Positions 1-64,000 of a stretch of DNA of 64,000 bases are shown here, in pieces. Position numbers and translations under genes: made by a program. The stretch is from the NCBI GenBank assembly GCA_012960315.1, contig DUBN01000024.1, positions 1-64,000 on the forward strand, in the 5' to 3' direction. The stretch is from Acidimicrobiia bacterium (GTDB taxonomy: Bacteria > Actinomycetota > Acidimicrobiia > Acidimicrobiales > Poriferisodalaceae). Within the stretch, counting starts at the first letter, position 1. Every line of letters starts with the position of its first letter. The notes below the pieces were generated by a model, which ran no database searches, was not told the DNA's origin, and worked only from the letters and a program-made list of their open reading frames with translations.

Positions 1-90
1 AAAGGGGAACACACCGACGAAATACTTCGCGAGTTAGGTTTCCGCGACCCTGAGATCGAGAAGCTGCGGGCCAAAGAAATCGTCGCCTGA
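1..90 (+). CDS. CoA-transferase family III (CaiB/BaiF), C-terminal end only
   Basis: Only the last 29 codons are inside the window; the rest lies upstream. The visible residues contain GEHTDEILRELGF followed by a Glu/Lys-rich helix. This is the typical tail of class III CoA-transferases and resembles the end of the complete family member at 42679-43902 (GEHNSEVLSELGL). These enzymes move CoA between carboxylic acids. The gene ends 13 bases before the alpha/beta hydrolase at 104 and probably shares its transcript. The family call rests on this short tail alone. Confidence 0.72.
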   Translation, partial: KGEHTDEILRELGFRDPEIEKLRAKEIVA

Positions 91-103
91 AGTAGCCCCG
101 AAT

Positions 104-955
104 ATGCGTGAACCTCTAACCAGTTTTGTTTCGTCAGAAGACAGCGTCGAAGTAGCCATCCATGATTACGGCGGCCAAGGACACCCCACGATTTTCGTTC
201 ACGGGACTGGGCTCACCTCCCGGATGTGGGAACCCATCATCGAACGGCTCGGTGCCAATTTTCGGGCAATCTGTGTCGACCTTCGCGCTCACGGAGCGAC
301 CAACAATCCTCTCGACATCAATTTCTTTGATCACCGAATGGTCGCTGACCTGTCGGCAGCAGCGGAGGCTTTAGCTCTCAAAGACGCCTGGATAGTTGGG
401 CATTCCATGGGTGGGGCAACGAGTCTTCTGACAAGCCTGGCGCTCCCTGACGCCTTCAGCCGAGCCTGGGTCTACGAGCCAATCATTTTTGAGCGAACCG
501 AAGAACGACCTGCCGGAGCTTTCGATTTTGTTGAGGCAACTAAACGTCGCCGCGCCGTCTTTTCCTCGAGATCTGAGGTGATTGAGCGTTACGGATCTCG
601 CGCACCACTTGATGAATTGCATCCGGAATGTCTTGAGGCGTACGTGCAGCACGGATTTATCGACAGGCCAGATGGTGCAGTGGAGTTGGCATGCTCGCCC
701 GCGCTCGAATCGAAAGCTTACGAGCAGTTCCTCCAACAAGGGTGGGGTCAACTACCTGAGGTAAGCATCGCGGTTCTTGTTGCCTACGGCGCCCGAGGAT
801 CAGACCGGCCATCAACAGAAGCTCCGGCGATAGCTGAACGCATACCGTCCGGCGTTGTCGAAGTGTTCGAAGACTCAGATCACCTCGGATGTTTTGGTCC
901 CCTTGAAGATGTAACAGCATCAATCCACAATTGGTTTACCGGTACGCCATCTTGA
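104..955 (+). CDS. alpha/beta hydrolase
   Basis: This 283-residue single-domain enzyme has the alpha/beta hydrolase fold. HGTG at residues 33-36 is the oxyanion-hole loop, GHSMGG at 99-104 places the serine nucleophile at Ser101, and a late SDHLG segment near residue 263 supplies the histidine. There is no signal peptide, so it is cytosolic. The family covers esterases, lactonases and C-C hydrolases. The CoA-transferase just upstream suggests a role in degrading a small organic acid or ester, but no substrate can be read from the sequence. It is convergent with the thioesterase gene, whose end is 7 bases away. Confidence 0.85.
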   Translation: MREPLTSFVSSEDSVEVAIHDYGGQGHPTIFVHGTGLTSRMWEPIIERLGANFRAICVDLRAHGATNNPLDINFFDHRMVADLSAAAEALALKDAWIVGHSMGGATSLLTSLALPDAFSRAWVYEPIIFERTEERPAGAFDFVEATKRRRAVFSSRSEVIERYGSRAPLDELHPECLEAYVQHGFIDRPDGAVELACSPALESKAYEQFLQQGWGQLPEVSIAVLVAYGARGSDRPSTEAPAIAERIPSGVVEVFEDSDHLGCFGPLEDVTASIHNWFTGTPS

Positions 956-962
956 AAACTCG

Positions 963-1811
963 TCAAAAACGCGTCAGCGCTTCTTGAGCTACCGAAGCGA
1001 CCAGTCGGTCGTGTTGCCACATTCGAGCCTCGGCAAGTCCACGAGCTCCTGAGGCCTCGACAGGCCACTGCTCTACATAGACCCATTCATCGGCGCGAGC
1101 CGGTGCGTGAAACCACATCGCATGGTCAAGACTCACAAGCATGGTCCCTTCCGTGCCCCAAGTACGTCCATGGGGAACAAGAAGTGTGTCAGCGACGCAG
1201 TCATCGCTCATATAGGCGAGAATCGCGGCGTGGACCTCGGGCTCATCGCTGAGCGGTCGTCGCGCCCGGAACCAAAAATTGATTCCTCCGGTTTCTGAGG
1301 GTCCAGTTGGCGACCATGGAGCATGTTCGATTCGGTACTCAACCGGGCGAGGACCGTGCGACCATTCCTCACCGAAAATGGGACCGACTTCCATCATGCA
1401 TTCTTCAAAGGTGGGAAGATTTTCTGGCTTGTCCAGATATTGAGGCGGCGGCGGGGAGATCACACCCGGCCCTGCTTCTGGAGTGTGAAATGAAGCAGTG
1501 AGATCGAAAATGCTCTTAGCGTTTTGGGAACCAGTTACGCGACGTTGACAAAAGGTGCGACCATCTCGGATTGTCTCAACGTCGTAGTCGATCTTCTGAA
1601 TTCCATCTCCGCCGCGCAAAAACAAGGCGTGGACTGAGTGAAGGCGTCGCTGGGGGTCTACCGATCGATATGCCGCGACAATTGATTGGGCTATTTGATG
1701 GCCACCATAAAGACCGTATCCGCTATGCCCCGAACCGAGACCGACAAACCCTTTGTCATCACGTTCTTTTAGGTCAAGAACGTCAAGTAGTTCACTAATG
1801 GGATCATTCAC
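963..1811 (-). CDS. acyl-CoA thioesterase II (TesB-like)
   Basis: This is a double-hotdog thioesterase that releases CoA from acyl-CoA. The sequence has the TesB pattern: a YGGHQIAQS block, RDGRTFCQRRV, YMSDD in the second hotdog, and the C-terminal SLDHAMWFH with ASVAQE. I chose GTG at 1811 (282 aa) because NDPISELLDVLDL aligns with the usual TesB N-terminus. An ATG at 1868 would add 19 residues and overlap the amidase by 14 bases. Neither start has a convincing ribosome binding site. It is the last gene of a minus-strand run aminotransferase-amidase-thioesterase. Confidence 0.85.
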   Translation of the reverse strand: MNDPISELLDVLDLKERDDKGFVGLGSGHSGYGLYGGHQIAQSIVAAYRSVDPQRRLHSVHALFLRGGDGIQKIDYDVETIRDGRTFCQRRVTGSQNAKSIFDLTASFHTPEAGPGVISPPPPQYLDKPENLPTFEECMMEVGPIFGEEWSHGPRPVEYRIEHAPWSPTGPSETGGINFWFRARRPLSDEPEVHAAILAYMSDDCVADTLLVPHGRTWGTEGTMLVSLDHAMWFHAPARADEWVYVEQWPVEASGARGLAEARMWQHDRLVASVAQEALTRF

Positions 1812-1854
1812 GATGGAACAGGCTGCCAGAATTGAACCGATCTGTCGCCTCGCT

Positions 1855-3312
1855 TCAAAGGCTCTCATAACCCGGAGGTGGAACGAACCCTCCTAGCTCA
1901 CGTTCGAGGAGGGATGCGAAATGAATGGACCTTCGGTCATGTAAATGCGGGGCGACTATTTGAATGCCCACGGGCAATCCTTCAAGCAGTCCCACTGGGG
2001 CGACCGTACTGGGCAAGTACACGCTGCAACTCCAACCCGCCCAGAACAGTTGGTCAACAACGGGTTCCTGCCCACCATCAATTTCGATGGTGCGATCAGT
2101 TCGCTCCCCTTCATGGTCATGAGGGAAGGCAGTGGAAGCAGCGGCTGGACAGAGGAGAAGGTCGAACTCGTCGAAATATTTTGCCCATTGCTGTCGATAT
2201 CGCTCGCGTTGCTGATGAAGAGCGAACCATTCGCGGTGGGTCATGTGCGCTCCATGGTCCACCAAATTCCGATAAGTGCGCTCTCCACGTTCCCAAGCTT
2301 CATGTCCTGGCAAAGCGAGAGCGAGTGCTTCGTCGTCCATTGATACGCCAGTTGCAGCTCGTAGCAGCAAGAGATAATTCTCAAAAAATTCCACCTGGTC
2401 AATGCGTGGGTTGGCGCTAGACACTTGCACTCCTAGCCCCGCGAGCTGGTCAATGGTGCCTTGCAGATGATCGATGAGCGGCGTGGCGGTTTTACACGCC
2501 GGCGTGTCAAGAAGAACACCAACGCGATAGTCACTGAGGGACTCTCTTGTGGAGTTAGGCAAATCAACTCGATATCCGGTGGCATCGAATCCGGCGGGAC
2601 CGGCCAGAACCGATAACGCCATGTCGAGGTCTTTGGCGCTTCGTGCAAGCGGCCCCACTACCGCAATATCTACGGCCGTCTCCACCCCCGGAGCTGTGTG
2701 CCCTTGTTGAGGAATCAAATCCATCGTCGGCTTATGACCGAACACGCCGCAGTAGTGGGCTGGATTCCGAATGGAAGCACCGATATCGCTACCGATTTCA
2801 AGGGCAGCCATTCCTGTCGCTAACGACACCGCTGACCCTCCGGAAGAGCCGCCCGGTGTTCGAGCTAGATCCCAAGGATTATTGGTGCAGCCATATAGAT
2901 CATTGAAAGATTGCCAATCAGCGAGCATGTAAGGCACGTTGGTCTTCGCCCAAATGACAGCTCCTGCTCCCAATAGACGTTCCACAGATGGGCTGTCAAC
3001 GTCTGGGAAGTTGTTGACCCATTTCGGATTACCCCAAGTTGAAGGTGTCCCTACCCAGTCGTAGGCCTCTTTAATAGTGACCGGCAACCCGTGGAAAGGT
3101 CCCCATGATTCCCCTTGAGCGGTTGCTTCGTCAGCCGCCAAGGCTCGATTTTGCGCTACTTCGATTCTGCTTTCGGTGATCGCGTTGACCGCAGGATTAA
3201 AGGCCTCACACCGAGCTACGGCCTCATCAAGTAGTTCACGAGCACTGGTTTCTCGAGATCTAATCAGGACCGCTAATTCAGACGCTGTTTTCAACATCAA
3301 ATCGTTTGACAT
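1855..3312 (-). CDS. amidase (amidase-signature family)
   Basis: This 485-aa cytosolic hydrolase cleaves a carboxamide to acid and ammonia (or amine). The Ser-cisSer-Lys triad is complete: Lys81 in PVTIKEAYDW, Ser156 in the GGSSGGS loop, and Ser180 in GSDIGASIR, with the 24-residue spacing between serines seen in this family. Length is normal. It lies 18 bases downstream of the aminotransferase and just before the TesB gene, so the three are probably one operon. The opposite-facing hydantoinase fusion suggests the substrate could be a ring-opened cyclic amide; that is inference. A second, more distant amidase is at 32694-34034. Confidence 0.9.
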   Translation of the reverse strand: MSNDLMLKTASELAVLIRSRETSARELLDEAVARCEAFNPAVNAITESRIEVAQNRALAADEATAQGESWGPFHGLPVTIKEAYDWVGTPSTWGNPKWVNNFPDVDSPSVERLLGAGAVIWAKTNVPYMLADWQSFNDLYGCTNNPWDLARTPGGSSGGSAVSLATGMAALEIGSDIGASIRNPAHYCGVFGHKPTMDLIPQQGHTAPGVETAVDIAVVGPLARSAKDLDMALSVLAGPAGFDATGYRVDLPNSTRESLSDYRVGVLLDTPACKTATPLIDHLQGTIDQLAGLGVQVSSANPRIDQVEFFENYLLLLRAATGVSMDDEALALALPGHEAWERGERTYRNLVDHGAHMTHREWFALHQQRERYRQQWAKYFDEFDLLLCPAAASTAFPHDHEGERTDRTIEIDGGQEPVVDQLFWAGWSCSVYLPSTVAPVGLLEGLPVGIQIVAPHLHDRRSIHFASLLERELGGFVPPPGYESL

Positions 3313-3330
3313 GCGGCAACCGTAGTTCGC

Positions 3331-4656
3331 TCAGCGAACCACCAGATCGAGAGCTTCACCGACAGCGGTCAGTAGGTGGTGAATGTCAGCATCGGAGGTG
3401 GCGAGATTCACACAACCCATCCCGTAACCACTGAAGTACACCTCGCGTTCAAGCAACCGATGCTGCAGAGATGCCATCACAGTCGCTTCATCACTATCGA
3501 GATGCGCGTCCCGGTAGCCACGAATTGGTCGTTGGTGTGGGTGGATTCGGAACAACGAGCCGGCGCCCGTCACCTGCCATTCGATTGACTGTTCTTCGAA
3601 CAGTTCTTTCAGTCCCTGGCGTATCTGATTACCAATGTTGTCCAACCGGTCAAAACTAGGTTCCTCAAGTTCTCGCATGCAGGCAACTCCAGCCGTCATC
3701 GTTACCGGGTTAGCGGTATAAGTCCCACCCGAAGGCACCGCAGCGCGGTCTCCTTCCACCGCCGCAAAAACTTCCATCACCTCAGATCTTCCCCCTATCG
3801 CACCAACGGGAAACCCACCACCAATAATCTTGGCAAGAACCGTTAGGTCTGGGTCTATACCGTGAACCGCTTGGGCACCTCCGCGCGCCAACCGAAACGA
3901 AATCACTTCGTCAAGAACCAAGAGCGCTCCAACTTCGCGGGTTGTTTTTCTGATCGCTTCACTGAAGATTGGGTCGAGAACGGGCATACCGACCCTCGAT
4001 GGCATGGGGTCAAGAAGAACGGCGGCCAGACGCGGTCCGACACGTCGAATCGCTTCAACTGCGCCGTGCGCGTCGTTGAACTGCACTACAACAACTTCGT
4101 CAACCAGCGATTCTGGGGCGCCTTGGGCGTAAGGAACTGTCGATGGAGTGTCAGCTACGCCCCAGTTTGATGGGTCTGGTCCGAGGCTCACCTCGGCATG
4201 GTCATAGGTACCGTGATAACTCCCTTCCACCTTGATAATCGCGGGGCGACCGGTGAACGCTCGGGCGGCTTTAATCGCTCCCATCACCGCCTCGGTTCCC
4301 GAGTTACAAAAGCGCACATGTTCGCAACTCGATATTCGGTTACAGAGAATTTCTGCAAGTTCGATTTCTGCTTCCGTCGCCATCGAGAAAGCTGTCCCTT
4401 TGCTGAGTTGCTTGCGCACGGCTGCTTCAACCATTGGATCGGCATGACCCAGAATGATCGAGGTGAAATTGTTGTTGCAATCTAGGTAGCGGTTGCCATC
4501 GACATCGGTAATCCAGGCACCTTTGCCGTTGTCGACGTAGATGGGGTGAGGTCGAATAATCACAGTGGATCGTGACACCCCGTCTGGGATGACTGCCAGG
4601 CCGCGTTGATGAAGTTCAGCGGAACGAGAAGTCGACGCAGGGTAGCTAATGCCCAT
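3331..4656 (-). CDS. class III aminotransferase / glutamate-1-semialdehyde aminomutase-like
   Basis: This 441-aa PLP enzyme belongs to fold-type I class III. FCNSGTEAVMGAIKAAR (near 116-132) binds the cofactor phosphate, Asp249 in LVLDEVISFR contacts the PLP ring nitrogen, and Lys276 in LAKIIGGGFPVGA is the Schiff-base lysine. The overall pattern is closest to the HemL-like branch, but there is no heme context. The position beside an amidase and a hydantoinase fusion favours a catabolic transaminase or aminomutase. It starts 42 bases from the oppositely oriented gene at 4699, so the two operons share a very short divergent promoter. Confidence 0.87.
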   Translation of the reverse strand: MGISYPASTSRSAELHQRGLAVIPDGVSRSTVIIRPHPIYVDNGKGAWITDVDGNRYLDCNNNFTSIILGHADPMVEAAVRKQLSKGTAFSMATEAEIELAEILCNRISSCEHVRFCNSGTEAVMGAIKAARAFTGRPAIIKVEGSYHGTYDHAEVSLGPDPSNWGVADTPSTVPYAQGAPESLVDEVVVVQFNDAHGAVEAIRRVGPRLAAVLLDPMPSRVGMPVLDPIFSEAIRKTTREVGALLVLDEVISFRLARGGAQAVHGIDPDLTVLAKIIGGGFPVGAIGGRSEVMEVFAAVEGDRAAVPSGGTYTANPVTMTAGVACMRELEEPSFDRLDNIGNQIRQGLKELFEEQSIEWQVTGAGSLFRIHPHQRPIRGYRDAHLDSDEATVMASLQHRLLEREVYFSGYGMGCVNLATSDADIHHLLTAVGEALDLVVR

Positions 4657-4698
4657 TTACACAGTCTCGCAGGTCAATGCGCGCGATGATCGATACCT

Positions 4699-7600
4699 AT
4701 GACGCAGTCTGAAACAACTCCAACAATAGCGAGCACACCTGAAGCTCCTTGGCGAATCGGTGTTGATGTTGGTGGCACATTTACCGATCTCGTGCTCGCT
4801 GATGCGTGCGGGAAGGCTTGGGTAGCGAAGGTTCCTTCTGTGCCTTCCGATCCGAGTCGAGGCGTGCTCGCTGCTGTTCAACGCATCGCAGTTGATCTAG
4901 GTCTCCCCAAGTCGGAAGTCCTGAGTCAGTGTTCTTTGTTTGTTCATGGTTCGACCATTGCAACGAACACGATGCTGGAAGGTAAAGCAGCCAGCGTTGG
5001 ACTGATTACGACCGAAGGTTTCAGAGACACGATCGAAATTCGACGTGGTCTTCGTTCTGATCAGTGGAACCATCGAGCTCCTTATGCGCCTGTGCTCGTT
5101 CCTCGTTACCTTCGCCGCTCGATACCGGGGCGGATCAATGCAGATGGAAGCGAGCATCAGCCACTTGATACCTCTTCTGTGCCCGAAATTCTCGCCGATT
5201 TTGAGAACGAACAAGTTGAAACAGTAGCCATAGCGTTAATGAACAGTTTTGTTGATGATCGCCACGAGCAACAATTAGCTCAGGTGGTCAAGGAACATTG
5301 GGGCAAGGAGTGGGTGACTTGCTCCGCCGAGGTCTCGCCTTTGATGGGCGAATATGAAAGAAGCTCTACCGCGGTAGTCAATGCTGCTCTTTCTCCTCGA
5401 ATCGTAAAGTACCTCCGTTCATTGGATGCTGAGTTGACGGCCGAGGGTCTCAGTCGACCAATCTTGTTAGTTCAGTCAAACGGGGGGGCAGCTTCCGTTG
5501 ATCAGCTGGCTAATCGGCCCGTAAATCTTCTACTCAGCGGACCTGCAGCAGCTGTCGGTGCCCTCAATCTGTATCGACGCGCCATCGATCACGCGGGCGT
5601 GGCTGCCGGAGACGAAGGCAATCTCATATCAATGGAGATCGGTGGGACCTCCTGTGATGTGCTCCTTATGTCTAATGGTGAGGTCGCAACACGCGATGAC
5701 ATAGACATCGCCGGGTATCACGTGTCTACGCCTGCGATCGATATTCACACCATTGGTGCCGGAGGCGGCACGATCGCCGGAGTCGACGAAGCGGGGCTTC
5801 TCTACGTTGGTCCCGAAGGAGCCGGAGCCGATCCCGGACCTGCCTGCTACGGCATCGGAGGCAAATTACCTACGGTCACAGATGCGCACCTTGTGCTGGG
5901 GCGTTTACGTCCTGGAAAATCTGCGGGAGGAACTCTTGATTTAGACATTGATGCAGCTCGGGAAGCAATAAATATTCATGTTGCACAAAAACTCGACATG
6001 TCTATCGAAGAAGCCGCCGCCGGCATCATCGAATTAGTCGAACAGCATCTGTTGAGCGCTGTTGAGCACATTTCGATTGAACGCGGGCATTCTCCTAGAC
6101 GATTCACGTTGGTTGCGGCCGGAGGCGCAGGCCCAATGCACGGTGCCAACGTCGCTGCCGGTTTAGGTTGCGCTCGAGTCCACATACCCCGGGATGCAGG
6201 AGCTCTCTGCGCCATTGGGATGCTGCACGCAGATGTCCGCCAGGACTTCACGAGATTTTTGCTCGGCTCACTAGATGAGGTGCCAGCCAGAACCATCGAA
6301 CAGGGCTTTGATTCTCTCACCGACGGGGCGCTCGCAGTTCTGTCAGCTGAAGGATTCTCAAAGCCCGAAGTCACTCTGAACTACGAAGTTGAGTTACATC
6401 ATCCGGGGCAACTTTGGTCCATCCGAGTGGCAGTTGAAGCAAAAGGATTTGACGCTCAGGCAGCGAGGTCAACATTCGAGGCCGAATACCAGCGTCTCTA
6501 CGGCCATGTGCAGCACGAGGGAACGATCATGGTTTCGTCTCTTCGTTTAACCGCTCGAGGGTCAACTGGCGAAGTTGAGATGGCCGGAGGCAGCCCGTCT
6601 GAAGGACTACCCGACCCGATCGATATGCGTTCAGTCTGGTTTCCTGGAACAGGATGGGCGAAAACGGTGGTACATGACGGATCTCTGTTACGGCCAGGCG
6701 ACAGCCTCGACGGACCGGCGCTAATCGAGGAAGCTACGACAACTGTTGTAGCCCGACCAGGCGACCGTTTATGGGTGGATAATTCGGGCGATTTCTTTAT
6801 TGACGTCGCTCAAACTGATGACAAGGTTGAGCATCGCGCTGGGGAGATGGACCCGGTCGTCTTGGCATTAATGCAAAATCGACTCGATCAGATCAGCCGA
6901 CATATGGGTTGGGTCATGACTCGAACAGCTCGAAGCACCATATTTAGCCAAAGCCACGATTTCAGCTGCTTCATCACCACCCCAGACGGCACCTTGGTCG
7001 CTAATGCTGACGGACTCCCTATTCATACAGGTGGCGGGGGGTTCGCTGTTCGCGCGTTGCTTGCCAAATATGGTGACACCCTCAATGTCGACGACGTTTT
7101 CCTTTTGTCTGACCCGTATGTGGCGGGCGGAAATCATTTACCTGACTGGGTAATCGCTCGACCAATCTTTGTGGGTGCTACCGACCCTGTGCTGGCAGGG
7201 TTCTGCTGCAACCGGGCACACCAGTCAGATATTGGTGGTGGGCTCGCCGGCACCTACAACCCTGAAGCAACCGAAATATGGCAGGAGGGAATTCGGCTGC
7301 CAGTCATGCGACTTATAGAGGAAGGCAAAGTCAGAGAAGACCTGTGGGAGTTGCTGATGCTGAACTGCAGAACACCTGAGCTCCTCGATGGTGATCTCTT
7401 GGCGATGCTCGGCTCTACCCAAATCGGTGGCGAACGCGTGGTCGGCTTAGCGACCGAGTTGGGGCTCGACGCGTATTTGTCCTATCTGGATGGCGTCCTC
7501 GACCATGCTGATCGACGCATGCGATCAGCAGTACTCGCCCTTCCTGATGGCACCTATTTTGGTGAAGACCACACCGACAATGACTGTTTCAAAAAGATAG

Positions 7601-8586
7601 ATATCGCTGTGCGAGTCAAAATGATTATTGACGGAGACGCGATGAGTATCGACTTCTCGGGAACTGACCCCCAAATCGAGGGCTTTAAGAACAGTTCGAT
7701 CGCAAACACGTACTCGTCTGTCTATTTAGCTATTTCCTCTTTTTTTGACACGAGCATTCCTCGTAACGAGGGGACCTACCGTTGCGTTTCGATCAACGCA
7801 CCCGAGGGTTCAATAGTTAATGCCCTACCTCCTGCCCCTATGACCATGAATACGGTTTATGTCGCACACGAGATCGTGATCGCGATTTGGCAGGCATTGG
7901 CCTCAGCGGATCCAACGCGAGCATGTGCAGCGTGGTCTAAAACCATGCACGGCCACGTAGCCGGTCGACGAGATGACGGAACCACCTGGGTGATGTACCA
8001 ATGGCACGCTATGGGCACTCCTGGCGCAACAGCTGAGCGCGACGGGTTCGCTCAAATGGGTCACCTCATCACCCTCGGCGGTCTTGATATGCCAAACCTG
8101 GAGTTTCATGAACAGCACTATCCGGTTCGCTACATCTGTCACGAACAACGCTGCGATAACGCTGGTCCTGGCGCTATGCGCGGCGGTACGGGCGTTCGCT
8201 ACGAGGCAGACATTCTCAAATCAGCTATTTGGTCGTTCCGAGCCGAAGGACTCGACACTCCAAGCGGTCACGGCGTAGAAGGGGGAGGGACCGGCGGGGT
8301 TGGACTCGAATGGATAATTCCAACCGATAGTGATGTCGACGGTCCAGCATTTATTCCCCCCAAGTACGGAGTCACCAAGCTTGGTCCTGCGAGAATGATC
8401 GCCGAAACACCCGGTGGCGGAGGATGGGGCGATCCTTTTGACCGGGATCCTGAATTGGTGCTGCGCGATGTGCGAGACGGGGTGGTGTCCCTCGAGGCAG
8501 CGCGACGCGATTATGGCGTGGCGTTAACTGCCAATGGGCAATCAGTTGACATGGTGGCGACCACCGCCGTGCGCGGTTCGACATGA
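4699..8586 (+). CDS. hydantoinase A/oxoprolinase - hydantoinase B fusion
   Basis: This 1295-aa protein joins two subunits that are usually separate in bacteria. Residues about 18-700 are HyuA-like: an ASKHA-type phosphate loop DVGGTFTD (24-31), HGSTIATN, and a QSNGGAAS segment. From about residue 716 it is HyuB-like (VLALMQNRLDQIS, HDFSCFITTPDG, and HTGGGG-type glycine motifs). Members open lactam or hydantoin rings using ATP (5-oxoprolinase, N-methylhydantoinase) or carboxylate ketones. The fused order resembles eukaryotic-type 5-oxoprolinase. The substrate is unknown. It is the first gene of a plus-strand run with the YbaK protein and an alpha/beta hydrolase, divergent from the aminotransferase/amidase operon. 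Confidence 0.9.
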   Translation: MTQSETTPTIASTPEAPWRIGVDVGGTFTDLVLADACGKAWVAKVPSVPSDPSRGVLAAVQRIAVDLGLPKSEVLSQCSLFVHGSTIATNTMLEGKAASVGLITTEGFRDTIEIRRGLRSDQWNHRAPYAPVLVPRYLRRSIPGRINADGSEHQPLDTSSVPEILADFENEQVETVAIALMNSFVDDRHEQQLAQVVKEHWGKEWVTCSAEVSPLMGEYERSSTAVVNAALSPRIVKYLRSLDAELTAEGLSRPILLVQSNGGAASVDQLANRPVNLLLSGPAAAVGALNLYRRAIDHAGVAAGDEGNLISMEIGGTSCDVLLMSNGEVATRDDIDIAGYHVSTPAIDIHTIGAGGGTIAGVDEAGLLYVGPEGAGADPGPACYGIGGKLPTVTDAHLVLGRLRPGKSAGGTLDLDIDAAREAINIHVAQKLDMSIEEAAAGIIELVEQHLLSAVEHISIERGHSPRRFTLVAAGGAGPMHGANVAAGLGCARVHIPRDAGALCAIGMLHADVRQDFTRFLLGSLDEVPARTIEQGFDSLTDGALAVLSAEGFSKPEVTLNYEVELHHPGQLWSIRVAVEAKGFDAQAARSTFEAEYQRLYGHVQHEGTIMVSSLRLTARGSTGEVEMAGGSPSEGLPDPIDMRSVWFPGTGWAKTVVHDGSLLRPGDSLDGPALIEEATTTVVARPGDRLWVDNSGDFFIDVAQTDDKVEHRAGEMDPVVLALMQNRLDQISRHMGWVMTRTARSTIFSQSHDFSCFITTPDGTLVANADGLPIHTGGGGFAVRALLAKYGDTLNVDDVFLLSDPYVAGGNHLPDWVIARPIFVGATDPVLAGFCCNRAHQSDIGGGLAGTYNPEATEIWQEGIRLPVMRLIEEGKVREDLWELLMLNCRTPELLDGDLLAMLGSTQIGGERVVGLATELGLDAYLSYLDGVLDHADRRMRSAVLALPDGTYFGEDHTDNDCFKKIDIAVRVKMIIDGDAMSIDFSGTDPQIEGFKNSSIANTYSSVYLAISSFFDTSIPRNEGTYRCVSINAPEGSIVNALPPAPMTMNTVYVAHEIVIAIWQALASADPTRACAAWSKTMHGHVAGRRDDGTTWVMYQWHAMGTPGATAERDGFAQMGHLITLGGLDMPNLEFHEQHYPVRYICHEQRCDNAGPGAMRGGTGVRYEADILKSAIWSFRAEGLDTPSGHGVEGGGTGGVGLEWIIPTDSDVDGPAFIPPKYGVTKLGPARMIAETPGGGGWGDPFDRDPELVLRDVRDGVVSLEAARRDYGVALTANGQSVDMVATTAVRGST

Positions 8587-8604
8587 TTTTGCGATCATTA
8601 GCTA

Positions 8605-9096
8605 ATGACTGATCCCGTAATTCAAACGCTTGACCGACTCCGCGCTGACTACGAAATCGTTGACTGTGACCCAGATCTAGCGGACACCGCTCAGTTTTGC
8701 GATCGCTACGGTTACCGGCTTGACGAAAGCGCTAACGCAATCTTGGTGGTCGGCAAGGCGGATCCGCGGGTGTACGCAATGTGTGTGGTGCTTGCCACCA
8801 CCCAAATTGATGTGAACAAAGTGGTGCGCAAGAAATTTGGGGTGAAGAAAGCATCGTTCGCTTCGCCGGAGGAAACGACTCAGATAACCGGGATGTTGCT
8901 GGGCGGAATCACCCCATTCGGTTTGCCAGAAACGCTGCCATTATGGATCGATAGCAGGGTAATGAACTGCCCGCGTGTCATCGTCGGCGGAGGATCACGA
9001 GACCGAAAGGTTTATGTCGATCCCCATAGTTTAGAAGCGCTGCCCTCGGCGCATGTCATCGAAAACCTTGCGAAAGAACGCCCTGCAGACACATAA
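8605..9096 (+). CDS. YbaK/aminoacyl-tRNA deacylase domain protein
   Basis: This 163-aa single-domain protein is of the YbaK/EbsC/ProX type. These domains hydrolyse mischarged aminoacyl-tRNA (for example Cys-tRNAPro). Visible family features are VVRKKFGVKKASFASPEE and the glycine-rich TGMLLGGITPFGLP segment, where the YbaK loop normally sits, plus an N-terminal ILVVGK strand. It follows the hydantoinase fusion by 18 bases and precedes a hydrolase gene by 38. Its presence in a catabolic operon is not explained by its usual role and may simply reflect tight packing. Confidence 0.82.
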   Translation: MTDPVIQTLDRLRADYEIVDCDPDLADTAQFCDRYGYRLDESANAILVVGKADPRVYAMCVVLATTQIDVNKVVRKKFGVKKASFASPEETTQITGMLLGGITPFGLPETLPLWIDSRVMNCPRVIVGGGSRDRKVYVDPHSLEALPSAHVIENLAKERPADT

Positions 9097-9134
9097 CTTA
9101 GGTCTACGGTCGATGCAAGTCTCAAGGAGTATGT

Positions 9135-9878
9135 ATGACAGTCGTTCTTATCCATGGCAACCCCGAGACCGACGCTATCTGGGATCCGTTGCGCATTGAA
9201 CTGGCGCGAGATGACGTCGTCGCTTTGTCCCCTCCAGGATTTGGTGCACCTCTCCCCGAGAACTTCGATGTAACTAGTGACGGATATTTGCACTGGCTTG
9301 CACAGGAGCTCGAGAAACTTGACGGACCGATCGATTTAGTTGGTCACGATTGGGGAGGCGGCCACGTCGTTCGCCTCGCCATGACCCGACCCGATCTGAT
9401 CCGTTCCTGGTGCACCGACATCATCGGGATCTTTAACCATGAATACGTCTGGCACGACGCTGCTCAAAGCTGGCAGGGGCCAGACGGAGAATCCGCAGTT
9501 AGGGCCATGATTGATTTATCCGAGTCGGATCGAAGAGCAATCTTTGCTCAACTAGGTATGGGTGAATCGGTAGCTAGCAAAGTTGCGCCTTGGATAAATG
9601 ACGACATGGGGCAAGCCATTCTTGGTCTGTATCGCAGTGCCGCCCAACCAGTGGTTGGAAAACTCGGTGAGGCGTTACAGGATGCCGCCGAACGTCCCGG
9701 TCTGTGCATCGTTGCTTCAGAAGACACATACACGGGCGGCGAACTGCTGCATCGGCAGGCAGCGGATCGATCGGGGGCAGAAGTTGCAGTCCTCGAAGGC
9801 TTAGGACACTGGTGGATGTGTGAAGATCCGACTCGGGCTGCAGAACAGTTGAATCTCTGGTTCGACAAGCAAGACTAG
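9135..9878 (+). CDS. alpha/beta hydrolase, Asp-nucleophile type (dehalogenase/epoxide-hydrolase-like)
   Basis: This 247-aa cytosolic enzyme has HGNP at residues 7-10 (oxyanion loop), GHDWGG at 70-75 with Asp72 where serine hydrolases have Ser, and His225 in GLGHWW. The Asp nucleophile is the mark of haloalkane dehalogenases, epoxide hydrolases and fluoroacetate dehalogenases. Which of these it is cannot be decided here. AAGGAG lies about 7 bases before the ATG, supporting the start. It is the last gene of the short plus-strand run starting with the hydantoinase fusion. Confidence 0.85.
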   Translation: MTVVLIHGNPETDAIWDPLRIELARDDVVALSPPGFGAPLPENFDVTSDGYLHWLAQELEKLDGPIDLVGHDWGGGHVVRLAMTRPDLIRSWCTDIIGIFNHEYVWHDAAQSWQGPDGESAVRAMIDLSESDRRAIFAQLGMGESVASKVAPWINDDMGQAILGLYRSAAQPVVGKLGEALQDAAERPGLCIVASEDTYTGGELLHRQAADRSGAEVAVLEGLGHWWMCEDPTRAAEQLNLWFDKQD

Positions 9879-10016
9879 GCCCGGAGCAGCCACAAAAATT
9901 CGCCGATGTCTGCGACGCCAACTAGGGCAGAAACAACCAACCTTGGTATCTGAGGTTGCGGCGAGGTGTAGTCTCGTTCCTGCTCTCAAGCAAGCACAAC
10001 AAACCAGGGGACATTC

Positions 10017-12287
10017 ATGGCGTCACAGGGTTCAATCCTAGGCAATGCAGTATTGAGGAAAGAAGATCCCGGTCTCTTAACGGGCTCCAACGCCTACGTT
10101 GATGATCTAGACATTGATACGGCTCAGATCGTGTTTGTGCGTTCAACCATGGCCCATGCTTCAGTGCTTGATATTGATATCAGCGGAGCCGAAGCAATGC
10201 CAGGTGTTCTAGCTGTGTACACCTCCAATAACCTCGAATTTGAAGCGGTGAATCAGTCTGAGTTCATGGATCCATCCATGAACCGTCCACCTTTAGCAGT
10301 TGGTCGGGTGCGGTTCGTCGGCGACATCATCGCCGCGGTCGTAGCTGAAACAAACTCTCAGGCGGTCGACGCGGCTGAGCTGGTAATCGTTGATTATGAC
10401 CCGCTTCCAGCTAACGCCGATATCGAAGCTGCGCTCGCTGACGGGGCTGATGTGTTGTGGGAAGGCGCTGAAAGCAACGTCTGTTTTGCTATCGGGAACG
10501 AGTACGACGGACCCGATGTAACTGAAGGAGCAGATGTCGTTGTTAGTGAGCGCATCGTTACTCAACGCCTAGCTGGCGTTCCGATGGAACCCAATGGTTG
10601 TGTCGCTATACCTGAGGGCGACTCAATGACGTTCTATGCCTCAACCCAGACAGCACACGGGCTACGCGATGGTCTCGCTCCAAACCTTGGATTTGAGCCA
10701 GAAAATCTGCGAGTGATAGCTCCTTGGGTGGGTGGTGGTTTCGGACCAAAGGCCGGGCTATACATCGAGCACATCCTTTGTGGGAAAGCGGCACAAGAAT
10801 TAGCGAGACCTGTCAGGTGGACAGAACAACGCAGCGAGAACATGGTTGCTATGGCTCAAGGTCGCGCCATGGTGATGAACGCAGAGTTGGGCGTAAATAA
10901 CGACGGGTCAATAGTCGGTCTGCGCGCTCGAGTCGTTGCAGACGCAGGTGCTTATCCCGCTCTTGGGGCCATTCTTCCGATGCTGACCATGCAGCTAAGT
11001 CAAGCGGTCTACGACATTCCAGCAATTGACTTCTTTGCCCAATCAGTTGTTACTAACACGACATTTATCGGCCCATATCGTGGAGCGGGGCGACCTGAGG
11101 CGACCCAAATGGTCGAACGAATTCTTGATAAAGCGGCTCACTCAATTGGCATGGACCCTGCGGAACTGCGGAGGAAAAACTACATACAACCGGATGCATT
11201 TCCGCTCACCACACTGGTTGGTTCCAACTACGACTCCGGGGAGTACGAACGCGCACTTGACGCCGTGCTGGAGGCTTCTGGATACTCAGAGCTGCGAGCA
11301 GAACAAGCCCGACGGCGCGAAGCCGATGATCCAACCCTTCTCGGGATTGGTGTTTCGTCATATGTCGAGGTGACGGCACCCATCGGCCTGCACGTCGAAT
11401 ATGGAAGCTGTGAGATCAACGCCGACGGTTCAGCGACTATCAAAGTCGGCACGAGCTCGCATGGCCAGGGACACGACACCGCTTTTTCTATGCTCGTTAC
11501 CGAAATTCTCGGCATTCCAATGGATCAGGTCAACCACGTCGACGCCGACACAGAGGATGTGCCTCGAGGCGCTGGGACTCTTGGTTCTCGGTCTCTTCAA
11601 ACCGCGGGTTCCGCCGTCTATGAGGCATCGAAAGTTGTTCTCGACAAAGGTAAGCAACTCGCGGCGAATCTCTTAGAAGCAAGTGTCGATGACATCGTGG
11701 TTGGTGAGGGGGCCCTCCAAGTGGCCGGCGTCCCAGCCAAGTCAGTGAGTTGGACTGAACTCGCGGCAGCTGCTGCAGAACAAAAGATCGAAGGTGGCTT
11801 GGCTCACGAACTTGACTTTGACGGTAGCGACGCTACGTATCCCTTTGGCTCACATGTAGCAGTAGTCGAAATTGACCGCGAGACTGGTCGCGTCGATTTA
11901 ATCCGTCACATAGCCGTCGACGACTGCGGAACTATTCTCAACCCCATGCTGGTCAACGGCCAGCAGCACGGAGGAATCGCCCAAGGCATCGGTCAAGCGC
12001 TTTGGGAGCACGTGCGTTACGACGAGGATGCGAACCCCGTAACAGCGAGCCTTATGGACTATTTGATGCCATCGGCCGCTGAATTTCCTAGCTTCGAGGT
12101 GTCAAATACCGAGACCGCCAGCCCGCGCAACCCGTTGGGTGCCAAGGGAATAGGCGAATCGGGCACAATCGGTTCGACACCAGCGGTCCACAACGCCGTG
12201 TGTGATGCTCTCGTTCATTTGGGAGTTGAACACGTCGATATGCCTTGCAGCCCGCAAACGGTGTGGAACGCACTTCAAAGCGTTTAA
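10017..12287 (+). CDS. xanthine dehydrogenase / CoxL-type molybdopterin-binding subunit
   Basis: This 756-aa large subunit of the molybdenum hydroxylase family hydroxylates purines, aldehydes or aromatic heterocycles. The glycine-rich cofactor loop APWVGGGFGPKAG is at about 240-252, PYRGAGRPE at about 354-362 matches the form II (non-CO-oxidising) signature, and GAKGIGESG near 707-715 contains the catalytic glutamate. The FAD (CoxM) and 2Fe-2S (CoxS) subunits are normally encoded next to it. Neither is in this window, so the partners must be elsewhere. It is therefore not a classical CO dehydrogenase operon. About 138 bases of non-coding sequence precede it, enough for its own promoter. Confidence 0.9.
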   Translation: MASQGSILGNAVLRKEDPGLLTGSNAYVDDLDIDTAQIVFVRSTMAHASVLDIDISGAEAMPGVLAVYTSNNLEFEAVNQSEFMDPSMNRPPLAVGRVRFVGDIIAAVVAETNSQAVDAAELVIVDYDPLPANADIEAALADGADVLWEGAESNVCFAIGNEYDGPDVTEGADVVVSERIVTQRLAGVPMEPNGCVAIPEGDSMTFYASTQTAHGLRDGLAPNLGFEPENLRVIAPWVGGGFGPKAGLYIEHILCGKAAQELARPVRWTEQRSENMVAMAQGRAMVMNAELGVNNDGSIVGLRARVVADAGAYPALGAILPMLTMQLSQAVYDIPAIDFFAQSVVTNTTFIGPYRGAGRPEATQMVERILDKAAHSIGMDPAELRRKNYIQPDAFPLTTLVGSNYDSGEYERALDAVLEASGYSELRAEQARRREADDPTLLGIGVSSYVEVTAPIGLHVEYGSCEINADGSATIKVGTSSHGQGHDTAFSMLVTEILGIPMDQVNHVDADTEDVPRGAGTLGSRSLQTAGSAVYEASKVVLDKGKQLAANLLEASVDDIVVGEGALQVAGVPAKSVSWTELAAAAAEQKIEGGLAHELDFDGSDATYPFGSHVAVVEIDRETGRVDLIRHIAVDDCGTILNPMLVNGQQHGGIAQGIGQALWEHVRYDEDANPVTASLMDYLMPSAAEFPSFEVSNTETASPRNPLGAKGIGESGTIGSTPAVHNAVCDALVHLGVEHVDMPCSPQTVWNALQSV

Positions 12288-12355
12288 ACCCTCTCACGGA
12301 CAACGAAAACGTTCAGATTGACGCGGTGTGGCCCGTTTCGTCGCTCTGCTGCAAT

Positions 12356-13654
12356 TCATGCCTCAACAAGCAGGATCAGGGCTATCGCTGTCAGCGATGC
12401 GAGGAGGAGCACCAGGGGTACCTGGCCGCTCAGGTCCTCTTTGCGACGCAGCGTCGCAAGCGCTCGATCATGACCGACCATCACTCCAGCCACATGGCCT
12501 CCGACAATACCTAACGCCTGAACTACTGCAATCAAGGTCGGGCCGACGATCCGGTAATTGACATATTCATCAGCGGTGCCAAACAGGTTCCATCCTTGAT
12601 CGAATGGGTCGCTGATCTGGATTAGCAGCTGCTGACCTTCAAAAACACCCATTCCTATGTAATGAGCGATGGCATATCCCACAGCAACCGGAACTAGCGA
12701 CAAAGCAAAACCGTCTTCGAAATCGGCGTCATCGTTGTCGTCTTTGCGTTGCATCCACCTCACACAACCCAAAAACAACGCTGTAATCAGCGCCATCGAA
12801 AAGAGTAAGCCCATCGTGTTGAACACAGTTGCATTCCAACCCTGACGGGCACCGATCATGTTTTCCCACCAACCCGTCCTTGACAGGCCATCGAAAGAAG
12901 TGCCGCCAAGCACCACCAGCAGCACCGCCGACAAACCCACTTGGGGGCGAACTTTCCCTAGACCCACCAATGGGCGACGAACATAAAGATGTCCGTCTTG
13001 AACATGAGTTGGTGAGATCGCAGCAACTAGTCGACAAAACACCGCTAGAGGGTCGTGCGAGCGTAACCACCCGCGACCTTTCACCAAAGCCCCGATGCCA
13101 CTCCACGCCGACCAAATTATGAGCATTACTGCTAACGGCGTGCGGCCAGCGGGACGGTGATATGCCAACTCCAACCAGAGGAATCCGCAGAGCAACGCTG
13201 CGGCCGGATACAAGGACCAACCATTGTCCGAATCTTCGCCGACTCGCCGGCCTCGCACATCGGCAAGAGTCTCGAACGGACTCATCCATCGCCATAGATC
13301 ACCAAGGAATGCAGATCCGACGGGAATGACAATCCATAGCGCCACAAAAACGATACGGGGCGCCATATTTACGACGGTGTCATCAGCCACAACGAAACAA
13401 GATGCGACTGCTAAACCGACAAGCACGATGCCAAAGATTCGCCCAAGGATCAGACTTCCTCGGCCAATCACAGAACCCAAGTCGAGCACCATGCGACCCG
13501 CCGGCGCACCTGGAAAACGCGATTCACGCCAACCAGACACAAGAGCCGCAAAGGAAATGAGTAGGGCCGCCGCCGCTACCAAACCCAAGGTATTTAACGA
13601 CATTGGTAACTCCCCGGGAGGACCCACACCATGCCCATACAGAGAAGCGACCAT
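12356..13654 (-). CDS. polytopic membrane protein of unknown function (actinobacterial fenitrothion-hydrolase-labelled type)
   Basis: A membrane protein of about 432 aa with roughly ten hydrophobic segments. The N-terminal GHGVGPP, an early soluble tract, SAFLGDLWRWMSPFE and SFDGLSRTGWW resemble a widespread actinobacterial family often labelled fenitrothion hydrolase; that label comes from memory, and no hydrolase motif is visible. I prefer the ATG at 13654. A GTG at 13681 would add nine residues. No strong ribosome binding site marks either. It is divergent from the thiolase gene, with an inverted repeat between them at 13689-13714. Function is unknown. Confidence 0.68.
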   Translation of the reverse strand: MVASLYGHGVGPPGELPMSLNTLGLVAAAALLISFAALVSGWRESRFPGAPAGRMVLDLGSVIGRGSLILGRIFGIVLVGLAVASCFVVADDTVVNMAPRIVFVALWIVIPVGSAFLGDLWRWMSPFETLADVRGRRVGEDSDNGWSLYPAAALLCGFLWLELAYHRPAGRTPLAVMLIIWSAWSGIGALVKGRGWLRSHDPLAVFCRLVAAISPTHVQDGHLYVRRPLVGLGKVRPQVGLSAVLLVVLGGTSFDGLSRTGWWENMIGARQGWNATVFNTMGLLFSMALITALFLGCVRWMQRKDDNDDADFEDGFALSLVPVAVGYAIAHYIGMGVFEGQQLLIQISDPFDQGWNLFGTADEYVNYRIVGPTLIAVVQALGIVGGHVAGVMVGHDRALATLRRKEDLSGQVPLVLLLASLTAIALILLVEA

Positions 13655-13688
13655 TGCTGTGGAGGGTAGAGGAGCGAACACGAATGGG

Positions 13689-13714
13689 CACTACCCCATC
13701 AAGTGGGGGTAGTG
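13689..13714. repeat. inverted repeat in divergent intergenic region
   Basis: Arms CACTACCCC (13689-13697) and GGGGTAGTG (13706-13714) are perfectly complementary around an 8-base loop. It lies between the membrane-protein gene and the thiolase gene, 36 bases before the thiolase ATG. No T-tract typical of a terminator follows, only TTT. It could be an operator for a regulator or a 5' leader hairpin. Neither can be shown here. Confidence 0.55.
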
Positions 13715-13750
13715 TTTCCGACGTCGCTAATCCTGCATGAAGGGACTCAT

Positions 13751-14980
13751 ATGAGCACCGACGCATCGACCGACCCGGTCATCGTTGCAACCGCCCGCAG
13801 CCCAATCGGTCGAGCCTTTAAAGGCTCGATGACCGAAATTCGCCCTGATGATCTGAGCGCCCAGATCGTTACTAAGGTCTTGGAGAAAGTTCCTGAACTT
13901 CCACCAGAGGAAATAGAAGACCTCATCATGGGTACCGGCTCCCCAGGTGGCGAACAGGGATTCAACATCGGTCGCGCGACAGCAATACTTGCCGGCCTGG
14001 GAGATGTTGCAGGAACCACCGTCAATCGATACTGCTCGTCATCACTTCAGACGATCCGTATGGCAGCGCACGCAATCAAAGCCGGTGAAGGCGACGCTTT
14101 CATCGCAGCTGGCGTCGAATGCGTCTCTCGCTACGGAAAAGGGAACGCAGACAGCTTGCCTGACACCGCAAATCCCACCTTTAAAGCACCCGGTGCACGA
14201 TCAAAGGTACGCGCTGAGGGCGGTCACGGTGACTGGACCCCAGCCGACGGACTACCTGACCTTTATATAGCTATGGGACAAACAGCCGAGAACGTCGCTG
14301 AGTTGAAGGGCGTAAGTCGCGAAGCCATGGACGAGTACGGGGTCATGAGCCAAAACAAGGCAGAAGCAGCGATTGAGCGCGGCTTCTTCGAAATGGACAT
14401 CACCCCCGTGGTCATGCCCGACGGCACTGTGGTTTCCACCGATGATGGTCCTCGCGCCGGCGTGACATTAGAAGCTGTTTCTCAGCTGAAGCCGGTATTT
14501 CGCCCCGATGGGCGAGTAACAGCGGCCAATGCATGTCCTTTGAACGATGGAGCGGCAGCGGTTGTAGTTATGAGCCGAAAGCGAGCCGAAGAGCTCGGGA
14601 TCACACCTCTTGCTCGGGTTATTGCTAGCTCGGTATCTGCACTCAACCCCGAAATTATGGGGCTTGGACCTATCGAAGCGATCAACCGTGTGATGGCTAG
14701 AGCCAACATGACGATGAGCGACATCGATCTCGTCGAGATCAACGAAGCGTTCGCTGCTCAGGTCATTCCCTCCGCTGATGAGCTTGGCATTGACATGGTC
14801 AGCCAGCTCAACATCAACGGCGGCGCAATCGCACTTGGCCATCCGTTTGGTCAAACTGGCGCACGCATAATGACGACGCTAATCAACGCACTTCAAGATT
14901 CCGACAAAACATTTGGTTTGGAATCCATGTGCGTCGGCGGCGGCCAAGGAATGGCGATGGTCATCGAACGTCTCAGCTGA
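13751..14980 (+). CDS. thiolase (acetyl-CoA acetyltransferase family)
   Basis: This 409-aa enzyme catalyses thiolytic cleavage of 3-ketoacyl-CoA or the reverse condensation. All catalytic residues are visible: Cys95 in VNRYCSSSLQ, His364 in IALGHPFGQTG and Cys394 in SMCVGGGQG. I chose the ATG at 13751 because AAGGGA sits about five bases upstream and the protein then begins shortly before the conserved IVATARSPIG. An upstream start at 13703 would read through the inverted repeat. It stands alone as a transcription unit and could serve beta-oxidation for the many acyl-CoA enzymes in the window. Confidence 0.93.
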   Translation: MSTDASTDPVIVATARSPIGRAFKGSMTEIRPDDLSAQIVTKVLEKVPELPPEEIEDLIMGTGSPGGEQGFNIGRATAILAGLGDVAGTTVNRYCSSSLQTIRMAAHAIKAGEGDAFIAAGVECVSRYGKGNADSLPDTANPTFKAPGARSKVRAEGGHGDWTPADGLPDLYIAMGQTAENVAELKGVSREAMDEYGVMSQNKAEAAIERGFFEMDITPVVMPDGTVVSTDDGPRAGVTLEAVSQLKPVFRPDGRVTAANACPLNDGAAAVVVMSRKRAEELGITPLARVIASSVSALNPEIMGLGPIEAINRVMARANMTMSDIDLVEINEAFAAQVIPSADELGIDMVSQLNINGGAIALGHPFGQTGARIMTTLINALQDSDKTFGLESMCVGGGQGMAMVIERLS

Positions 14981-15007
14981 TATCAGTTCAGTTTGAGTTT
15001 TACAGTT

Positions 15008-15038
15008 GAATTGGCGCCCCCAAAGCGGGCGCCAATTC
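15008..15038. terminator. bidirectional transcription terminator (hairpin)
   Basis: A perfect 12-base inverted repeat, GAATTGGCGCCC (15008-15019) and GGGCGCCAATTC (15027-15038), with a 7-base loop, sits between the convergent thiolase and RNA methyltransferase genes. The placement strongly suggests termination for both. There is no clean T-tract on either side, so it may be a non-canonical or Rho-assisted terminator. Confidence 0.7.
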
Positions 15039-15047
15039 GCGTTCCAA

Positions 15048-16238
15048 CTAGATATTTTTGATCCACCCCGAAACCACCTCTACATGACTGGTTTGCGGGA
15101 ACATATCAAGAACGTCGACGCGGTCCAGTTCGTAACCAGCTGAGGTCATCAGTGCCGAATCTCGACCGAGAGCTCCAGCATCACAAGACACCAAAAGCAC
15201 GTGAGGGGCTTCGGTCTTTTGGATGACCTCCACCGCCTCAGCACGCAACCCCGAACGAGGCGGGTCGGCAATCACCACATCCGCCAATTCAGGTACCCAC
15301 TGCTCGACAGAAGTGCGGTGAATAGTGACGTGCGGATCAAGATTGTGGGCGGCGTCTGCAACCGCCGAAGCGGAAGATTCGACCGCCGTGACCTTTTCGA
15401 ACCAGTCGCCAACGGTTCCAGAGAATAGGCCCACCCCAGCGTAAAGATCGACCAACACCTGTTCACCGACGTCATGTAGGGCCAGCCATTCCGCGGCAAG
15501 TGCGACCAACATTTCTGCCCCTTCAGGAGAACTTTGGAAAAAGGAACGAGCCGATATTTTCCATGTCATCCCGGCGGCTTCTTCGAAGATGTAGGCCTCG
15601 TCGCCTTTACGGGCCCGATTCCTACCAATTACTGATACCTGGTCAGGAACCCGAAATCCTTCTGCAGTTGGCTCCCCCATCACCAACCGGTCCCCAGTGC
15701 GAGCACCGACTCTTATAGTCACCTCAGATGCTTCAGCGAAAAATCCTTCCACCAAAATTTCGTCGATGAGTGGATGAGCGATCAAACAATCGTCAACTTG
15801 AACCAATTCGTGGGAGTGAGCACGTCGGTACGCTGCACGACCATTTTCAACGCCAAGTCGAACGGTTGTCCGATACCTCAAGGGTTCGGGCCCAGCAACA
15901 TATCCAACGTCTGGAGAGGTGATGGATCCGAGTTTCCTCAGCGCATCCTCCACTAGCGAAACTTTTGCCTCAATCTGGGCTTCTTCGCTCAAATGCTGCC
16001 AATCACACCCTCCGCACCCCCTGGGAACGTGATGGCACAACGGTTTCCGTCGCCCGTCGCCGGCCGAAAGGACCTCAATAATCGTTCCTCTGGTGTAGCG
16101 ACTCTTCTCTTCGGTTATATCGACAAGTAGGTCGTCATCTACTGCAGCACCTGCAACAAACACGACGCGCCCGTCCTCTAATCGACCTACCCCGTCCCCT
16201 CCGACGGCAAGATCGTAAATGTTGACGCGTTTCGACAT
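15048..16238 (-). CDS. class I RNA (uracil-5-)-methyltransferase, TrmA/RumA family with TRAM domain
   Basis: This 396-aa protein makes 5-methyluridine in rRNA or tRNA with SAM as donor. Residues 1-55 fit a TRAM RNA-binding domain. Cys68, Cys75, Cys78 and Cys151 match the 4Fe-4S cluster of the RumA/RlmD branch. LVDLYAGVGLFSG is the SAM-binding loop, Cys352 in LVSCDAGALGRD is the nucleophile, and SHVE at the C-terminus is the general-base motif. The complete cluster favours a 23S rRNA enzyme, but the exact uridine cannot be told. It is convergent with the thiolase and divergent from rpe. Confidence 0.92.
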   Translation of the reverse strand: MSKRVNIYDLAVGGDGVGRLEDGRVVFVAGAAVDDDLLVDITEEKSRYTRGTIIEVLSAGDGRRKPLCHHVPRGCGGCDWQHLSEEAQIEAKVSLVEDALRKLGSITSPDVGYVAGPEPLRYRTTVRLGVENGRAAYRRAHSHELVQVDDCLIAHPLIDEILVEGFFAEASEVTIRVGARTGDRLVMGEPTAEGFRVPDQVSVIGRNRARKGDEAYIFEEAAGMTWKISARSFFQSSPEGAEMLVALAAEWLALHDVGEQVLVDLYAGVGLFSGTVGDWFEKVTAVESSASAVADAAHNLDPHVTIHRTSVEQWVPELADVVIADPPRSGLRAEAVEVIQKTEAPHVLLVSCDAGALGRDSALMTSAGYELDRVDVLDMFPQTSHVEVVSGWIKNI

Positions 16239-16262
16239 TGATCCCAGACTACGGTCACCTAC

Positions 16263-16943
16263 ATGAATCGCCCCATCGAGATCGTCCCCTCTGTCCTACC
16301 AGCGGACTTTTCTCGACTCGGAGAGGAATGTGCGGCTCTCGAAGCAGCCGGCGTGGACCGCATTCAGTGGGATGTCATGGATGGCAACTTTGTACCGAAC
16401 CTAACCTTTGGGCCCGATGTCATTGCGTCTTGCCGAGAACACGTGGAGGTCATGTTTGAGGCCCATCTGATGGTCGCTAACCCTGATGAGCTTCTTCACA
16501 CCTACATCGACGCAGGGTGTCAGATGGTCATCGTTCATGTGGAAACAACGCCCCATCTCCACCGCACTCTGGGCCGCATACGAGATCTCGGTTGCAGCCC
16601 TGCAGCCGCGCTCAATCCCTCCACTCACCTCGATTCAGTCGCTCACGTGCTCGACATGTTGGACATGGTGCTCGTCATGACAGTCAACCCAGGGTTCGGA
16701 GGTCAGGCCTACATCCAGAGCATGGAGCCCAAGGTGTCGGCGCTCCAAGGTCTCATATCTGAGGGCGGTCACGACGTAGATATCGAAGTCGATGGCGGCA
16801 TTTCCTCCTCAACCATTTCGGGTGCGACCGCTGCGGGCGCCAACGTTTTAGTGTCCGGAAGCGCACTGTATAAATACAGTGAAGGCCTTGAGCACGGTGT
16901 ACGAGATCTTCGGCGCATAGCCACCGACGCTCAATCAGGGTGA
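16263..16943 (+). CDS. rpe: ribulose-phosphate 3-epimerase
   Basis: This 226-aa TIM-barrel enzyme of the pentose phosphate pathway interconverts ribulose 5-phosphate and xylulose 5-phosphate. Family motifs are intact: PSVLPADF at the N-terminus, WDVMDGNFVPNLTFGP with metal-binding Asp, FEAHLMV with metal-binding His, VMTVNPGFGGQ, and VDGGI with catalytic Asp. Length is typical. Its stop overlaps the start of the following lipoprotein gene by four bases (GTGA), which suggests coupled translation. It is divergent from the RNA methyltransferase gene with about 24 bases between them. Confidence 0.96.
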   Translation: MNRPIEIVPSVLPADFSRLGEECAALEAAGVDRIQWDVMDGNFVPNLTFGPDVIASCREHVEVMFEAHLMVANPDELLHTYIDAGCQMVIVHVETTPHLHRTLGRIRDLGCSPAAALNPSTHLDSVAHVLDMLDMVLVMTVNPGFGGQAYIQSMEPKVSALQGLISEGGHDVDIEVDGGISSSTISGATAAGANVLVSGSALYKYSEGLEHGVRDLRRIATDAQSG

Positions 16944-17368
16944 CAGCAGCCAACTACGGCGTTCTAGCGTTACTCACAACCGCGCTATTTCTTGGGTGCG
17001 GGAAAGGTCCAGATCCGACAGCGAATTTTTGCGAGGCCGTTGTCGAATTGAAAGAAATCGATCGTTTAAGTTTTGATGTTTCCCCGTCAGACGATCCAGC
17101 AGTCCGCGGTGCTTTAGCCCAAACAGCCGCTCAAACTGCGAGGGTGGCCCGAGAAGCGCCCATTGAAATTCGCGGCGACGCTGAGGTTGTAGCGGCCTTT
17201 ACGTCGGCTCTGACTCACGCATTCAATGACACCGAGTTCAGTGATCCATTAGAAAGATCGGCTGCTGTTGGCGCAGCGCAGCAACAGTTCGAGGATCAGC
17301 TAGCCGAATCCATTGAGAACCTGAACGCTTTCGTGGCCAGAACCTGCAGCCCTGCACCCTATGAATAA
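16940..17368 (+). CDS. small putative lipoprotein, function unknown
   Basis: A 142-aa protein that starts with GTG inside the last codons of rpe. It begins with a hydrophobic stretch, LALLTTALFLGCG, that looks like a lipoprotein signal with Cys at residue 20; the lipobox is acceptable rather than perfect. The rest is acidic and predicted mainly helical, with two further cysteines near CEAVVELKE and the C-terminal ARTCSP. I recognise no domain. It resembles a secreted, membrane-anchored helical protein, but no role can be inferred from rpe or clpP nearby. Confidence 0.72.
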   Translation: MTAANYGVLALLTTALFLGCGKGPDPTANFCEAVVELKEIDRLSFDVSPSDDPAVRGALAQTAAQTARVAREAPIEIRGDAEVVAAFTSALTHAFNDTEFSDPLERSAAVGAAQQQFEDQLAESIENLNAFVARTCSPAPYE

Positions 17369-17382
17369 CTAGCGAACAGGCT

Positions 17383-17979
17383 CTATATGATTTCGCCTCG
17401 CTTGACGATGACGTGGTCGCATAGACCGTAGTCTTTCGCTTCTTCTGCTGTGAACCAGCGGTCCCGCTCGCTGTCCGCTTGTATTTGGTCAACGTCTTGG
17501 CCGCTATGCAATGCGATCCGCTCGGCCAATACTCGTTTGATGTATGCCATTTGTTCAGCCTGGATAGCAATGTCCGACGCTTGACCTCGAACTCCGCCCG
17601 ATGGCTGGTGCATCATCACCCGAGCGTGCGGTAGGCAATACCTTTTTTCGGGGGCGCCTGCAGTGAGTAAAAACTGACCCATCGAGGCGCCAAGGCCCAT
17701 GCAGACCGTCGCTACGTCACACGATACGAATTGCATCGTGTCGTATAGCGCCATTCCTGCGGTAACCGAACCACCTGGGCTGTTGATGTAAAGCCAAATG
17801 TCTTTTTCCCGATCCTGCCCTTCCAAGAACAGCATCTGAGCACAGAGAATGTTGGCAATCTCATCATCGACTTCGGTACCGAGAAAAACGATTCGGTCGT
17901 TAAGTAGGCGATTGAATATCTCGCCGGGTCCGGCTGAGATTCCGGTGGATAACGCACTGGCGGAATGGAGCTCTGGCAT
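17383..17979 (-). CDS. clpP: ATP-dependent Clp protease proteolytic subunit (ClpP1-type)
   Basis: This 198-aa serine peptidase forms barrel-shaped tetradecamers that degrade proteins delivered by ClpX or ClpC. The triad is Ser99 in GLGASMGQ, His124 in VMMHQPSGG and Asp173 in ERDRWFT. The N-terminal [19 protein letters not shown] closely follows mycobacterial ClpP1. I chose the ATG at 17979 because longer forms extend into the divergent gene's promoter region; an ATG at 18033 is the main alternative. It stands alone, whereas actinobacteria usually encode clpP1 and clpP2 in tandem near clpX, so a second ClpP should exist elsewhere. Confidence 0.93.
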
Positions 17980-18036
17980 GACTTGGAGGTTATCTGCTGT
18001 CGGCGATGGCGCCTTGGTCCAACGTAGGCTCATCTC

Positions 18037-19029
18037 ATGCACATTGACGAGCTTCCGACTCCCGCCTTGTGGGCAGATCTCGACGTTCTTGAGTCCAACC
18101 TTGCCGCGATGACTCAACGCTTGCCAGGTAACCGGTTACGACCTCATGTAAAAGCCCACAAAACCACCGCTATCGCTCGACTGCAGTACGAAGCCGGGCA
18201 CATGGGATTTACGTGCGCCACTGCACGCGAGGTCTTGGGGTTAGCCAACGCTGGCTTGGGTCACGACCTGTTGCTGGCCAACGAAACCGTTGACGGGGAT
18301 CGACTCACTTCGATGGCGAGAAGCGAAGCGAGGGTGACGGTTGCGGTCGATAGCGAGGCCACCGTTGATGCTGCTGCAGCTGCTGGAATCGCCGAGTGTG
18401 TTATCGATATTCGAGTCGGCTTTCGTTGCGGGTGTGAGGTAAACGAAGCCGGTTATCTAGCCGATCGTGCACGGAAGGCAGGACTTGAGGTTCGCGGCGT
18501 GATGGGCTACGAAGGCCACGCCATGGGTGTGGTCGACTTGGACCGTCGACGCGAACTAGTGGAAGCAGCAATGGAACGACTTCTTCTAGCGCACACACTT
18601 GTCGGCGGGGACCTTGTAACAGGCGGAGGAACAGGTACTCACGCCGTGAACACATGGGTGAACGAAATCCAAGCCGGATCATATGTACTGATGGACACCG
18701 CATATACCGAACAGGTTGATCAACCTTTCGAACAGGGTTTGTTCTTACAGTCGACTGTGGTATCCGTCGCTGAAAAGTTCGCAGTGTGTGATGCAGGTCT
18801 TAAGGCTCAAGGCATGGACCATGGCAACCCGAGTTGGATGGAAGGAGAGATTCTTTTCTGTTCCGACGAACACACCAACCTGATTCCCGAGAAACCTCTC
18901 TTGGTGGGAGACCGAGTCTGCTTAATTCCCGCCCACATCGATCCAACTATGGCCAAACACCAGTTACTTCACCTTGTTCGCCGTGAAGAAGTCATCGGTC
19001 ACTGGGAAATCGATTTACGTCACTGGTGA
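18037..19029 (+). CDS. D-threonine aldolase / D-serine dehydratase-like PLP enzyme
   Basis: This 330-aa fold-type III PLP enzyme is of the alanine-racemase N-terminal class. Lys39 in RPHVKAHKT is the expected cofactor lysine. The C-terminal DSD1-like domain carries [12 protein letters not shown], where related D-threonine aldolases bind a divalent metal (normally a His and a Cys; here His and Asp are seen). It may cleave D-threonine-type 3-hydroxy amino acids or dehydrate D-serine. The Asp-for-Cys difference leaves the reaction uncertain. It is convergent with rdgB with two bases between stops. Confidence 0.82.
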
Positions 19030-19031
19030 AA

Positions 19032-19604
19032 TCAGGGCAGTTGGCCGGCCAGACAACGGAAGGCGCGCCCTCGGTGACTAATCAAGTTTTTCTCGTCGGC
19101 ATCCATTTGAGCGAAGGTACGCCCGCGACCCTCATCGGGAACAAAGACTGAGTCGTAACCAAATCCCCCTTCTCCGCGAGGCGTCGTGCAGATAGTTCCT
19201 TCGACCACCCCGTGGGCAACTACTTCCCGACCGCCGGGGAACACGATTATCGCCACTGTGCGAAAACGAGCCGTGCGGTGACCCTCTTCAACGTCTTCCA
19301 TTCGCTCTAACAGTTTGAGAAGATTCGCCGCGTCCGTCGCGTCTTCTCCTGCATATCGAGCGCTCCGCACCCCCGGCATTCCCCCTAAAGCATCGACTTC
19401 GAGCCCAGTGTCATCAGCCACCGCTGCAGCGTTCGCTTCTCTACAAACAGTTGCTGCTTTCAGCCGGGCGTTGCCCTCGAGGGTCTGTTCGTGTTCGAAG
19501 ATGTCTCCCAGTTCAGGCGGTCTGGGTTCAATGTCGTAGTCGGCTAATAGCTCAGCAATCTCCGCCACCTTGTTTGGATTTGCCGATGCCATAACTAAAC
19601 GCAT
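19032..19604 (-). CDS. rdgB: RdgB/HAM1 non-canonical purine NTP pyrophosphatase
   Basis: This 190-aa enzyme hydrolyses XTP, ITP and dITP to monophosphates and keeps deaminated purines out of nucleic acids. The N-terminal SANPNK motif (residues 7-12), the metal-binding ADDTGLEVDALGG and PGVRSARYAG, and the C-terminal GGFGYDSVFVPDEG and SHRGRA match the family in order. The gene lies five bases after rph, and the MBL hydrolase-rph-rdgB order is characteristic of actinobacteria. Confidence 0.95.
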   Translation of the reverse strand: MRLVMASANPNKVAEIAELLADYDIEPRPPELGDIFEHEQTLEGNARLKAATVCREANAAAVADDTGLEVDALGGMPGVRSARYAGEDATDAANLLKLLERMEDVEEGHRTARFRTVAIIVFPGGREVVAHGVVEGTICTTPRGEGGFGYDSVFVPDEGRGRTFAQMDADEKNLISHRGRAFRCLAGQLP

Positions 19605-19609
19605 GATGC

Positions 19610-20335
19610 TTACTCAGAGCCTTGGGATAACACCACCCGTTGAAGTTCAACGATTTCAGCGATGCCTTTCTCCGCCAGTTTCAGAAGCCCATCAAGCTGA
19701 ACTCGATTAAACGGGTCACCTTCGGCCGTTCCTTGCACTTCGATGAATTCGCCGGCACCGGTCATCACCACGTTCATATCTACTTCAGCAGCGGAGTCTT
19801 CAATGTATGGGAGGTCGAGGCGAAGGCTGTCCCCGACGACGCCAACAGAAATCGCCCCACAAAAGTCGTTCAGTGGATGCGTTTGAATTGTGCCGTCCGC
19901 TATGAGTCGGCTAAAGGCGTCGTGAAGGGCGACATATCCTCCACATATTGAGGCCGTTCGTGTGCCTCCATCGGCTTGTAAGACGTCACAGTCGACTGTT
20001 ACTTCCCGCTCACCTAATGCCTCCATGTCACACACCGCTCGTAGGGCGCGACCGATCAGGCGTTCAATTTCTAGCGTGCGCCCTTTCTGTTTACCTTTTT
20101 TCGCTTCACGACCTACGCGTTCTCCACTGGATCCGGGGAGCATTGAATACTCCGCGGTGACCCATCCTTCGCCTTTCCCTCGCATCCATCGGGGGACATC
20201 ATCATCAATCGACACAGTGCACAACACCTTGGTGCGGCCGAAACTGACGAGGACCGACCCCGGGGTCTGATCAGTGAAATTGCGTTCGAAAAGGATCGGA
20301 CGTAGTTCGTCGTTCGCTCGACCGTCGGCTCGCAT
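19610..20335 (-). CDS. rph: ribonuclease PH
   Basis: This 241-aa phosphorolytic 3'-5' exoribonuclease trims tRNA 3' ends. [13 protein letters not shown] at the N-terminus, KVLCTVSID, the Arg-rich [12 protein letters not shown] with GRALRAV, and the phosphate-site region [16 protein letters not shown] are canonical, as is the C-terminal [13 protein letters not shown]. Length is standard. Genes on each side are within 20 bases, giving the operon MBL hydrolase-rph-rdgB. Confidence 0.96.
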
Positions 20336-20353
20336 AGTTACTCCTGTCGCAGG

Positions 20354-21100
20354 CTAGATGGTTGAAAAGGTACGCCCTGTGACGGCGAGTTCAACGTTTC
20401 CGTCAAATACTGAGGCTGCCTCGTCTAAATGTTGCGACGGGTCAGACCCTGGTGGAACGTGAGTGACAACTAAGCATTTTGCTCCAACCTTGTTGGCGTC
20501 TGCTGCGAGGTGAGTGCAACTAATATGGGGAATAGCTGGGTTATCTGTCGCTTCGATCAAAGTGCCCTCGCCCACCACAATGTCGGGTTCTTGGCCAAGT
20601 CGCGCTAACGACCACCTTCTTCCCGTGTCCGCGGTGTAAACGATTGACGCGTCATCGCACCGGAATCGCATAGCGAGAGTCTCAACAGGGTGGTCGGTCT
20701 GAGAGAAGTTGATTTCGATATCACCGATCTCAGCGACACAGCCGTCACTAACAATTTCCCAATTAAAAAGATCTCCGCTGTCACCATCGGGTTGGAAGGC
20801 ATCGGTGACTCGTCGTACATCGGCAGTTCCTATCGCCCTTATGTGCCTAACATCGGTGAAGTATTTGTACGCGTTGTAAATCACTGGCAGCTCAGCGCAG
20901 TGGTCGGGGTGATGGTGAGAGACCACTATCGCGTCGATGTCGTCTAGACCGACATGGTTCTGGATATTGGCGAGGGTGCCAGGGCCGCAGTCAACCCACA
21001 AAGTGGTAGAGCAGGATTGAACCAAATATCCACTGCACGCTTGCCCTGCCGCTGCATAGCTTCCCGAACAACCAAGCACGGTAACCGCAAGTCCTGTCAC
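20354..21100 (-). CDS. MBL-fold metallohydrolase (cAMP-phosphodiesterase/RNase Z-like)
   Basis: This 248-aa metallo-beta-lactamase-fold protein has the metal motif H62-x-H64-x-D66-H67 in VVSHHHPDHCAE, with further ligands likely in SQTDHPVETLAMRF and CTHLAADAN. The start is GTG at 21100, just before AVTVLGCSGS, which is the usual first strand. Longer readings run into smpB on the other strand. Its position before rph matches the mycobacterial homologue reported to affect cyclic nucleotides. The true substrate is not settled by sequence. Confidence 0.86.
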   Translation of the reverse strand: MTGLAVTVLGCSGSYAAAGQACSGYLVQSCSTTLWVDCGPGTLANIQNHVGLDDIDAIVVSHHHPDHCAELPVIYNAYKYFTDVRHIRAIGTADVRRVTDAFQPDGDSGDLFNWEIVSDGCVAEIGDIEINFSQTDHPVETLAMRFRCDDASIVYTADTGRRWSLARLGQEPDIVVGEGTLIEATDNPAIPHISCTHLAADANKVGAKCLVVTHVPPGSDPSQHLDEAASVFDGNVELAVTGRTFSTI

Positions 21101-21238
21101 AGCACCTAGATTACGCCGAGACCCGCACTGCCATGGCGTACATCTACTCGTCGTCGTGTAAAGCACACAAAGCGCGAGTGAGTGCCCAACGCGATATTCG
21201 ATATTCGCCAGATGGAAGGTCCCGATACCCTGCACAGC

Positions 21239-21715
21239 ATGAACACGACCGGCGCTTCGGAGAATCGAATCGTTGCTTCGAATCGTCGCGCCCGCGCAAA
21301 TTACGACATTCTCGATACCTATGAATGTGGGCTGGTCCTGCACGGGAGCGAAGTCAAGTCCCTTCGTGACGGCGCTGTTCAACTCGCGGATGCATTCGCC
21401 AGAGTACGAAGCAGAGAGATGTGGATTCTGGGGATGCACATTTCGCCTTGGGGTCATGCCTCAGCGCAGAACGGTCACGTTGTTGATCGCCCGCGAAAGC
21501 TGCTACTTCACAGAGTTGAGATCGATCGTTTACGTTCACGGACTGAGCAAGAACCCTTGCAGTTGATTCCGTTGTCGCTGTACTTCCGAGACGGCAAGGC
21601 CAAAATGGAATTGGCGCTGGCGAAAGGGCGACGACAGTACGACAAGAGGCACGTCATTCGGAAACGCGAAAGTGACCTTGAGGCCCGCCGAGCCATGTCC
21701 TACCGCAATCGTTGA
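21239..21715 (+). CDS. smpB: SsrA-binding protein SmpB
   Basis: This 158-aa beta-barrel protein binds tmRNA and delivers it to stalled ribosomes. ASNRRARANYDILDTYECGLVLHGSEVKSLR-type sequence at the N-terminus, LLHRVEIDRL in the middle, and the basic tail KGRRQYDKRHVIRKRE are diagnostic. I prefer the ATG at 21239; an ATG at 21182 would add 19 residues absent from typical SmpB. The ssrA RNA begins 96 bases downstream on the same strand. It is divergent from the MBL hydrolase. Confidence 0.95.
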   Translation: MNTTGASENRIVASNRRARANYDILDTYECGLVLHGSEVKSLRDGAVQLADAFARVRSREMWILGMHISPWGHASAQNGHVVDRPRKLLLHRVEIDRLRSRTEQEPLQLIPLSLYFRDGKAKMELALAKGRRQYDKRHVIRKRESDLEARRAMSYRNR

Positions 21716-21811
21716 TTCAACTTTTCCAAGAAACGGCATTTCAGAATCAGCTATCCAAATATCGCCGCTACCCTGACGTCGAAGGTCTAGGCCCTGTTCT
21801 AGACAGATCAC

Positions 21812-22176
21812 GGGGGTGATCGGTTTCGACTTCGTCGGTCGATATGAGAGAAGCGAGCCGTGGTCTCCGGATCCACGTTAAAGAGTCGGAACATATACAA
21901 ACGCCAATGTCAAAACCAATGACCTGGCACTCGCTGCCTAATTTAGGCAACGGGTAACGGCCCCACTGCCCCAGCCTCTCGGGTAGCGGTGGCCCTCATT
22001 TGAGAGGCTTGCCCAACATCATCGCCGGTGTGTTGCTGGGGACATTTTGCCGGATACGGCTGTGAGATCTGGGGTCGCTACCAGCTTTCAGCCCGACAAC
22101 TTCTAAAGCGACTGCGCTCGGAGAAGACTCATTGAAACGCCGGAGGACGCGGGTTCAATTCCCGCCACCTCCACCA
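21812..22176 (+). ncRNA. ssrA: transfer-messenger RNA (tmRNA)
   Basis: The 5' end GGGGGTGATCGGTTTCGAC and the 3' end GGTTCAATTCCCGCCACCTCCACCA-type T-arm and acceptor pair as in tmRNA: GGGGGTG (21812-21818) with CACCTCC (22166-22172), then A and an encoded CCA. The tag reading frame is at 21903-21941 and gives ANVKTNDLALAA followed by TAA, ending in the usual LAA degradation signal. The exact resume codon is taken as GCC at 21903. The RNA is about 365 nt, a one-piece type. It lies directly downstream of smpB, and a T-rich stretch follows. Confidence 0.95.
21903..21941 (+). other. tmRNA proteolysis-tag reading frame
   Basis: Codons from GCC at 21903 give the 12-residue peptide ANVKTNDLALAA and the stop TAA at 21939. 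The YALAA-like end is the standard signal for ClpXP and related proteases, and a ClpP gene is present at 17383-17979. The resume codon choice rests on the conserved Ala-Asn start seen in many tags. Confidence 0.88.
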
Positions 22177-22237
22177 CCTTGTAATTTTTTATTTCTATTG
22201 CCCCGGCTGACTCCTGCAGAGCAGTCTCGAAGTGGGG

Positions 22238-23896
22238 CTATTCGATATTTATTCCTTCGTATCCTTCTTGCGCAACTTTTTGGAGACCCGCTGCGTATCG
22301 GGGTCCGCCTCCGTTGTATATGTTGTACCGAGTTTTTCCATACTCGTGCCCGTCAAGGTTGGAGTTGTAACCAGTGATCCAACTCTGGGCGGTTCGCAGC
22401 AAGAAGGGCTCGTACATTTTCACTACGTGGTCAAACCATCCCTGTTCCGCGGCAAGATCAGTTTCGAAACGTTTCTTATCTGAGTCCCACATGTGTTCGA
22501 GTAGCGCCGTTGCCCAGTCAACTGACAGTTCGGCTCCACGAGGGAAATTGGTTGCTGCGGTTTGTGGTCCCGAAATCATGACCAAATTTGGGAAACCACT
22601 GACTAAGAGTCCTAGGTAGGTCACGGGACCGTCAGACCATTTCTCTCGCAAGCTCATACCACCTACCCCTTGAATGTCGATCCGGTCGAACGCGCCCGTG
22701 AACGCATCAAAACCGGTGGCGTAGACGATCAGATCGAACTCGTAGTGTTGATCACTCGTTTGAATTCCAGTTTCGGTAATTTTTTCGATTGGTGTCTCAC
22801 TGGAATCTACGAGTTGAACGTTGTCGCGGTTATATGCCTCAAAATAGTTAGTTTCCAGCGGCACACGTTGGATTCCGAATCCGTGGTCTTGGGGAATCAG
22901 TTTCTCAGCTATTTGTGGATCGTCGACACGTTGACGGATGCGCTCGGCGATGTACTCAGAAAATTCTGCGTTGGCGTCCTCATCCATGAAAATTTCGATG
23001 AAGTTTTGTAGCCATATGCCAAAACCTGGGCCGTCGTATAGGCCATCCCAAAGTTCGAGACGTTCTTCGCGGGATACGTTAAAAAACCCACGCCGGTCTG
23101 GTTCGTGTTCAAAACCACCCGGAGTGCGAGCGCAGGCAGCAAAAATTTCGTCATACCGTTTTCGTATCTCTCCCATTTCTTCTTCGGAAATGACACGATT
23201 GTTGAGGGGCGCCGCCCAGTTTGGCCGTCTTTGGAACACCGTCAGAGTTTGCGCTTCTTTTGCGACCTCGGGAATCAGTTGTATTGCCGTTGCGCCGGTA
23301 CCAATTACTGCCACTCGTTTACCTGCAAGTTGAACAGGTTCGGTAGGCCAATGGAAGGTGTGGAACGATTCGCCTTGGAATCTGTCGATCCCTTCGATGC
23401 GAGGCATAGTTGGGACTGACAAAGGTCCTACCGCCGTCAAAATAAACCGCGCTGTAATTTCTCGCCCGTCTCTCAGGTGAATGACCCAAGTGCAGGATGA
23501 CTCTTCAAACACCATTTGTTCGACGTAGCAGTTGAATTGGAGGTGTTCGCGCAACCCGAACTTGTCTGCCACAAAGTTCAGGTATTTGAGTGTCTCGGGT
23601 TGTGGCGAAAACATCTCTGTCCAATCCCACTCTTCCAACAGCTCCTCGTCCCATGAGTATCCGTATGTGAAGCTTTCGGAATCGAAACGAGCACCCGGGT
23701 ACCGATTGCGATACCAAGTGCCACCCAAGTCATCATCGCCTTCAAGGACGGTCGCGTTTACCCCTAGGTCCGTCAGTCGTTTGATCTGGTAGAGACCACC
23801 AACTCCGGCGCCAATGACCACGACTTCGTAGTCGGGCTGACCAGCTATGTTCGACGAATTTTCCGACGATGTCTCCGTGATCATTTGATCAGTCAT
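22238..23896 (-). CDS. flavin-containing Baeyer-Villiger monooxygenase
   Basis: This 552-aa FAD- and NADPH-dependent enzyme inserts oxygen next to a ketone to give an ester or lactone. IGAGVGG (28-34) binds FAD, DLGGTWYRNRYPGARFDSES is the typical following block, F173-QGESFHTFHW-P184 fits the fingerprint FxGxxxHxxxWP, and IGTGATA (198-204) binds NADPH. The ATG at 23896 is preceded by AGGAG, deciding it over an upstream start at 23986. A paralogue is at 48356-49981. It ends shortly downstream of ssrA, on the other strand. Confidence 0.92.
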   Translation of the reverse strand: MTDQMITETSSENSSNIAGQPDYEVVVIGAGVGGLYQIKRLTDLGVNATVLEGDDDLGGTWYRNRYPGARFDSESFTYGYSWDEELLEEWDWTEMFSPQPETLKYLNFVADKFGLREHLQFNCYVEQMVFEESSCTWVIHLRDGREITARFILTAVGPLSVPTMPRIEGIDRFQGESFHTFHWPTEPVQLAGKRVAVIGTGATAIQLIPEVAKEAQTLTVFQRRPNWAAPLNNRVISEEEMGEIRKRYDEIFAACARTPGGFEHEPDRRGFFNVSREERLELWDGLYDGPGFGIWLQNFIEIFMDEDANAEFSEYIAERIRQRVDDPQIAEKLIPQDHGFGIQRVPLETNYFEAYNRDNVQLVDSSETPIEKITETGIQTSDQHYEFDLIVYATGFDAFTGAFDRIDIQGVGGMSLREKWSDGPVTYLGLLVSGFPNLVMISGPQTAATNFPRGAELSVDWATALLEHMWDSDKKRFETDLAAEQGWFDHVVKMYEPFLLRTAQSWITGYNSNLDGHEYGKTRYNIYNGGGPRYAAGLQKVAQEGYEGINIE

Positions 23897-24091
23897 GAGA
23901 TTTCTCCTAGTCGCTCTTGGAATCTCAACCAAACCGGTGGCCACCGCAGCGTACTGACATGTGAGATGCGTCTGCCGGGGTAGCAATCCAAGTGGTCACA
24001 ACGAGAACATCGACTTGTTCTGTTGTGCATTCAGGTCGGTGAATGTGATCAGAGAAAACAACACAATATCGGTGTCGGAACGCGCGTTTCG

Positions 24092-25204
24092 TCAAAGTTG
24101 CGGACAAACAAGACTTTTCCCTTGGGTGCTCATTTGGGAGTACTCGTTCATGCGGTCCATGTCGAGCACCGACTCCAAAGAAAGCGTGTCGCTGTAAGAA
24201 CTCGCGAAGGTAGTGGTCAATTCAGCCGCCACGCGTCGACGCAGCTCGGTACTTCTTTGGGGTCCGATTTTCGCTAAGAAATTAGGAAGCAGCCAACCAG
24301 CCACGCCCCATGCCATCCCATAGTTTCTTCGCAGGAGAGTGGGCCCTCGGTCGAGTCCGCCATAGATGTACAACTGCTTATGAGTTGTCGACCCGTACCG
24401 GCTGTACTCGCCGCCGCTTGAACTCGCTGCTACCTCCATGGCGTGAAGGAGTTCTGTGGTCAAGTCACCACCGCCGACGGCGTCAAAGCCAATCGTTGCA
24501 CCGGTTTTCGCGATGGCGTCGACCAAATCACCACGAAAATCGGGTGAACTGGAGTTTGTGATGTGCGTGGCCCCTTGCGATCGGAGAAGTTCTACATGTT
24601 CTTCACGCCGCACGACGTTGACCAAAGCGATGCCATCGTCGATACATATCCGATTGAGCATCTGACCTAAGTTTGAAGCAGCGGCTGTGTGGATGAGCGC
24701 CGAATGGCCTTCAAGTCCCATGGTTTCCGTCATGCCTAAGGCCGTGAGCGGGTTCACGAAACACGATGCAGCGTCGAGAGCTTCGGTGCCTTCTTCTAGC
24801 ACCAAGCAATCGCGTGCTTTCACTAAGCGATGGGTGGCGTACATTCCACCTGCTAGAGCAGCGACAACCTGTCCTTGGAGTGCTTGGGCTTCTTCTCCGG
24901 TTCCCGCGTCGACGACTACGCCAGCTCCTTCATTTCCCACAGGCATGGGCCGATCAAGCCGACCCATGAGGCCGTCGACCGCTCCATCGGGAAGCGACAG
25001 GACGACCCCGTTTTCTGATTTTGAGACGGTCGATACATCCGCGCCCGCCAGAAGGAGCCCTAGATCGCTGGGGTTGATGGGTGATGCCTCCACCGCAACG
25101 AGCACTTCGTCAGGTCCCGGATTCGGTACCTCGAATTCTTCGATACCCAAATGGACTGTCGATTCCGAAGTGACGGTCGAAATCAGTCGCTTTCCCTTAG
25201 ACAT
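24092..25204 (-). CDS. zinc-independent alcohol dehydrogenase / quinone reductase-like MDR protein
   Basis: A 370-aa medium-chain dehydrogenase/reductase. The N-terminal GroES-like part has VEASPINPSDLGLLLAG and NEGAGVVVDAG; the Rossmann part follows near HTAAASNLGQMLNRI. No structural-zinc cysteine cluster is seen, which points to an NADPH:quinone or enoyl reductase type. AAAGGAA lies before the ATG at 25204, supporting that start over a TTG nine bases upstream. It lies 195 bases upstream of the Baeyer-Villiger gene on the same strand; any shared pathway is inference. Confidence 0.83.
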   Translation of the reverse strand: MSKGKRLISTVTSESTVHLGIEEFEVPNPGPDEVLVAVEASPINPSDLGLLLAGADVSTVSKSENGVVLSLPDGAVDGLMGRLDRPMPVGNEGAGVVVDAGTGEEAQALQGQVVAALAGGMYATHRLVKARDCLVLEEGTEALDAASCFVNPLTALGMTETMGLEGHSALIHTAAASNLGQMLNRICIDDGIALVNVVRREEHVELLRSQGATHITNSSSPDFRGDLVDAIAKTGATIGFDAVGGGDLTTELLHAMEVAASSSGGEYSRYGSTTHKQLYIYGGLDRGPTLLRRNYGMAWGVAGWLLPNFLAKIGPQRSTELRRRVAAELTTTFASSYSDTLSLESVLDMDRMNEYSQMSTQGKSLVCPQL

Positions 25205-25294
25205 ATGCACCAATTCCTTTCTTAATTTGTAGAACTGTTTCCCAACGAGGTCCGGAAGGCTCTTGGAGATACCAAGAAAACTACATGGACGACG

Positions 25295-26428
25295 TCAGGG
25301 GCGAACTTCGTAGTAGCTGTTCATGGCGTGATCAATATCTAGCTGGCGGAACCTTGAAAACCCAGCTCGTTCAGTAAGTTCTTGCATCGCCGGAGCTGGT
25401 AATCCATACACACCATGACCGGCTCCCCCAGATTCGCTCATCCCCGACTGCAAACAACCAGCAACCGATGCTGCGTACCCGAACACCGCAAGTGGCAGTT
25501 CCAAGTTTTCTTCCAGACTTCCTTTGCTGGTCGGGTCCACGATTAGCCAACGACCTTCGGGACCCAACGAGTTGTAGATAGCGGTAGCGAGATCATCTGG
25601 TGAGGTCATGTCGTGGACACAGTCGAAAGTCGCGACAAGTGAGAAACTGCCATCTTCTGGTAGGCCACCGTTCCGAACATCGTGAAACGTGGCGTTCGCG
25701 ACTCCCGCCTGTATCGCGTTCTCTCGACAGCGATCTAACGCGAGCGGTGCGATTTCCCAACCATGAAAGTCTGACTGTGGGAACGCTTCCGCCATAGTGA
25801 CAACCGCCACTCCGCTGCCGCATCCCACGTCGGCAACTCGTGCTCCATCACGCAGGTCGTCTAGCAAGCCGTCTAGCTCTGGGAGCACGCTTTGGACAAG
25901 GACCTGTTCGTACCAGGGTCGGAGTAACCGCTCCATCCACTGAACACGACCTGACGTTCCGCCACGTTCAACGTCAGCCCAGGAGATACCTACACCGGTT
26001 TTGAATGAACGGGGAATCTCAGAAAGAAGCGCTGTGCGTTGAGGGAAGTTGTCAAACCAACGCGCCATCGAACGAAGATCGTCTTCCTGGGCGAGGAGGA
26101 CCCCCGCCTCGGGCGACATGTAGAACATCTCCTCACACCGATATTCGAGGAGTCCAGCAGCCACTTGGAGACACAGCCACTCTCGTACAAATCGCTCGTG
26201 TAGTCCGGCTCGAGACGCAACTTCTTGGCTCGTCATTGGGCCCTGTTGATCCATTGCCCTGTAGAGACCCATCTCGTCACCTAGATAAACCATGCCCGAA
26301 ACAAGGGCCCCCTCGTACGCTCCCATTATCCGTTTCGAAAGCTGGCCCATTTTCTTGTCATCCACAACGGTCTCCATCGAATCAAAGCGGCCCATCTCCA
26401 CGACCGCTGACATCGGACATCTTTCCAT
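25295..26428 (-). CDS. SAM-dependent methyltransferase with N-terminal winged-helix domain
   Basis: A 377-aa protein similar in layout to Rv2258c-type methyltransferases. The N-terminal part (about 25-110) looks like a winged-helix dimerisation domain (LVSGMVYLGDEMGLYRAM, SRAGLHERFVREWL). The C-terminal part has the SAM-binding loop ARVADVGCGSGVAV and an FDCVHDM post-loop segment. Methyl acceptor is unknown. The start could be ATG at 26428 or 26413; I keep the longer. It sits about 90 bases upstream of the MDR gene on the same strand. Confidence 0.82.
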   Translation of the reverse strand: MERCPMSAVVEMGRFDSMETVVDDKKMGQLSKRIMGAYEGALVSGMVYLGDEMGLYRAMDQQGPMTSQEVASRAGLHERFVREWLCLQVAAGLLEYRCEEMFYMSPEAGVLLAQEDDLRSMARWFDNFPQRTALLSEIPRSFKTGVGISWADVERGGTSGRVQWMERLLRPWYEQVLVQSVLPELDGLLDDLRDGARVADVGCGSGVAVVTMAEAFPQSDFHGWEIAPLALDRCRENAIQAGVANATFHDVRNGGLPEDGSFSLVATFDCVHDMTSPDDLATAIYNSLGPEGRWLIVDPTSKGSLEENLELPLAVFGYAASVAGCLQSGMSESGGAGHGVYGLPAPAMQELTERAGFSRFRQLDIDHAMNSYYEVRP

Positions 26429-26532
26429 AGAGCTTTAACTAACTTCTGCCTGGTTGAGGCACTGAACCAATTCAAAGTTCAGTTCCAGAGAACTACTTGA
26501 GAGACATTTGGGCTCTACGACGATCGCAGCGA

Positions 26533-27888
26533 TCAGCTGGCATCAGTCCACGCTGAGTAGCCGCCCATAAGGTCAACGACTGCGTCCGGGGCTATTTGTG
26601 AGCGGAGCATGCTTGCGGCAATTGAACTCCGGTAACCACCCGAGCAATACACGACTATGTCGTTACTCGTCGCAATTTCGTTCATGCGGTGGTGCAACTC
26701 AACCAACGGAATATGCACTGATCCTTCGATCACTCCTTCAGCGACCTCTCCTGGGCCGCGGACATCTAGAACGACGGGAGTTGAGTCTTCACGTAGTCGC
26801 CTTCTGAGCTCAGACGCTGTAAGTCGTTCAGTACCAACAACATTCGCCATGTCAATAGACCCGGCGGCGAGCGATCCGATGACGTGGTCATAACCGATTC
26901 GACACAGTCGCGTACGAGCTTCTGAAATCTGATCGGTTTCACCGAAAAGAACGATCGGTGTTTCCGGATCGATAACACTTCCTGCGAATTCAGCGAACCG
27001 TCCTTCTAGACCAACATTGATAGCTCCAGGCAAGTGTCCCGCAGCGAAACTTTCGGGGGTTCGCACATCGAGAACCACTGCTCCAGAACTGGTGATCTGA
27101 TCAACTTCAGCTAGAGATAAAGCTTGTAATGGGGAGTGATCTCTAACTGCTCGAATTTGATTGTTGAGTTTTGCGTCGTAGGAAAAATATCTCGGTTGTG
27201 TTGGCTGACCCTCACTGATCGAAGCAACAAATTCTTCGCGATCACCCATCCGTGCAGCCACGTTGTCTCTTTTTTGCGCACCGATCGTTGACCAGGTTTC
27301 ACTAGAAAGATTCTTGCCGCACGCCGAGCCCGCGCCATGGGCCGGGTAAACAATCGTGTCGTCGGGAAGGGTGAAAAGCTTGGTATGAAGCGAGTCGTGC
27401 AGCATCCCAGCCAGTTCAAATTTCGACCATCCAGAACTCACCAAAAGATCCGGGCGTCCCACATCGCCAACAAACAACGTGTCACCGGTACATACGGCGT
27501 GCGGGGTCAAAGAATCGGGAGTTTCATAAACCGCGATGCTGATCGATTCCGGTGTGTGTCCAGGCGTGTGCATGATCTCAAGGGTCACTTCCCCCAACGA
27601 ATAACGCTCGTGATCGTCAAATAGTCGAGCGGGGAATTCAGGTTCCGCTAAAGATCCAAACCCAATTTCCGCACCGACAGCGGCGAACTCGAGATGACCA
27701 GAAAGGAAGTCGGCGTGCAGGTGAGTTTCCAGGACCAGCTCGATCTCGAGACCTAGCTGCTGTGCGTCTTGTAGATAGTCCTCTATGTCTCTTCTGGGGT
27801 CGACGACCACTGCTCGACCGGTCGTCTCATCGCCGATGAGATACGAGGCTTGTGAAAGACACTGCAGGTAGTACTGCTCCAGAATCAC
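26533..27888 (-). CDS. MBL-fold persulfide dioxygenase-like protein with two rhodanese domains
   Basis: This 451-aa protein combines an MBL domain (about 1-240; THLHADFLSGH with His56, His58, Asp60 and His65) with two rhodanese domains (about 255-340 and 355-451). The MBL part matches persulfide dioxygenases, which oxidise glutathione or protein persulfides to sulfite using iron. The first rhodanese has FGETDQ where the active Cys loop should be and looks inactive. The second has CSGGYRS with Cys415. GTG at 27888 is chosen for its GGGAGA ribosome binding site; another GTG lies at 27909. A role in sulfide detoxification is likely. Confidence 0.88.
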   Translation of the reverse strand: MILEQYYLQCLSQASYLIGDETTGRAVVVDPRRDIEDYLQDAQQLGLEIELVLETHLHADFLSGHLEFAAVGAEIGFGSLAEPEFPARLFDDHERYSLGEVTLEIMHTPGHTPESISIAVYETPDSLTPHAVCTGDTLFVGDVGRPDLLVSSGWSKFELAGMLHDSLHTKLFTLPDDTIVYPAHGAGSACGKNLSSETWSTIGAQKRDNVAARMGDREEFVASISEGQPTQPRYFSYDAKLNNQIRAVRDHSPLQALSLAEVDQITSSGAVVLDVRTPESFAAGHLPGAINVGLEGRFAEFAGSVIDPETPIVLFGETDQISEARTRLCRIGYDHVIGSLAAGSIDMANVVGTERLTASELRRRLREDSTPVVLDVRGPGEVAEGVIEGSVHIPLVELHHRMNEIATSNDIVVYCSGGYRSSIAASMLRSQIAPDAVVDLMGGYSAWTDAS

Positions 27889-28091
27889 TTGGTTCTCCCT
27901 GTGCTCCACCGCGAAACTCGGCTTGGTGCACGACTCGCGCCACTTCGTTGTTCGTCCTCGTCGCCCGTTCTATCAGATGCGCGTGGGGCGATAGTTAGAT
28001 CGTAGGTCGAAGCACAGCCACCTAAGACCACCGAGGTTCACCCCCACCTTCTCGCCACTCTTTGGGGCGCCAGGTCATCTACGATTGCCGA

Positions 28092-28436
28092 ATGACTAGC
28101 CACATAACGGTTCAATCTACGAACAATCGGGTCCGGGTCCGTGTGAGTGATGTGACGGTCGCTGATTCTGCGCAAGCGCAACTGCTCACTGAGGGGACCC
28201 TTCCACTCCGCCATTATTTCCCTCGCGACCACGTGCGGATGGACTTATTGACCCCCACCGAAAACGTCACCCACTGCCCTCACAAAGGTGACGCTCACTA
28301 CTGGAGCTTGATTGTTGATGGTGAAGAGTTCGAAAACATTGTTTGGTCCTACGAAAACCCGATCCCCGAGATGTCCGACATCGCAGGCCTGCTTTGTTTC
28401 TACGACGAGCAAGTCACTCTTGAGGTGGTCACCTGA
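28092..28436 (+). CDS. DUF427 domain protein
   Basis: A 114-aa protein with the DUF427 signature: YFPRDHVRMDLL, THCPHKGDAHYWSL and an IVWSYENP strand. The function of this family is unknown. The ATG at 28092 follows a 200-base spacer and is preferred over an upstream in-frame start. It is convergent with the lipoprotein gene. Confidence 0.86.
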   Translation: MTSHITVQSTNNRVRVRVSDVTVADSAQAQLLTEGTLPLRHYFPRDHVRMDLLTPTENVTHCPHKGDAHYWSLIVDGEEFENIVWSYENPIPEMSDIAGLLCFYDEQVTLEVVT

Positions 28437-28491
28437 AATCTGACGTTGCGATTAGCACTACGAAACCCGGTCGGCCTAGTTTTTTGCGTCC

Positions 28492-29049
28492 CTAGCAATC
28501 ACCTTCGTAGTGAAACTTTTCACTTCCTTCCGAACCCCACCCAGTCACGACTCCGTCTGCTACAGCGAGGTTTACTCGTCCAGCTACAAAGTCTTCGGTG
28601 ACCGGTAGCAGTTCGCAGTCTCGCTGGATGGCTCGGTGGGGAAGTTCTAAAGAATCGAGAAGCAGTCCTACCTGTTGTTCGGTGAGGCCCACAATGCTGA
28701 TCGCTTCTACGATCCTTGCGCATACATCTTCCGATTTCGGGTCGAAACATGGAAGGTTGCGAGGGCCGAGTGACTGTTTAAAGCGAAACAGTTGAAACAC
28801 TTGACCAATGTCTACACCGGGTCTTGAGGCCGCAAGGTCCCATATATCTTCTAGTTTGACGAGTTCGGCCGGTTTAACGATTTGGTCGGTTTCTGATTCT
28901 TGGTCCAATTCGGCGGTTTGGTCAACGATTACCGAAGTTGCCACTTGGGCCGTGTCGTTCCCTTGAACGTCTTCGCCCGAAAGTGACGAATCTTGGGAGC
29001 AGGCCATCAACGCCGTTAGAAAGAATGTGACGGCGAAGAACTGTCTCAT
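28492..29049 (-). CDS. putative lipoprotein, function unknown
   Basis: This 185-aa protein has a short signal followed by the lipobox LTALMAC (Cys17), so it should be anchored on the outer face of the cytoplasmic membrane. A low-complexity, Asp/Glu/Gln-rich linker (about 20-65) leads to a helical domain with Cys pairs (RNLPCFDPKSEDVC, RDCELLP, and a terminal Cys). The folded part shows no known motif. The start has an inverted repeat 18 bases upstream (29067-29103). Confidence 0.72.
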   Translation of the reverse strand: MRQFFAVTFFLTALMACSQDSSLSGEDVQGNDTAQVATSVIVDQTAELDQESETDQIVKPAELVKLEDIWDLAASRPGVDIGQVFQLFRFKQSLGPRNLPCFDPKSEDVCARIVEAISIVGLTEQQVGLLLDSLELPHRAIQRDCELLPVTEDFVAGRVNLAVADGVVTGWGSEGSEKFHYEGDC

Positions 29050-29066
29050 TGCATGACCTTAATGGG

Positions 29067-29103
29067 GTCATCAAGTCGGTACAGAATGAGTTCGCTTGAT
29101 GAC
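29067..29103. repeat. inverted repeat upstream of lipoprotein gene
   Basis: Arms GTCATCAAG (29067-29075) and CTTGATGAC (29095-29103) are perfectly complementary with a 19-base loop. On the plus strand the right arm is followed by AATTTTT, terminator-like, but no plus-strand gene ends nearby. On the minus strand it lies after the thioesterase stop and just before the lipoprotein start. Confidence 0.5.
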
Positions 29104-29150
29104 AATTTTTCTTTGACGGGAGCAACTTTGCCGTCGATCGTTTACTGGCG

Positions 29151-29612
29151 TTACAACACTTCAGACAGTGGCTGATGGCGCATCGTTGTCAGTCCATAGA
29201 CCGCCAAAACGTCATCTTGGAACATGTTGCATGCAACCAAACGGGTTTCACCACGGCGGTGGATCACTTCGCTTGTTACACGAAAAGGAGTTTTTGTGAT
29301 CGCTTCGAAATAGTCCAGTCGCATGTTGATAGTCGATTGGAACCCCGGGGTGCCCTCGACGTCGCTTTGTGCCACGTAAAGGGAGGCGATGTCGACGTAA
29401 GCAGCCGTGAAGCCACCGAAAAGCTGACCGGCAGGGTTGAGCACAACATCGGGAAGATGACACAGGAGTTCAAGTTGCCCGGCGGACGAACTGACGACCG
29501 ACCATTCCGGGGCTTCCATCACATCAAAGGGCGCTAGTCCCGGGTTGAGTAGTCGGCCCTCAGGAACATTTTCACGCCATTCGAGTAAATCGGCGATTTT
29601 TTTATCACTCAT
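29151..29612 (-). CDS. PaaI/hotdog-fold thioesterase
   Basis: This 153-aa single hotdog domain resembles PaaI-family acyl-CoA thioesterases. The GQLFGGFTAAYVDIAS helix with its conserved Gly pair, INMRLDYFEAI and the strand TSEVIHRRGETRLVACNMF are seen in order. The catalytic Asp is likely in AAYVDIAS. The substrate is unknown. It could release CoA from intermediates of the nearby catabolic genes. Confidence 0.83.
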   Translation of the reverse strand: MSDKKIADLLEWRENVPEGRLLNPGLAPFDVMEAPEWSVVSSSAGQLELLCHLPDVVLNPAGQLFGGFTAAYVDIASLYVAQSDVEGTPGFQSTINMRLDYFEAITKTPFRVTSEVIHRRGETRLVACNMFQDDVLAVYGLTTMRHQPLSEVL

Positions 29613-29692
29613 TAGAAGAACCCCTTAGCGGAGGAAGTGTGCACGAAAAAGATTGCAAGGTCACTCTGAAGTGTGTCCGATCGTAGAGTCAG

Positions 29693-30670
29693 TCAACCGA
29701 TAGCTTCAGTGGCCGCGAGAAGGGCTGCCCCTAGAGCTCCAGCTAATTCCCCTGCGGCGGCGGGCTCGATTCGCACCGTGGCTCGTTGACTGGCACCGAT
29801 CAGCAACTGGTCGAAAGCCGTTCGTACTCTTGGTCCCAAAAGTTCCCATTCTTTGATGAGGCCGCCGCCCAGAATGATGATTTCAGGATCTATCAGCGCA
29901 GCACAGTTGGCTAAGCCCACTGCAACCCACCAACTGTATGCATCGATTACTCGTATCGCTTCTTCATCACCTTTTCGCGCGGCAGACGTGACATGTTCAC
30001 TGGTAATTTTTTCTACTTCACCTTCTACTTCTTCGACAATGGCGTTTAGACGCCCGGCCGAGACCGCTTGGGTAGCCAAGTTGACGAGGCCGGTGCCCGA
30101 CGCGTACGACTCCCAACAACCCCGCATGCCGCAGGCGCAGATTGGACCGTTTGGGTCAACCAACATATGACCTGGCTCTCCGGCCATTCCCTCTGCCCCA
30201 CGGACTACGGTGCCATCCGATATGACAGCTCCTCCAATTCCGGTTCCTAGTGTCACTAAAAGAGCTTGTTCGACGTTCCTCGCGGCGCCTCTTATCAATT
30301 CGGCCCGTGCGGCACAGTTGGCATCGTTATCGACATAAACGGGAACATCAATTAACGGCTCTATCGAACGTTGCAGTTTAAGACCGTCAGCATCAGCCAA
30401 ATTAGGTGCTCGGTGCAGCTGTCCATCTTTGTCGACGAGACCGGCGACACCGATGCCAAGAGCCGAGACTCTGTAGTTGCCGAGTTGGTCGGTAAGTGCG
30501 CGAAAAAGAGTGACAACGCACTCAACTATTTTGTCGGAGCTCTGAGGGGTAGGTCTCGTTTCTTGAACAAGGATTTCGCCACTTTGGGCGAGAGCCAGAC
30601 CGAGGGTTTTCGTACCCCCGATGTCCAAACCGATCGACACGACGTCAAAGGGGGCTTCAGTCAAGTTCAC
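29693..30670 (-). CDS. ROK-family sugar kinase (glucokinase-like)
   Basis: This 325-aa ROK kinase has no N-terminal DNA-binding domain, so it is an enzyme rather than a repressor. GLDIGGTKT near residue 15 is the ATP loop, GTGIGGAVI lies in the middle, GEPGHM holds the sugar-binding residues, and CACGMRGCWE is the zinc-binding motif. GTG at 30670 is the start. Glucose or a related sugar is the probable substrate. The gene is divergent from the enoyl-CoA hydratase at 30778. Confidence 0.87.
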   Translation of the reverse strand: MNLTEAPFDVVSIGLDIGGTKTLGLALAQSGEILVQETRPTPQSSDKIVECVVTLFRALTDQLGNYRVSALGIGVAGLVDKDGQLHRAPNLADADGLKLQRSIEPLIDVPVYVDNDANCAARAELIRGAARNVEQALLVTLGTGIGGAVISDGTVVRGAEGMAGEPGHMLVDPNGPICACGMRGCWESYASGTGLVNLATQAVSAGRLNAIVEEVEGEVEKITSEHVTSAARKGDEEAIRVIDAYSWWVAVGLANCAALIDPEIIILGGGLIKEWELLGPRVRTAFDQLLIGASQRATVRIEPAAAGELAGALGAALLAATEAIG

Positions 30671-30777
30671 CTCACCAGATTTCTAGGCCAACGGCTGCCA
30701 GCACAAGCTCGTGTCTTTTGACGACAACTTATCTCGGAGGCTGCAAAGCTGGTGGAATCAAGGACAGGGAGATCGCG

Positions 30778-31554
30778 ATGGACAGTGTTATTTACGAGAT
30801 TCAGGATCGTATTGCCTACGTAACCATCAATCGGCCCGAGGCCTACAACGCGTGCGACCAACCAACTTATGACCGTTTGGCTGAAGTGTGGGACGACTTT
30901 GCTCGCAACGACGACGCCTGGGTAGCGATCTTGACCGGCGCGGGCGACAAGGCGTTTTGTGCTGGAAGCGACATTAAGAAGAACTTCAATTCTTTACCTG
31001 ACCCGGCAGCGAGTTTCGCAGCAGCGGGTCGCGGGGACCTGATGCGTGGTCTTGAAATCTGGAAGCCGGTGATTGCGGCGGTAAATGGTCATTGCAACGG
31101 GGGTGGTCTTGAGCAGGCTTTGAGTTGTGACATACGTATCGCTTCCGATAATGCCCAGTTCGGCTTAGGGGAAGTGTTATTAGGTCTGTTGCCTGGTGGC
31201 GGAGGCACTCAGCGGCTTCCGCGCACGATACCGCTCGGCGATGCGCTCTGGATGTTGTACAGCGGCGAGCGAATAGACGCGCAGGAAGCCTTCCGTTTGG
31301 GGCTGGTCAACAAAGTCGTACCACTCGAAAATCTGATGTCTACAGCGCAAGCTATGGCCGAAAAGCTTTTAGGTTCGGGTCCTCTGGCAGTTCGGGCGAT
31401 CAAACAAGCCGCCGTTCAGGGTTTGAGTATGCCGCTCGACGATGGACTTCGCCTGGAACAGCATCTCTTTCGTCTTCTCGCAACTACCGAGGACAGCGTT
31501 GAGGGCACCCGAGCATTCGCGGAGAAACGTCCGCCTCAATGGAAAGGTCGATGA
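30778..31554 (+). CDS. enoyl-CoA hydratase
   Basis: A 258-aa crotonase-fold enzyme. The oxyanion-hole region AFCAGSD and both catalytic glutamates are visible: Glu112 in GGGLEQALSCD and Glu132 in FGLGEVLLG, spaced by 20 as in classical hydratases. The ATG at 30778 follows AGGGAG, deciding it against an upstream start. It lies eight bases before the AlaX gene. Confidence 0.9.
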   Translation: MDSVIYEIQDRIAYVTINRPEAYNACDQPTYDRLAEVWDDFARNDDAWVAILTGAGDKAFCAGSDIKKNFNSLPDPAASFAAAGRGDLMRGLEIWKPVIAAVNGHCNGGGLEQALSCDIRIASDNAQFGLGEVLLGLLPGGGGTQRLPRTIPLGDALWMLYSGERIDAQEAFRLGLVNKVVPLENLMSTAQAMAEKLLGSGPLAVRAIKQAAVQGLSMPLDDGLRLEQHLFRLLATTEDSVEGTRAFAEKRPPQWKGR

Positions 31555-31562
31555 GGTAACTC

Positions 31563-32276
31563 GTGACCGAGAAGCTGTACCTCGTTGATGCAACAATTCA
31601 GCAATTTGATGCTGTCGTTCTCGAAATTAACGAAGACCAAATTGAATTGGACAAAACTGCGTTTTATGTGACTGGAGGTGGCCAGCCGCACGATACAGGC
31701 CTCCTCAGATGGCAAAACGGAGAGAGTTCCGTTGAAGAGGTTCGAATGACTGACGGCAGAGTGTGGCATCGCCTCAACGGTGATATCCCCGATGTCGGTG
31801 TATCAGTCACAGGTTTGATCGATCAAGAACGTCGCCAGCACATGATGCGAACTCACACGGCGATGCACATTCTGTGTGGAGTGATGTGGCAGAAATGGCA
31901 GAGGGTCGTGACTGGGGGAAACATGGATGCTTTGTCAGGTCGAATGGACTTCGAACTTGACGAGTTCCCTGAAGGATTTGTTCAAGAAGTGGAGACCCTT
32001 TGTAATGCCGAGGTCGCCGCCAACCACCCAATAGAAGTGTCCTTCCTGCCGCGCTCCGACGCTGTTTTGGATAGAGATTTGATACGAACGAAAGTCAATC
32101 TGATTCCCGACTCAGTGACAGACATTCGAGTAGTGGACATCGTTGGCTTAGATAAACAAGCCGATGGGGGCACACACGTAGCTTTCACCGGTGAGGTTGG
32201 CAGAATCGAGATCACCAAAACGGAGTCAAAGGGTCGCGGTTTTAAGCGAATTAGATTCGTTCTCCACGACAGCTAA
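31563..32276 (+). CDS. alanyl-tRNA editing protein (AlaX-like)
   Basis: A 237-aa stand-alone editing domain that removes Ser or Gly from mischarged tRNAAla. Zinc-binding H98-TAM-H102 is present. At the second site the usual CxxxH is DGGTH (Asp201 to His205), an Asp in place of Cys. The N-terminal TGGGQPHDTG strand also fits. The start is GTG at 31563. The gene follows the enoyl-CoA hydratase by eight bases. Confidence 0.87.
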   Translation: MTEKLYLVDATIQQFDAVVLEINEDQIELDKTAFYVTGGGQPHDTGLLRWQNGESSVEEVRMTDGRVWHRLNGDIPDVGVSVTGLIDQERRQHMMRTHTAMHILCGVMWQKWQRVVTGGNMDALSGRMDFELDEFPEGFVQEVETLCNAEVAANHPIEVSFLPRSDAVLDRDLIRTKVNLIPDSVTDIRVVDIVGLDKQADGGTHVAFTGEVGRIEITKTESKGRGFKRIRFVLHDS

Positions 32277-32287
32277 CAACCGTCATT

Positions 32288-32659
32288 TCAGTTTCGCCAC
32301 AGAGTCGGGTCTGCCTCGTCTGGCAATACAAGAAAGAGCACGGTTGCATTCTCTGGACGAAAACTTGACTTGTGGCCTTGGCCTGTCAGGTCATCAGCCA
32401 GCAAGGCCATTCCTGGGGTAATGAGTCGAACCTCCCCATGGCCTGTCTCGATTTCGACTTCTCCTTCCAAGGGAACGACGATCTGCCGGCGAGGTGCATT
32501 ATGAAAATCCAGGTCAACTGCCGGTTGCTGGGTCCGAAATATCGCGCCTTGTAGCGACAACAGCGCAGTTTCGTAGCCCCTCACTTCCTTAGTCGTAGGT
32601 AGCTCGAGATCTTCGACAATCGTTTTGCCTTCTTCGGTTCGGATCCACACGAGGTGCAT
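32288..32659 (-). CDS. cupin-domain protein
   Basis: This 123-aa single-domain beta-barrel protein has VVPLEGEVEIETGHGEV and PGMALLADDLTGQGH, like the two cupin motifs, though the His/Glu metal set is not obvious. The ATG at 32659 has AAGGAA upstream; a longer reading to 32911 overlaps the amidase and is rejected. It lies 34 bases after the amidase and is probably co-transcribed. It may be a binding or small-isomerase protein, function unknown. Confidence 0.72.
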   Translation of the reverse strand: MHLVWIRTEEGKTIVEDLELPTTKEVRGYETALLSLQGAIFRTQQPAVDLDFHNAPRRQIVVPLEGEVEIETGHGEVRLITPGMALLADDLTGQGHKSSFRPENATVLFLVLPDEADPTLWRN

Positions 32660-32693
32660 GTCAGGTTCCTTAGAAAGGGTTGCCGGAGGGAGG

Positions 32694-34034
32694 CTAGGCG
32701 CAAAGCGATGGGTTCGGCAGTGCTCCGCGGGCGGCTTCATAGGCTGTTGAAATTTGCAAGCAAAGATTCTCATTGAAACCGCGGCACGCAATTTGAAGGG
32801 AAGTTGGAAGCCCTTCGTTCGAGATGCCTGAAGGGATCGAACTAGCGCACATCGATAAGTAATTGATGGCACGAGTGAATCGGGCCGGTGTTGAGTCTTC
32901 GTCTGCTTCATCCAGTGTTAGTGGCAACATCGGGGTCGTTGGTGTGACCAGGGCATCAAAGCCTTCGAGCGCGAGGTAAAAGTTTTTGCGATCGATATCT
33001 CGTTCAAGTACTGCTCCCACATATTCAGTTGAGGAAATGGACGCTCCTGGAAGAAAGCGCGCCCGTACGTTTTCGTCAACCCGAGCTTCAGGGTTCTCCA
33101 TGATGTCTCGATGGTGAAAATAACCCTCCGCGGTCACAATAACGAAGGTCGCTACTTTCATTTCCTCAAATGGTTTAGGGGGTTCGAAGGGGTCGACTTG
33201 CGCACCGAGTTCTTCGAGAACGTTGAGTGCTCGGTCATAGGCTTCGAGCTGAGCTACGTCTATTCCGTAACGTTCGTTTTCGGGCAAACAACCAATACGA
33301 AGACCGCGTATTCCAGCTGCAAGGTCATGCCCTAGCGGTTCCAAGGACATTGCTTCATACATGGCTGCAACATCAGCAACCGAACGAGCCATGGGGCCTG
33401 GTGTATCTAAGGTATGTGAAAGCGGCACGATTCCGTCCGTCGGGAGTAACTGCTCGGTGGTTTTCAAACCAACAATCCCGCAAAAAGCGGCCGGGAGTCG
33501 AACTGAACCGCCTGTGTCAGTTCCTATCGCGCATGAAACCATTCCTGAGGCAACCGCCGCTCCTGAACCACTAGACGAACCACCTGGGGTCCGAGCCGTG
33601 TCCTCATCCCAAGGGTTATGCGGGGTACCCATCCGCTGATTGGTTCCCCAGCCACCCATAGCAAACTCTACGGTTTTAGTTTTTCCGACCAGAATTCCGC
33701 CAGCGCTAATTAGTCGTTGAGCGATCGATGCGGTAGCTGGGGATTTACGCTCCGTCCATTCTGCGCAACCCGCTGCTGTGATTTTTCCTTGAACGTCGAC
33801 GATGTCTTTAAGCGCGAACGGGATGCCATGGAATGGCCCTTTCTGCGCGCCATCTGCGATTGCCTCGGTCGCCGCTTGCGCAGCAGCGCGAGCTTCTTCG
33901 CTATAGACGGCCTGCCACGCTCCGACAACGGGATCGAGAGTTTCAATAGCATCGAGGCATTGGTCAAGCACATCATTTGGGGTAAGAGTGCCATCCCCAT
34001 AATGTCGGATCAGTTCGCTTATCGAGAGCAGCAT
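32694..34034 (-). CDS. amidase (amidase-signature family)
   Basis: This 446-aa hydrolase has Lys76 in IPFALKDIVD, Ser153 in the GGSSSGS loop and Ser177 in GTDTGGSVRLPA, spaced 24 apart as the family requires. It is less similar to the first amidase (1855-3312) than expected for a recent duplicate. A downstream cupin gene and an upstream divergent P450 lie nearby. The substrate is unknown. Confidence 0.89.
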   Translation of the reverse strand: MLLSISELIRHYGDGTLTPNDVLDQCLDAIETLDPVVGAWQAVYSEEARAAAQAATEAIADGAQKGPFHGIPFALKDIVDVQGKITAAGCAEWTERKSPATASIAQRLISAGGILVGKTKTVEFAMGGWGTNQRMGTPHNPWDEDTARTPGGSSSGSGAAVASGMVSCAIGTDTGGSVRLPAAFCGIVGLKTTEQLLPTDGIVPLSHTLDTPGPMARSVADVAAMYEAMSLEPLGHDLAAGIRGLRIGCLPENERYGIDVAQLEAYDRALNVLEELGAQVDPFEPPKPFEEMKVATFVIVTAEGYFHHRDIMENPEARVDENVRARFLPGASISSTEYVGAVLERDIDRKNFYLALEGFDALVTPTTPMLPLTLDEADEDSTPARFTRAINYLSMCASSIPSGISNEGLPTSLQIACRGFNENLCLQISTAYEAARGALPNPSLCA

Positions 34035-34103
34035 CGCCGGCTCCGCCTTTCCTAGCAGTTACTCGCGTCTTAATAATGCTCGGATTCATGCAAAGCTGCT
34101 GAG

Positions 34104-35279
34104 ATGTCATCGGCTCCTACCGTAAATATTGATCCCGCTGCCTTCTGGGCGAATCCGTATCCGACGCTCACCCAGATGAGACAATCGGCGCCCATTTGTT
34201 TCGTTCCAGAACTTGGGGCCACGTTGATTACCCGTCGCGACGACATTCACACTTGCGAAAAGAACGTTGCAGTGTTTTCTTCTGACCAACCCGACGGGCT
34301 GATGAACGTTCTAATGGGTCGCAACATGATGCGAAAAGACGCCGACGAACACCGCCAGGAACGTTTCATCTACTACCCCGCCATTTCCCCGAGAAAAGTG
34401 GAGCAGGTGTGGGCGACGCTCTTCGAAGATCTCACCGACACTGTGTTGGCGAGCTTCCAACAGTCGGGCTCCGCTGACTTAGTGCCCCATTACGCGACTG
34501 CTGTTAGCGGCGAAGCCTTGAAAGCAATCACCGGTCTTACCCAGGTGTGGTTTCAAGATCTTGATGCTTGGAGTCAAGCCATGATCGACGGTGTCGCTAA
34601 CTACACCAATGACCCTGAGGCTGAATCACGATGTCACGCCGCTACAGCGGCAATTGATGCAGCTATTAGCGAACGTCTGCCCCAAGTGAAGAAGGTTCCC
34701 GATTACAGCTTGCTTTCGGTAATGACAGAAGCTGGGATGCCTGAGGAAATGGTGAGGGCCAACATCAAGCTGACAATTTCGGGTGGTCAAAACGAACCGC
34801 GAGATGCGATCGCCGGCGCGATATGGGCTCTCCTAACGCACCCCGATCAGCTCGCTTTAGCTGTCTCGGGAGAAGTTTCGTGGCTTCAAGTATTCGAGGA
34901 ATACTGTCGCTGGATCGCTCCAATTGGAATGTCGCCTCGTCGCGTCGCCATCGAACATTCCTACGACGGCGTCACCTTTGAACCAGAAGATCGAGTGTTC
35001 TTCATGTTCAATTCAGCGAACCGAGATGAGAACCATTTCGATGCCCCCGATGTCTTCGATGTGACGCGCGACACCACAGCCTCACTTACGTTTGGTGCAG
35101 GTCCTCATTTTTGCGCAGGGGCGGCGGCCTCTAGAAGCCTTGTCGGAAACGTCGCTCTACCCAAGCTATTTGAACGACTCGGTGAGTTGCGTCTCGATGC
35201 GCTCGCGCCACCAGTTGAATTCGGGGGGTGGGCTTTTCGTGGACCACTCACCCTTCCAGCTATTTGGGGTCAGTCTTGA
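34104..35279 (+). CDS. cytochrome P450
   Basis: This 391-aa soluble bacterial P450 has the heme loop FGAGPHFCAG with Cys337, the K-helix EYCR (ExxR), and the oxygen-binding I-helix segment SGGQNEPRD, which lacks the usual Thr. Length fits class I bacterial P450s that receive electrons from ferredoxin. No ferredoxin gene is adjacent. It ends in a 10-base overlap with the convergent gamma-glutamyltransferase gene. Confidence 0.9.
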   Translation: MSSAPTVNIDPAAFWANPYPTLTQMRQSAPICFVPELGATLITRRDDIHTCEKNVAVFSSDQPDGLMNVLMGRNMMRKDADEHRQERFIYYPAISPRKVEQVWATLFEDLTDTVLASFQQSGSADLVPHYATAVSGEALKAITGLTQVWFQDLDAWSQAMIDGVANYTNDPEAESRCHAATAAIDAAISERLPQVKKVPDYSLLSVMTEAGMPEEMVRANIKLTISGGQNEPRDAIAGAIWALLTHPDQLALAVSGEVSWLQVFEEYCRWIAPIGMSPRRVAIEHSYDGVTFEPEDRVFFMFNSANRDENHFDAPDVFDVTRDTTASLTFGAGPHFCAGAAASRSLVGNVALPKLFERLGELRLDALAPPVEFGGWAFRGPLTLPAIWGQS

Positions 35280-36886
35280 ACGATCTGGACCACACCATCA
35301 GCAGCCGGGTCTGCTCCACCGTCCAGGCCCCCGTTGTGGACCCTTATCCCGTGAACCCAAGCGAAATCATGGGTACGTGGGCTTCTAATGACTTCATAAC
35401 CATCAGTTTCTAATACATCAGTGACCGCCCATGGAATGCCGTTCGACACGTCGATCGCGTTACTTGTTCCTGAAACTCTGGGTGCCGATACGGCCTCTAG
35501 CATGTTCATCTCAAAGTCAATGCTGTTCAGGAGCGCCTGAGTTACACCCATAGCGATTTGAGTACCACCCGGAGCTCCAACGACGTAGCTCAATTCGTCA
35601 TCGTCAAACACCATCGTGGGGCAAAGGGAACTGAATCGGCTTTTCCCGGGAGCCAGCGAGTCAGCGTTTCCGGGTCGGGGATCGAACACAGCCATGCAGC
35701 CGTTAAACATGAATCCAAGCCCATCCGTAATAACACCCGATGGCATTCCAAGCGAGTGAGTCATCGACGCTGCATTCCCGTTTTTGTCAACAACGCACAC
35801 GTGTGTTGTGTCGCGGGGCTCGTATGCCAACCGTTCTACACGCGCCCGCTCGCCTGCTTGAATGGATGCCGCGTGTTCGGCGGCGTGGGCTTTGGAGATC
35901 AACCGTTCAAGTGGAACATCGAAGTGTTTGGGGTCGCCGACGAAGGTGTCTTTGTCAGAGGTAGCCCTTTTCATCGCTTCTGTGACGGTACGGACATAAT
36001 CGACGCTGTTGTGGCCCATACCCTTCAGGTCAAAACATTCGAGCACATTGAGCATTTCGAGAACCATCGTTCCCCCTCCGGGTGGATGGTTCGTCGTTAC
36101 GTCAAGACCGCGGTACGCGCTACGAATGGGCTCATTGTGGGTGGTCTGATACTCCGAAAGGTCCCTGTCGCTCATGAGTCCCCCGTGAGCGGAAACATCT
36201 TCGGCGATTCGTTCTGCGAGTTGGCCTTTGTAGAAGACGTCCGCACCCTCGGACGCGATAAGCCTCAAGGTGTTGGCGAGGTCACTGTTGACAACTACGT
36301 CACCCACTCGCTTGGGGAACCCGTCAGACCCAAAATAGATCTCGCGGCCCGTTGACGAATAGCGGAGTCGTTCGACGTTGTCAGTTCGACCCATCGAGGC
36401 GCCTTCGACCCACCAGCCAGCCACATGAGGCCTCACAACAAATCCCTCTTCAGCCCACCTGATGGCGGATGCCACAACTTCGTCCCAGTCTTTTTTTCCC
36501 CAGGTTGTTTGGGCTTCGAAGTAGGCCTTGAGAGAGCCGGGTGTCGCAATTGCCTGATAGCCGAGGTCGTTAACTTTGCCCTCTAGGACGAAACCGAAAC
36601 CATCTCTGGTCTCGCCAACAACGATGTCAGCCCATTGGTCTGCTTGAGTGGCCAGCGGAGATTTCGCGTGGAAGTCGATGCATTGGTGAATCCCTTTGTC
36701 AGGGAGGTACACCTGCAGATTTCCAAAACCTGCGATGCCGCACATTTGAGGGTCCACAACCCCTGCAACCAGGCCACAAGCGATAGCTGCATCAACCGCG
36801 TTACCTCCACTTCGCAATATGGACGCGCCAGCTTCGACCGCTTCAGGTTGGGCAGCGACCACCATGCCGTAGCTATATTTCGTCAC
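35270..36886 (-). CDS. gamma-glutamyltransferase family protein
   Basis: This 538-aa Ntn-hydrolase proenzyme resembles Ggt. The self-cleavage site is at Thr360 in DTTHVCVVDKNG; the small subunit would start there. A downstream LAPGKSRFSS and GAPGGTQI region fits the C-terminal half. No signal peptide is seen, so it may stay in the cytosol, unlike classical Ggt. It may cleave gamma-glutamyl amides or related acyl compounds; the family also holds cephalosporin-acylase-like members. Confidence 0.86.
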   Translation of the reverse strand: MTKYSYGMVVAAQPEAVEAGASILRSGGNAVDAAIACGLVAGVVDPQMCGIAGFGNLQVYLPDKGIHQCIDFHAKSPLATQADQWADIVVGETRDGFGFVLEGKVNDLGYQAIATPGSLKAYFEAQTTWGKKDWDEVVASAIRWAEEGFVVRPHVAGWWVEGASMGRTDNVERLRYSSTGREIYFGSDGFPKRVGDVVVNSDLANTLRLIASEGADVFYKGQLAERIAEDVSAHGGLMSDRDLSEYQTTHNEPIRSAYRGLDVTTNHPPGGGTMVLEMLNVLECFDLKGMGHNSVDYVRTVTEAMKRATSDKDTFVGDPKHFDVPLERLISKAHAAEHAASIQAGERARVERLAYEPRDTTHVCVVDKNGNAASMTHSLGMPSGVITDGLGFMFNGCMAVFDPRPGNADSLAPGKSRFSSLCPTMVFDDDELSYVVGAPGGTQIAMGVTQALLNSIDFEMNMLEAVSAPRVSGTSNAIDVSNGIPWAVTDVLETDGYEVIRSPRTHDFAWVHGIRVHNGGLDGGADPAADGVVQIVQD

Positions 36887-36913
36887 GATTGCCCTTCGAA
36901 GTTGAGTTTCCTT

Positions 36914-38020
36914 CTAACGGTATTCAGGTTTGGCGCCGGGTACTTCGAGCGGGGGACATTCCCAGCTCAGTAGCTCGGGAAGACATTCTTGAGCGAAAAG
37001 TCGTATCGATTTTTCTGCATCGTCGAATGGCATGGCGCCATAGCTGAATCCGGGCATTATCGCGTTCATCCCAATCATTTTTCGCATGTGGTCAAACTTT
37101 TCGAGGACTTGTTCGGGGGTTCCCCAAGGCATCAAATCCACAAAGTCTTGCGCGGCGCGGTCAGCTCCCTTTTTTTCTATGTAGCTGGTGATGCCCGTAT
37201 AGAACTCGTATCCCTTGATCCCTTCGTGTGGAGCCTTCTGGAACTCGTAATGGCGCATCACACTCTCATAGTTTGCCCCTATATATTTCCTCGCCATTTC
37301 TTCGGCGCGATCGGCGCTCTCATCAACGAACACCGACCCTCCAGAAAACGGTGGGGGTCCGGGTTCACCATTAACTCGCTCAAATACCTCGTTGTACGTC
37401 GCGAGATCCTGTTGCACCACTGTCCAAGGCTTTTGAGGGATAACAAGTACGCCATAGCCCAACTCAGCCATAAGGGGCATCGATTCGGGCGATACCGCAG
37501 CCGCATAGGCTCGCCCCTTGAACGAGTGCTGCGGACGCGGCCTGATCTCTCGAAGCGGCTGCGTTCCGAACTCGTTCTCGTATTCCATTTTGCCGGACTC
37601 GAGTGCCTCCAGCACCAGGCCCGCATATGAGACAAGCCGTTCTCGCGAGGTGTTCATGTCAACTCTGAAACCTTCGTATTCGATACGTGCCAGCCCCCTG
37701 CCAATTCCGAGGATCATCCGACCATTTGACATGGTGTCAAGCAAGGCTATGTCTTCGGTAATTCTCAGCGGATCGTGCCAAGGCAACACAATGACGCCTG
37801 TGCCCAGTAGCACATCAGGGTGTTTACCTGCCATGTAGGAAAGAAACTGCACCGGCTCAGGGCACATGGTGTAGTCGTCGAAGTGATGCTCGACCGTCCA
37901 TAAAGACCTAAAGCCGAGCTCCACAGCGAGATCACAAAGACGAAGTTCCTCGCCATAGACCTCGTGGTCGGGTAACCCGTTAAAAGGGTTCTGAAAAGCG
38001 ACGGTGTATCCGGTGTGCAT
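36914..38020 (-). CDS. luciferase-like (LLM) flavin-dependent oxidoreductase
   Basis: This 368-aa TIM-barrel enzyme has VEHHFDDYTMCPE, LPWHDPLRI and a GIGRGLARIEYEGF segment. It closely resembles the paralogue at 55810-56907, with near-identical stretches such as GRAYAAAVSPES and VPQKPW. Members oxygenate or reduce substrates with FMNH2 or F420. It lies 27 bases downstream of the gamma-glutamyltransferase start on the same strand. Confidence 0.87.
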   Translation of the reverse strand: MHTGYTVAFQNPFNGLPDHEVYGEELRLCDLAVELGFRSLWTVEHHFDDYTMCPEPVQFLSYMAGKHPDVLLGTGVIVLPWHDPLRITEDIALLDTMSNGRMILGIGRGLARIEYEGFRVDMNTSRERLVSYAGLVLEALESGKMEYENEFGTQPLREIRPRPQHSFKGRAYAAAVSPESMPLMAELGYGVLVIPQKPWTVVQQDLATYNEVFERVNGEPGPPPFSGGSVFVDESADRAEEMARKYIGANYESVMRHYEFQKAPHEGIKGYEFYTGITSYIEKKGADRAAQDFVDLMPWGTPEQVLEKFDHMRKMIGMNAIMPGFSYGAMPFDDAEKSIRLFAQECLPELLSWECPPLEVPGAKPEYR

Positions 38021-38145
38021 GAAATCCCCAGTCTTAGCGACATCAAGAAACTACACCGCACCAAGCCTCGCTTGTCGGGGAGACCCACGACATGTCGACC
38101 CTGCGGCTGAAAGAATACGCAAAGACTTGGAACGGAGGTACTGCT

Positions 38146-39171
38146 ATGGCAGAAGATGCGCCAGTTGAAGCACATGCCCAATGGATCTCGACAGTGGTTG
38201 AAGACGTCTTGGACCCTGAACTTCCCATTTTGGATCCTCATCATCACTTGTGGCTCGATAAGGGACACACGGGGTGGCCCTACACCCTTGATGATTTACA
38301 TGACGACACTGGGAGCGGTCACAACGTAGTGGGCACCGTATTCCTCGAGTGTCACGCCGAGTACCGAAACGATGGCCCAATTCATCTTCGACCCGTGGGC
38401 GAGACAGAGTTTGTCATTGAGCTTGCTGAAGAAAGCGCTGCATCAAGTGGAGCAGAGATCAAGGCCATCCAAGGGAACGCTGATGTGTCCTTAGGTGCCG
38501 CTGTTGAAGAAGTTCTGGAAGCCCACGACAACGCGGGCCGGGGCCGCTTTCGCGGAGTTCGATACATCACAGCACAAGATGATCATCCGCCTTTGGCAAT
38601 GCGCACAAGTGTCGCGATGAACGACCCGTCCTACCTCGAAGGAGTCCGCCGCGTCGGTGATTTGGGGTACACCTACGACGCCATGGTTTATCACCCGCAG
38701 TTGTCAGAATTCGTTGACGTAGCCCGCGCATGTCCAGAGACACCCATCGTTCTAGACCATTTAGGTGGGATATTAGGCACGGGCCCCTACAAGAATCAAA
38801 GAAAGGAAATTCTCGGATACTGGAAAGCTCAAATGACCAGTATCGCAGCCTGTAGCAACGTCTTTTTGAAACTTGGTGGCATCGGAATGCCAATGATGGG
38901 CTTCAGGTGGGACAAGCGGGATCGACCTGCAGATTCAGTCGAGTTAGCCGAAGCTTGGAGCGATCCAATCCAATTTGCGATTGAGATCTTTGGGGCCCAA
39001 CGCTGCATGTTTGAGTCCAATTTTCCGGTGGACAAACGCGGCGTTGGGTACGTGCCGTTATGGAACAGTTTTAAACGCATCACAGCTAATTATTCAGTCG
39101 AAGAGAAAAGGGACCTATTTCACGACACGGCAGCTCGGGCGTATCGCCTTCCCTTACTTCCAAGAACTTGA
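38146..39171 (+). CDS. amidohydrolase (TIM-barrel, 2-pyrone-4,6-dicarboxylate-hydrolase-like)
   Basis: A 341-aa amidohydrolase-2 family protein. DPHHHLW near residue 31 binds the first metal, VLDHLGG provides a further His, and FESNFPVDK resembles the end-of-barrel Asp region. GGAGG before ATG 38146 sets the start over an upstream one at 38092. It overlaps closely with VOC and Gfo/Idh genes, giving a three-gene operon. Likely substrates are cyclic esters, lactones or aromatic ring-cleavage products. Confidence 0.84.
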   Translation: MAEDAPVEAHAQWISTVVEDVLDPELPILDPHHHLWLDKGHTGWPYTLDDLHDDTGSGHNVVGTVFLECHAEYRNDGPIHLRPVGETEFVIELAEESAASSGAEIKAIQGNADVSLGAAVEEVLEAHDNAGRGRFRGVRYITAQDDHPPLAMRTSVAMNDPSYLEGVRRVGDLGYTYDAMVYHPQLSEFVDVARACPETPIVLDHLGGILGTGPYKNQRKEILGYWKAQMTSIAACSNVFLKLGGIGMPMMGFRWDKRDRPADSVELAEAWSDPIQFAIEIFGAQRCMFESNFPVDKRGVGYVPLWNSFKRITANYSVEEKRDLFHDTAARAYRLPLLPRT

Positions 39172-39185
39172 GGTCAAGTTACCCA

Positions 39186-39677
39186 ATGGCGATAAAAGCG
39201 ATCTTTCATGTCAATGTCAATTGTTCGAACCTTGAAGTGTCTTTACCTTTTTACGAGAACCTCGGGTTCGAGACCGTGTTGAATTTACCTACGGGCGGCG
39301 ATGCGAGCCTGGCTGAGGGACTCGGCATGCACGATTGCGTTGGAAAGGCCGCGATCATGATGCTGAACCCTGATGACCCTCGACAGACACGCCTCGATCT
39401 AATCGAATGGGTATCTCCCGACGACCATCGTCCACCTTATGAACATTTGGCGAGGCTTGGGATTAACCGGATTGCGTTATGGACTGTGGACCTTGACGAT
39501 GAGTACGAACGCTTGAAGTCAGATGGGGTCGATTTTCTTTCCGAACCGCTCTTTATGGGTGGGCACACAAAGTTTGTCTGCTTTCGCGACCCAGACGGAA
39601 CCATTATCGAGTTGATCGAATTTCATCGGTTTCCGTCGGAGGGCGAGTTCACCCAACCTGTCTCATCTGGGGCCTGA
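39186..39677 (+). CDS. VOC-family (glyoxalase/bleomycin-resistance fold) protein
   Basis: A 163-aa vicinal-oxygen-chelate protein with paired beta-alpha-beta-beta-beta modules. IFHVNVNCSNLEVSLPFYENLGFE begins the first, and DPDGTIIELIEFHR near the end carries the glutamate ligand. It may act as a ring-cleavage dioxygenase, a lyase or an isomerase. I chose the ATG at 39186 over a TTG at 39168. It lies 14 bases downstream of the amidohydrolase and 12 before the Gfo/Idh gene. Confidence 0.84.
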   Translation: MAIKAIFHVNVNCSNLEVSLPFYENLGFETVLNLPTGGDASLAEGLGMHDCVGKAAIMMLNPDDPRQTRLDLIEWVSPDDHRPPYEHLARLGINRIALWTVDLDDEYERLKSDGVDFLSEPLFMGGHTKFVCFRDPDGTIIELIEFHRFPSEGEFTQPVSSGA

Positions 39678-39689
39678 CAAACTCTTCTC

Positions 39690-40643
39690 ATGGTTCATCA
39701 AGTAGGCATCATTGGTCTCGGAACAGTTGGTTCTCGATTCGTTGAGCAATTCAACAAACACAGTGCCTTCGACCTAGTAGCAGCCTGGGATGCCAACCCT
39801 GAGACCTGTTCGCTTCATAAAGACTCTGTTCACATTTGCTCTGGTGCCGACGAAGTAATTGCGGCCTCAGATCTGGTATATATCGCTGTTCCGCCCAAAC
39901 ACCATCACGACTACGTATTGAATTGCATTGCAGGTGACACCGCAATTTTCTGTGAGAAACCACTTGGAATAGACCTGGTTTCAAGTCGAGAACTGGTGAA
40001 TGCAGTGAAACAAAGCGGGTTACCTGCAGGGGTCAATTTTGTGTTCAGCGCCGCTCCAGCGGCACGAGAACTCCAACACAAGATCGCGACCGGCGAGCTT
40101 GGGAAACTAACTCGAGTTGATCTTCGACTGCATTTTTCCAGTTGGCCACGCGTTTGGCACGAAAAAGCACAATGGCTGCGTCTACGAGATCAAGGAGGCT
40201 GGATTCGCGAAGTTGTATCTCATTTCATTTTCTTGGTTTCGCGTTTACTGGGCCCGATCCGCATGGAGAGCGGAGACGTTTATTTTGAAGATGGCCCTGA
40301 CGGGATCCTCTGCGAACAGATCGGCCTCGCTCGATTCACATCTAGCTCGGTGCCTGTTACTCTCGCCGGCACTAGCCACGGAGCGGGCCCAGATGTCGTG
40401 GATCTAACAATCCAAGGCACCAATACTTCTGCACGAATATGGGACTGGTACCAACTACAGCAAGTCGATGGAGATCACTGGGTTAATCTTTTTGAATCCG
40501 AACGCGAAGTACTCGGGGGCGAGGCCTATACCGCTCAGTTAGATCAACTGGATCGCATGATGAAAGGCCAGAATCACACCATTGCGACCTTCGCTGAGGC
40601 CCTGTCGGTTCAAGAATGCGTTGAAGAGTTACTAGCTAACTAA
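39690..40643 (+). CDS. Gfo/Idh/MocA-family oxidoreductase
   Basis: A 317-aa NAD(P)-dependent enzyme with Rossmann IGLGTVGS near residue 8 and EKPLGIDL (the family's catalytic Lys). The rest is a beta-sheet substrate domain. Family members oxidise sugars, inositol or related hydroxy compounds. It is the last of a three-gene operon with the amidohydrolase and VOC genes. Confidence 0.85.
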   Translation: MVHQVGIIGLGTVGSRFVEQFNKHSAFDLVAAWDANPETCSLHKDSVHICSGADEVIAASDLVYIAVPPKHHHDYVLNCIAGDTAIFCEKPLGIDLVSSRELVNAVKQSGLPAGVNFVFSAAPAARELQHKIATGELGKLTRVDLRLHFSSWPRVWHEKAQWLRLRDQGGWIREVVSHFIFLVSRLLGPIRMESGDVYFEDGPDGILCEQIGLARFTSSSVPVTLAGTSHGAGPDVVDLTIQGTNTSARIWDWYQLQQVDGDHWVNLFESEREVLGGEAYTAQLDQLDRMMKGQNHTIATFAEALSVQECVEELLAN

Positions 40644-40646
40644 AGC

Positions 40647-41013
40647 TTAGGTACGCCCGACTACACAAAACTCGCCGCCTTCAGGATCGATCAGCACACA
40701 GCGACAAAACCCATGTGACTCGGGTCCCCTGCCGGAGTGATCACCTCGCTCCTAGGCCGGCTAGCCGTTGCACTTCGACTCCGATGTCATCAACGAAAAG
40801 ATCCAGATGCACACGATGCTTCGCTGTTTTGCTCTTAGGGACCTTTTGAAACATCGGATGATTAACGGCACGCTCAACGTTGGAACCCGAGATGGTGACA
40901 TACGGTTCACCATCTCCTTCTCGGTTCGTGAATCCGGCCGCCCCACTCCAAAAGTCAGCGAGTCGCTCAGGGTCAAAACAATCAATGGTGACACCCATAG
41001 CGCGAAGGCTCAT
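40647..41013 (-). pseudogene. frameshifted VOC-family gene
   Basis: From ATG 41013 the frame encodes a VOC domain (IDCFDPERLADFWSGAAGF, HRVHLDLFVDD) but meets TGA at 40741-40743, before the last strand. In the next frame the sequence continues smoothly as GDHSGRGPESHGF...DPEGGEFCVVGRT and ends at TAA 40647-40649. That tail is the standard VOC C-terminus, so one extra base (or two missing) interrupts one gene. Base-level error or true decay cannot be told apart here. A programmed +1 shift at AGG TGA is possible but unlikely. Confidence 0.8.
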
Positions 41014-41111
41014 GCCAACGATCCTCAGCACTACCGGGTGCGAGCAAGTTAGTCAGGTGAGTAATTAAGTAGCTAGGTTTAACCAGCCGTCTGCTGCGAA
41101 AAGAGATCTGG

Positions 41112-41798
41112 ATGGATGCTGAAGCATTTAGGAGCATGGTTCAAGACCGTCGGAGCGTGCGCGGATACCGAAGCGATCCAGTCCTCCGAGAAGTCATTGA
41201 AGACATCATTGACATCGCCGGAGGAGCTCCTTCTTCAATGAATACCCAACCCTGGCATTTTCACGTCTTGACAGGCGAACCACTCGATTTGATTCGGCAA
41301 GGTAACACCGAGCGAATGGTGAACGGGGCTACTCCCCAAAGAGAGATCCCGCTCAACCACGGTTACGAAGGAGAACATCGGGATCGACAGATCGAGATTG
41401 CTGTGCAGCTGTTCGAATCAATGGGGATCGCGTGGGAAGACAAAGACCGGCGTCGCGACTGGGCAATGCGAGGCTTCCGCCAGTTCGACGCACCCGTGTC
41501 AATTGTCGTCACCTGTGACCGCACACTTGAACATGACGCGGTGGGTCATTTCGACTGTGGTGCTGTGACGTATGGGCTGGTGTTGGCGGCTTGGACTAAA
41601 GGACTTGGTTGCGTCATCAACGGCCAAGGAATTATGCAGTCCGACATTGTTCGCGAACACGCAAACATTCCCGAAGATCAAGTGATCATGACCTGTGTCG
41701 CCATGGGCTACCCCGATCACAGCTTCGTAGCCAACGACGTCAAATCAACCCGGCGTCCCTTAGAAGAAGTCGCGAACTTCGTCGGCTTCGATGACTAG
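41112..41798 (+). CDS. nitroreductase-family protein
   Basis: A 228-aa FMN-dependent reductase. RRSVRGYR near residue 13 and GGAPSSMNTQPWHF near 38 match the FMN-binding nitroreductase core, and the C-terminal CVAMGYPDHSF also fits. It could reduce nitro, quinone or enone substrates. It starts a plus-strand run that continues with a crotonase, CoA-transferase and MFS transporter. Confidence 0.87.
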   Translation: MDAEAFRSMVQDRRSVRGYRSDPVLREVIEDIIDIAGGAPSSMNTQPWHFHVLTGEPLDLIRQGNTERMVNGATPQREIPLNHGYEGEHRDRQIEIAVQLFESMGIAWEDKDRRRDWAMRGFRQFDAPVSIVVTCDRTLEHDAVGHFDCGAVTYGLVLAAWTKGLGCVINGQGIMQSDIVREHANIPEDQVIMTCVAMGYPDHSFVANDVKSTRRPLEEVANFVGFDD

Positions 41799-41905
41799 CT
41801 GCAACTTTGCGCTTCGACTGTCGACGCAGCCCATTGGAATAGGAAGCCAAAAGCGTCTAAAGCTTCCGTCTCGAAGACTCGCGACGCCTGATGAGAGGGG
41901 GACTC

Positions 41906-42682
41906 ATGTCCAATGAAAACGCGACTGATCACGTACGGCTCGAACTCAAAGGGTCGGTGGCAGTGGTCACTATGGCTAAACCACCTCACAATCTCCTTAA
42001 CGGCCCGTTCATAGAAAGTCTGATGGGCGCCTTTGAAGAAGCCGCTGAGGTTGGCGGGCGGGCGATCCTACTGAGAAGCGAAATGAAACATTTCTCCGCG
42101 GGGGCAGATGTTGATGGTTTCGGTGGCGGTGACCAGCGCTCGACACCTGCGGTTGAGACGCTGACACGGTTGACGGGAGTTCCGCTCCCGACCATCGCCG
42201 CTGTGCATGGTCTTGCACTCGGCGGTGGCTTCGAAATCGCCTTGGCCTGCGATTTCATTATGACTTCAGCTTCCGCTCGCCTTGGACTGGTCGAAACCTC
42301 TCTTGGCCTCATGCCGTTATTAGGAGGAGTCCAAAGGGTGGTAGAGCGCGCCGGTACCGCTCGCGGTAAGGAGATCGCTATGTTTGGTCGCCGACACGAC
42401 CCTGAGCTACTTGAGCGTTGGGGCATCGTCAACGTGGTGGTCGCCGATGACGAGTTGGAAAGCGCTTCAATGTCGTGGGCTCAACAATTGGCCGCAGGTC
42501 CCACAATCGCCTATGACGCTATTAAACGCCTTGCGGCTATCGCTGCCGACGAAGGCGTGCAGGCAGCCGACAAAGCTCAAGACGACACTGCTGAGTCGGT
42601 GTGGCAGTCCGAAGATTTACAAACCGGACTTGAAGCTTTCGCTGAGTCGGGACCCGGTACAGCCATTTTCCAGGGCCGATGA
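41906..42682 (+). CDS. enoyl-CoA hydratase
   Basis: A 258-aa crotonase. HFSAGADVDGF is the oxyanion region; Glu110 in GGGFEIALACD and Glu130 in LGLVETSLGL match the two hydratase glutamates. ATG 41906 has GAGAGGGGG just upstream; I prefer it to 41891. It overlaps the CoA-transferase gene by four bases (ATGA). Confidence 0.89.
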   Translation: MSNENATDHVRLELKGSVAVVTMAKPPHNLLNGPFIESLMGAFEEAAEVGGRAILLRSEMKHFSAGADVDGFGGGDQRSTPAVETLTRLTGVPLPTIAAVHGLALGGGFEIALACDFIMTSASARLGLVETSLGLMPLLGGVQRVVERAGTARGKEIAMFGRRHDPELLERWGIVNVVVADDELESASMSWAQQLAAGPTIAYDAIKRLAAIAADEGVQAADKAQDDTAESVWQSEDLQTGLEAFAESGPGTAIFQGR

Positions 42683-43902
42683 CCGCACCCCTATTTGGCG
42701 TTCGAGTCATCGACTTCACCCGGGTTCTCGCTGGGCCCCACTGCACCAAGGCTCTGCGCGACCTGGGAGCAGAGGTGATCAAGATAGAACCCCCTGCATC
42801 TGACACCGGTAGGAGCGGTCAACCTCACGTCGGCCCCATGTCCTTATATTTCGCGCAACAAAATGCGGGCAAAAGGGCTCTTTCCCTGGACCTCAACTAC
42901 CCAGAAGCACGGGAGATTATCCGAAAGCTCGTAACCGGGGCTGATGTCGTCGTTGAAAATTTTCGTCCGGGCACCCTCGACCTTTTCGGACTTGGTTTTA
43001 GTGATTTGCTCACAGTCAAGCCAGACCTCATTATGGTTTCCATCACTGGGTACGGCCAGACCGGTTCATGGCGCAACCGCCCTGCTTTTGCTCCGACGGT
43101 GCAAGCTGAATCAGGTTTCACCGAGATCATCGGTCGCCACTATGGCGATGCTCTCACTCGAACCGAAAACGACGCGTACAACCACGCCGATGTCTACACA
43201 GGCCTCCATGGAGTGATAGCGACCCTTGCAGCACTGGCTCACCGCGAACGAACTGGCGAAGGACAACATGTTGATGTTGCGATGGTGGCATCAATGCTCA
43301 GCGTGAACGACCGAGTCAGTTATGAACTCTCCGATATCGACGTTGACGGTGAACCGCTTGCTCTTAGCGCCCCTGAGTCACCCGTAATCGAGTTGCCTGA
43401 CGGTAGGAAAATTACCATTGCCGCGAGTCCTGTATCGACGTTCGTTTTCCAGAAATATTGCGCGATGATGCGCCGCAACGACTTGTTGATCGATCCTCGA
43501 TTTATTAATGCTCAGTTCCGTCGCACAAATTGGTTGGAGTTGTTGGACGAGATTCGCGCCTGGGTGTTGACCTTTAGAACAATTGAGGAGCTCGAAGCCC
43601 AGGTCAGCGAAGCCGGCCTCGCTGTTGGAACCATCCGCACTGTTTCCGAGATCGCCGAGTCGGACTGGTCAATCGAACGTGGCGCAATTCGCGAGGTAGA
43701 CGATCGATCTGGCGGGACGGCAAGGGTGCCCGCACCTCCATGGATTTTTGGGCAATGTGAGCTACCTGACGCAGGGCTGCCTCCGTTTCAAGGCGAACAC
43801 AACTCCGAAGTTCTCAGCGAGTTAGGCCTCACCGATGAAGAAATAGCGAGGCTTCAAGACGCCGGGATTTTGGTATCCCGGATTCCCGAGGGGTCCGATT
43901 AA
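42679..43902 (+). CDS. CoA-transferase family III (CaiB/BaiF)
   Basis: This 407-aa enzyme transfers CoA between acids by way of acyl-enzyme intermediates. VIDFTRVLAGPHCTKALRDLGAEVIKIE is the family opening, and the catalytic Asp lies in HADVYTGLHG near residue 171. It is translationally coupled to the crotonase before it and overlaps the MFS gene by one base (TAATG). It resembles the fragment at 1-90 in its last 25 residues. Confidence 0.92.
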   Translation: MTAPLFGVRVIDFTRVLAGPHCTKALRDLGAEVIKIEPPASDTGRSGQPHVGPMSLYFAQQNAGKRALSLDLNYPEAREIIRKLVTGADVVVENFRPGTLDLFGLGFSDLLTVKPDLIMVSITGYGQTGSWRNRPAFAPTVQAESGFTEIIGRHYGDALTRTENDAYNHADVYTGLHGVIATLAALAHRERTGEGQHVDVAMVASMLSVNDRVSYELSDIDVDGEPLALSAPESPVIELPDGRKITIAASPVSTFVFQKYCAMMRRNDLLIDPRFINAQFRRTNWLELLDEIRAWVLTFRTIEELEAQVSEAGLAVGTIRTVSEIAESDWSIERGAIREVDDRSGGTARVPAPPWIFGQCELPDAGLPPFQGEHNSEVLSELGLTDEEIARLQDAGILVSRIPEGSD

Positions 43903-45041
43903 TGCGACCACCGCGCGTCATCTTGCTGACCTTTGTCGGCGCACATCTTTTCAACGATTTTTACGCCACCGTCCTTCCAGCGTTTTTGCCTGCCCTGGCT
44001 CGAGAATGGGACCTCGACTACGCGGAACTCGGCATTCTTTCTTTTGCTTTCAGTCTTCTGTCTGGAGTTTTGCAACCTTCCTTAGGTCATTTCGCTGATC
44101 GGGCCGGACGCCGACGTTTCCTAGTAAGTGCAGGGTTTCTAGTAGGAGGATGCGGATTTCTCGCAATGGCGGTCGCTCCTTCATTTTGGGTCGTAGTAGC
44201 AGTAAGTTCACTCTGCGGTTTAGGCACGGCGACGTACCACCCTCAGGCAACAGCATTTATCGTTGAGGCCTACCCAAACGATCGTGGACGAATGCTCGGC
44301 CTGCACGGATGGGGTGGCTCGATCGGGCACTTTCTAGCGCCCCTCGTTGCCACTTTGGTTATCGGTGCGGCGGATTGGCGGTGGGCCATGGTGCTTGTCG
44401 GCATTCCGATTATCGCTACCTCTGTGGCTGTCCGTTCGACTTTGCATGAAACCACTCCCAACCCCCAAGCCCGACTCAAAGGGGCTATTGGCAAGCCAAT
44501 CATTGTGGCCGCACTCGCCTTCGGGTTGTTGTCTGTAGTTTTATATAGCTTCATCACTTTTGTGGTGAAAATGCTCGTCGACGAAGGCTGGTCAGACACC
44601 GCAGCTGGCGCTGCGTTGACCACAATGTTGCTGGTTGGTGCTGTTGCTCAGCCCGTCGGAGGAAGAATTTATGACAGATTCGGTGGCCGCCGAATCTTCG
44701 TTGGAGCAAATCTCGGCACGATCGCGGCAGTGCTCGTATTTTCTCAAACTTCAGGCGTTACCTCTCTCGTAGCGATCGGTGTCTTAGCAATGTTCGGCTT
44801 CGGTTTGTTTCCAGTTTCCATGGCTATGGCAAGCAAAATTGGTGGAGAGACAAGAACCGGGGTTTCGGTGGGAGTGGTTTTCGGGATCACCGGGCTGCTC
44901 GGGGCGATGGCTCGTCCTGCGGTGGGTGCTCTGGCCGAAGCGCTTGGCGATATCCGTCTGGCGTTGTCGTGGACAGTTGTCTCCGCTATCGCTGCTCTCC
45001 CCTTCGCAATGCAGCTTGAGGCTGATAGATCAACGAGTTGA
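43902..45041 (+). CDS. MFS transporter
   Basis: A 379-aa membrane protein with about 11 to 12 hydrophobic segments. FADRAGRRRFLV is the loop 2-3 MFS signature. The operon with CoA-transferase and crotonase suggests import of the organic acid they act on, though efflux is possible. Its last 12 bases overlap the end of the convergent GNAT gene. Confidence 0.88.
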   Translation: MRPPRVILLTFVGAHLFNDFYATVLPAFLPALAREWDLDYAELGILSFAFSLLSGVLQPSLGHFADRAGRRRFLVSAGFLVGGCGFLAMAVAPSFWVVVAVSSLCGLGTATYHPQATAFIVEAYPNDRGRMLGLHGWGGSIGHFLAPLVATLVIGAADWRWAMVLVGIPIIATSVAVRSTLHETTPNPQARLKGAIGKPIIVAALAFGLLSVVLYSFITFVVKMLVDEGWSDTAAGAALTTMLLVGAVAQPVGGRIYDRFGGRRIFVGANLGTIAAVLVFSQTSGVTSLVAIGVLAMFGFGLFPVSMAMASKIGGETRTGVSVGVVFGITGLLGAMARPAVGALAEALGDIRLALSWTVVSAIAALPFAMQLEADRSTS

Positions 45042-45629
45042 ACGCCACATGCTCCACATTGTGGGACCGTTCGGCATAACAATTTCGTTAACGACCTCAA
45101 AACCAAGGCGTTGATAGAGCGGGACGTTCCGAGGACTCGAGCTTTCTAGATAACAAGCGTCCCGGGTTTGGTCGGCGAGGTCCAACGTGTACTGGATGAT
45201 TGCGGCACCGTGTCCTCGTCCCACTAGGTCCGGTTTGATCCCCACAGTGTTGAGGTAATAATGGGGCTCCTTCGGGTGCATTTCACCGATCATCGATAAA
45301 CCTTCGCCTAGTTCACCAGCACGGTCAGGATTGGCACCCAACACCAAGTACCAGAGCTGACGGAAAGTGTCGCCTTCATGAAGATCGCGACCCGGGGGCG
45401 CCCAGATGGTGCCTCCGACGATTTCATCTTTGTCTAGCAACGCCCAACTGGTGCCCATTTCTGCCGCACACTCGAGTTCCACTCGCATCCACGCCTGAGC
45501 GAGCGTCACTCGAAACTTTGGCTCCTGAAAAATCCACGACATCCAAGGGTCGTGTTCGAACGCGCACGCGAGCAGGCGGCTCAATCCTCGAACATCGTGC
45601 GCCTCAATAGGTCTGATTTCGGTAGCCAC
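45030..45629 (-). CDS. GNAT-family N-acetyltransferase
   Basis: A 199-aa acetyltransferase. NTVGIKPDLVGRGHGAAIIQYTLD contains the Gly-rich CoA-binding loop (V-x-R-G-x-G-x-A-type), followed by YLESSSPRNVPLYQRLGF. The acceptor is unknown. It overlaps the MFS gene at its 3' end. Confidence 0.87.
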   Translation of the reverse strand: MATEIRPIEAHDVRGLSRLLACAFEHDPWMSWIFQEPKFRVTLAQAWMRVELECAAEMGTSWALLDKDEIVGGTIWAPPGRDLHEGDTFRQLWYLVLGANPDRAGELGEGLSMIGEMHPKEPHYYLNTVGIKPDLVGRGHGAAIIQYTLDLADQTRDACYLESSSPRNVPLYQRLGFEVVNEIVMPNGPTMWSMWRSTR

Positions 45630-45711
45630 TTAAGTACCTCTCATAATCTCGGGGCGCCACATCTTCGCGCTCGCCTAGCGTGGGCGACGTTAATCAGATC
45701 GAGGAGTATTT

Positions 45712-46134
45712 ATGGCCGAAATGAACGTGAATGAACGTGAGAGTTTTTTGAGCGAAGTGCGAGTGGGTGTATTAGCTATAGAACGAGACGACAAAGGTCC
45801 GTTGTGCGCACCGATCTGGTATCGGTACTCGTCTGATGTCGGGTTCGAAGTAGCGATGGCATACGACTCAGCCAAATCGGTTCTTCTTCGTCGTCACGGG
45901 GTCGCAACGATTTGTGTTCAAGACGAACAACTCCCTTACCGTTACGTCACTGCTGAAGGTGAAGCCCTCGTTGAGTTGATGACCGGAGAAGAACGAGATG
46001 ACGTTCTTCGCGACATCGCGATCAGATATCTAGGCGCTGAGCTGGGTAACCAGTACGCCGATGCGTTTCCCGGACATGATGAGGCAAAGGTAACGATCAA
46101 ACCGCGCCGGTGGCAAAGCGACGTCCTTGGTTGA
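45712..46134 (+). CDS. PPOX-type pyridoxamine-phosphate-oxidase-fold protein (FMN/F420-binding)
   Basis: A 140-aa split-barrel protein. GVLAIERDDKGPLCAPIWYRY and the strand YRYVTAEGEALVEL fit the family that binds FMN, F420 or heme. ATG 45712 is preceded by GAGGAG. It starts with a perfect 10-base tandem duplication (45721-45740). Which cofactor it uses is not shown. Confidence 0.83.
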   Translation: MAEMNVNERESFLSEVRVGVLAIERDDKGPLCAPIWYRYSSDVGFEVAMAYDSAKSVLLRRHGVATICVQDEQLPYRYVTAEGEALVELMTGEERDDVLRDIAIRYLGAELGNQYADAFPGHDEAKVTIKPRRWQSDVLG

Positions 46135-46161
46135 ATCATCCGGCAGGATTTGAGATTTCGC

Positions 46162-47073
46162 TCAGAGCAATGCGGCCAATGCCTCGCGGGTTCGAAGACG
46201 TTCATCGGGGTTACCTGCGAACTCAGCGACGATGACGTCATCAGCTCCAGCATCGATCGTTGCTTGCAGACGGTCCGCTATCTCAGACTCGTTTCCAACA
46301 ATGGCAATATCTTCAGGCCCAGCAAGACCTTCGCGATCTAGCATCGCTCGGTAGCTCGGCAACGTGCCATACATTTGCCAGACCTTCGATGCTCTCTCCA
46401 TGCCTGCATCGATGTCATCGGTACAGAGCACGGGCAACCCGGCAAGCACCCGAGGCTTAGGCCGTCCGGCCTCCGAAGCTGCTTCCGAAATCTCTGGCAC
46501 AGTGAACTCAGCTAGGGTCCGGTTTCCGGTCATCCATGTGATAGTCCCATCAGCCATACGCCCAGTTAGGCGAAGCATCTGGGGTCCAAGCGCTGCTACA
46601 AGAACCTGGGGAACAGGCGCGTTCAATCCCATCGCTGGGTTGCGAGCCGACAAGGTTTCGCCGTCAACGCGAACGGGTTCTTCTCGCAGCTGTGGGTTCA
46701 AAACTTCAAGGTATTCGCGTAAATGACGCACTGGTTTATCGAACTGATAGCCGTACTGCTTTTCTATTACCGGTTTATGTGAGAGCCCTATACCCAACGC
46801 GAGTCGGTCACCGATGATGGAGGTCACCGAAAGCGCTTGCTGTGCCATGACTATGGGATGTCGCGGGTATGTCGGGATGACCGCGGTCCCAAGTTCAATT
46901 TCGGGTACGGCAACACCGATGTGGCTCAGCGACGTTAAAGCATCGATGCCCATAGGCATTTGAGGAAGCCAATACGAAGGGAACCCAGCTTCCTGAGCAG
47001 CTCGGGCATCCGCAATCGCTTCCTGCACGTTGAAGAGCTTCCCGGCAGGTCCACTGAAAATACCTATACGCAT
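46162..47073 (-). CDS. luciferase-like F420-type oxidoreductase
   Basis: A 303-aa LLM-family enzyme. RIGIFSGPAGK at the N-terminus, IELGTAVIPTYPRHP, RLALGIGLSHKPVIE and LREYLEVL are typical of F420-dependent members with F420-binding features. GGAG seven bases before ATG 47073 sets the start. The start of the PhyH gene lies 75 bases away on the other strand. Confidence 0.87.
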   Translation of the reverse strand: MRIGIFSGPAGKLFNVQEAIADARAAQEAGFPSYWLPQMPMGIDALTSLSHIGVAVPEIELGTAVIPTYPRHPIVMAQQALSVTSIIGDRLALGIGLSHKPVIEKQYGYQFDKPVRHLREYLEVLNPQLREEPVRVDGETLSARNPAMGLNAPVPQVLVAALGPQMLRLTGRMADGTITWMTGNRTLAEFTVPEISEAASEAGRPKPRVLAGLPVLCTDDIDAGMERASKVWQMYGTLPSYRAMLDREGLAGPEDIAIVGNESEIADRLQATIDAGADDVIVAEFAGNPDERLRTREALAALL

Positions 47074-47148
47074 TGGCGTCTCCGATCGAGAAGGAATGTT
47101 CGCATTACCTTGACACATGGCAGGCTATGTCCGTCGGGGAGAAGGCAA

Positions 47149-48348
47149 GTGCTTACGACCGAACAACTAGCTGAGTACCACCGGGACGGATTTTTGGTCC
47201 TCAAGGGACAAATTTCTGAAGGTGATATCTGTCGATTGGAGCAAGGATTTCGCCGCAACCCTCCACTGGACGGGACTTTGTACGACACGAGGAAGCTGAG
47301 CTACCCCGAACCGGGACGATACACACTTGCCAATAACTGTCTTAAGGACCCTGACCTGGCTTTTCTTGCCGAACATGATCAAATCGTGCCAGCGGCAGCT
47401 GAAGTGCTGGGAGCCGAACCCAAACTTTCGGCCTTCGTCATCTACGACCGGACGCCTCAAAGTTCGGGGCTTCCAAGCCACAACGATTACAAGAGATGGA
47501 GACCGGTCGGCTCGTCAATGAACTGGGTATTCACAACTATTCCCTTTTGCGATTTCGATCAGAGCACTGGACAACTATTGGTTGCTCCGGGTTCCCATCA
47601 CACGGAGCGTATACACCGTGGATTAGAACGACCGCTCGAAGTCGAGGCGCCCACCCGACCCTCAGAAGACAGCTACATCGACCCCGAATTGAAACGCGGG
47701 GACTTACTTTTGATGAACATGCATCTGTGGCATCGAGCTAACGGAAACACTTCCAACTCTCACCGAATTGGCGCGTTTAATAAATATGCAGCGGCAAACG
47801 CTCCGCCAGCAACGGGTTGGTTCCTATACGACGATCAGGTCAACGACGCGCTCTCCCCGACGGGGCGTTCAGTGCTGGCCCGCCACAGCAACAAAACAAT
47901 TGACTCGACCCGCCTATTGCTAGTGAGGGAAAGTAACGACCGAGAGGTGCTTTTGTTGACCGATCCACAAGGTCGGCTGGCTTTGCCGGGAGGTCCGACG
48001 TTCACCGAAAAAGCGATAGCTGATTGGGACGCTGGTAATTACATCGCCGCGTTACAAGCAGCAGTTCGAGACCAGTTGAGAATCGAAACTCCATGGGTGT
48101 CTTATGTCGGTGATTTCCCGGAAGGCGACGGCCTCTGCCGCGTGTACGCGTACACGCTCAATGGACTGGGTTTCCCAGTTCATTACGCGGGCGCGGAGTG
48201 GATGGATCGACAGCGTCTTCAGTCAGCGAAGCCGGACCTATTGGGTGGGTGGGAAATTGAGGCGCTTGACCTTTGGGTTGATGATGAAATCGTCCGAGGT
48301 AAAGGTTTGACTCAGGCTCAGTGTCGAGTCAATCAGTATGCATACTGA
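47149..48348 (+). CDS. PhyH-type Fe(II)/2-oxoglutarate dioxygenase fused to a Nudix-like domain
   Basis: A 399-aa two-domain protein. Residues 1-235 are phytanoyl-CoA-dioxygenase-like: His111 and Asp113 in PSHNDYKRW, distal His185 in LWHRANGN, and Arg196 in SHRIGAF to bind 2-oxoglutarate. Residues 245-399 (RLLLVRESNDREVLLL ... LALPGGPTF ... AAVRDQLRIET) look like a Nudix fold in which the Glu-rich Nudix box is degraded. The start is GTG 47149 after GAAGG. The role of the second domain is unknown. Confidence 0.75.
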   Translation: MLTTEQLAEYHRDGFLVLKGQISEGDICRLEQGFRRNPPLDGTLYDTRKLSYPEPGRYTLANNCLKDPDLAFLAEHDQIVPAAAEVLGAEPKLSAFVIYDRTPQSSGLPSHNDYKRWRPVGSSMNWVFTTIPFCDFDQSTGQLLVAPGSHHTERIHRGLERPLEVEAPTRPSEDSYIDPELKRGDLLLMNMHLWHRANGNTSNSHRIGAFNKYAAANAPPATGWFLYDDQVNDALSPTGRSVLARHSNKTIDSTRLLLVRESNDREVLLLTDPQGRLALPGGPTFTEKAIADWDAGNYIAALQAAVRDQLRIETPWVSYVGDFPEGDGLCRVYAYTLNGLGFPVHYAGAEWMDRQRLQSAKPDLLGGWEIEALDLWVDDEIVRGKGLTQAQCRVNQYAY

Positions 48349-48355
48349 GCCTCTT

Positions 48356-49981
48356 TCAACTCATGATGAAACCCCGATAGCCGTCTTTCGCTACGTCATC
48401 GCATCGTTCGGTGTAACTGGGAAATCCCCCCACGTACAGCATGAAGGTTCGAGTATCGCGGCCCTCGATGTTCTTGTTCACACCCATAAACCATGAGTCC
48501 ACCTTGCTAAAGAGCATGCGCTGCACCGACTCATACACGTGTTCGGTCCACTCTTCCTCAGCATCAATATTGACCTCAACACGTGTTATGTCTGAACTGA
48601 AAAGTTGCTCCAAGAACGTCGACACCCATTCCACGTTCTGCTCAATACAGCGGGGCATATTGCAAAATGTTGATGCGTTGTGGGGTCCCACCAAGGTGAA
48701 CATGTTCGGGAACCCTGCCGTTGCCAACCCAAGGTATGTGCTCGGTCCAGTTTCCCATTTCTCGGCGAGAGTACGACCGTCGCTACCTGTGAATTTTATT
48801 GATTTGTAGGGACCCATAACCGCGTCGAAGCCAGTCGCGTAGACGATTAGGTCAAAAGGGTGCTCTTGGTCTGAACATTGGATCCCATCGATAGTGACCT
48901 TTTCAATAGGTGTTTCGTTGACATCGACGAGGAGCACATTGTCTTGGTTGTAAACCTCGTAGTAGCCAGTTTCCATTGGTACTCGACGAGTGCCAAAGCC
49001 GTGGTCTCGCGGGATTAGCTTCTCGGCAAGTTGTTTATCTTCCACTCGTTCTCGAATTTTCCGTGCGATGAAGTCAGACAGGGTGGCATTAGCTGCTTCG
49101 TCAACCAATACATCACGAAAGTTGCCGATCCAGATGCCGAAACCTGGAGCGGCGTAGAGTTCTTCGTACAGGGCTTCTCGTTCTTCTTCGCTTACATCAA
49201 GAGCCCTCCGCTCATCTGAATCGTGTATGAATCCCGAAAAAGATTTCCTGCACCGTTCGAAGATTTCGTCATAGTGGGAACGGATGTCGGCCATCTCGGC
49301 TGGGTCGATGGGGCCATTATGAAGGGGGGCGCACCAGTTGGGACTTCGCTGAAACACAGTCAAATGTTCCGCAGTCTTAGCTACTTCTTGTATCAGTTGT
49401 ACTGCCGTAGCTCCCGTACCAATGATGCCAACTCGTTTTCCCGTAAAGACGACCTCGTCGTGAGGCCAACGAGCGGTATGGAAGGACGGTCCTTTGAAGT
49501 CCTCCATACCATCGAAATCTGGAATCAAGGGTTTGGACAGGATCCCAATGGCTGTGACCAGGAACCGGCAACGCACTTTGAATCCGTCTTCGACCTCAAC
49601 TTGCCATTCGTTAGACGTCTCATCGAAAGTGCACTGGGTTACGACGCTTTGGAATCTGATGTCGCTCCGTAGGTCAAACCGCTCCGACACATGCTGGAGG
49701 TATCTCAGATTTTCTGGTTGAGCAGAAAAGCGTTCTTGCCAGTCCCATTGGTCAAGTAAGTCTTGGCTAAAGGAATACCCATAGGAATAACTCTCGGAAT
49801 CGAACCTGGCCCCTGGGTATCGATTCCAGTACCAGGTACCGCCCACATCGGTTCCTGACTCCAGTACCAACGCGCTCACGCCAATCTCACGTGACTTGTA
49901 GAGCTGATACAAACCCGACACACCTGCTCCGATGATGACCACTCCATAGGAGGGAATCTCCGAGCTCTCGGGTTCGTTCAT
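48356..49981 (-). CDS. flavin-containing Baeyer-Villiger monooxygenase
   Basis: A 541-aa paralogue of 22238-23896. GAGVSG (18-23) binds FAD, DVGGTWYWNRYPGARFDSES follows, F162-KGPSFHTARW-P173 fits the Baeyer-Villiger fingerprint, and GIIGTGATA binds NADPH. I chose ATG 49981 over GTG 49987. It ends seven bases from the convergent PhyH fusion. It probably oxidises a cyclic or aliphatic ketone. Confidence 0.92.
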   Translation of the reverse strand: MNEPESSEIPSYGVVIIGAGVSGLYQLYKSREIGVSALVLESGTDVGGTWYWNRYPGARFDSESYSYGYSFSQDLLDQWDWQERFSAQPENLRYLQHVSERFDLRSDIRFQSVVTQCTFDETSNEWQVEVEDGFKVRCRFLVTAIGILSKPLIPDFDGMEDFKGPSFHTARWPHDEVVFTGKRVGIIGTGATAVQLIQEVAKTAEHLTVFQRSPNWCAPLHNGPIDPAEMADIRSHYDEIFERCRKSFSGFIHDSDERRALDVSEEEREALYEELYAAPGFGIWIGNFRDVLVDEAANATLSDFIARKIRERVEDKQLAEKLIPRDHGFGTRRVPMETGYYEVYNQDNVLLVDVNETPIEKVTIDGIQCSDQEHPFDLIVYATGFDAVMGPYKSIKFTGSDGRTLAEKWETGPSTYLGLATAGFPNMFTLVGPHNASTFCNMPRCIEQNVEWVSTFLEQLFSSDITRVEVNIDAEEEWTEHVYESVQRMLFSKVDSWFMGVNKNIEGRDTRTFMLYVGGFPSYTERCDDVAKDGYRGFIMS

Positions 49982-50090
49982 GATCACAACTTAGCGACAC
50001 CTTCTAGCAAGGGCCTCTAGCGGAAAGTTTTCGAGGGTGAAGACAATCTATTTGGTGGCCAAAGGTTCGTTTCGCAGACTCCGAATATTT

Positions 50091-50948
50091 CTATGTTTGT
50101 TTCCAACCCTGGCTCGGGCCACGAAATTTTGGCTGGTTTCTGTCAACTATTTGTTGTGCTCGCGCCGATATCGCGTCATCCCAATCTTGATCCGTGAACA
50201 ACCAAAATTGTTCATCAAGGATGGCGTCATGCACCTGACCGCCGACGATGTCAGGGTCGAGACCTCCCCGAAGAGCACGTTGAGTGAGTTCAAGCATTTG
50301 GTCGCCTCTATCGTCTATCGCCGATCCAACCGATCCAGCAGCACGAGCAACGGTCGCGTTCACAATGTTTGTATTGACGAAACCGGGGCACAGGCAAGTG
50401 ACCCCAACGTTTGACCCCTCGGTTTTCAATTCATGGAAAAGAGTCTCAGCGAGCGTTGCGACACCGTGTTTCGCGATGTTGTACGGAGCTCCAAATGGGG
50501 AGGAAATATGGCCAGCTATCGAAGCCGTTAGAACTATATGACCATCATCATGTTCGATGAGGTGGGGAACGAACGCCCGGACTCCGTGGATTACGCCATT
50601 AAGAAGGATCCCAAGGGTCCATTCGTAATCGTCTTTCGAAAGAGCCCACGATCGGCCAATCGAGCCCTGAACCCCAGCATTGAGGCACACCACGTTCACA
50701 CTTCCAAAAGCATCGATAGCGGCATCAAAGAGCGCTTGATTCTGGGCTTCGTCCGAAACGTCAGTGATTACTCCGGTGACGTCAGCGCCCGACTCGCGAA
50801 TACTGTTGACCGCCAGGTCCAGTTTGGCTTCGTCGATGTCGGAAAGCACGACCTTCATTCCGGCATTACCGAAACGACGGGCCATTGCTAGGCCCATACC
50901 AGACGCGGCTCCAGTAACGACTGCCGTCTTACCTTTAAGTTTGTCCAT
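50091..50948 (-). CDS. short-chain dehydrogenase/reductase
   Basis: A 285-aa classical SDR. TGAASGMG (12-19) binds NAD(P), NAG lies near residue 90, and Ser143, Tyr156 and Lys160 (YNIAK) are the catalytic set. It interconverts an alcohol and a ketone. It is divergent from the acyl-CoA dehydrogenase with 56 bases between starts, and sits upstream of the Baeyer-Villiger gene on the same strand. Confidence 0.92.
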   Translation of the reverse strand: MDKLKGKTAVVTGAASGMGLAMARRFGNAGMKVVLSDIDEAKLDLAVNSIRESGADVTGVITDVSDEAQNQALFDAAIDAFGSVNVVCLNAGVQGSIGRSWALSKDDYEWTLGILLNGVIHGVRAFVPHLIEHDDGHIVLTASIAGHISSPFGAPYNIAKHGVATLAETLFHELKTEGSNVGVTCLCPGFVNTNIVNATVARAAGSVGSAIDDRGDQMLELTQRALRGGLDPDIVGGQVHDAILDEQFWLFTDQDWDDAISARAQQIVDRNQPKFRGPSQGWKQT

Positions 50949-51004
50949 CCTCGGAGACTAGACCGAAGAGTTCGCTAGCTGTCTTCTCGGGCTACCGTTC
51001 GGGG

Positions 51005-52114
51005 GTGCCAGATTTTCTCAATGACGCTCAGCGCGACATACAACAACGAGCAGACTCGCTGGGACGTCGCGTAGCGTCACTTGATGCTGACGCCCTCGAG
51101 GACCATCAAATCGAACGCGAAACTCGTGCTCTTTCAAAACGAGCTGGAATTTTTTTCCTGACCCAACCCACCGAATTCGGGGGCACTGGCGCAACATGTC
51201 TTGAGATGACTATTGCCCGCGAAGCTCTCGGAAGCTGCGGGGTCGGGCACCTACCCGGGCTTTTTGGGCCTACCCCAGGCCTACTAGCGCAAGCATCAGA
51301 GCACGTAAGAAACAAATTCTTGAAGCCCTACTTGGCAGGAGAGATGAAAGGAGGGTTCGGATTCACGGAACCCTCCGATGCTGAGAGACACACTTGGGCG
51401 CAATATGAGGGTGACGGTCTGCTGATAAATGGTCAAAAGTCGTACGTGACTGGGGGATCACACGCAGACTTCATCAACACCCTGGTAGAACTCGAAAATG
51501 TCGGACCCGCCATGGTTTTGATCGAAACAAACAGCCCCGGGGTGCAGATAATTCGACGTTTCGGATCGATTGATGGAAGCCACCATGCCAGTTTCTCTTT
51601 CACTGACGTGCACGTGCCAAGCGAACACATCATCGGTGACGCCGGAGCAGGCATGAAGAGAGCTCTTGACCAGGTGAACGCCGTCCGAATGGCGATCGCT
51701 GCTAATTGTGCAGGACTCTGCGGGTTCGTTTGTGACCAAGTCGCAGATCATCTTGATCGAATCGCGTCATCCACCACTCCCGGCAACCACCAAGCGGTCC
51801 GTGTGCAATTCGGAAAGATGCGCGCCCAAGCGTACGCCGCTAGAAGTGTCGTGTACCGAACGGCGCGACTTGTTGATCATGGCGACAACGCCGTGAATGA
51901 AGTCATGGCATCCAAAATTTTGGCAACGGAGGCTCTTAGCTCCCTGGTAGACCTTGCAATTCAAATAATTGGAGGAGAAGCCCTAGCCGATTCGCATCCG
52001 TTGGCGTCTGTCTTTCGCAGCGCGCGAGCGACACGTCTTGCTGAAGGCTCCACGGAAGTTCTGCATGGCCACATCGCTCGCGGCTACCTTGACCTCCACT
52101 TAGGGCGGATCTGA
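51005..52114 (+). CDS. acyl-CoA dehydrogenase
   Basis: A 369-aa FAD enzyme. GGFGFTEPSDAERHTWAQYEGDGLLINGQK is the flavin-contacting region, FTDVHVPSEHIIGD follows, and IIGGEALADSHPL with AEGSTEV lies near the C-terminus, where the catalytic glutamate often is. The start is GTG 51005. It lies six bases before the alpha/beta hydrolase. Confidence 0.9.
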   Translation: MPDFLNDAQRDIQQRADSLGRRVASLDADALEDHQIERETRALSKRAGIFFLTQPTEFGGTGATCLEMTIAREALGSCGVGHLPGLFGPTPGLLAQASEHVRNKFLKPYLAGEMKGGFGFTEPSDAERHTWAQYEGDGLLINGQKSYVTGGSHADFINTLVELENVGPAMVLIETNSPGVQIIRRFGSIDGSHHASFSFTDVHVPSEHIIGDAGAGMKRALDQVNAVRMAIAANCAGLCGFVCDQVADHLDRIASSTTPGNHQAVRVQFGKMRAQAYAARSVVYRTARLVDHGDNAVNEVMASKILATEALSSLVDLAIQIIGGEALADSHPLASVFRSARATRLAEGSTEVLHGHIARGYLDLHLGRI

Positions 52115-52120
52115 CAACGC

Positions 52121-53068
52121 ATGCCATACCTCAACGACTTCTCCTCATCTAGCACACCGCTCGATATGACAGCGAGCGCTGAATTCGCGAGCCTGTGTCA
52201 AAGCGCGTCCGATCTGGGTATCAGTCACTCCGACAAGATCCGTTATGTCTCAACCAATGTGATTGCGCGACATCAACGATTCCATCTCTTGGAGTGGGGC
52301 GATCCCTCCCGGCCGACCCTGCTGTTGCTCCATGGAGGAAACCAGTCTGCGCATTCATGGGATCTGGTGAGCCTGCACCTTGCAGACCGCTTCCATATCA
52401 TCGCCCTGGATCAACGAGGGCATGGGGACAGCGAGTGGGCTCGCGACGCCGACTACTCATCGAACGCCATGGCAGCTGATGCATGTGCTGTCCTAGAAGC
52501 CCTCAGGATTGTGTCGGTGACCGTCGTCGGCCACTCGATGGGCGGCATGAACACAATGCGCCTAGCTGTCGACCAACCTGAAAGCGCGGACCGCGTCGTG
52601 CTGGTTGACATCGGACCTGAATTATCGGACCAAGGGACGAAAACCATTCGCAATTTTGTTACCGAAAATCGCGAGTTCGACGATGTCGAACATTTCGTTC
52701 AATCCGTTCAAAAATATGATCCCTATCGTTCCCGAGAGCACATTGAGCGAACAGTGAAATACAACCTGCTTCGGCGTGCTGATGGAAAGTATGTAAGCAA
52801 AAGAGATCATGGACCTCGATTAGCGACGACGCGAACTCAACGCGAACAGAGCGATCTGTTTTCACTTCGAGATGCCGAGAAGATTCCCCAGCCGACTTTG
52901 CTCATCCGAGGAGCAGATTCAAATGTGCTCACAGCCGATGCAGCTCAAAGGTTCGTAGATGCTTTGCCTGACGGCAGGTTAGAGACTGTTGCTGATAGCG
53001 GCCACAACGTCCATGGACAAAACACCATTGGATTCCTTCGAGCATTGGTCCCGTTTTTAGATAGCTAA
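52121..53068 (+). CDS. alpha/beta hydrolase
   Basis: A 315-aa enzyme. LLLHGGNQSAHSWD is the oxyanion strand, VVGHSMGGMN places Ser at the nucleophile elbow, and DSGHNVHGQN supplies the catalytic His. In this cluster it is a good candidate to open a lactone or ester made by the Baeyer-Villiger enzyme, but this is inference. Confidence 0.89.
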   Translation: MPYLNDFSSSSTPLDMTASAEFASLCQSASDLGISHSDKIRYVSTNVIARHQRFHLLEWGDPSRPTLLLLHGGNQSAHSWDLVSLHLADRFHIIALDQRGHGDSEWARDADYSSNAMAADACAVLEALRIVSVTVVGHSMGGMNTMRLAVDQPESADRVVLVDIGPELSDQGTKTIRNFVTENREFDDVEHFVQSVQKYDPYRSREHIERTVKYNLLRRADGKYVSKRDHGPRLATTRTQREQSDLFSLRDAEKIPQPTLLIRGADSNVLTADAAQRFVDALPDGRLETVADSGHNVHGQNTIGFLRALVPFLDS

Positions 53069-53190
53069 CCCAGAAAAGTTGTCCTACCAATGTGACGTCA
53101 GCCATGGTGACAAGGCGTTCGATCCCGATCCGACGTCGTTCGGATGGGAGTGCGATGCGGGGTACTTAGCTAACGGCGTAGGGTGAGCCA

Positions 53191-53976
53191 ATGGAATCTC
53201 AAGAGCTTGAAACGTTGATTATTGAGGCGACCGACAATGGTGTCGTGACGGTAACCATGAATCGTCCAGAAAAAAAGAACGCGGCAAACTTCGTCATGTG
53301 GGACGAACTGCGTGACACGTGGAACGCTCTGGCTGTAGATCCCCAAGTTCGAGCAGTAGTCATGACTGGCGCCGGGGACGCATTTTGTAGCGGGGCAGAC
53401 CTAGCTGGGCAGCAACAAGATCGCCATCAATTGGTTTCGATGAACCTCATCCATCAAACGGTGGAAGCCCTCTATTCGATTATGGTTCCAGTCATTGCGA
53501 AGGTAAATGGCGTCGCCGCCGGCGCTGGCATGAACATGGCGTTGGCATGCGATTTGATCTTGGCGAGTGATCAGGCTCGATTCAGCGAAATCTTTGCCCG
53601 ACGTGGTTTGAGTGTCGATTTCGGTGGAACATGGGTATTACCAAGGCTGATTGGCTTGCATAAAGCTAAAGAACTTGCGTTCTTCGCAGATGTAATTTCT
53701 GCCGAGCAAGCAGCGGAGTTCGGGATCGTCAATAAGGTCGTTCCTCACGAACAGCTCGACGCGGAAACTCAAGATTGGGCGAACCGTCTCGCAGCTGGTC
53801 CACCATTGGCACTCGCCATGACCAAGCGAATGCTTACTCTTAACGCAAGTAATGACTTCAAGTCCGCTCTCGCGGCTGAGGGCATGGCCCAGACCGTCAA
53901 TTTCTACACATCAGATACCAAAGAGGCCGTCGCGGCATTTCTAGATAAGCGCGAACCCAAATTTGAGGGCCGATAG
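53191..53976 (+). CDS. crotonase-family protein (isomerase-like)
   Basis: A 261-aa crotonase-fold protein. FCSGADL is the oxyanion loop. The hydratase glutamates are missing: GAGMNMALACD has Asn and the second position is Phe. GLSVDFGGTWVLPR carries an Asp like PaaG-type enoyl-CoA isomerases. It is therefore more likely an isomerase or lyase than a hydratase. It stands alone with 120 bases before it. Confidence 0.86.
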   Translation: MESQELETLIIEATDNGVVTVTMNRPEKKNAANFVMWDELRDTWNALAVDPQVRAVVMTGAGDAFCSGADLAGQQQDRHQLVSMNLIHQTVEALYSIMVPVIAKVNGVAAGAGMNMALACDLILASDQARFSEIFARRGLSVDFGGTWVLPRLIGLHKAKELAFFADVISAEQAAEFGIVNKVVPHEQLDAETQDWANRLAAGPPLALAMTKRMLTLNASNDFKSALAAEGMAQTVNFYTSDTKEAVAAFLDKREPKFEGR

Positions 53977-54058
53977 TCAAGCTTTGTTGCGTATCACCAC
54001 GCAGACAACGAAGAATTACTCACGGGCACGATTGTTCCAGACATAGGAGACTTCACAA

Positions 54059-54667
54059 ATGCATGAACTAGTTGCAGTAGGAAACGATCCCGAAGCGGCA
54101 ACTGCTATCGCTAGCGATCTCGGAGCCATCTGCTATCTCAGCGATCCCAAAGAAACACGACCCATGCCTTTCACGACAATGGTGCGAGCCGTGACCGATA
54201 GCCCGGAACGACTTGAATCTGCCGCGGAATTCGGAACCTATCTTGTCTTCAGTCGCGTTATTCGCGAACGACCGGTCGCGACTGATGCTGGAACCGCCTC
54301 ACCAGGAGTGACCGCTGTCTTCCCCTTGTTGCATCATCCCGATTTGACTCACCAGGAAGCAGACGCCCACTGGCGCGACATCCATGCACCGCTCGCGCTA
54401 CGCCATCACCCTGGAATGTGGGATTACACGCAGCTCAGCGTGATCTCCACTTTGGGCGGACCACAAATTGACGGATTCGCTCTCGTTGCCTTCGATTCTT
54501 TGGAATCAATGAAAACCCGCTTTTTCGGCGATGACAACGACAGGGAAGTTATCTATGCCGACGTTGCAAGTTTCGCCGATTCCAAGTCACCAAGGCGCGT
54601 TGTGGCAACTGAAACAATTTATGGTCAACGCCCCCCTACGTCCCTCAAAAAGTGGCCCCAGGGGTGA
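54059..54667 (+). CDS. EthD-domain protein
   Basis: A 202-aa ferredoxin-like alpha/beta-barrel protein. LTHQEADAHWRDIHAPLALRH is the EthD core helix with conserved HW and H residues. EthD proteins help degrade ethers and aromatics, but their exact role is often unknown. It overlaps the MFS gene by four bases (GTGA). Confidence 0.78.
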   Translation: MHELVAVGNDPEAATAIASDLGAICYLSDPKETRPMPFTTMVRAVTDSPERLESAAEFGTYLVFSRVIRERPVATDAGTASPGVTAVFPLLHHPDLTHQEADAHWRDIHAPLALRHHPGMWDYTQLSVISTLGGPQIDGFALVAFDSLESMKTRFFGDDNDREVIYADVASFADSKSPRRVVATETIYGQRPPTSLKKWPQG

Positions 54668-55827
54668 ATCGGATTGTTGCGCTAATTGCTTTAGCAGCGA
54701 CAACTGCCGTCTCTCAATCGTTCGGGCGTTTTACTTATTCAGTTCTGTACACCGACATTCGTGATGATTTCGGCCTTTCCAACACCGCTGCCGGAGGGAT
54801 CGGATCCCTCAACTTGGTTGGATATTTATTGGGGTCCCTTATCGTCGCCTTTGGAGTCGGCCGCCTTGGACTTATACGCACAGCCAAATACGGCTTGGCG
54901 GGAGTCACAGTCGGTCTGGCGCTCCTGACTTGGGCGCCAACTGCCGCTGTCGTTGTCTTCGCTCTGTTCATCACAGGACTTACCGCATCCGGAGTGTGGG
55001 TAGCCGCTCCGGCTTTAGCGGCAAACGTTTTAGGTTCAGATCGCCAAGGTTTAGCTGTGGGATGGATCTCCGCTGGCGTGGGCGCCGGTTTCGTGTTGTC
55101 GTGCATCTTTGATGTCGTCATGAGCGAGTGGCGGTCGGTCTACGGCACCGAAACGCTCCTAGGAATCGCCTGCCTCGTCTTGTTTTCTCTAATCTTCAAA
55201 GACTCTTCACCATCGAGTTCCGCCAAAAGCCCGAGTCCCAAGACTCTCCAACAGGTTCCCGGCTGGCTAAACCTCTGCGCAACCTACGGATTTTTTGCCA
55301 TAGGCGGTTCCCTCGCAATGACGTTCACGGTCGCACTACTCGAAGAAGACGCCGGCTACGAGGCTCATTCGGCATCACTCATCTACTCCTTAATCGGAGT
55401 TGGAATGCTCATCGGTGGTTTTTCTATGGGCTGGCTGATTGATCAAGTTGGAAGGAACTCTACGCAGCTGTTATCGCTGGCTGTGATGGCTACAAGCTGC
55501 GTGATGATCGCTACGGGACACAAGTTCGGAGCTACTGTCGCCACAATGCTCTTCGGAGTTGCGTTCACTGGGGCAGTGACGTCCATCACCGCAAAAGTAA
55601 GCCATCACTTAGACGCCGAAGCATTCGGCGCGGCATACGCAGTCGTAACAATAGTTTTTGGGGCCGGGCTCGCTATAGGCCCACAACTAGGCGGCGTCCT
55701 AGCTGATTCCTCTGGCTCGTTTCGACCCGCGTTACTGCTAGCCGCTTCGTGCGCGACGTTGGGGTTGGCGTTGACTGTCGCAGACCGTAGGCGGGAAAAG
55801 CGTGAGGTGTTAAGCAGGCATCCCTAG
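54664..55827 (+). CDS. MFS transporter
   Basis: A 387-aa membrane protein with about 12 hydrophobic segments (LIALAATTAVSQSFGRF at the start). GTG 54664 overlaps the EthD stop by four bases; a GTG at 54652 is an alternative. Coupling to the EthD gene suggests uptake or export of the cluster's substrate. It overlaps the convergent LLM gene by 18 bases. Confidence 0.88.
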   Translation: MNRIVALIALAATTAVSQSFGRFTYSVLYTDIRDDFGLSNTAAGGIGSLNLVGYLLGSLIVAFGVGRLGLIRTAKYGLAGVTVGLALLTWAPTAAVVVFALFITGLTASGVWVAAPALAANVLGSDRQGLAVGWISAGVGAGFVLSCIFDVVMSEWRSVYGTETLLGIACLVLFSLIFKDSSPSSSAKSPSPKTLQQVPGWLNLCATYGFFAIGGSLAMTFTVALLEEDAGYEAHSASLIYSLIGVGMLIGGFSMGWLIDQVGRNSTQLLSLAVMATSCVMIATGHKFGATVATMLFGVAFTGAVTSITAKVSHHLDAEAFGAAYAVVTIVFGAGLAIGPQLGGVLADSSGSFRPALLLAASCATLGLALTVADRRREKREVLSRHP

Positions 55828-56907
55828 GCGCTCATGAACTGGAGCTAAAGCCTGCAGTTCGGGCATTACTTCACGCGCAAATAGGTTCATATTCCGGTCA
55901 GCTTCCACATGATCCATACCTGCGTAGCTGAAGACTCCCATGTAGCTATCCATAAAGGTCTCGTCTTGAAGTTTCACGATCTTGTCGTATACCTGTTCAG
56001 GCGTTCCCCATAGCTGAAGATCAATGAAAAAGTCGGTCATCATCTCCAGACCCCCGGGGGCGGTCAGACGGTCATAGATGAGGCCGTGGTGTTCGTAGCC
56101 CGGAATGTCTTTCAGATGTGGTTTGTCGAACTCGTAGTGCTCGATGATCGAGTCCCAATACCCGCCGATGAATTCGCGAGCCTTCGTTTCTGCCCGATCA
56201 GCGTTTTCGTCCACGAACGTCCATCCTGCGACCATCGGTGGAGGCGGCTCCTCCCCATTCGCGTCCCGATAGATATCTCGGTAGTCCTGCAACTCTTGAC
56301 GCACTGCTTTCCAAGGCTTTTGCGGAACAATCAAGATCCCGACACCCATTTCAGCCATAATCCGCGCCGAGTCCGGTGAAACAGCAGCAGCGTACGCTCG
56401 CCCTCGCATCGATTTGACTGGGCGGGGGCGGATATCTACGCGGGGCTGATCGAGGAGTTCGCCGTGGTATTCCGCGTAACCGTTTTCCAATGCATTCAGC
56501 AACATTTCAGTCGACTCTTTGAAACGCAGCCTCGCCGTTCCCATGTCAGTTTGGAACCCATCGAACTCCACCTTGCCCGTGCCTCGGCCAAGTCCGAGGA
56601 TCAGCCTCCCGCCGGAAAGATTGTCAAGCATCGAAATTTGCTCAATGACTCTCAAAGGGTCGTGCCATGGGAGAACACACACCATCGAACCCAACTGAAC
56701 CGATTTGGTGGCTCCAGCCATGTAGGTCAAAAACTGCAGAACGTCAGGACACATGGTGTAGTTCGTGAAGTGATGTTCGACGCTCCACACCGAGTCAAAC
56801 CCGAGCGGTTCGGCCTGCAACGCGAGCGCCAAATCTTGTTGGTACACCTGCTGATCCGGTATCTCCTCACCGGGATTCTGAAATATGACGCTCATACCTA
56901 CATGCAT
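55810..56907 (-). CDS. luciferase-like (LLM) flavin-dependent oxidoreductase
   Basis: A 365-aa paralogue of 36914-38020, sharing the VEHHF-NYTMCPD block, LPWHDPLRV, GLGRGTGKVEFDGF, GRAYAAAVSPDS and VPQKPW. An FMN-dependent monooxygenase is likely. It converges on the MFS gene with an 18-base overlap and lies upstream-adjacent to prmA-side genes only by chance. Confidence 0.87.
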   Translation of the reverse strand: MHVGMSVIFQNPGEEIPDQQVYQQDLALALQAEPLGFDSVWSVEHHFTNYTMCPDVLQFLTYMAGATKSVQLGSMVCVLPWHDPLRVIEQISMLDNLSGGRLILGLGRGTGKVEFDGFQTDMGTARLRFKESTEMLLNALENGYAEYHGELLDQPRVDIRPRPVKSMRGRAYAAAVSPDSARIMAEMGVGILIVPQKPWKAVRQELQDYRDIYRDANGEEPPPPMVAGWTFVDENADRAETKAREFIGGYWDSIIEHYEFDKPHLKDIPGYEHHGLIYDRLTAPGGLEMMTDFFIDLQLWGTPEQVYDKIVKLQDETFMDSYMGVFSYAGMDHVEADRNMNLFAREVMPELQALAPVHERLGMPA

Positions 56908-56953
56908 CGCACTCTCCCATACTCAAATGTTCACAGAATCGAACAATCCCAGA

Positions 56954-57757
56954 TTATTCGATTTTTCGTCGCCCTATCAGAGCATTCCAATCATCCATCT
57001 TTCGTGGTTCCTCAAAAATGATTTGTGGGAAGGCCGCTCGCAGTCGCGATAATTGGCCCGGCGACACTCCACTCAGACCTAGCCACCCATTTGGAGCAAC
57101 TCGAGCGACTAGATCGTCTGCCATGTCGCGAAGAATGTCATCGTGAATATTGGCGATTACAACGTCATAGTTTCCCGAAATTTCGTCGAGAGGTGTTGAC
57201 AAGAATTGGGTCTGATTTGCGATCCGGTTTCGCCGCGCATTCGTGTTTGCTGCAATGAGCCCTGCTGTATTGACGTCGATTCCGATAGCGAAATCAGCTC
57301 CAAAGCGTATTGAAGCGATCGCCAGTACTCCCGAGCCACATCCCACATCGAGAACGGACTCGTGGCCTTGAATGGCGGATGCGAGCTCTTCAAGGAGAAG
57401 TCGGGTAGATGGATGGTCTCCGGTTCCGAATCCCGCTCCAGGGTCAATTTCGATGACTATCTCGGCTTCAGATCGAACCCATGGAAAGCACACCGCAGCC
57501 CGTTCTCCAACCGGAGTTGGTTGATTCCGATTGTTCCATCCCACAGCTCTTGCTTCGTCTGGCGGTCCGGCGACGGCTGGGTGGCCAGCATTTCGCAACT
57601 CAGCTACGAGCGCTCTGCTTAAGTTTTCGTCGTCAACTTCATACTTCGCAACCCACCGATCTGGGCGAAGTAGCTTCCACTCCCCTGCCATTCCGAGCAA
57701 GACCTCAACGTCCTCTCGTGAGAGCGCGTCGGCAGCGACGACAACTTGACCAGTCAC
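56954..57757 (-). CDS. prmA: ribosomal protein L11 methyltransferase
   Basis: A 267-aa SAM-dependent enzyme that methylates ribosomal protein L11. VLDVGCGSGVLAIASIRFGA is the SAM loop, preceded by DPGAGFGTGDHPSTRLLLE, which is specific for PrmA, and VIANIHDDILRDM follows. It is somewhat shorter than typical at the N-terminus. It overlaps the MBL gene by four bases (ATGA). Confidence 0.92.
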   Translation of the reverse strand: MTGQVVVAADALSREDVEVLLGMAGEWKLLRPDRWVAKYEVDDENLSRALVAELRNAGHPAVAGPPDEARAVGWNNRNQPTPVGERAAVCFPWVRSEAEIVIEIDPGAGFGTGDHPSTRLLLEELASAIQGHESVLDVGCGSGVLAIASIRFGADFAIGIDVNTAGLIAANTNARRNRIANQTQFLSTPLDEISGNYDVVIANIHDDILRDMADDLVARVAPNGWLGLSGVSPGQLSRLRAAFPQIIFEEPRKMDDWNALIGRRKIE

Positions 57758-59082
57758 TCCTCTAGGGAAAGTATCGACCGGCGACGTTCGAACTCCTGGC
57801 CAGCTGCCTCTCGCGATTCATTGGCAGCTGACTCAAAAATACCCTTCGACATCAGCGAGGATTCAGCCGCACGACGGGTGAGATATATCCAGGCACGAAT
57901 TTCGTGGACGACAGTGGAGTCAGGTGCCGCGTCCGCCGCCATGTCAATTAAGTGGCACGCAACGCGCAGTTCGCCGCTTTCCGCTAACACGCGTGCGCGT
58001 TCGGAGAGCACCGAGACGCCACCTGCGAGCTCAGCCAATTCAACTGCTATCGCGACATCGGATGCCGGTTTTAATCGAGACGGTTTGCCATCCCACCATC
58101 CGCCATAGAGGCGCCAGATGTTTCGGATTACGAATTCAGGTTCGTCATAGAGGGGACGCAGGTACGGCAACTCGAGCACTTCAGGGGCGACTGTCACCGC
58201 TAAGACGATGTCGTTGAGGGTAGCTCCAGAATTCATCGCTGAAACAACGTCGTCGACTAGCTGTTCCAGAGTTGACGCCACGTTGTTCAGACACGAAACG
58301 ATTCGGTCATGACCCGCTACGGGTAAGCCATGGGCCGGAACGAAGAGCTCAACGTCCGTAGCGGCCATTTCGCGTAGCGAAGATGCCCATTCCATTGGGT
58401 ATCTCTGTACTTTTTGCGGGTTTCCACAATTCGGGAAGTTCCATATGAACTGGTCACCTGCCGAAATCATTTGGTGATGAGGTATCCACGTCCATGTGTG
58501 ATCATCGGTTTCACCCAATGCGTGATGAAGTTGGAATTCGACGCCACCAATCTCGGTGGTCATCGTCTTGCTGTATTCAATCACTGGCTCCAGTGTTCCC
58601 TCAGGAACAAACGGTTGTTGACTGCCCGCTCCGCCGAGCGTTGACACGGGCGAACCGCCGAATTGCCGAGCGTTGATGACTTTGTTGTACCCAGTAGTAG
58701 CCCGGTAACGCTGCAACCTTGGGATCAGATTCTCGTGACCAATGACGTTGGGAAGAGGCCGTCCCGCACTTTTCGCGTCATTCGCGAAAGCGTGGCTTCC
58801 TCCAACATGGTCTATGTGTCCGTGGGTGTACACCAAGGAGTGGAATGGAGCGTCACTCCACCGCCGCAGGCTCTTAACCACTCGGCCACCGCTGCCGGGC
58901 CCACTTGAGTCAAAGGCGACAAGTCCATCATCGGTTTCCACTGCAAGTACGTGACTAAATGCCTCAACGAGTGCTATCCCTTCCGCCAGTTCGCTTAACT
59001 CATGAGTTACCCGATTGGGCGGACTATCAACTCGACCGGTATCAATGAACCGCGCGGAGAGATCTAGAACATGTTCAGCCAT
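57754..59082 (-). CDS. MBL-fold alkylsulfatase-like hydrolase
   Basis: A 442-aa protein. YTHGHIDHVGGSHAF is the metal-binding motif and an E-dimerisation-type helix follows; YLRPLYDEPEFVIRNIWRLYGGWWDGKPS is the alkylsulfatase dimerisation region. The family hydrolyses alkyl sulfates such as SDS. The final SCP2-like substrate-binding domain of classical SdsA is absent. It is translationally coupled to prmA downstream. Confidence 0.85.
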   Translation of the reverse strand: MAEHVLDLSARFIDTGRVDSPPNRVTHELSELAEGIALVEAFSHVLAVETDDGLVAFDSSGPGSGGRVVKSLRRWSDAPFHSLVYTHGHIDHVGGSHAFANDAKSAGRPLPNVIGHENLIPRLQRYRATTGYNKVINARQFGGSPVSTLGGAGSQQPFVPEGTLEPVIEYSKTMTTEIGGVEFQLHHALGETDDHTWTWIPHHQMISAGDQFIWNFPNCGNPQKVQRYPMEWASSLREMAATDVELFVPAHGLPVAGHDRIVSCLNNVASTLEQLVDDVVSAMNSGATLNDIVLAVTVAPEVLELPYLRPLYDEPEFVIRNIWRLYGGWWDGKPSRLKPASDVAIAVELAELAGGVSVLSERARVLAESGELRVACHLIDMAADAAPDSTVVHEIRAWIYLTRRAAESSLMSKGIFESAANESREAAGQEFERRRSILSLEE

Positions 59083-59116
59083 TGAGCCACCGTAGATGAC
59101 TCGACTGGCGGTCCCG

Positions 59117-60019
59117 TCACTCGAAGTGTCGTTCGTCCCACCAAGGGAAGAACTCGGGCAGATCCTCGCTGGTTTTCATGGTGAAGTTGGCAGGTCGTTT
59201 CTCCAAGAAAGACACGACACCTTCGCGAGCATCCGCTCCCCGTCCCAGATGGAAAATTCCTCGACTATCCACCTTGTGGGCTTCCATCGGGTGGTCAGCG
59301 CCAAGCATTCGCCACATCATGTGACGAATCATCGTCACCGAGATCGCTGAAGTGTTTTCAGCAATTTCAGATGCGATCGCTCGCGCAGTTGGGAGCAGAT
59401 CTTCTGGTTCGTGAACACTTCGGATAAGGCCACCACTCAGTGCCTCATCAGCATCAAAAACCTTTCCGCTATAAGCCCACTCAAGGGCCTTACTTACTCC
59501 AACTACTCTCGGCAAGAAATAAGAAGAGCAGGCTTCGGGAACGATTCCACGACGGCTGAATACGAAGCCGATACGCGCTTGGGTCGAAGCAATTCGGATA
59601 TCCATTGGGAGAGTCATGGTGACCCCTACTCCCACCGCGGGTCCGTTTATCGCAGCGATTATGGGCTTGTTGAATTCGTATATACGCAAAGAGAGAAGTC
59701 CACCGCCATCCCTAAGCCAGGCGTTTGAGCCTTCTTGTCGGCCTTCGGTAGATGCTCGATCAGCTTTCGCCTCTTCAGCTTGGTTGTCGTAATCAAATGT
59801 CTCGGCACCCTTTGAAAGGTCAGCTCCTGCACAGAACCCGCGGCCTTCTCCGGTGACTATCACTGCGCGAATTTCGTCGTCTGTGTCAGCGTGGTCAAGC
59901 GCTTCGAGAAATTCGCGTTGCATTTGGCTGTTGAACGCATTCAACCGCTCCGGTCGGTTCATGGTCAGCAGGAGGACCTGGTCCTCAATTTCATAACGGA
60001 GCGTTTCAAATTCGGGCAT
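59117..60019 (-). CDS. crotonase-family enoyl-CoA hydratase/isomerase
   Basis: A 300-aa crotonase, longer than average, with an insert near residues 70-105. FCAGADLSKG is the oxyanion loop. GVGVTMTLPMD lacks the first hydratase glutamate, while GIVPEACSSYFLPR carries a Glu later, as in a distinct subfamily. The exact reaction is uncertain. Confidence 0.86.
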   Translation of the reverse strand: MPEFETLRYEIEDQVLLLTMNRPERLNAFNSQMQREFLEALDHADTDDEIRAVIVTGEGRGFCAGADLSKGAETFDYDNQAEEAKADRASTEGRQEGSNAWLRDGGGLLSLRIYEFNKPIIAAINGPAVGVGVTMTLPMDIRIASTQARIGFVFSRRGIVPEACSSYFLPRVVGVSKALEWAYSGKVFDADEALSGGLIRSVHEPEDLLPTARAIASEIAENTSAISVTMIRHMMWRMLGADHPMEAHKVDSRGIFHLGRGADAREGVVSFLEKRPANFTMKTSEDLPEFFPWWDERHFE

Positions 60020-60081
60020 CGGTTTCCTTTTAACTAGTCACCAGAGAGAGTTGTCGATAGCGGCAATAGCTGCAACTAGCT

Positions 60082-60468
60082 TCATTGATGAGCGAGCCAA
60101 TTCCCATTGGGCAAATCGATGAGCCCCTTAAGATCGCCACCGTATTGGTACGCGTGGACACCAAACCCCATTGCAGTTACGAGGAAGACTCGGTGATACA
60201 GACCCTCCACTGCGCCTTCGATCTCATCGAGCAGCGTTAATGCCTCAGAAATGCGTTTCGACTCCAACCGGAAACGGATGCCGTGGATGATGCCGACGCG
60301 GTCAAATAACGCCGCGGGGTATCCCAGACCCGTGTCATAAAGGCGTCCGCTGACCTGATCTGGTTCGTGTTCGAGGACAAAGGGTGCGAGAAAGGGCCAA
60401 CGCTGTTCGCCGGGGAGCAGGGTGCCATAACAGAAAACCTCGTCGACGACTCTGCACTGCTTAGACAT
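60082..60468 (-). CDS. gamma-glutamylcyclotransferase-like protein
   Basis: A 128-aa GGCT/AIG2-like fold. VFCYGTLLPGEQRW is the N-terminal YGTL motif and TLLDEIEGAVEGLYHRV holds the catalytic glutamate. Members release 5-oxoproline from gamma-glutamyl peptides or act on related amines. It starts eight bases inside the end of ftsX, where smpB often lies in other actinobacteria. Confidence 0.84.
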   Translation of the reverse strand: MSKQCRVVDEVFCYGTLLPGEQRWPFLAPFVLEHEPDQVSGRLYDTGLGYPAALFDRVGIIHGIRFRLESKRISEALTLLDEIEGAVEGLYHRVFLVTAMGFGVHAYQYGGDLKGLIDLPNGNWLAHQ

Positions 60469-61366
60469 CTAGGAAGCGACCTGCAGCAAAGGCAGATCCC
60501 AAGGCGCCCACGACCGCCCCCATAATCACGGTCGCAATGATTGCTGTGTTGAATTGGCTTGAAGTAACGGTGAAGGAACGAAAGAACGCCAAGATTTCTG
60601 AGCGACCAAAGAGTTCTTCAACGTGGTTTCGGAGTACCCCTGCGGCCACAGCACCTACAATCCCGCCTGCCAAACCGTGCAACATGCCTTCCAAAATGAA
60701 AGGGAGTCGAATAAAACTGTTTGTCGCGCCGACGAGTTTCATCACTTCGATCTCGCGGCGGCGAGCAAACATCGCTACTCGAATCATGTTGAAGATCAGC
60801 AGCGTGCTCGCAGCTGCGAGCACGATCGACATCAGTAAGACAATCCACCTAAATGAGTTAAACCACTCTCTAATCGCGTCAACTTGTTGCCTTCCTGTCT
60901 CTACCGAGTAGACACCTGGTCGTTGTCGAAATTGAGCAGCCAGGGACTCGATGAGCTCTCCCTCGGCGAACCTTGGAACAATTCGATATGAAGACGGCAG
61001 GCTTTCGATCGAAACCTCGGCTAACAGTTCTGGTTCATCGACCAGCATCTCTTCAAGTAATTCGAATGCCTGGTCTTTGGTGATGTATTGAATTCGTTCG
61101 ATGTCGGGATGGTTTCTCAGTTCTTGACCAAGCGCGTCGATTTGGCCACCGGCGATATTTGGTTCGAGAAAAATCTCGAATTGCACCCCGCCTTGCCAAC
61201 GTCCCAGCGCGTTTGTGCTGGCATATCGGGCCATCAGCCCCAGCCCCACAAGCATGACTCCAACAGCGACCGTCAAGATCGCTGCGACCGTCAAGGTGAG
61301 GTTACGACGTATATTGATCCAAGTTTCGTGAACGAAGTAGCCGGTTCGGCCTAAGAATCCAGCCAC
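60461..61366 (-). CDS. ftsX: cell division protein FtsX
   Basis: A 301-aa four-helix membrane protein. An N-terminal helix near residue 25 is followed by an extracellular loop (about 55-165) and three C-terminal helices. With FtsE it controls peptidoglycan hydrolases at the septum. Order and spacing with ftsE (2 bases) are standard. Confidence 0.94.
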   Translation of the reverse strand: MAGFLGRTGYFVHETWINIRRNLTLTVAAILTVAVGVMLVGLGLMARYASTNALGRWQGGVQFEIFLEPNIAGGQIDALGQELRNHPDIERIQYITKDQAFELLEEMLVDEPELLAEVSIESLPSSYRIVPRFAEGELIESLAAQFRQRPGVYSVETGRQQVDAIREWFNSFRWIVLLMSIVLAAASTLLIFNMIRVAMFARRREIEVMKLVGATNSFIRLPFILEGMLHGLAGGIVGAVAAGVLRNHVEELFGRSEILAFFRSFTVTSSQFNTAIIATVIMGAVVGALGSAFAAGRFLDV

Positions 61367-61368
61367 GG

Positions 61369-62046
61369 CTACTCGTACACTCCATGTTGTTCATCGCGAA
61401 CCACTTGACCGGCGTGAAGCGCAACAACCCTTCGTCGCATTTGATCGACGATGGCTTGGTCATGAGTCGCCATCACAACGGTGGTGCCTGTCCCGTTAAT
61501 TCGATCAAGCAGCCGCATAATTTCTTGCGCGGTGTTCGGATCAAGGTTTCCGGTGGGTTCGTCGGCAAGAAGAATCAATGGGCGGTTCACAAACGCCCGT
61601 GCTATCGACACGCGTTGTTGTTCACCCCCTGACAGTTCATCAGGAAAACTTTTCTGCTTGTGGGCAAGCCCGACGAGGTCAAGAATCGCGGGAACTTGCG
61701 TTGTGACAATGTTTTTTGGACGACCGATCACTTGCAGGGCGAATGCGACGTTCTCGTAGACAGTTTTTTGGGGCAGCAATTTGAAGTCTTGGAAGACTGA
61801 ACCGATGTTTCGACGGAGGTAAGGGACGCGTCCGGAACTAATCCGCGAGAGATCTTTACCCGCTACATGTACTTGGCCGGTGGTGGCGGGTTCTTCTGCT
61901 GTGAGTAACCGCAGCATCGTCGATTTCCCGGATCCTGATTCGCCCACAAGGAAGACGAATTCCCCTTTTTTGATGTCAAGGCTCACCCCGTCAACAGCTC
62001 GGGTCTCGCCTTTGTAAATCTTGGTGACATTGTCGAGGCGGATCAT
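61369..62046 (-). CDS. ftsE: cell division ATP-binding protein FtsE
   Basis: A 225-aa ABC ATPase. GESGSGKST is Walker A, LSGGEQQR is the signature, and [11 protein letters not shown] is Walker B. It powers FtsX. It lies between prfB and ftsX, as in most actinobacteria. Confidence 0.95.
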
Positions 62047-62151
62047 CGGAACCAGGGTCGTTGAAGCCAGTTACTTGGCTGTGGAGGGATACCCCCAGAG
62101 TACGGCAGGATCTACTGTTGGTAGCGTCAGCGCTTCGTGGGGTCGAGGAGT

Positions 62152-63267
62152 CTAAGACGCCGCATCAGGTTGACTCCGTTGCCATTGAAGGAACGCTTCC
62201 ATCAGAGGGTCCAAATCGCCGTCTAATACCGCTTCGATATTGCCGAGTTCGAGATTAGATCTGAGATCTTTAACTTGTTGGTAGGGGTGGAGTACATATG
62301 AACGAATTTGATTACCCCAGGCGACGTCACGTTGCTCGCCGGCGAGCGCGTTCAGTTCGGCTGCGCGTTCTCGGCGCTGTAAGTCCGCGAGTTTGGCAGC
62401 GAGCATTTGCATTGCCACGTCCTTGTTTTGGTGCTGGCTTCGTTCGTTCTGACAGGCGACCACTGTGCCGGTAGGAAGGTGAGTGATGCGCACAGCTGAG
62501 TCCGTGACATTCACATGTTGTCCGCCTGCTCCCGAAGATCGATAGGTGTCAATTCGGAGGTCCTTCTCATCGATAATCACTTCATCTGAAACCTCATCAA
62601 AAAATGGGACCACGGACAGGGAGCAAAAGGCGGTGTGGCGGCGGGCTTGGGCATCGAACGGCGAAATTCTGACGAGTCGATGCACTCCCCGCTCCGCCCG
62701 CAAAAATCCGAAGGCGAACCGGCCTTTAACGATAAATGTGGCTGAACTAATGCCTGCCTCGCCACCATCGGTTGCTTCTTGAATTTCCACCCCGAAGCCT
62801 TTGCGTTCTGCCCATCTGAGGTACATACGGAGCACCATTTCCGCCCAGTCACACGCGTCCGTTCCTCCTGCTCCCGAGTGGACTTCACACACCGCGTCAT
62901 TTTCGTCGTGTTCGCCATTGAATAGCGCCATCAATTCAATGTCGTCGAGTTGATTTGAGATGGAAGAAATCGCTATGTCGATTTCCTCAGTTAACGATTC
63001 ATCTCCCTCTTCGCGGGCAAGCAAATCAAGAGTGGTCGCGTCATCTACTTCATTTCTTACTTTTTCCCAGCGTTCGATATCGTCACGCACGTTGGCAAGA
63101 CGGGCAGTGATTTTCCGCGCCTCTTCTTGGTCATTCCAAAGGTCAGGACTTGCGACACGCGACTCCAATTGGGTCATTTCTTCGCGGGCTTGATCAATCC
63201 TGAGATACGCGTGGGCTTCGGTTACGCGCCGTCCAAGTTCTTCGAGAATCGAAGAGTTATCACGCAT
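62152..63267 (-). CDS. prfB: peptide chain release factor 2
   Basis: A 371-aa release factor that reads UGA and UAA. SPFDAQARRHT contains the SPF recognition motif and SSGAGGQHVN the GGQ hydrolysis motif. No in-frame stop or CTTTGAC frameshift site is seen near the start, so it is made without the programmed shift known in E. coli. Confidence 0.95.
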   Translation of the reverse strand: MRDNSSILEELGRRVTEAHAYLRIDQAREEMTQLESRVASPDLWNDQEEARKITARLANVRDDIERWEKVRNEVDDATTLDLLAREEGDESLTEEIDIAISSISNQLDDIELMALFNGEHDENDAVCEVHSGAGGTDACDWAEMVLRMYLRWAERKGFGVEIQEATDGGEAGISSATFIVKGRFAFGFLRAERGVHRLVRISPFDAQARRHTAFCSLSVVPFFDEVSDEVIIDEKDLRIDTYRSSGAGGQHVNVTDSAVRITHLPTGTVVACQNERSQHQNKDVAMQMLAAKLADLQRRERAAELNALAGEQRDVAWGNQIRSYVLHPYQQVKDLRSNLELGNIEAVLDGDLDPLMEAFLQWQRSQPDAAS

Positions 63268-63282
63268 TGGAAATCTTGATGC

Positions 63283-64000
63283 TCATCGGCCGTGGCAATG
63301 TTTGAACTTTTTGCCGGATCCACAGTGACAAGCGTCGTTACGCCCAATCTTCTCTTCGTCGGTTTTCACTACTTGGGTTTGCTTGGCGGTTGGGACCGCG
63401 GGTGATGGCTTGGGAGGTGCTCCTGCCGGCGCCAATTTTGCGGGATTTTCTGAACTCGAGTAGCTCACTCGGTCAAGACGACCGTTTTGTTCTTCCGCCG
63501 TTATCACCTCTGCATGCATTGCGTACTTCACGAAATCCCTGTACGCCGATTCCAACATCGAAGAGAACATGTCAAATCCTTCGCGTTGCCATTCGGATAC
63601 GGGGTCTTTTTGGCCGATACCTCTCAGATGGATACCCTCGCGCAAATAATCCATTTCATACAGATGCGCTTGCCATCGTTGGTCAACAATTCGAAGAAGA
63701 ACTTGGCGTTCCACTTCTCGCATGGTTGACGCACCCAGTTCAGCTTCTCTGAGTTCGAAGTACCGAGTCGCGTCGTCCACCATGACTTGCTCGAGAGTTG
63801 CCGCGTCCTTGATCTTGACCATTTCGTTGACGTCAAGTTCGGTGGGCCAGTACCCGGACGTTTCGGCGTGCAACGCTTCGAGGTCCCACTCCGAGGCCGA
63901 TTCCTCCCCACAAAATTGGTCGACTACGTGCCCAATTGCTGCTTCGACATATCCCAACGACTCTTCGCGAAGGTCGGCTCCATCGAGAATTTGGGCACGA
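63283..64000 (-). CDS. secA: protein translocase subunit SecA, C-terminal part
   Basis: The frame is open to the window edge, so the start lies beyond it. ILDGADLREESLGYVEAAI, QRWQAHLYEMDYLREGIHLRGIGQKDP and REGFDMFSSML are the helical scaffold of SecA, and CHCGSGKKFKHCHGR is its zinc-binding tail. It is followed at 16 bases by prfB. Confidence 0.95.
   Translation of the reverse strand, partial: RAQILDGADLREESLGYVEAAIGHVVDQFCGEESASEWDLEALHAETSGYWPTELDVNEMVKIKDAATLEQVMVDDATRYFELREAELGASTMREVERQVLLRIVDQRWQAHLYEMDYLREGIHLRGIGQKDPVSEWQREGFDMFSSMLESAYRDFVKYAMHAEVITAEEQNGRLDRVSYSSSENPAKLAPAGAPPKPSPAVPTAKQTQVVKTDEEKIGRNDACHCGSGKKFKHCHGR

Follow-up and report, generated by a model that had tools for sequence, protein, structure and literature searches.

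The genes encoding a fused HyuA-HyuB protein (HyuAB) and a class III aminotransferase resembling glutamate-1-semialdehyde 2,1-aminomutase (GSAM) form a conserved divergent pair, suggesting that a cyclic nitrogen compound is degraded in two steps by a route not yet described. This reading draws on the protein families, their catalytic residues, the conserved spacer between the two genes, the gene order, and the co-occurrence of both genes across genomes. We hold with moderate confidence that HyuAB and the divergent aminotransferase constitute the core of the locus, in which a cyclic amide would be opened and the product then transaminated, both genes probably being read from overlapping promoters in the spacer.

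Gene organization of the locus

The window, i.e. the whole stretch of 64,000 nucleotides that was analysed, is the start of contig C24 (the contig end is at position 1) of a 2.82-Mb genome comprising 91 contigs. The closest named relatives are Acidimicrobiia assemblies, and the HyuAB of Candidatus Microthrix sp. UBA2110 (L040) is 98% identical to that of the window. An initial annotation had described a 42-base divergent region at 4657-4698, and its coordinates are exact, the flanking start codons being at 4656 on the minus strand and 4699 on the plus strand (Table 1). The enzyme families that it had read from motifs are confirmed by Pfam, which recognizes an Aminotran_3 protein, an Amidase, a TesB-like protein, a fused HyuA-HyuB and two Abhydrolase_6 proteins. 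The CoA-transferase end that it had reported is likewise present at 1-90, and relatives exhibit a complete CoA_transf_3 gene at the same place (L042:4176-5354, 330.8 bits), with genes for a hydrolase and an EamA-type transporter ahead of it. Further upstream of the CoA-transferase, a DMGDH/GcvT-like protein is encoded in L042 (2-2317) and an MTTB-family methyltransferase in L043 (806-2485), hinting at the use of methylated amines nearby. On the right side, the conserved gene set extends to the tRNA-editing-domain protein, the second hydrolase, the CoxL/XdhA-like large subunit and a thiolase, with a membrane-protein-like product (judged by eye) lying between the last two.

Table 1. Features of the HyuAB/aminotransferase locus (positions in the window).
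Feature	Position	Strand	Basis or remark
Family III CoA-transferase, C-terminal end	1..90	+	Translation; last 29 residues; cut by contig end
Alpha/beta hydrolase 1	104..955	+	PF12697 (Abhydrolase_6), 73 bits
TesB-like acyl-CoA thioesterase	963..1868	-	PF02551/PF20789/PF13622 (Acyl_CoA_thio/4HBT_3)
Amidase-signature hydrolase	1855..3312	-	PF01425, 290 bits; PRK06170, 548.9 over cut-off 503
Candidate leaderless -10 box of the amidase (TACGGT)	3319..3324	-	In the 18-bp aminotransferase-amidase gap (3313-3330)
Class III aminotransferase, GSAM-like	3331..4656	-	PF00202, 203 bits; start codon at 4656
Divergent spacer	4657..4698		42 bp, flanked by the start codons of the aminotransferase and HyuAB
Conserved core of the spacer, AGTCTCGCAGGTCAA-GCGCGCGATGATC	within 4657..4698		Alignment of close loci
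Candidate extended -10 (TGC-GAGACT) of the aminotransferase	4663..4671	-	Hexamer at -12 to -7 relative to the ATG
Candidate -10 (GATGAT) of HyuAB	4685..4690	+	14 to 9 bases before ATG; invariant in the spacer alignment
Fused HyuA-HyuB	4699..8586	+	Four Pfam domains, single 1295-aa frame
Aminoacyl-tRNA editing domain protein	8605..9096	+	PF04073; 18 bp downstream of HyuAB
Alpha/beta hydrolase 2	9135..9878	+	PF12697 (Abhydrolase_6)
CoxL/XdhA-like molybdopterin hydroxylase large subunit	10017..12287	+	PF20256, PF02738, PF01315

HyuAB as a predicted cyclic-amide hydrolase

HyuAB-type genes are common and most have no assigned substrate. The genome of the window itself shows eight Hydantoinase_A matches, i.e. 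several HyuA-type enzymes. Within HyuAB, the domains Hydant_A_N (PF05378), Hydantoinase_A (PF01968), Hydant_A_C (PF19278) and Hydantoinase_B (PF02538) are all found above their cut-offs in a single protein, which belongs to the family of ATP-dependent cyclic-amide hydrolases, comprising lactamases, hydantoinases and oxoprolinases. Among the NCBIfam models, caprolactamase CapA and CapB are the best-scored families for the two halves, with 578.1 and 320.5 bits, which is below the equivalog cut-offs (1000 each). The models of the acetophenone carboxylase subunits also match, at 263 and 180 bits, as would be expected if HyuAB opened no ring and instead carboxylated its substrate with ATP, like the acetone and acetophenone carboxylases. 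This function is very unlikely, as the caprolactamase and N-methylhydantoinase scores are far higher. The solved relatives of HyuAB are CapAB (6yra) and the fused N-methylhydantoinase 7hk5. The latter is likewise a single HyuA-HyuB chain of about 1290 residues, and its end-to-end alignment with HyuAB (627 bits) indicates a moderate similarity. In contrast to the setting of N-methylhydantoinase, no creatinine-pathway genes were identified beside HyuAB in the window.

The catalytic metal residues are common to CapAB and HyuAB. The tetrad D754, H813, D816 and H841 aligns to positions 41, 99, 102 and 124 of CapB and is kept in all 56 HyuAB loci compared. In the ATP site, the Asp of the first phosphate motif (D23) is present in the 53 loci aligned there, and the adenosine motif GxxPGP is kept. 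The second phosphate motif exhibits a Glu instead of an Asp in 54 of 55 loci, with the Asp remaining in one; in the window, this residue is E313 (5635-5637), which lies opposite Asp295 of the CapA ATP site. In caprolactamase, the metal and ATP sites are essential or nearly so, ATP and bicarbonate are required, and an Asp-to-Ala exchange at the second phosphate motif nearly abolished activity (PMC8453981). OplAB of Pseudomonas putida cuts valerolactam, which shows the wide range of HyuAB-type enzymes (PMC11033972).

The GSAM-like aminotransferase

Within NCBIfam, the aminotransferase matches GSAM models best, and its nearest solved chains are 6k8h and ForI. It lies in the class III branch that comprises GSAM, beta-transaminases, D-phenylglycine aminotransferase and ForI, with which the PLP lysine and the N-terminal Arg region can be aligned. 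An assignment as hemL was rejected: in contrast to GSAM itself, the protein remains below the hemL cut-off (TIGR00713, 326 bits for a cut-off of 527.3), and a separate, true hemL (561.5 bits) is located on contig C64.

The PLP lysine K276 is conserved in 40 of 40 aligned copies and R29 in 41 of 41, while R255 and R382 are likewise invariant in the 40-41 copies aligned. With regard to a possible membership in the beta-transaminase/ForI subgroup, R29, a putative substrate-binding residue, aligns to the Arg of ForI and of 6k8h. A Gly is found at the presumed position of Glu406 of GSAM, and both R29 and this Glu406 may mark functionally relevant positions. The enzyme may also be related to 3-aminobutyryl-CoA aminotransferases. 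Beta-transaminases are themselves GSAM-like (PMC3281772).

Conservation of the divergent pair

The 56 loci of HyuAB relatives are a sample drawn from 80 pattern stretches. The comparison of neighbourhood gene order left out loci L001-L008, and L069 and L088 come from one assembly, which is counted twice. For distant loci, open reading frames were called by codon usage; longest-first calling gave spurious frames in the high-GC loci.

The initial annotation had named a loss of gene order in relatives as evidence against a functional link. No such loss was seen, as every close relative whose sequence covers this region keeps the order. Where HyuAB is at least 82% identical and the aminotransferase side is covered, the divergent pair is found in 17 of 17 loci, of which 16 exhibit a spacer of exactly 42 bp; in the seventeenth (L048), the spacer is 41 bp when the starts are extrapolated. 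This constancy of arrangement places the divergent pair above chance. Over the whole sample, 34 of the 56 loci have an aminotransferase on the strand opposite to HyuAB within the locus sequence, with the start codons within 0.7 kb in 31 of them and 1.35, 2.45 and 7.65 kb apart in the other three. Most neighbours are replaced in distant loci and the aminotransferase is kept, among others in L084 and L059, whose assemblies bear the labels Rhodospirillaceae and Gammaproteobacteria, respectively. The distances between HyuAB copies and those between aminotransferase copies correlate at 0.87 (34 pairs), a value that shared descent alone could produce. In L078, a glycine-betaine-monooxygenase-like Rieske oxygenase (7322-8518, minus strand) lies between two aminotransferase copies, and the same cluster is found in L053, L069 and L086.

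An aminotransferase is missing from the locus sequence in 22 of the 56 loci. A search of the corresponding whole genomes found a copy of 49-63% identity elsewhere for nine of them and none for 13, and some of the unlinked copies are explained merely by a contig that ends beside HyuAB. Among the 13 genomes without a copy, five have a distant HyuAB (best segment at most 60%) and eight have a HyuAB of at least 64%. Thus, in eight of the 51 loci with a HyuAB of at least 64% (L056, L067, L068, L076, L077, L082, L085 and L089), the genome has no aminotransferase above 40% identity, and incomplete assemblies may account for this lack in some of the eight.

The two genes also occur together at the genome level. 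The order survey comprised 118 genomes drawn from a larger group and the phylum survey 396 genomes; the locus and genome surveys overlap and are not independent, since G040/L094, G106/L055 and G024/L062 give identical places. The same seven of the 118 order genomes have an aminotransferase of at least 56% and a HyuAB of at least 66% identity, the next best hits being at 40% and 36%, respectively. The pair is adjacent and divergent in G000, G100, G106 and G070 (where HyuAB is split between contigs, with its start in L011), whereas the two genes are separated by 2.5 kb in G059 and by 7.7 kb in G024, and lie on separate contigs in G040. Among the 396 phylum genomes, neither orthologue was found outside the genome of the window, except for an aminotransferase of 49% identity in G302, which has no close HyuAB.

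An alternative is that the genes are chance neighbours in slowly rearranging genomes, with the spacer conserved merely as the holder of two promoters. The wider neighbourhood, including a housekeeping ribulose-phosphate epimerase gene, is indeed collinear too in the close clade. Nevertheless, the aminotransferase stays by HyuAB after the other neighbours have changed and co-occurs with it even when unlinked, so that a chance association appears unlikely.

The 42-bp spacer and its candidate promoters

The spacer between the two genes is far more conserved than neutral positions of HyuAB. In a set of 11 non-redundant sequences, hand-picked from 18 by dropping near-identical ones and with L048 realigned, 26 of the 43 aligned spacer columns are invariant, versus two of the 390 fourfold-degenerate HyuAB sites in the same sequences. 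Across all 18 sequences, in whose alignment L048 is one base out of register, the major base reaches a mean frequency of 0.90 in the spacer, compared with 0.59 at third codon positions. The spacer core is unique in its own genome, where it was found in one place at up to three mismatches, and this search revealed no further motif copies that would form a regulon.

Within the window, six of 46 genes have the motif TANNNT at a distance of exactly 6 bases from their start codon, on the upstream side, for about 0.003 expected per position. This peak is characteristic of leaderless promoters, suggesting that many genes of the lineage are leaderless. The candidate -10 of the aminotransferase, GAGACT, is at the same distance as this peak and differs from TANNNT at the first base. 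The candidate -10 of HyuAB, GATGAT, is a weak match to the consensus and sits two bases further out than the leaderless distance. Both hexamers begin with a G where the consensus has a T. In L051, L054 and L075, it is HyuAB itself that has TGCGAGACT upstream at the leaderless distance. Judging from these motifs, the spacer probably contains two overlapping leaderless promoters, possibly requiring an activator. As the -10 boxes are invariant and non-canonical, a shared activator or operator is suggested. A sigma-70 scan gave a single match, within the aminotransferase gene, and none in the spacer. A palindromic operator in the spacer was rejected, as the best candidate (14 of 20 positions) was reached by 8.6% of shuffled sequences and is not significant.

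Neighbouring genes outside the core

The initial annotation had grouped the aminotransferase, amidase and TesB genes into one operon. The three genes are collinear and close, with the TesB reading frame overlapping the amidase end by 14 bp. Nevertheless, all 17 close loci exhibit a TACNNT box, in 14 of them TACGGT, at 6-7 bases upstream of the amidase start codon, which renders the three-gene operon doubtful. The amidase, judged by this leaderless-type -10, probably starts its own transcript together with TesB. On the other side, the sequence upstream of the tRNA-editing-domain gene is not conserved, so the HyuAB transcript perhaps includes this gene, and a TACGAT-like box and an AAGGAG are conserved upstream of the second hydrolase.

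The presence of these genes across genomes differs from that of the pair. An amidase of at least 52% identity is found in seven genomes (G000, G059, G100, G094, G024, G016 and G106), of which G094 and G016 are without the pair, and the amidase of the pair-bearing G040 is just 42% identical. In the order survey, TesB above 50% identity is confined to the family. The TesB-like protein scores 185 bits against TIGR00189, for a cut-off of 292.85. Since the amidase, TesB and the CoxL-like protein fail to track the pair, the unit backed by the evidence is the HyuAB/aminotransferase pair and not the cluster.

These observations bear on the single pathway that had initially been proposed for all neighbours, in which HyuAB would open a hydantoin-like ring, the amidase would remove a carbamoyl or amide group, the aminotransferase would remove the amine, and the CoA-transferase, TesB and thiolase would handle the acid. 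The part of this proposal that links HyuAB to the aminotransferase stood, as both occur together in seven of seven order genomes that have either orthologue, whereas the amidase, TesB and the CoxL-like protein are conserved beside the pair just in the vicinity of the window's family and do not follow it further out. Every gene is in the same order within the close clade. The solved relatives of the amidase are ClbL and the urethanases UMG-SP1/2/3, and urethanases cleave carbamates (PMC11708778). The caprolactam genes of Pseudomonas jessenii, too, have a CoA-transferase of class III type and a thiolase in their vicinity (PMC6061476). Nevertheless, we consider a pathway of this extent improbable, given that, beyond the family, the presence of the amidase, TesB and CoxL-like genes is not tied to that of the pair, that the conserved -10-like box belongs to the amidase itself, and that TesB and the CoA-transferase could catalyse opposing steps.

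The CoxL-like gene suggests another route, in which this hydroxylase would make a lactam from a cyclic amine or N-heterocycle, HyuAB would open it and the aminotransferase would deaminate the product, a Rieske oxygenase acting first in the L053/L078 group. In the close clade, as in L051-type loci, a CoxL-like gene is located on the downstream side of HyuAB, a distant locus (L092) has one 13 bp after split HyuA and HyuB genes, and the Rieske gene lies between the aminotransferase copies of L078 in the cluster shared by L053, L069 and L086. However, the L092 copy is just 38% identical, and no partner subunits are encoded near the CoxL-like gene of the window: neither small nor medium subunits were found next to it, and Fer2_2 gave no match on its own contig, for seven elsewhere in the genome. 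The best NCBIfam model of the CoxL-like protein is the glyceraldehyde dehydrogenase alpha subunit (610 bits, below the cut-off of 790), so that the oxidation of an aldehyde is equally possible. Order genomes that lack HyuAB commonly have CoxL-like homologues of 59-64% identity, for which reason this enzyme was set aside as a core member. This oxidative route is, in our view, quite unlikely.

Proposed function of the pair

The closest described system is the caprolactam catabolism of P. jessenii, in which a lactamase of the HyuAB type, dependent on ATP, acts first, a class III aminotransferase second, and CoA steps come last, with CoA-transferase and thiolase genes near (PMC6061476). The initial annotation knew of no described pathway with exactly this set of enzymes; the caprolactam pathway is similar, but its aminotransferase is of a different type, being a subgroup II omega-aminotransferase (PMC6061476), whereas the enzyme of the window is GSAM-like. 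In addition, CapA and CapB of P. jessenii are separate genes, while HyuA and HyuB are fused here, and no 6-oxohexanoate dehydrogenase, LhgO or CsiD was identified in the window neighbourhood. The pair may thus work like the caprolactam pathway, membership of which is not implied. In the open-licence literature, we found no paper naming the HyuAB/aminotransferase pair.

From the protein families and the arrangement of the genes, we infer the substrate class, the order of steps, the promoter use and the regulator. The HyuA half would most likely activate a cyclic amide (a lactam, a hydantoin-like compound or an oxo-heterocycle) at the expense of ATP, and the HyuB half would hydrolyse the activated amide at its metal site, so that a linear amino acid is formed. 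From this product, the GSAM-like aminotransferase would then transfer the amino group released by ring opening to a keto acid acceptor, and a semialdehyde or keto acid would remain. Transcription of both genes would probably start from two promoters that overlap within the 42-bp spacer and are perhaps leaderless, and which a polymerase would be unable to occupy at once. In nearer relatives, compounds may enter or leave the pathway by way of the amidase-TesB genes, the CoA-transferase, the hydrolases and the CoxL-like gene, which lie outside the deep core. Against this reading, a dehydrogenase of the NAD type that would take up the product semialdehyde was not found beside the pair, with no NAD-type aldehyde dehydrogenase among the nine neighbourhood proteins scanned. 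The eight HyuAB loci from genomes lacking the aminotransferase, the lone aminotransferase of G302 and the Glu in the second phosphate motif also speak against it. 5-Oxoproline and hydantoins, the substrates put forward initially, are reasonable candidates, none of which is singled out by the sequence. A more detailed version is tentative and has the lesser part of our confidence: an ATP-driven pathway would convert a natural cyclic amide into a beta- or gamma-amino acid that is transaminated, the Glu variant of HyuA would mark the clade, and one regulator bound in the middle of the spacer would switch both genes.

HyuAB and the aminotransferase form a small two-enzyme unit across a conserved control region, and the pair narrows the substrate of this HyuAB clade to a compound that yields a transaminable amine upon hydrolysis. 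The host group consists of uncultured bacteria, several of them marine, in which the two genes are usually found together. The pair may help explain how uncultured Acidimicrobiia draw nitrogen from dissolved cyclic amides.
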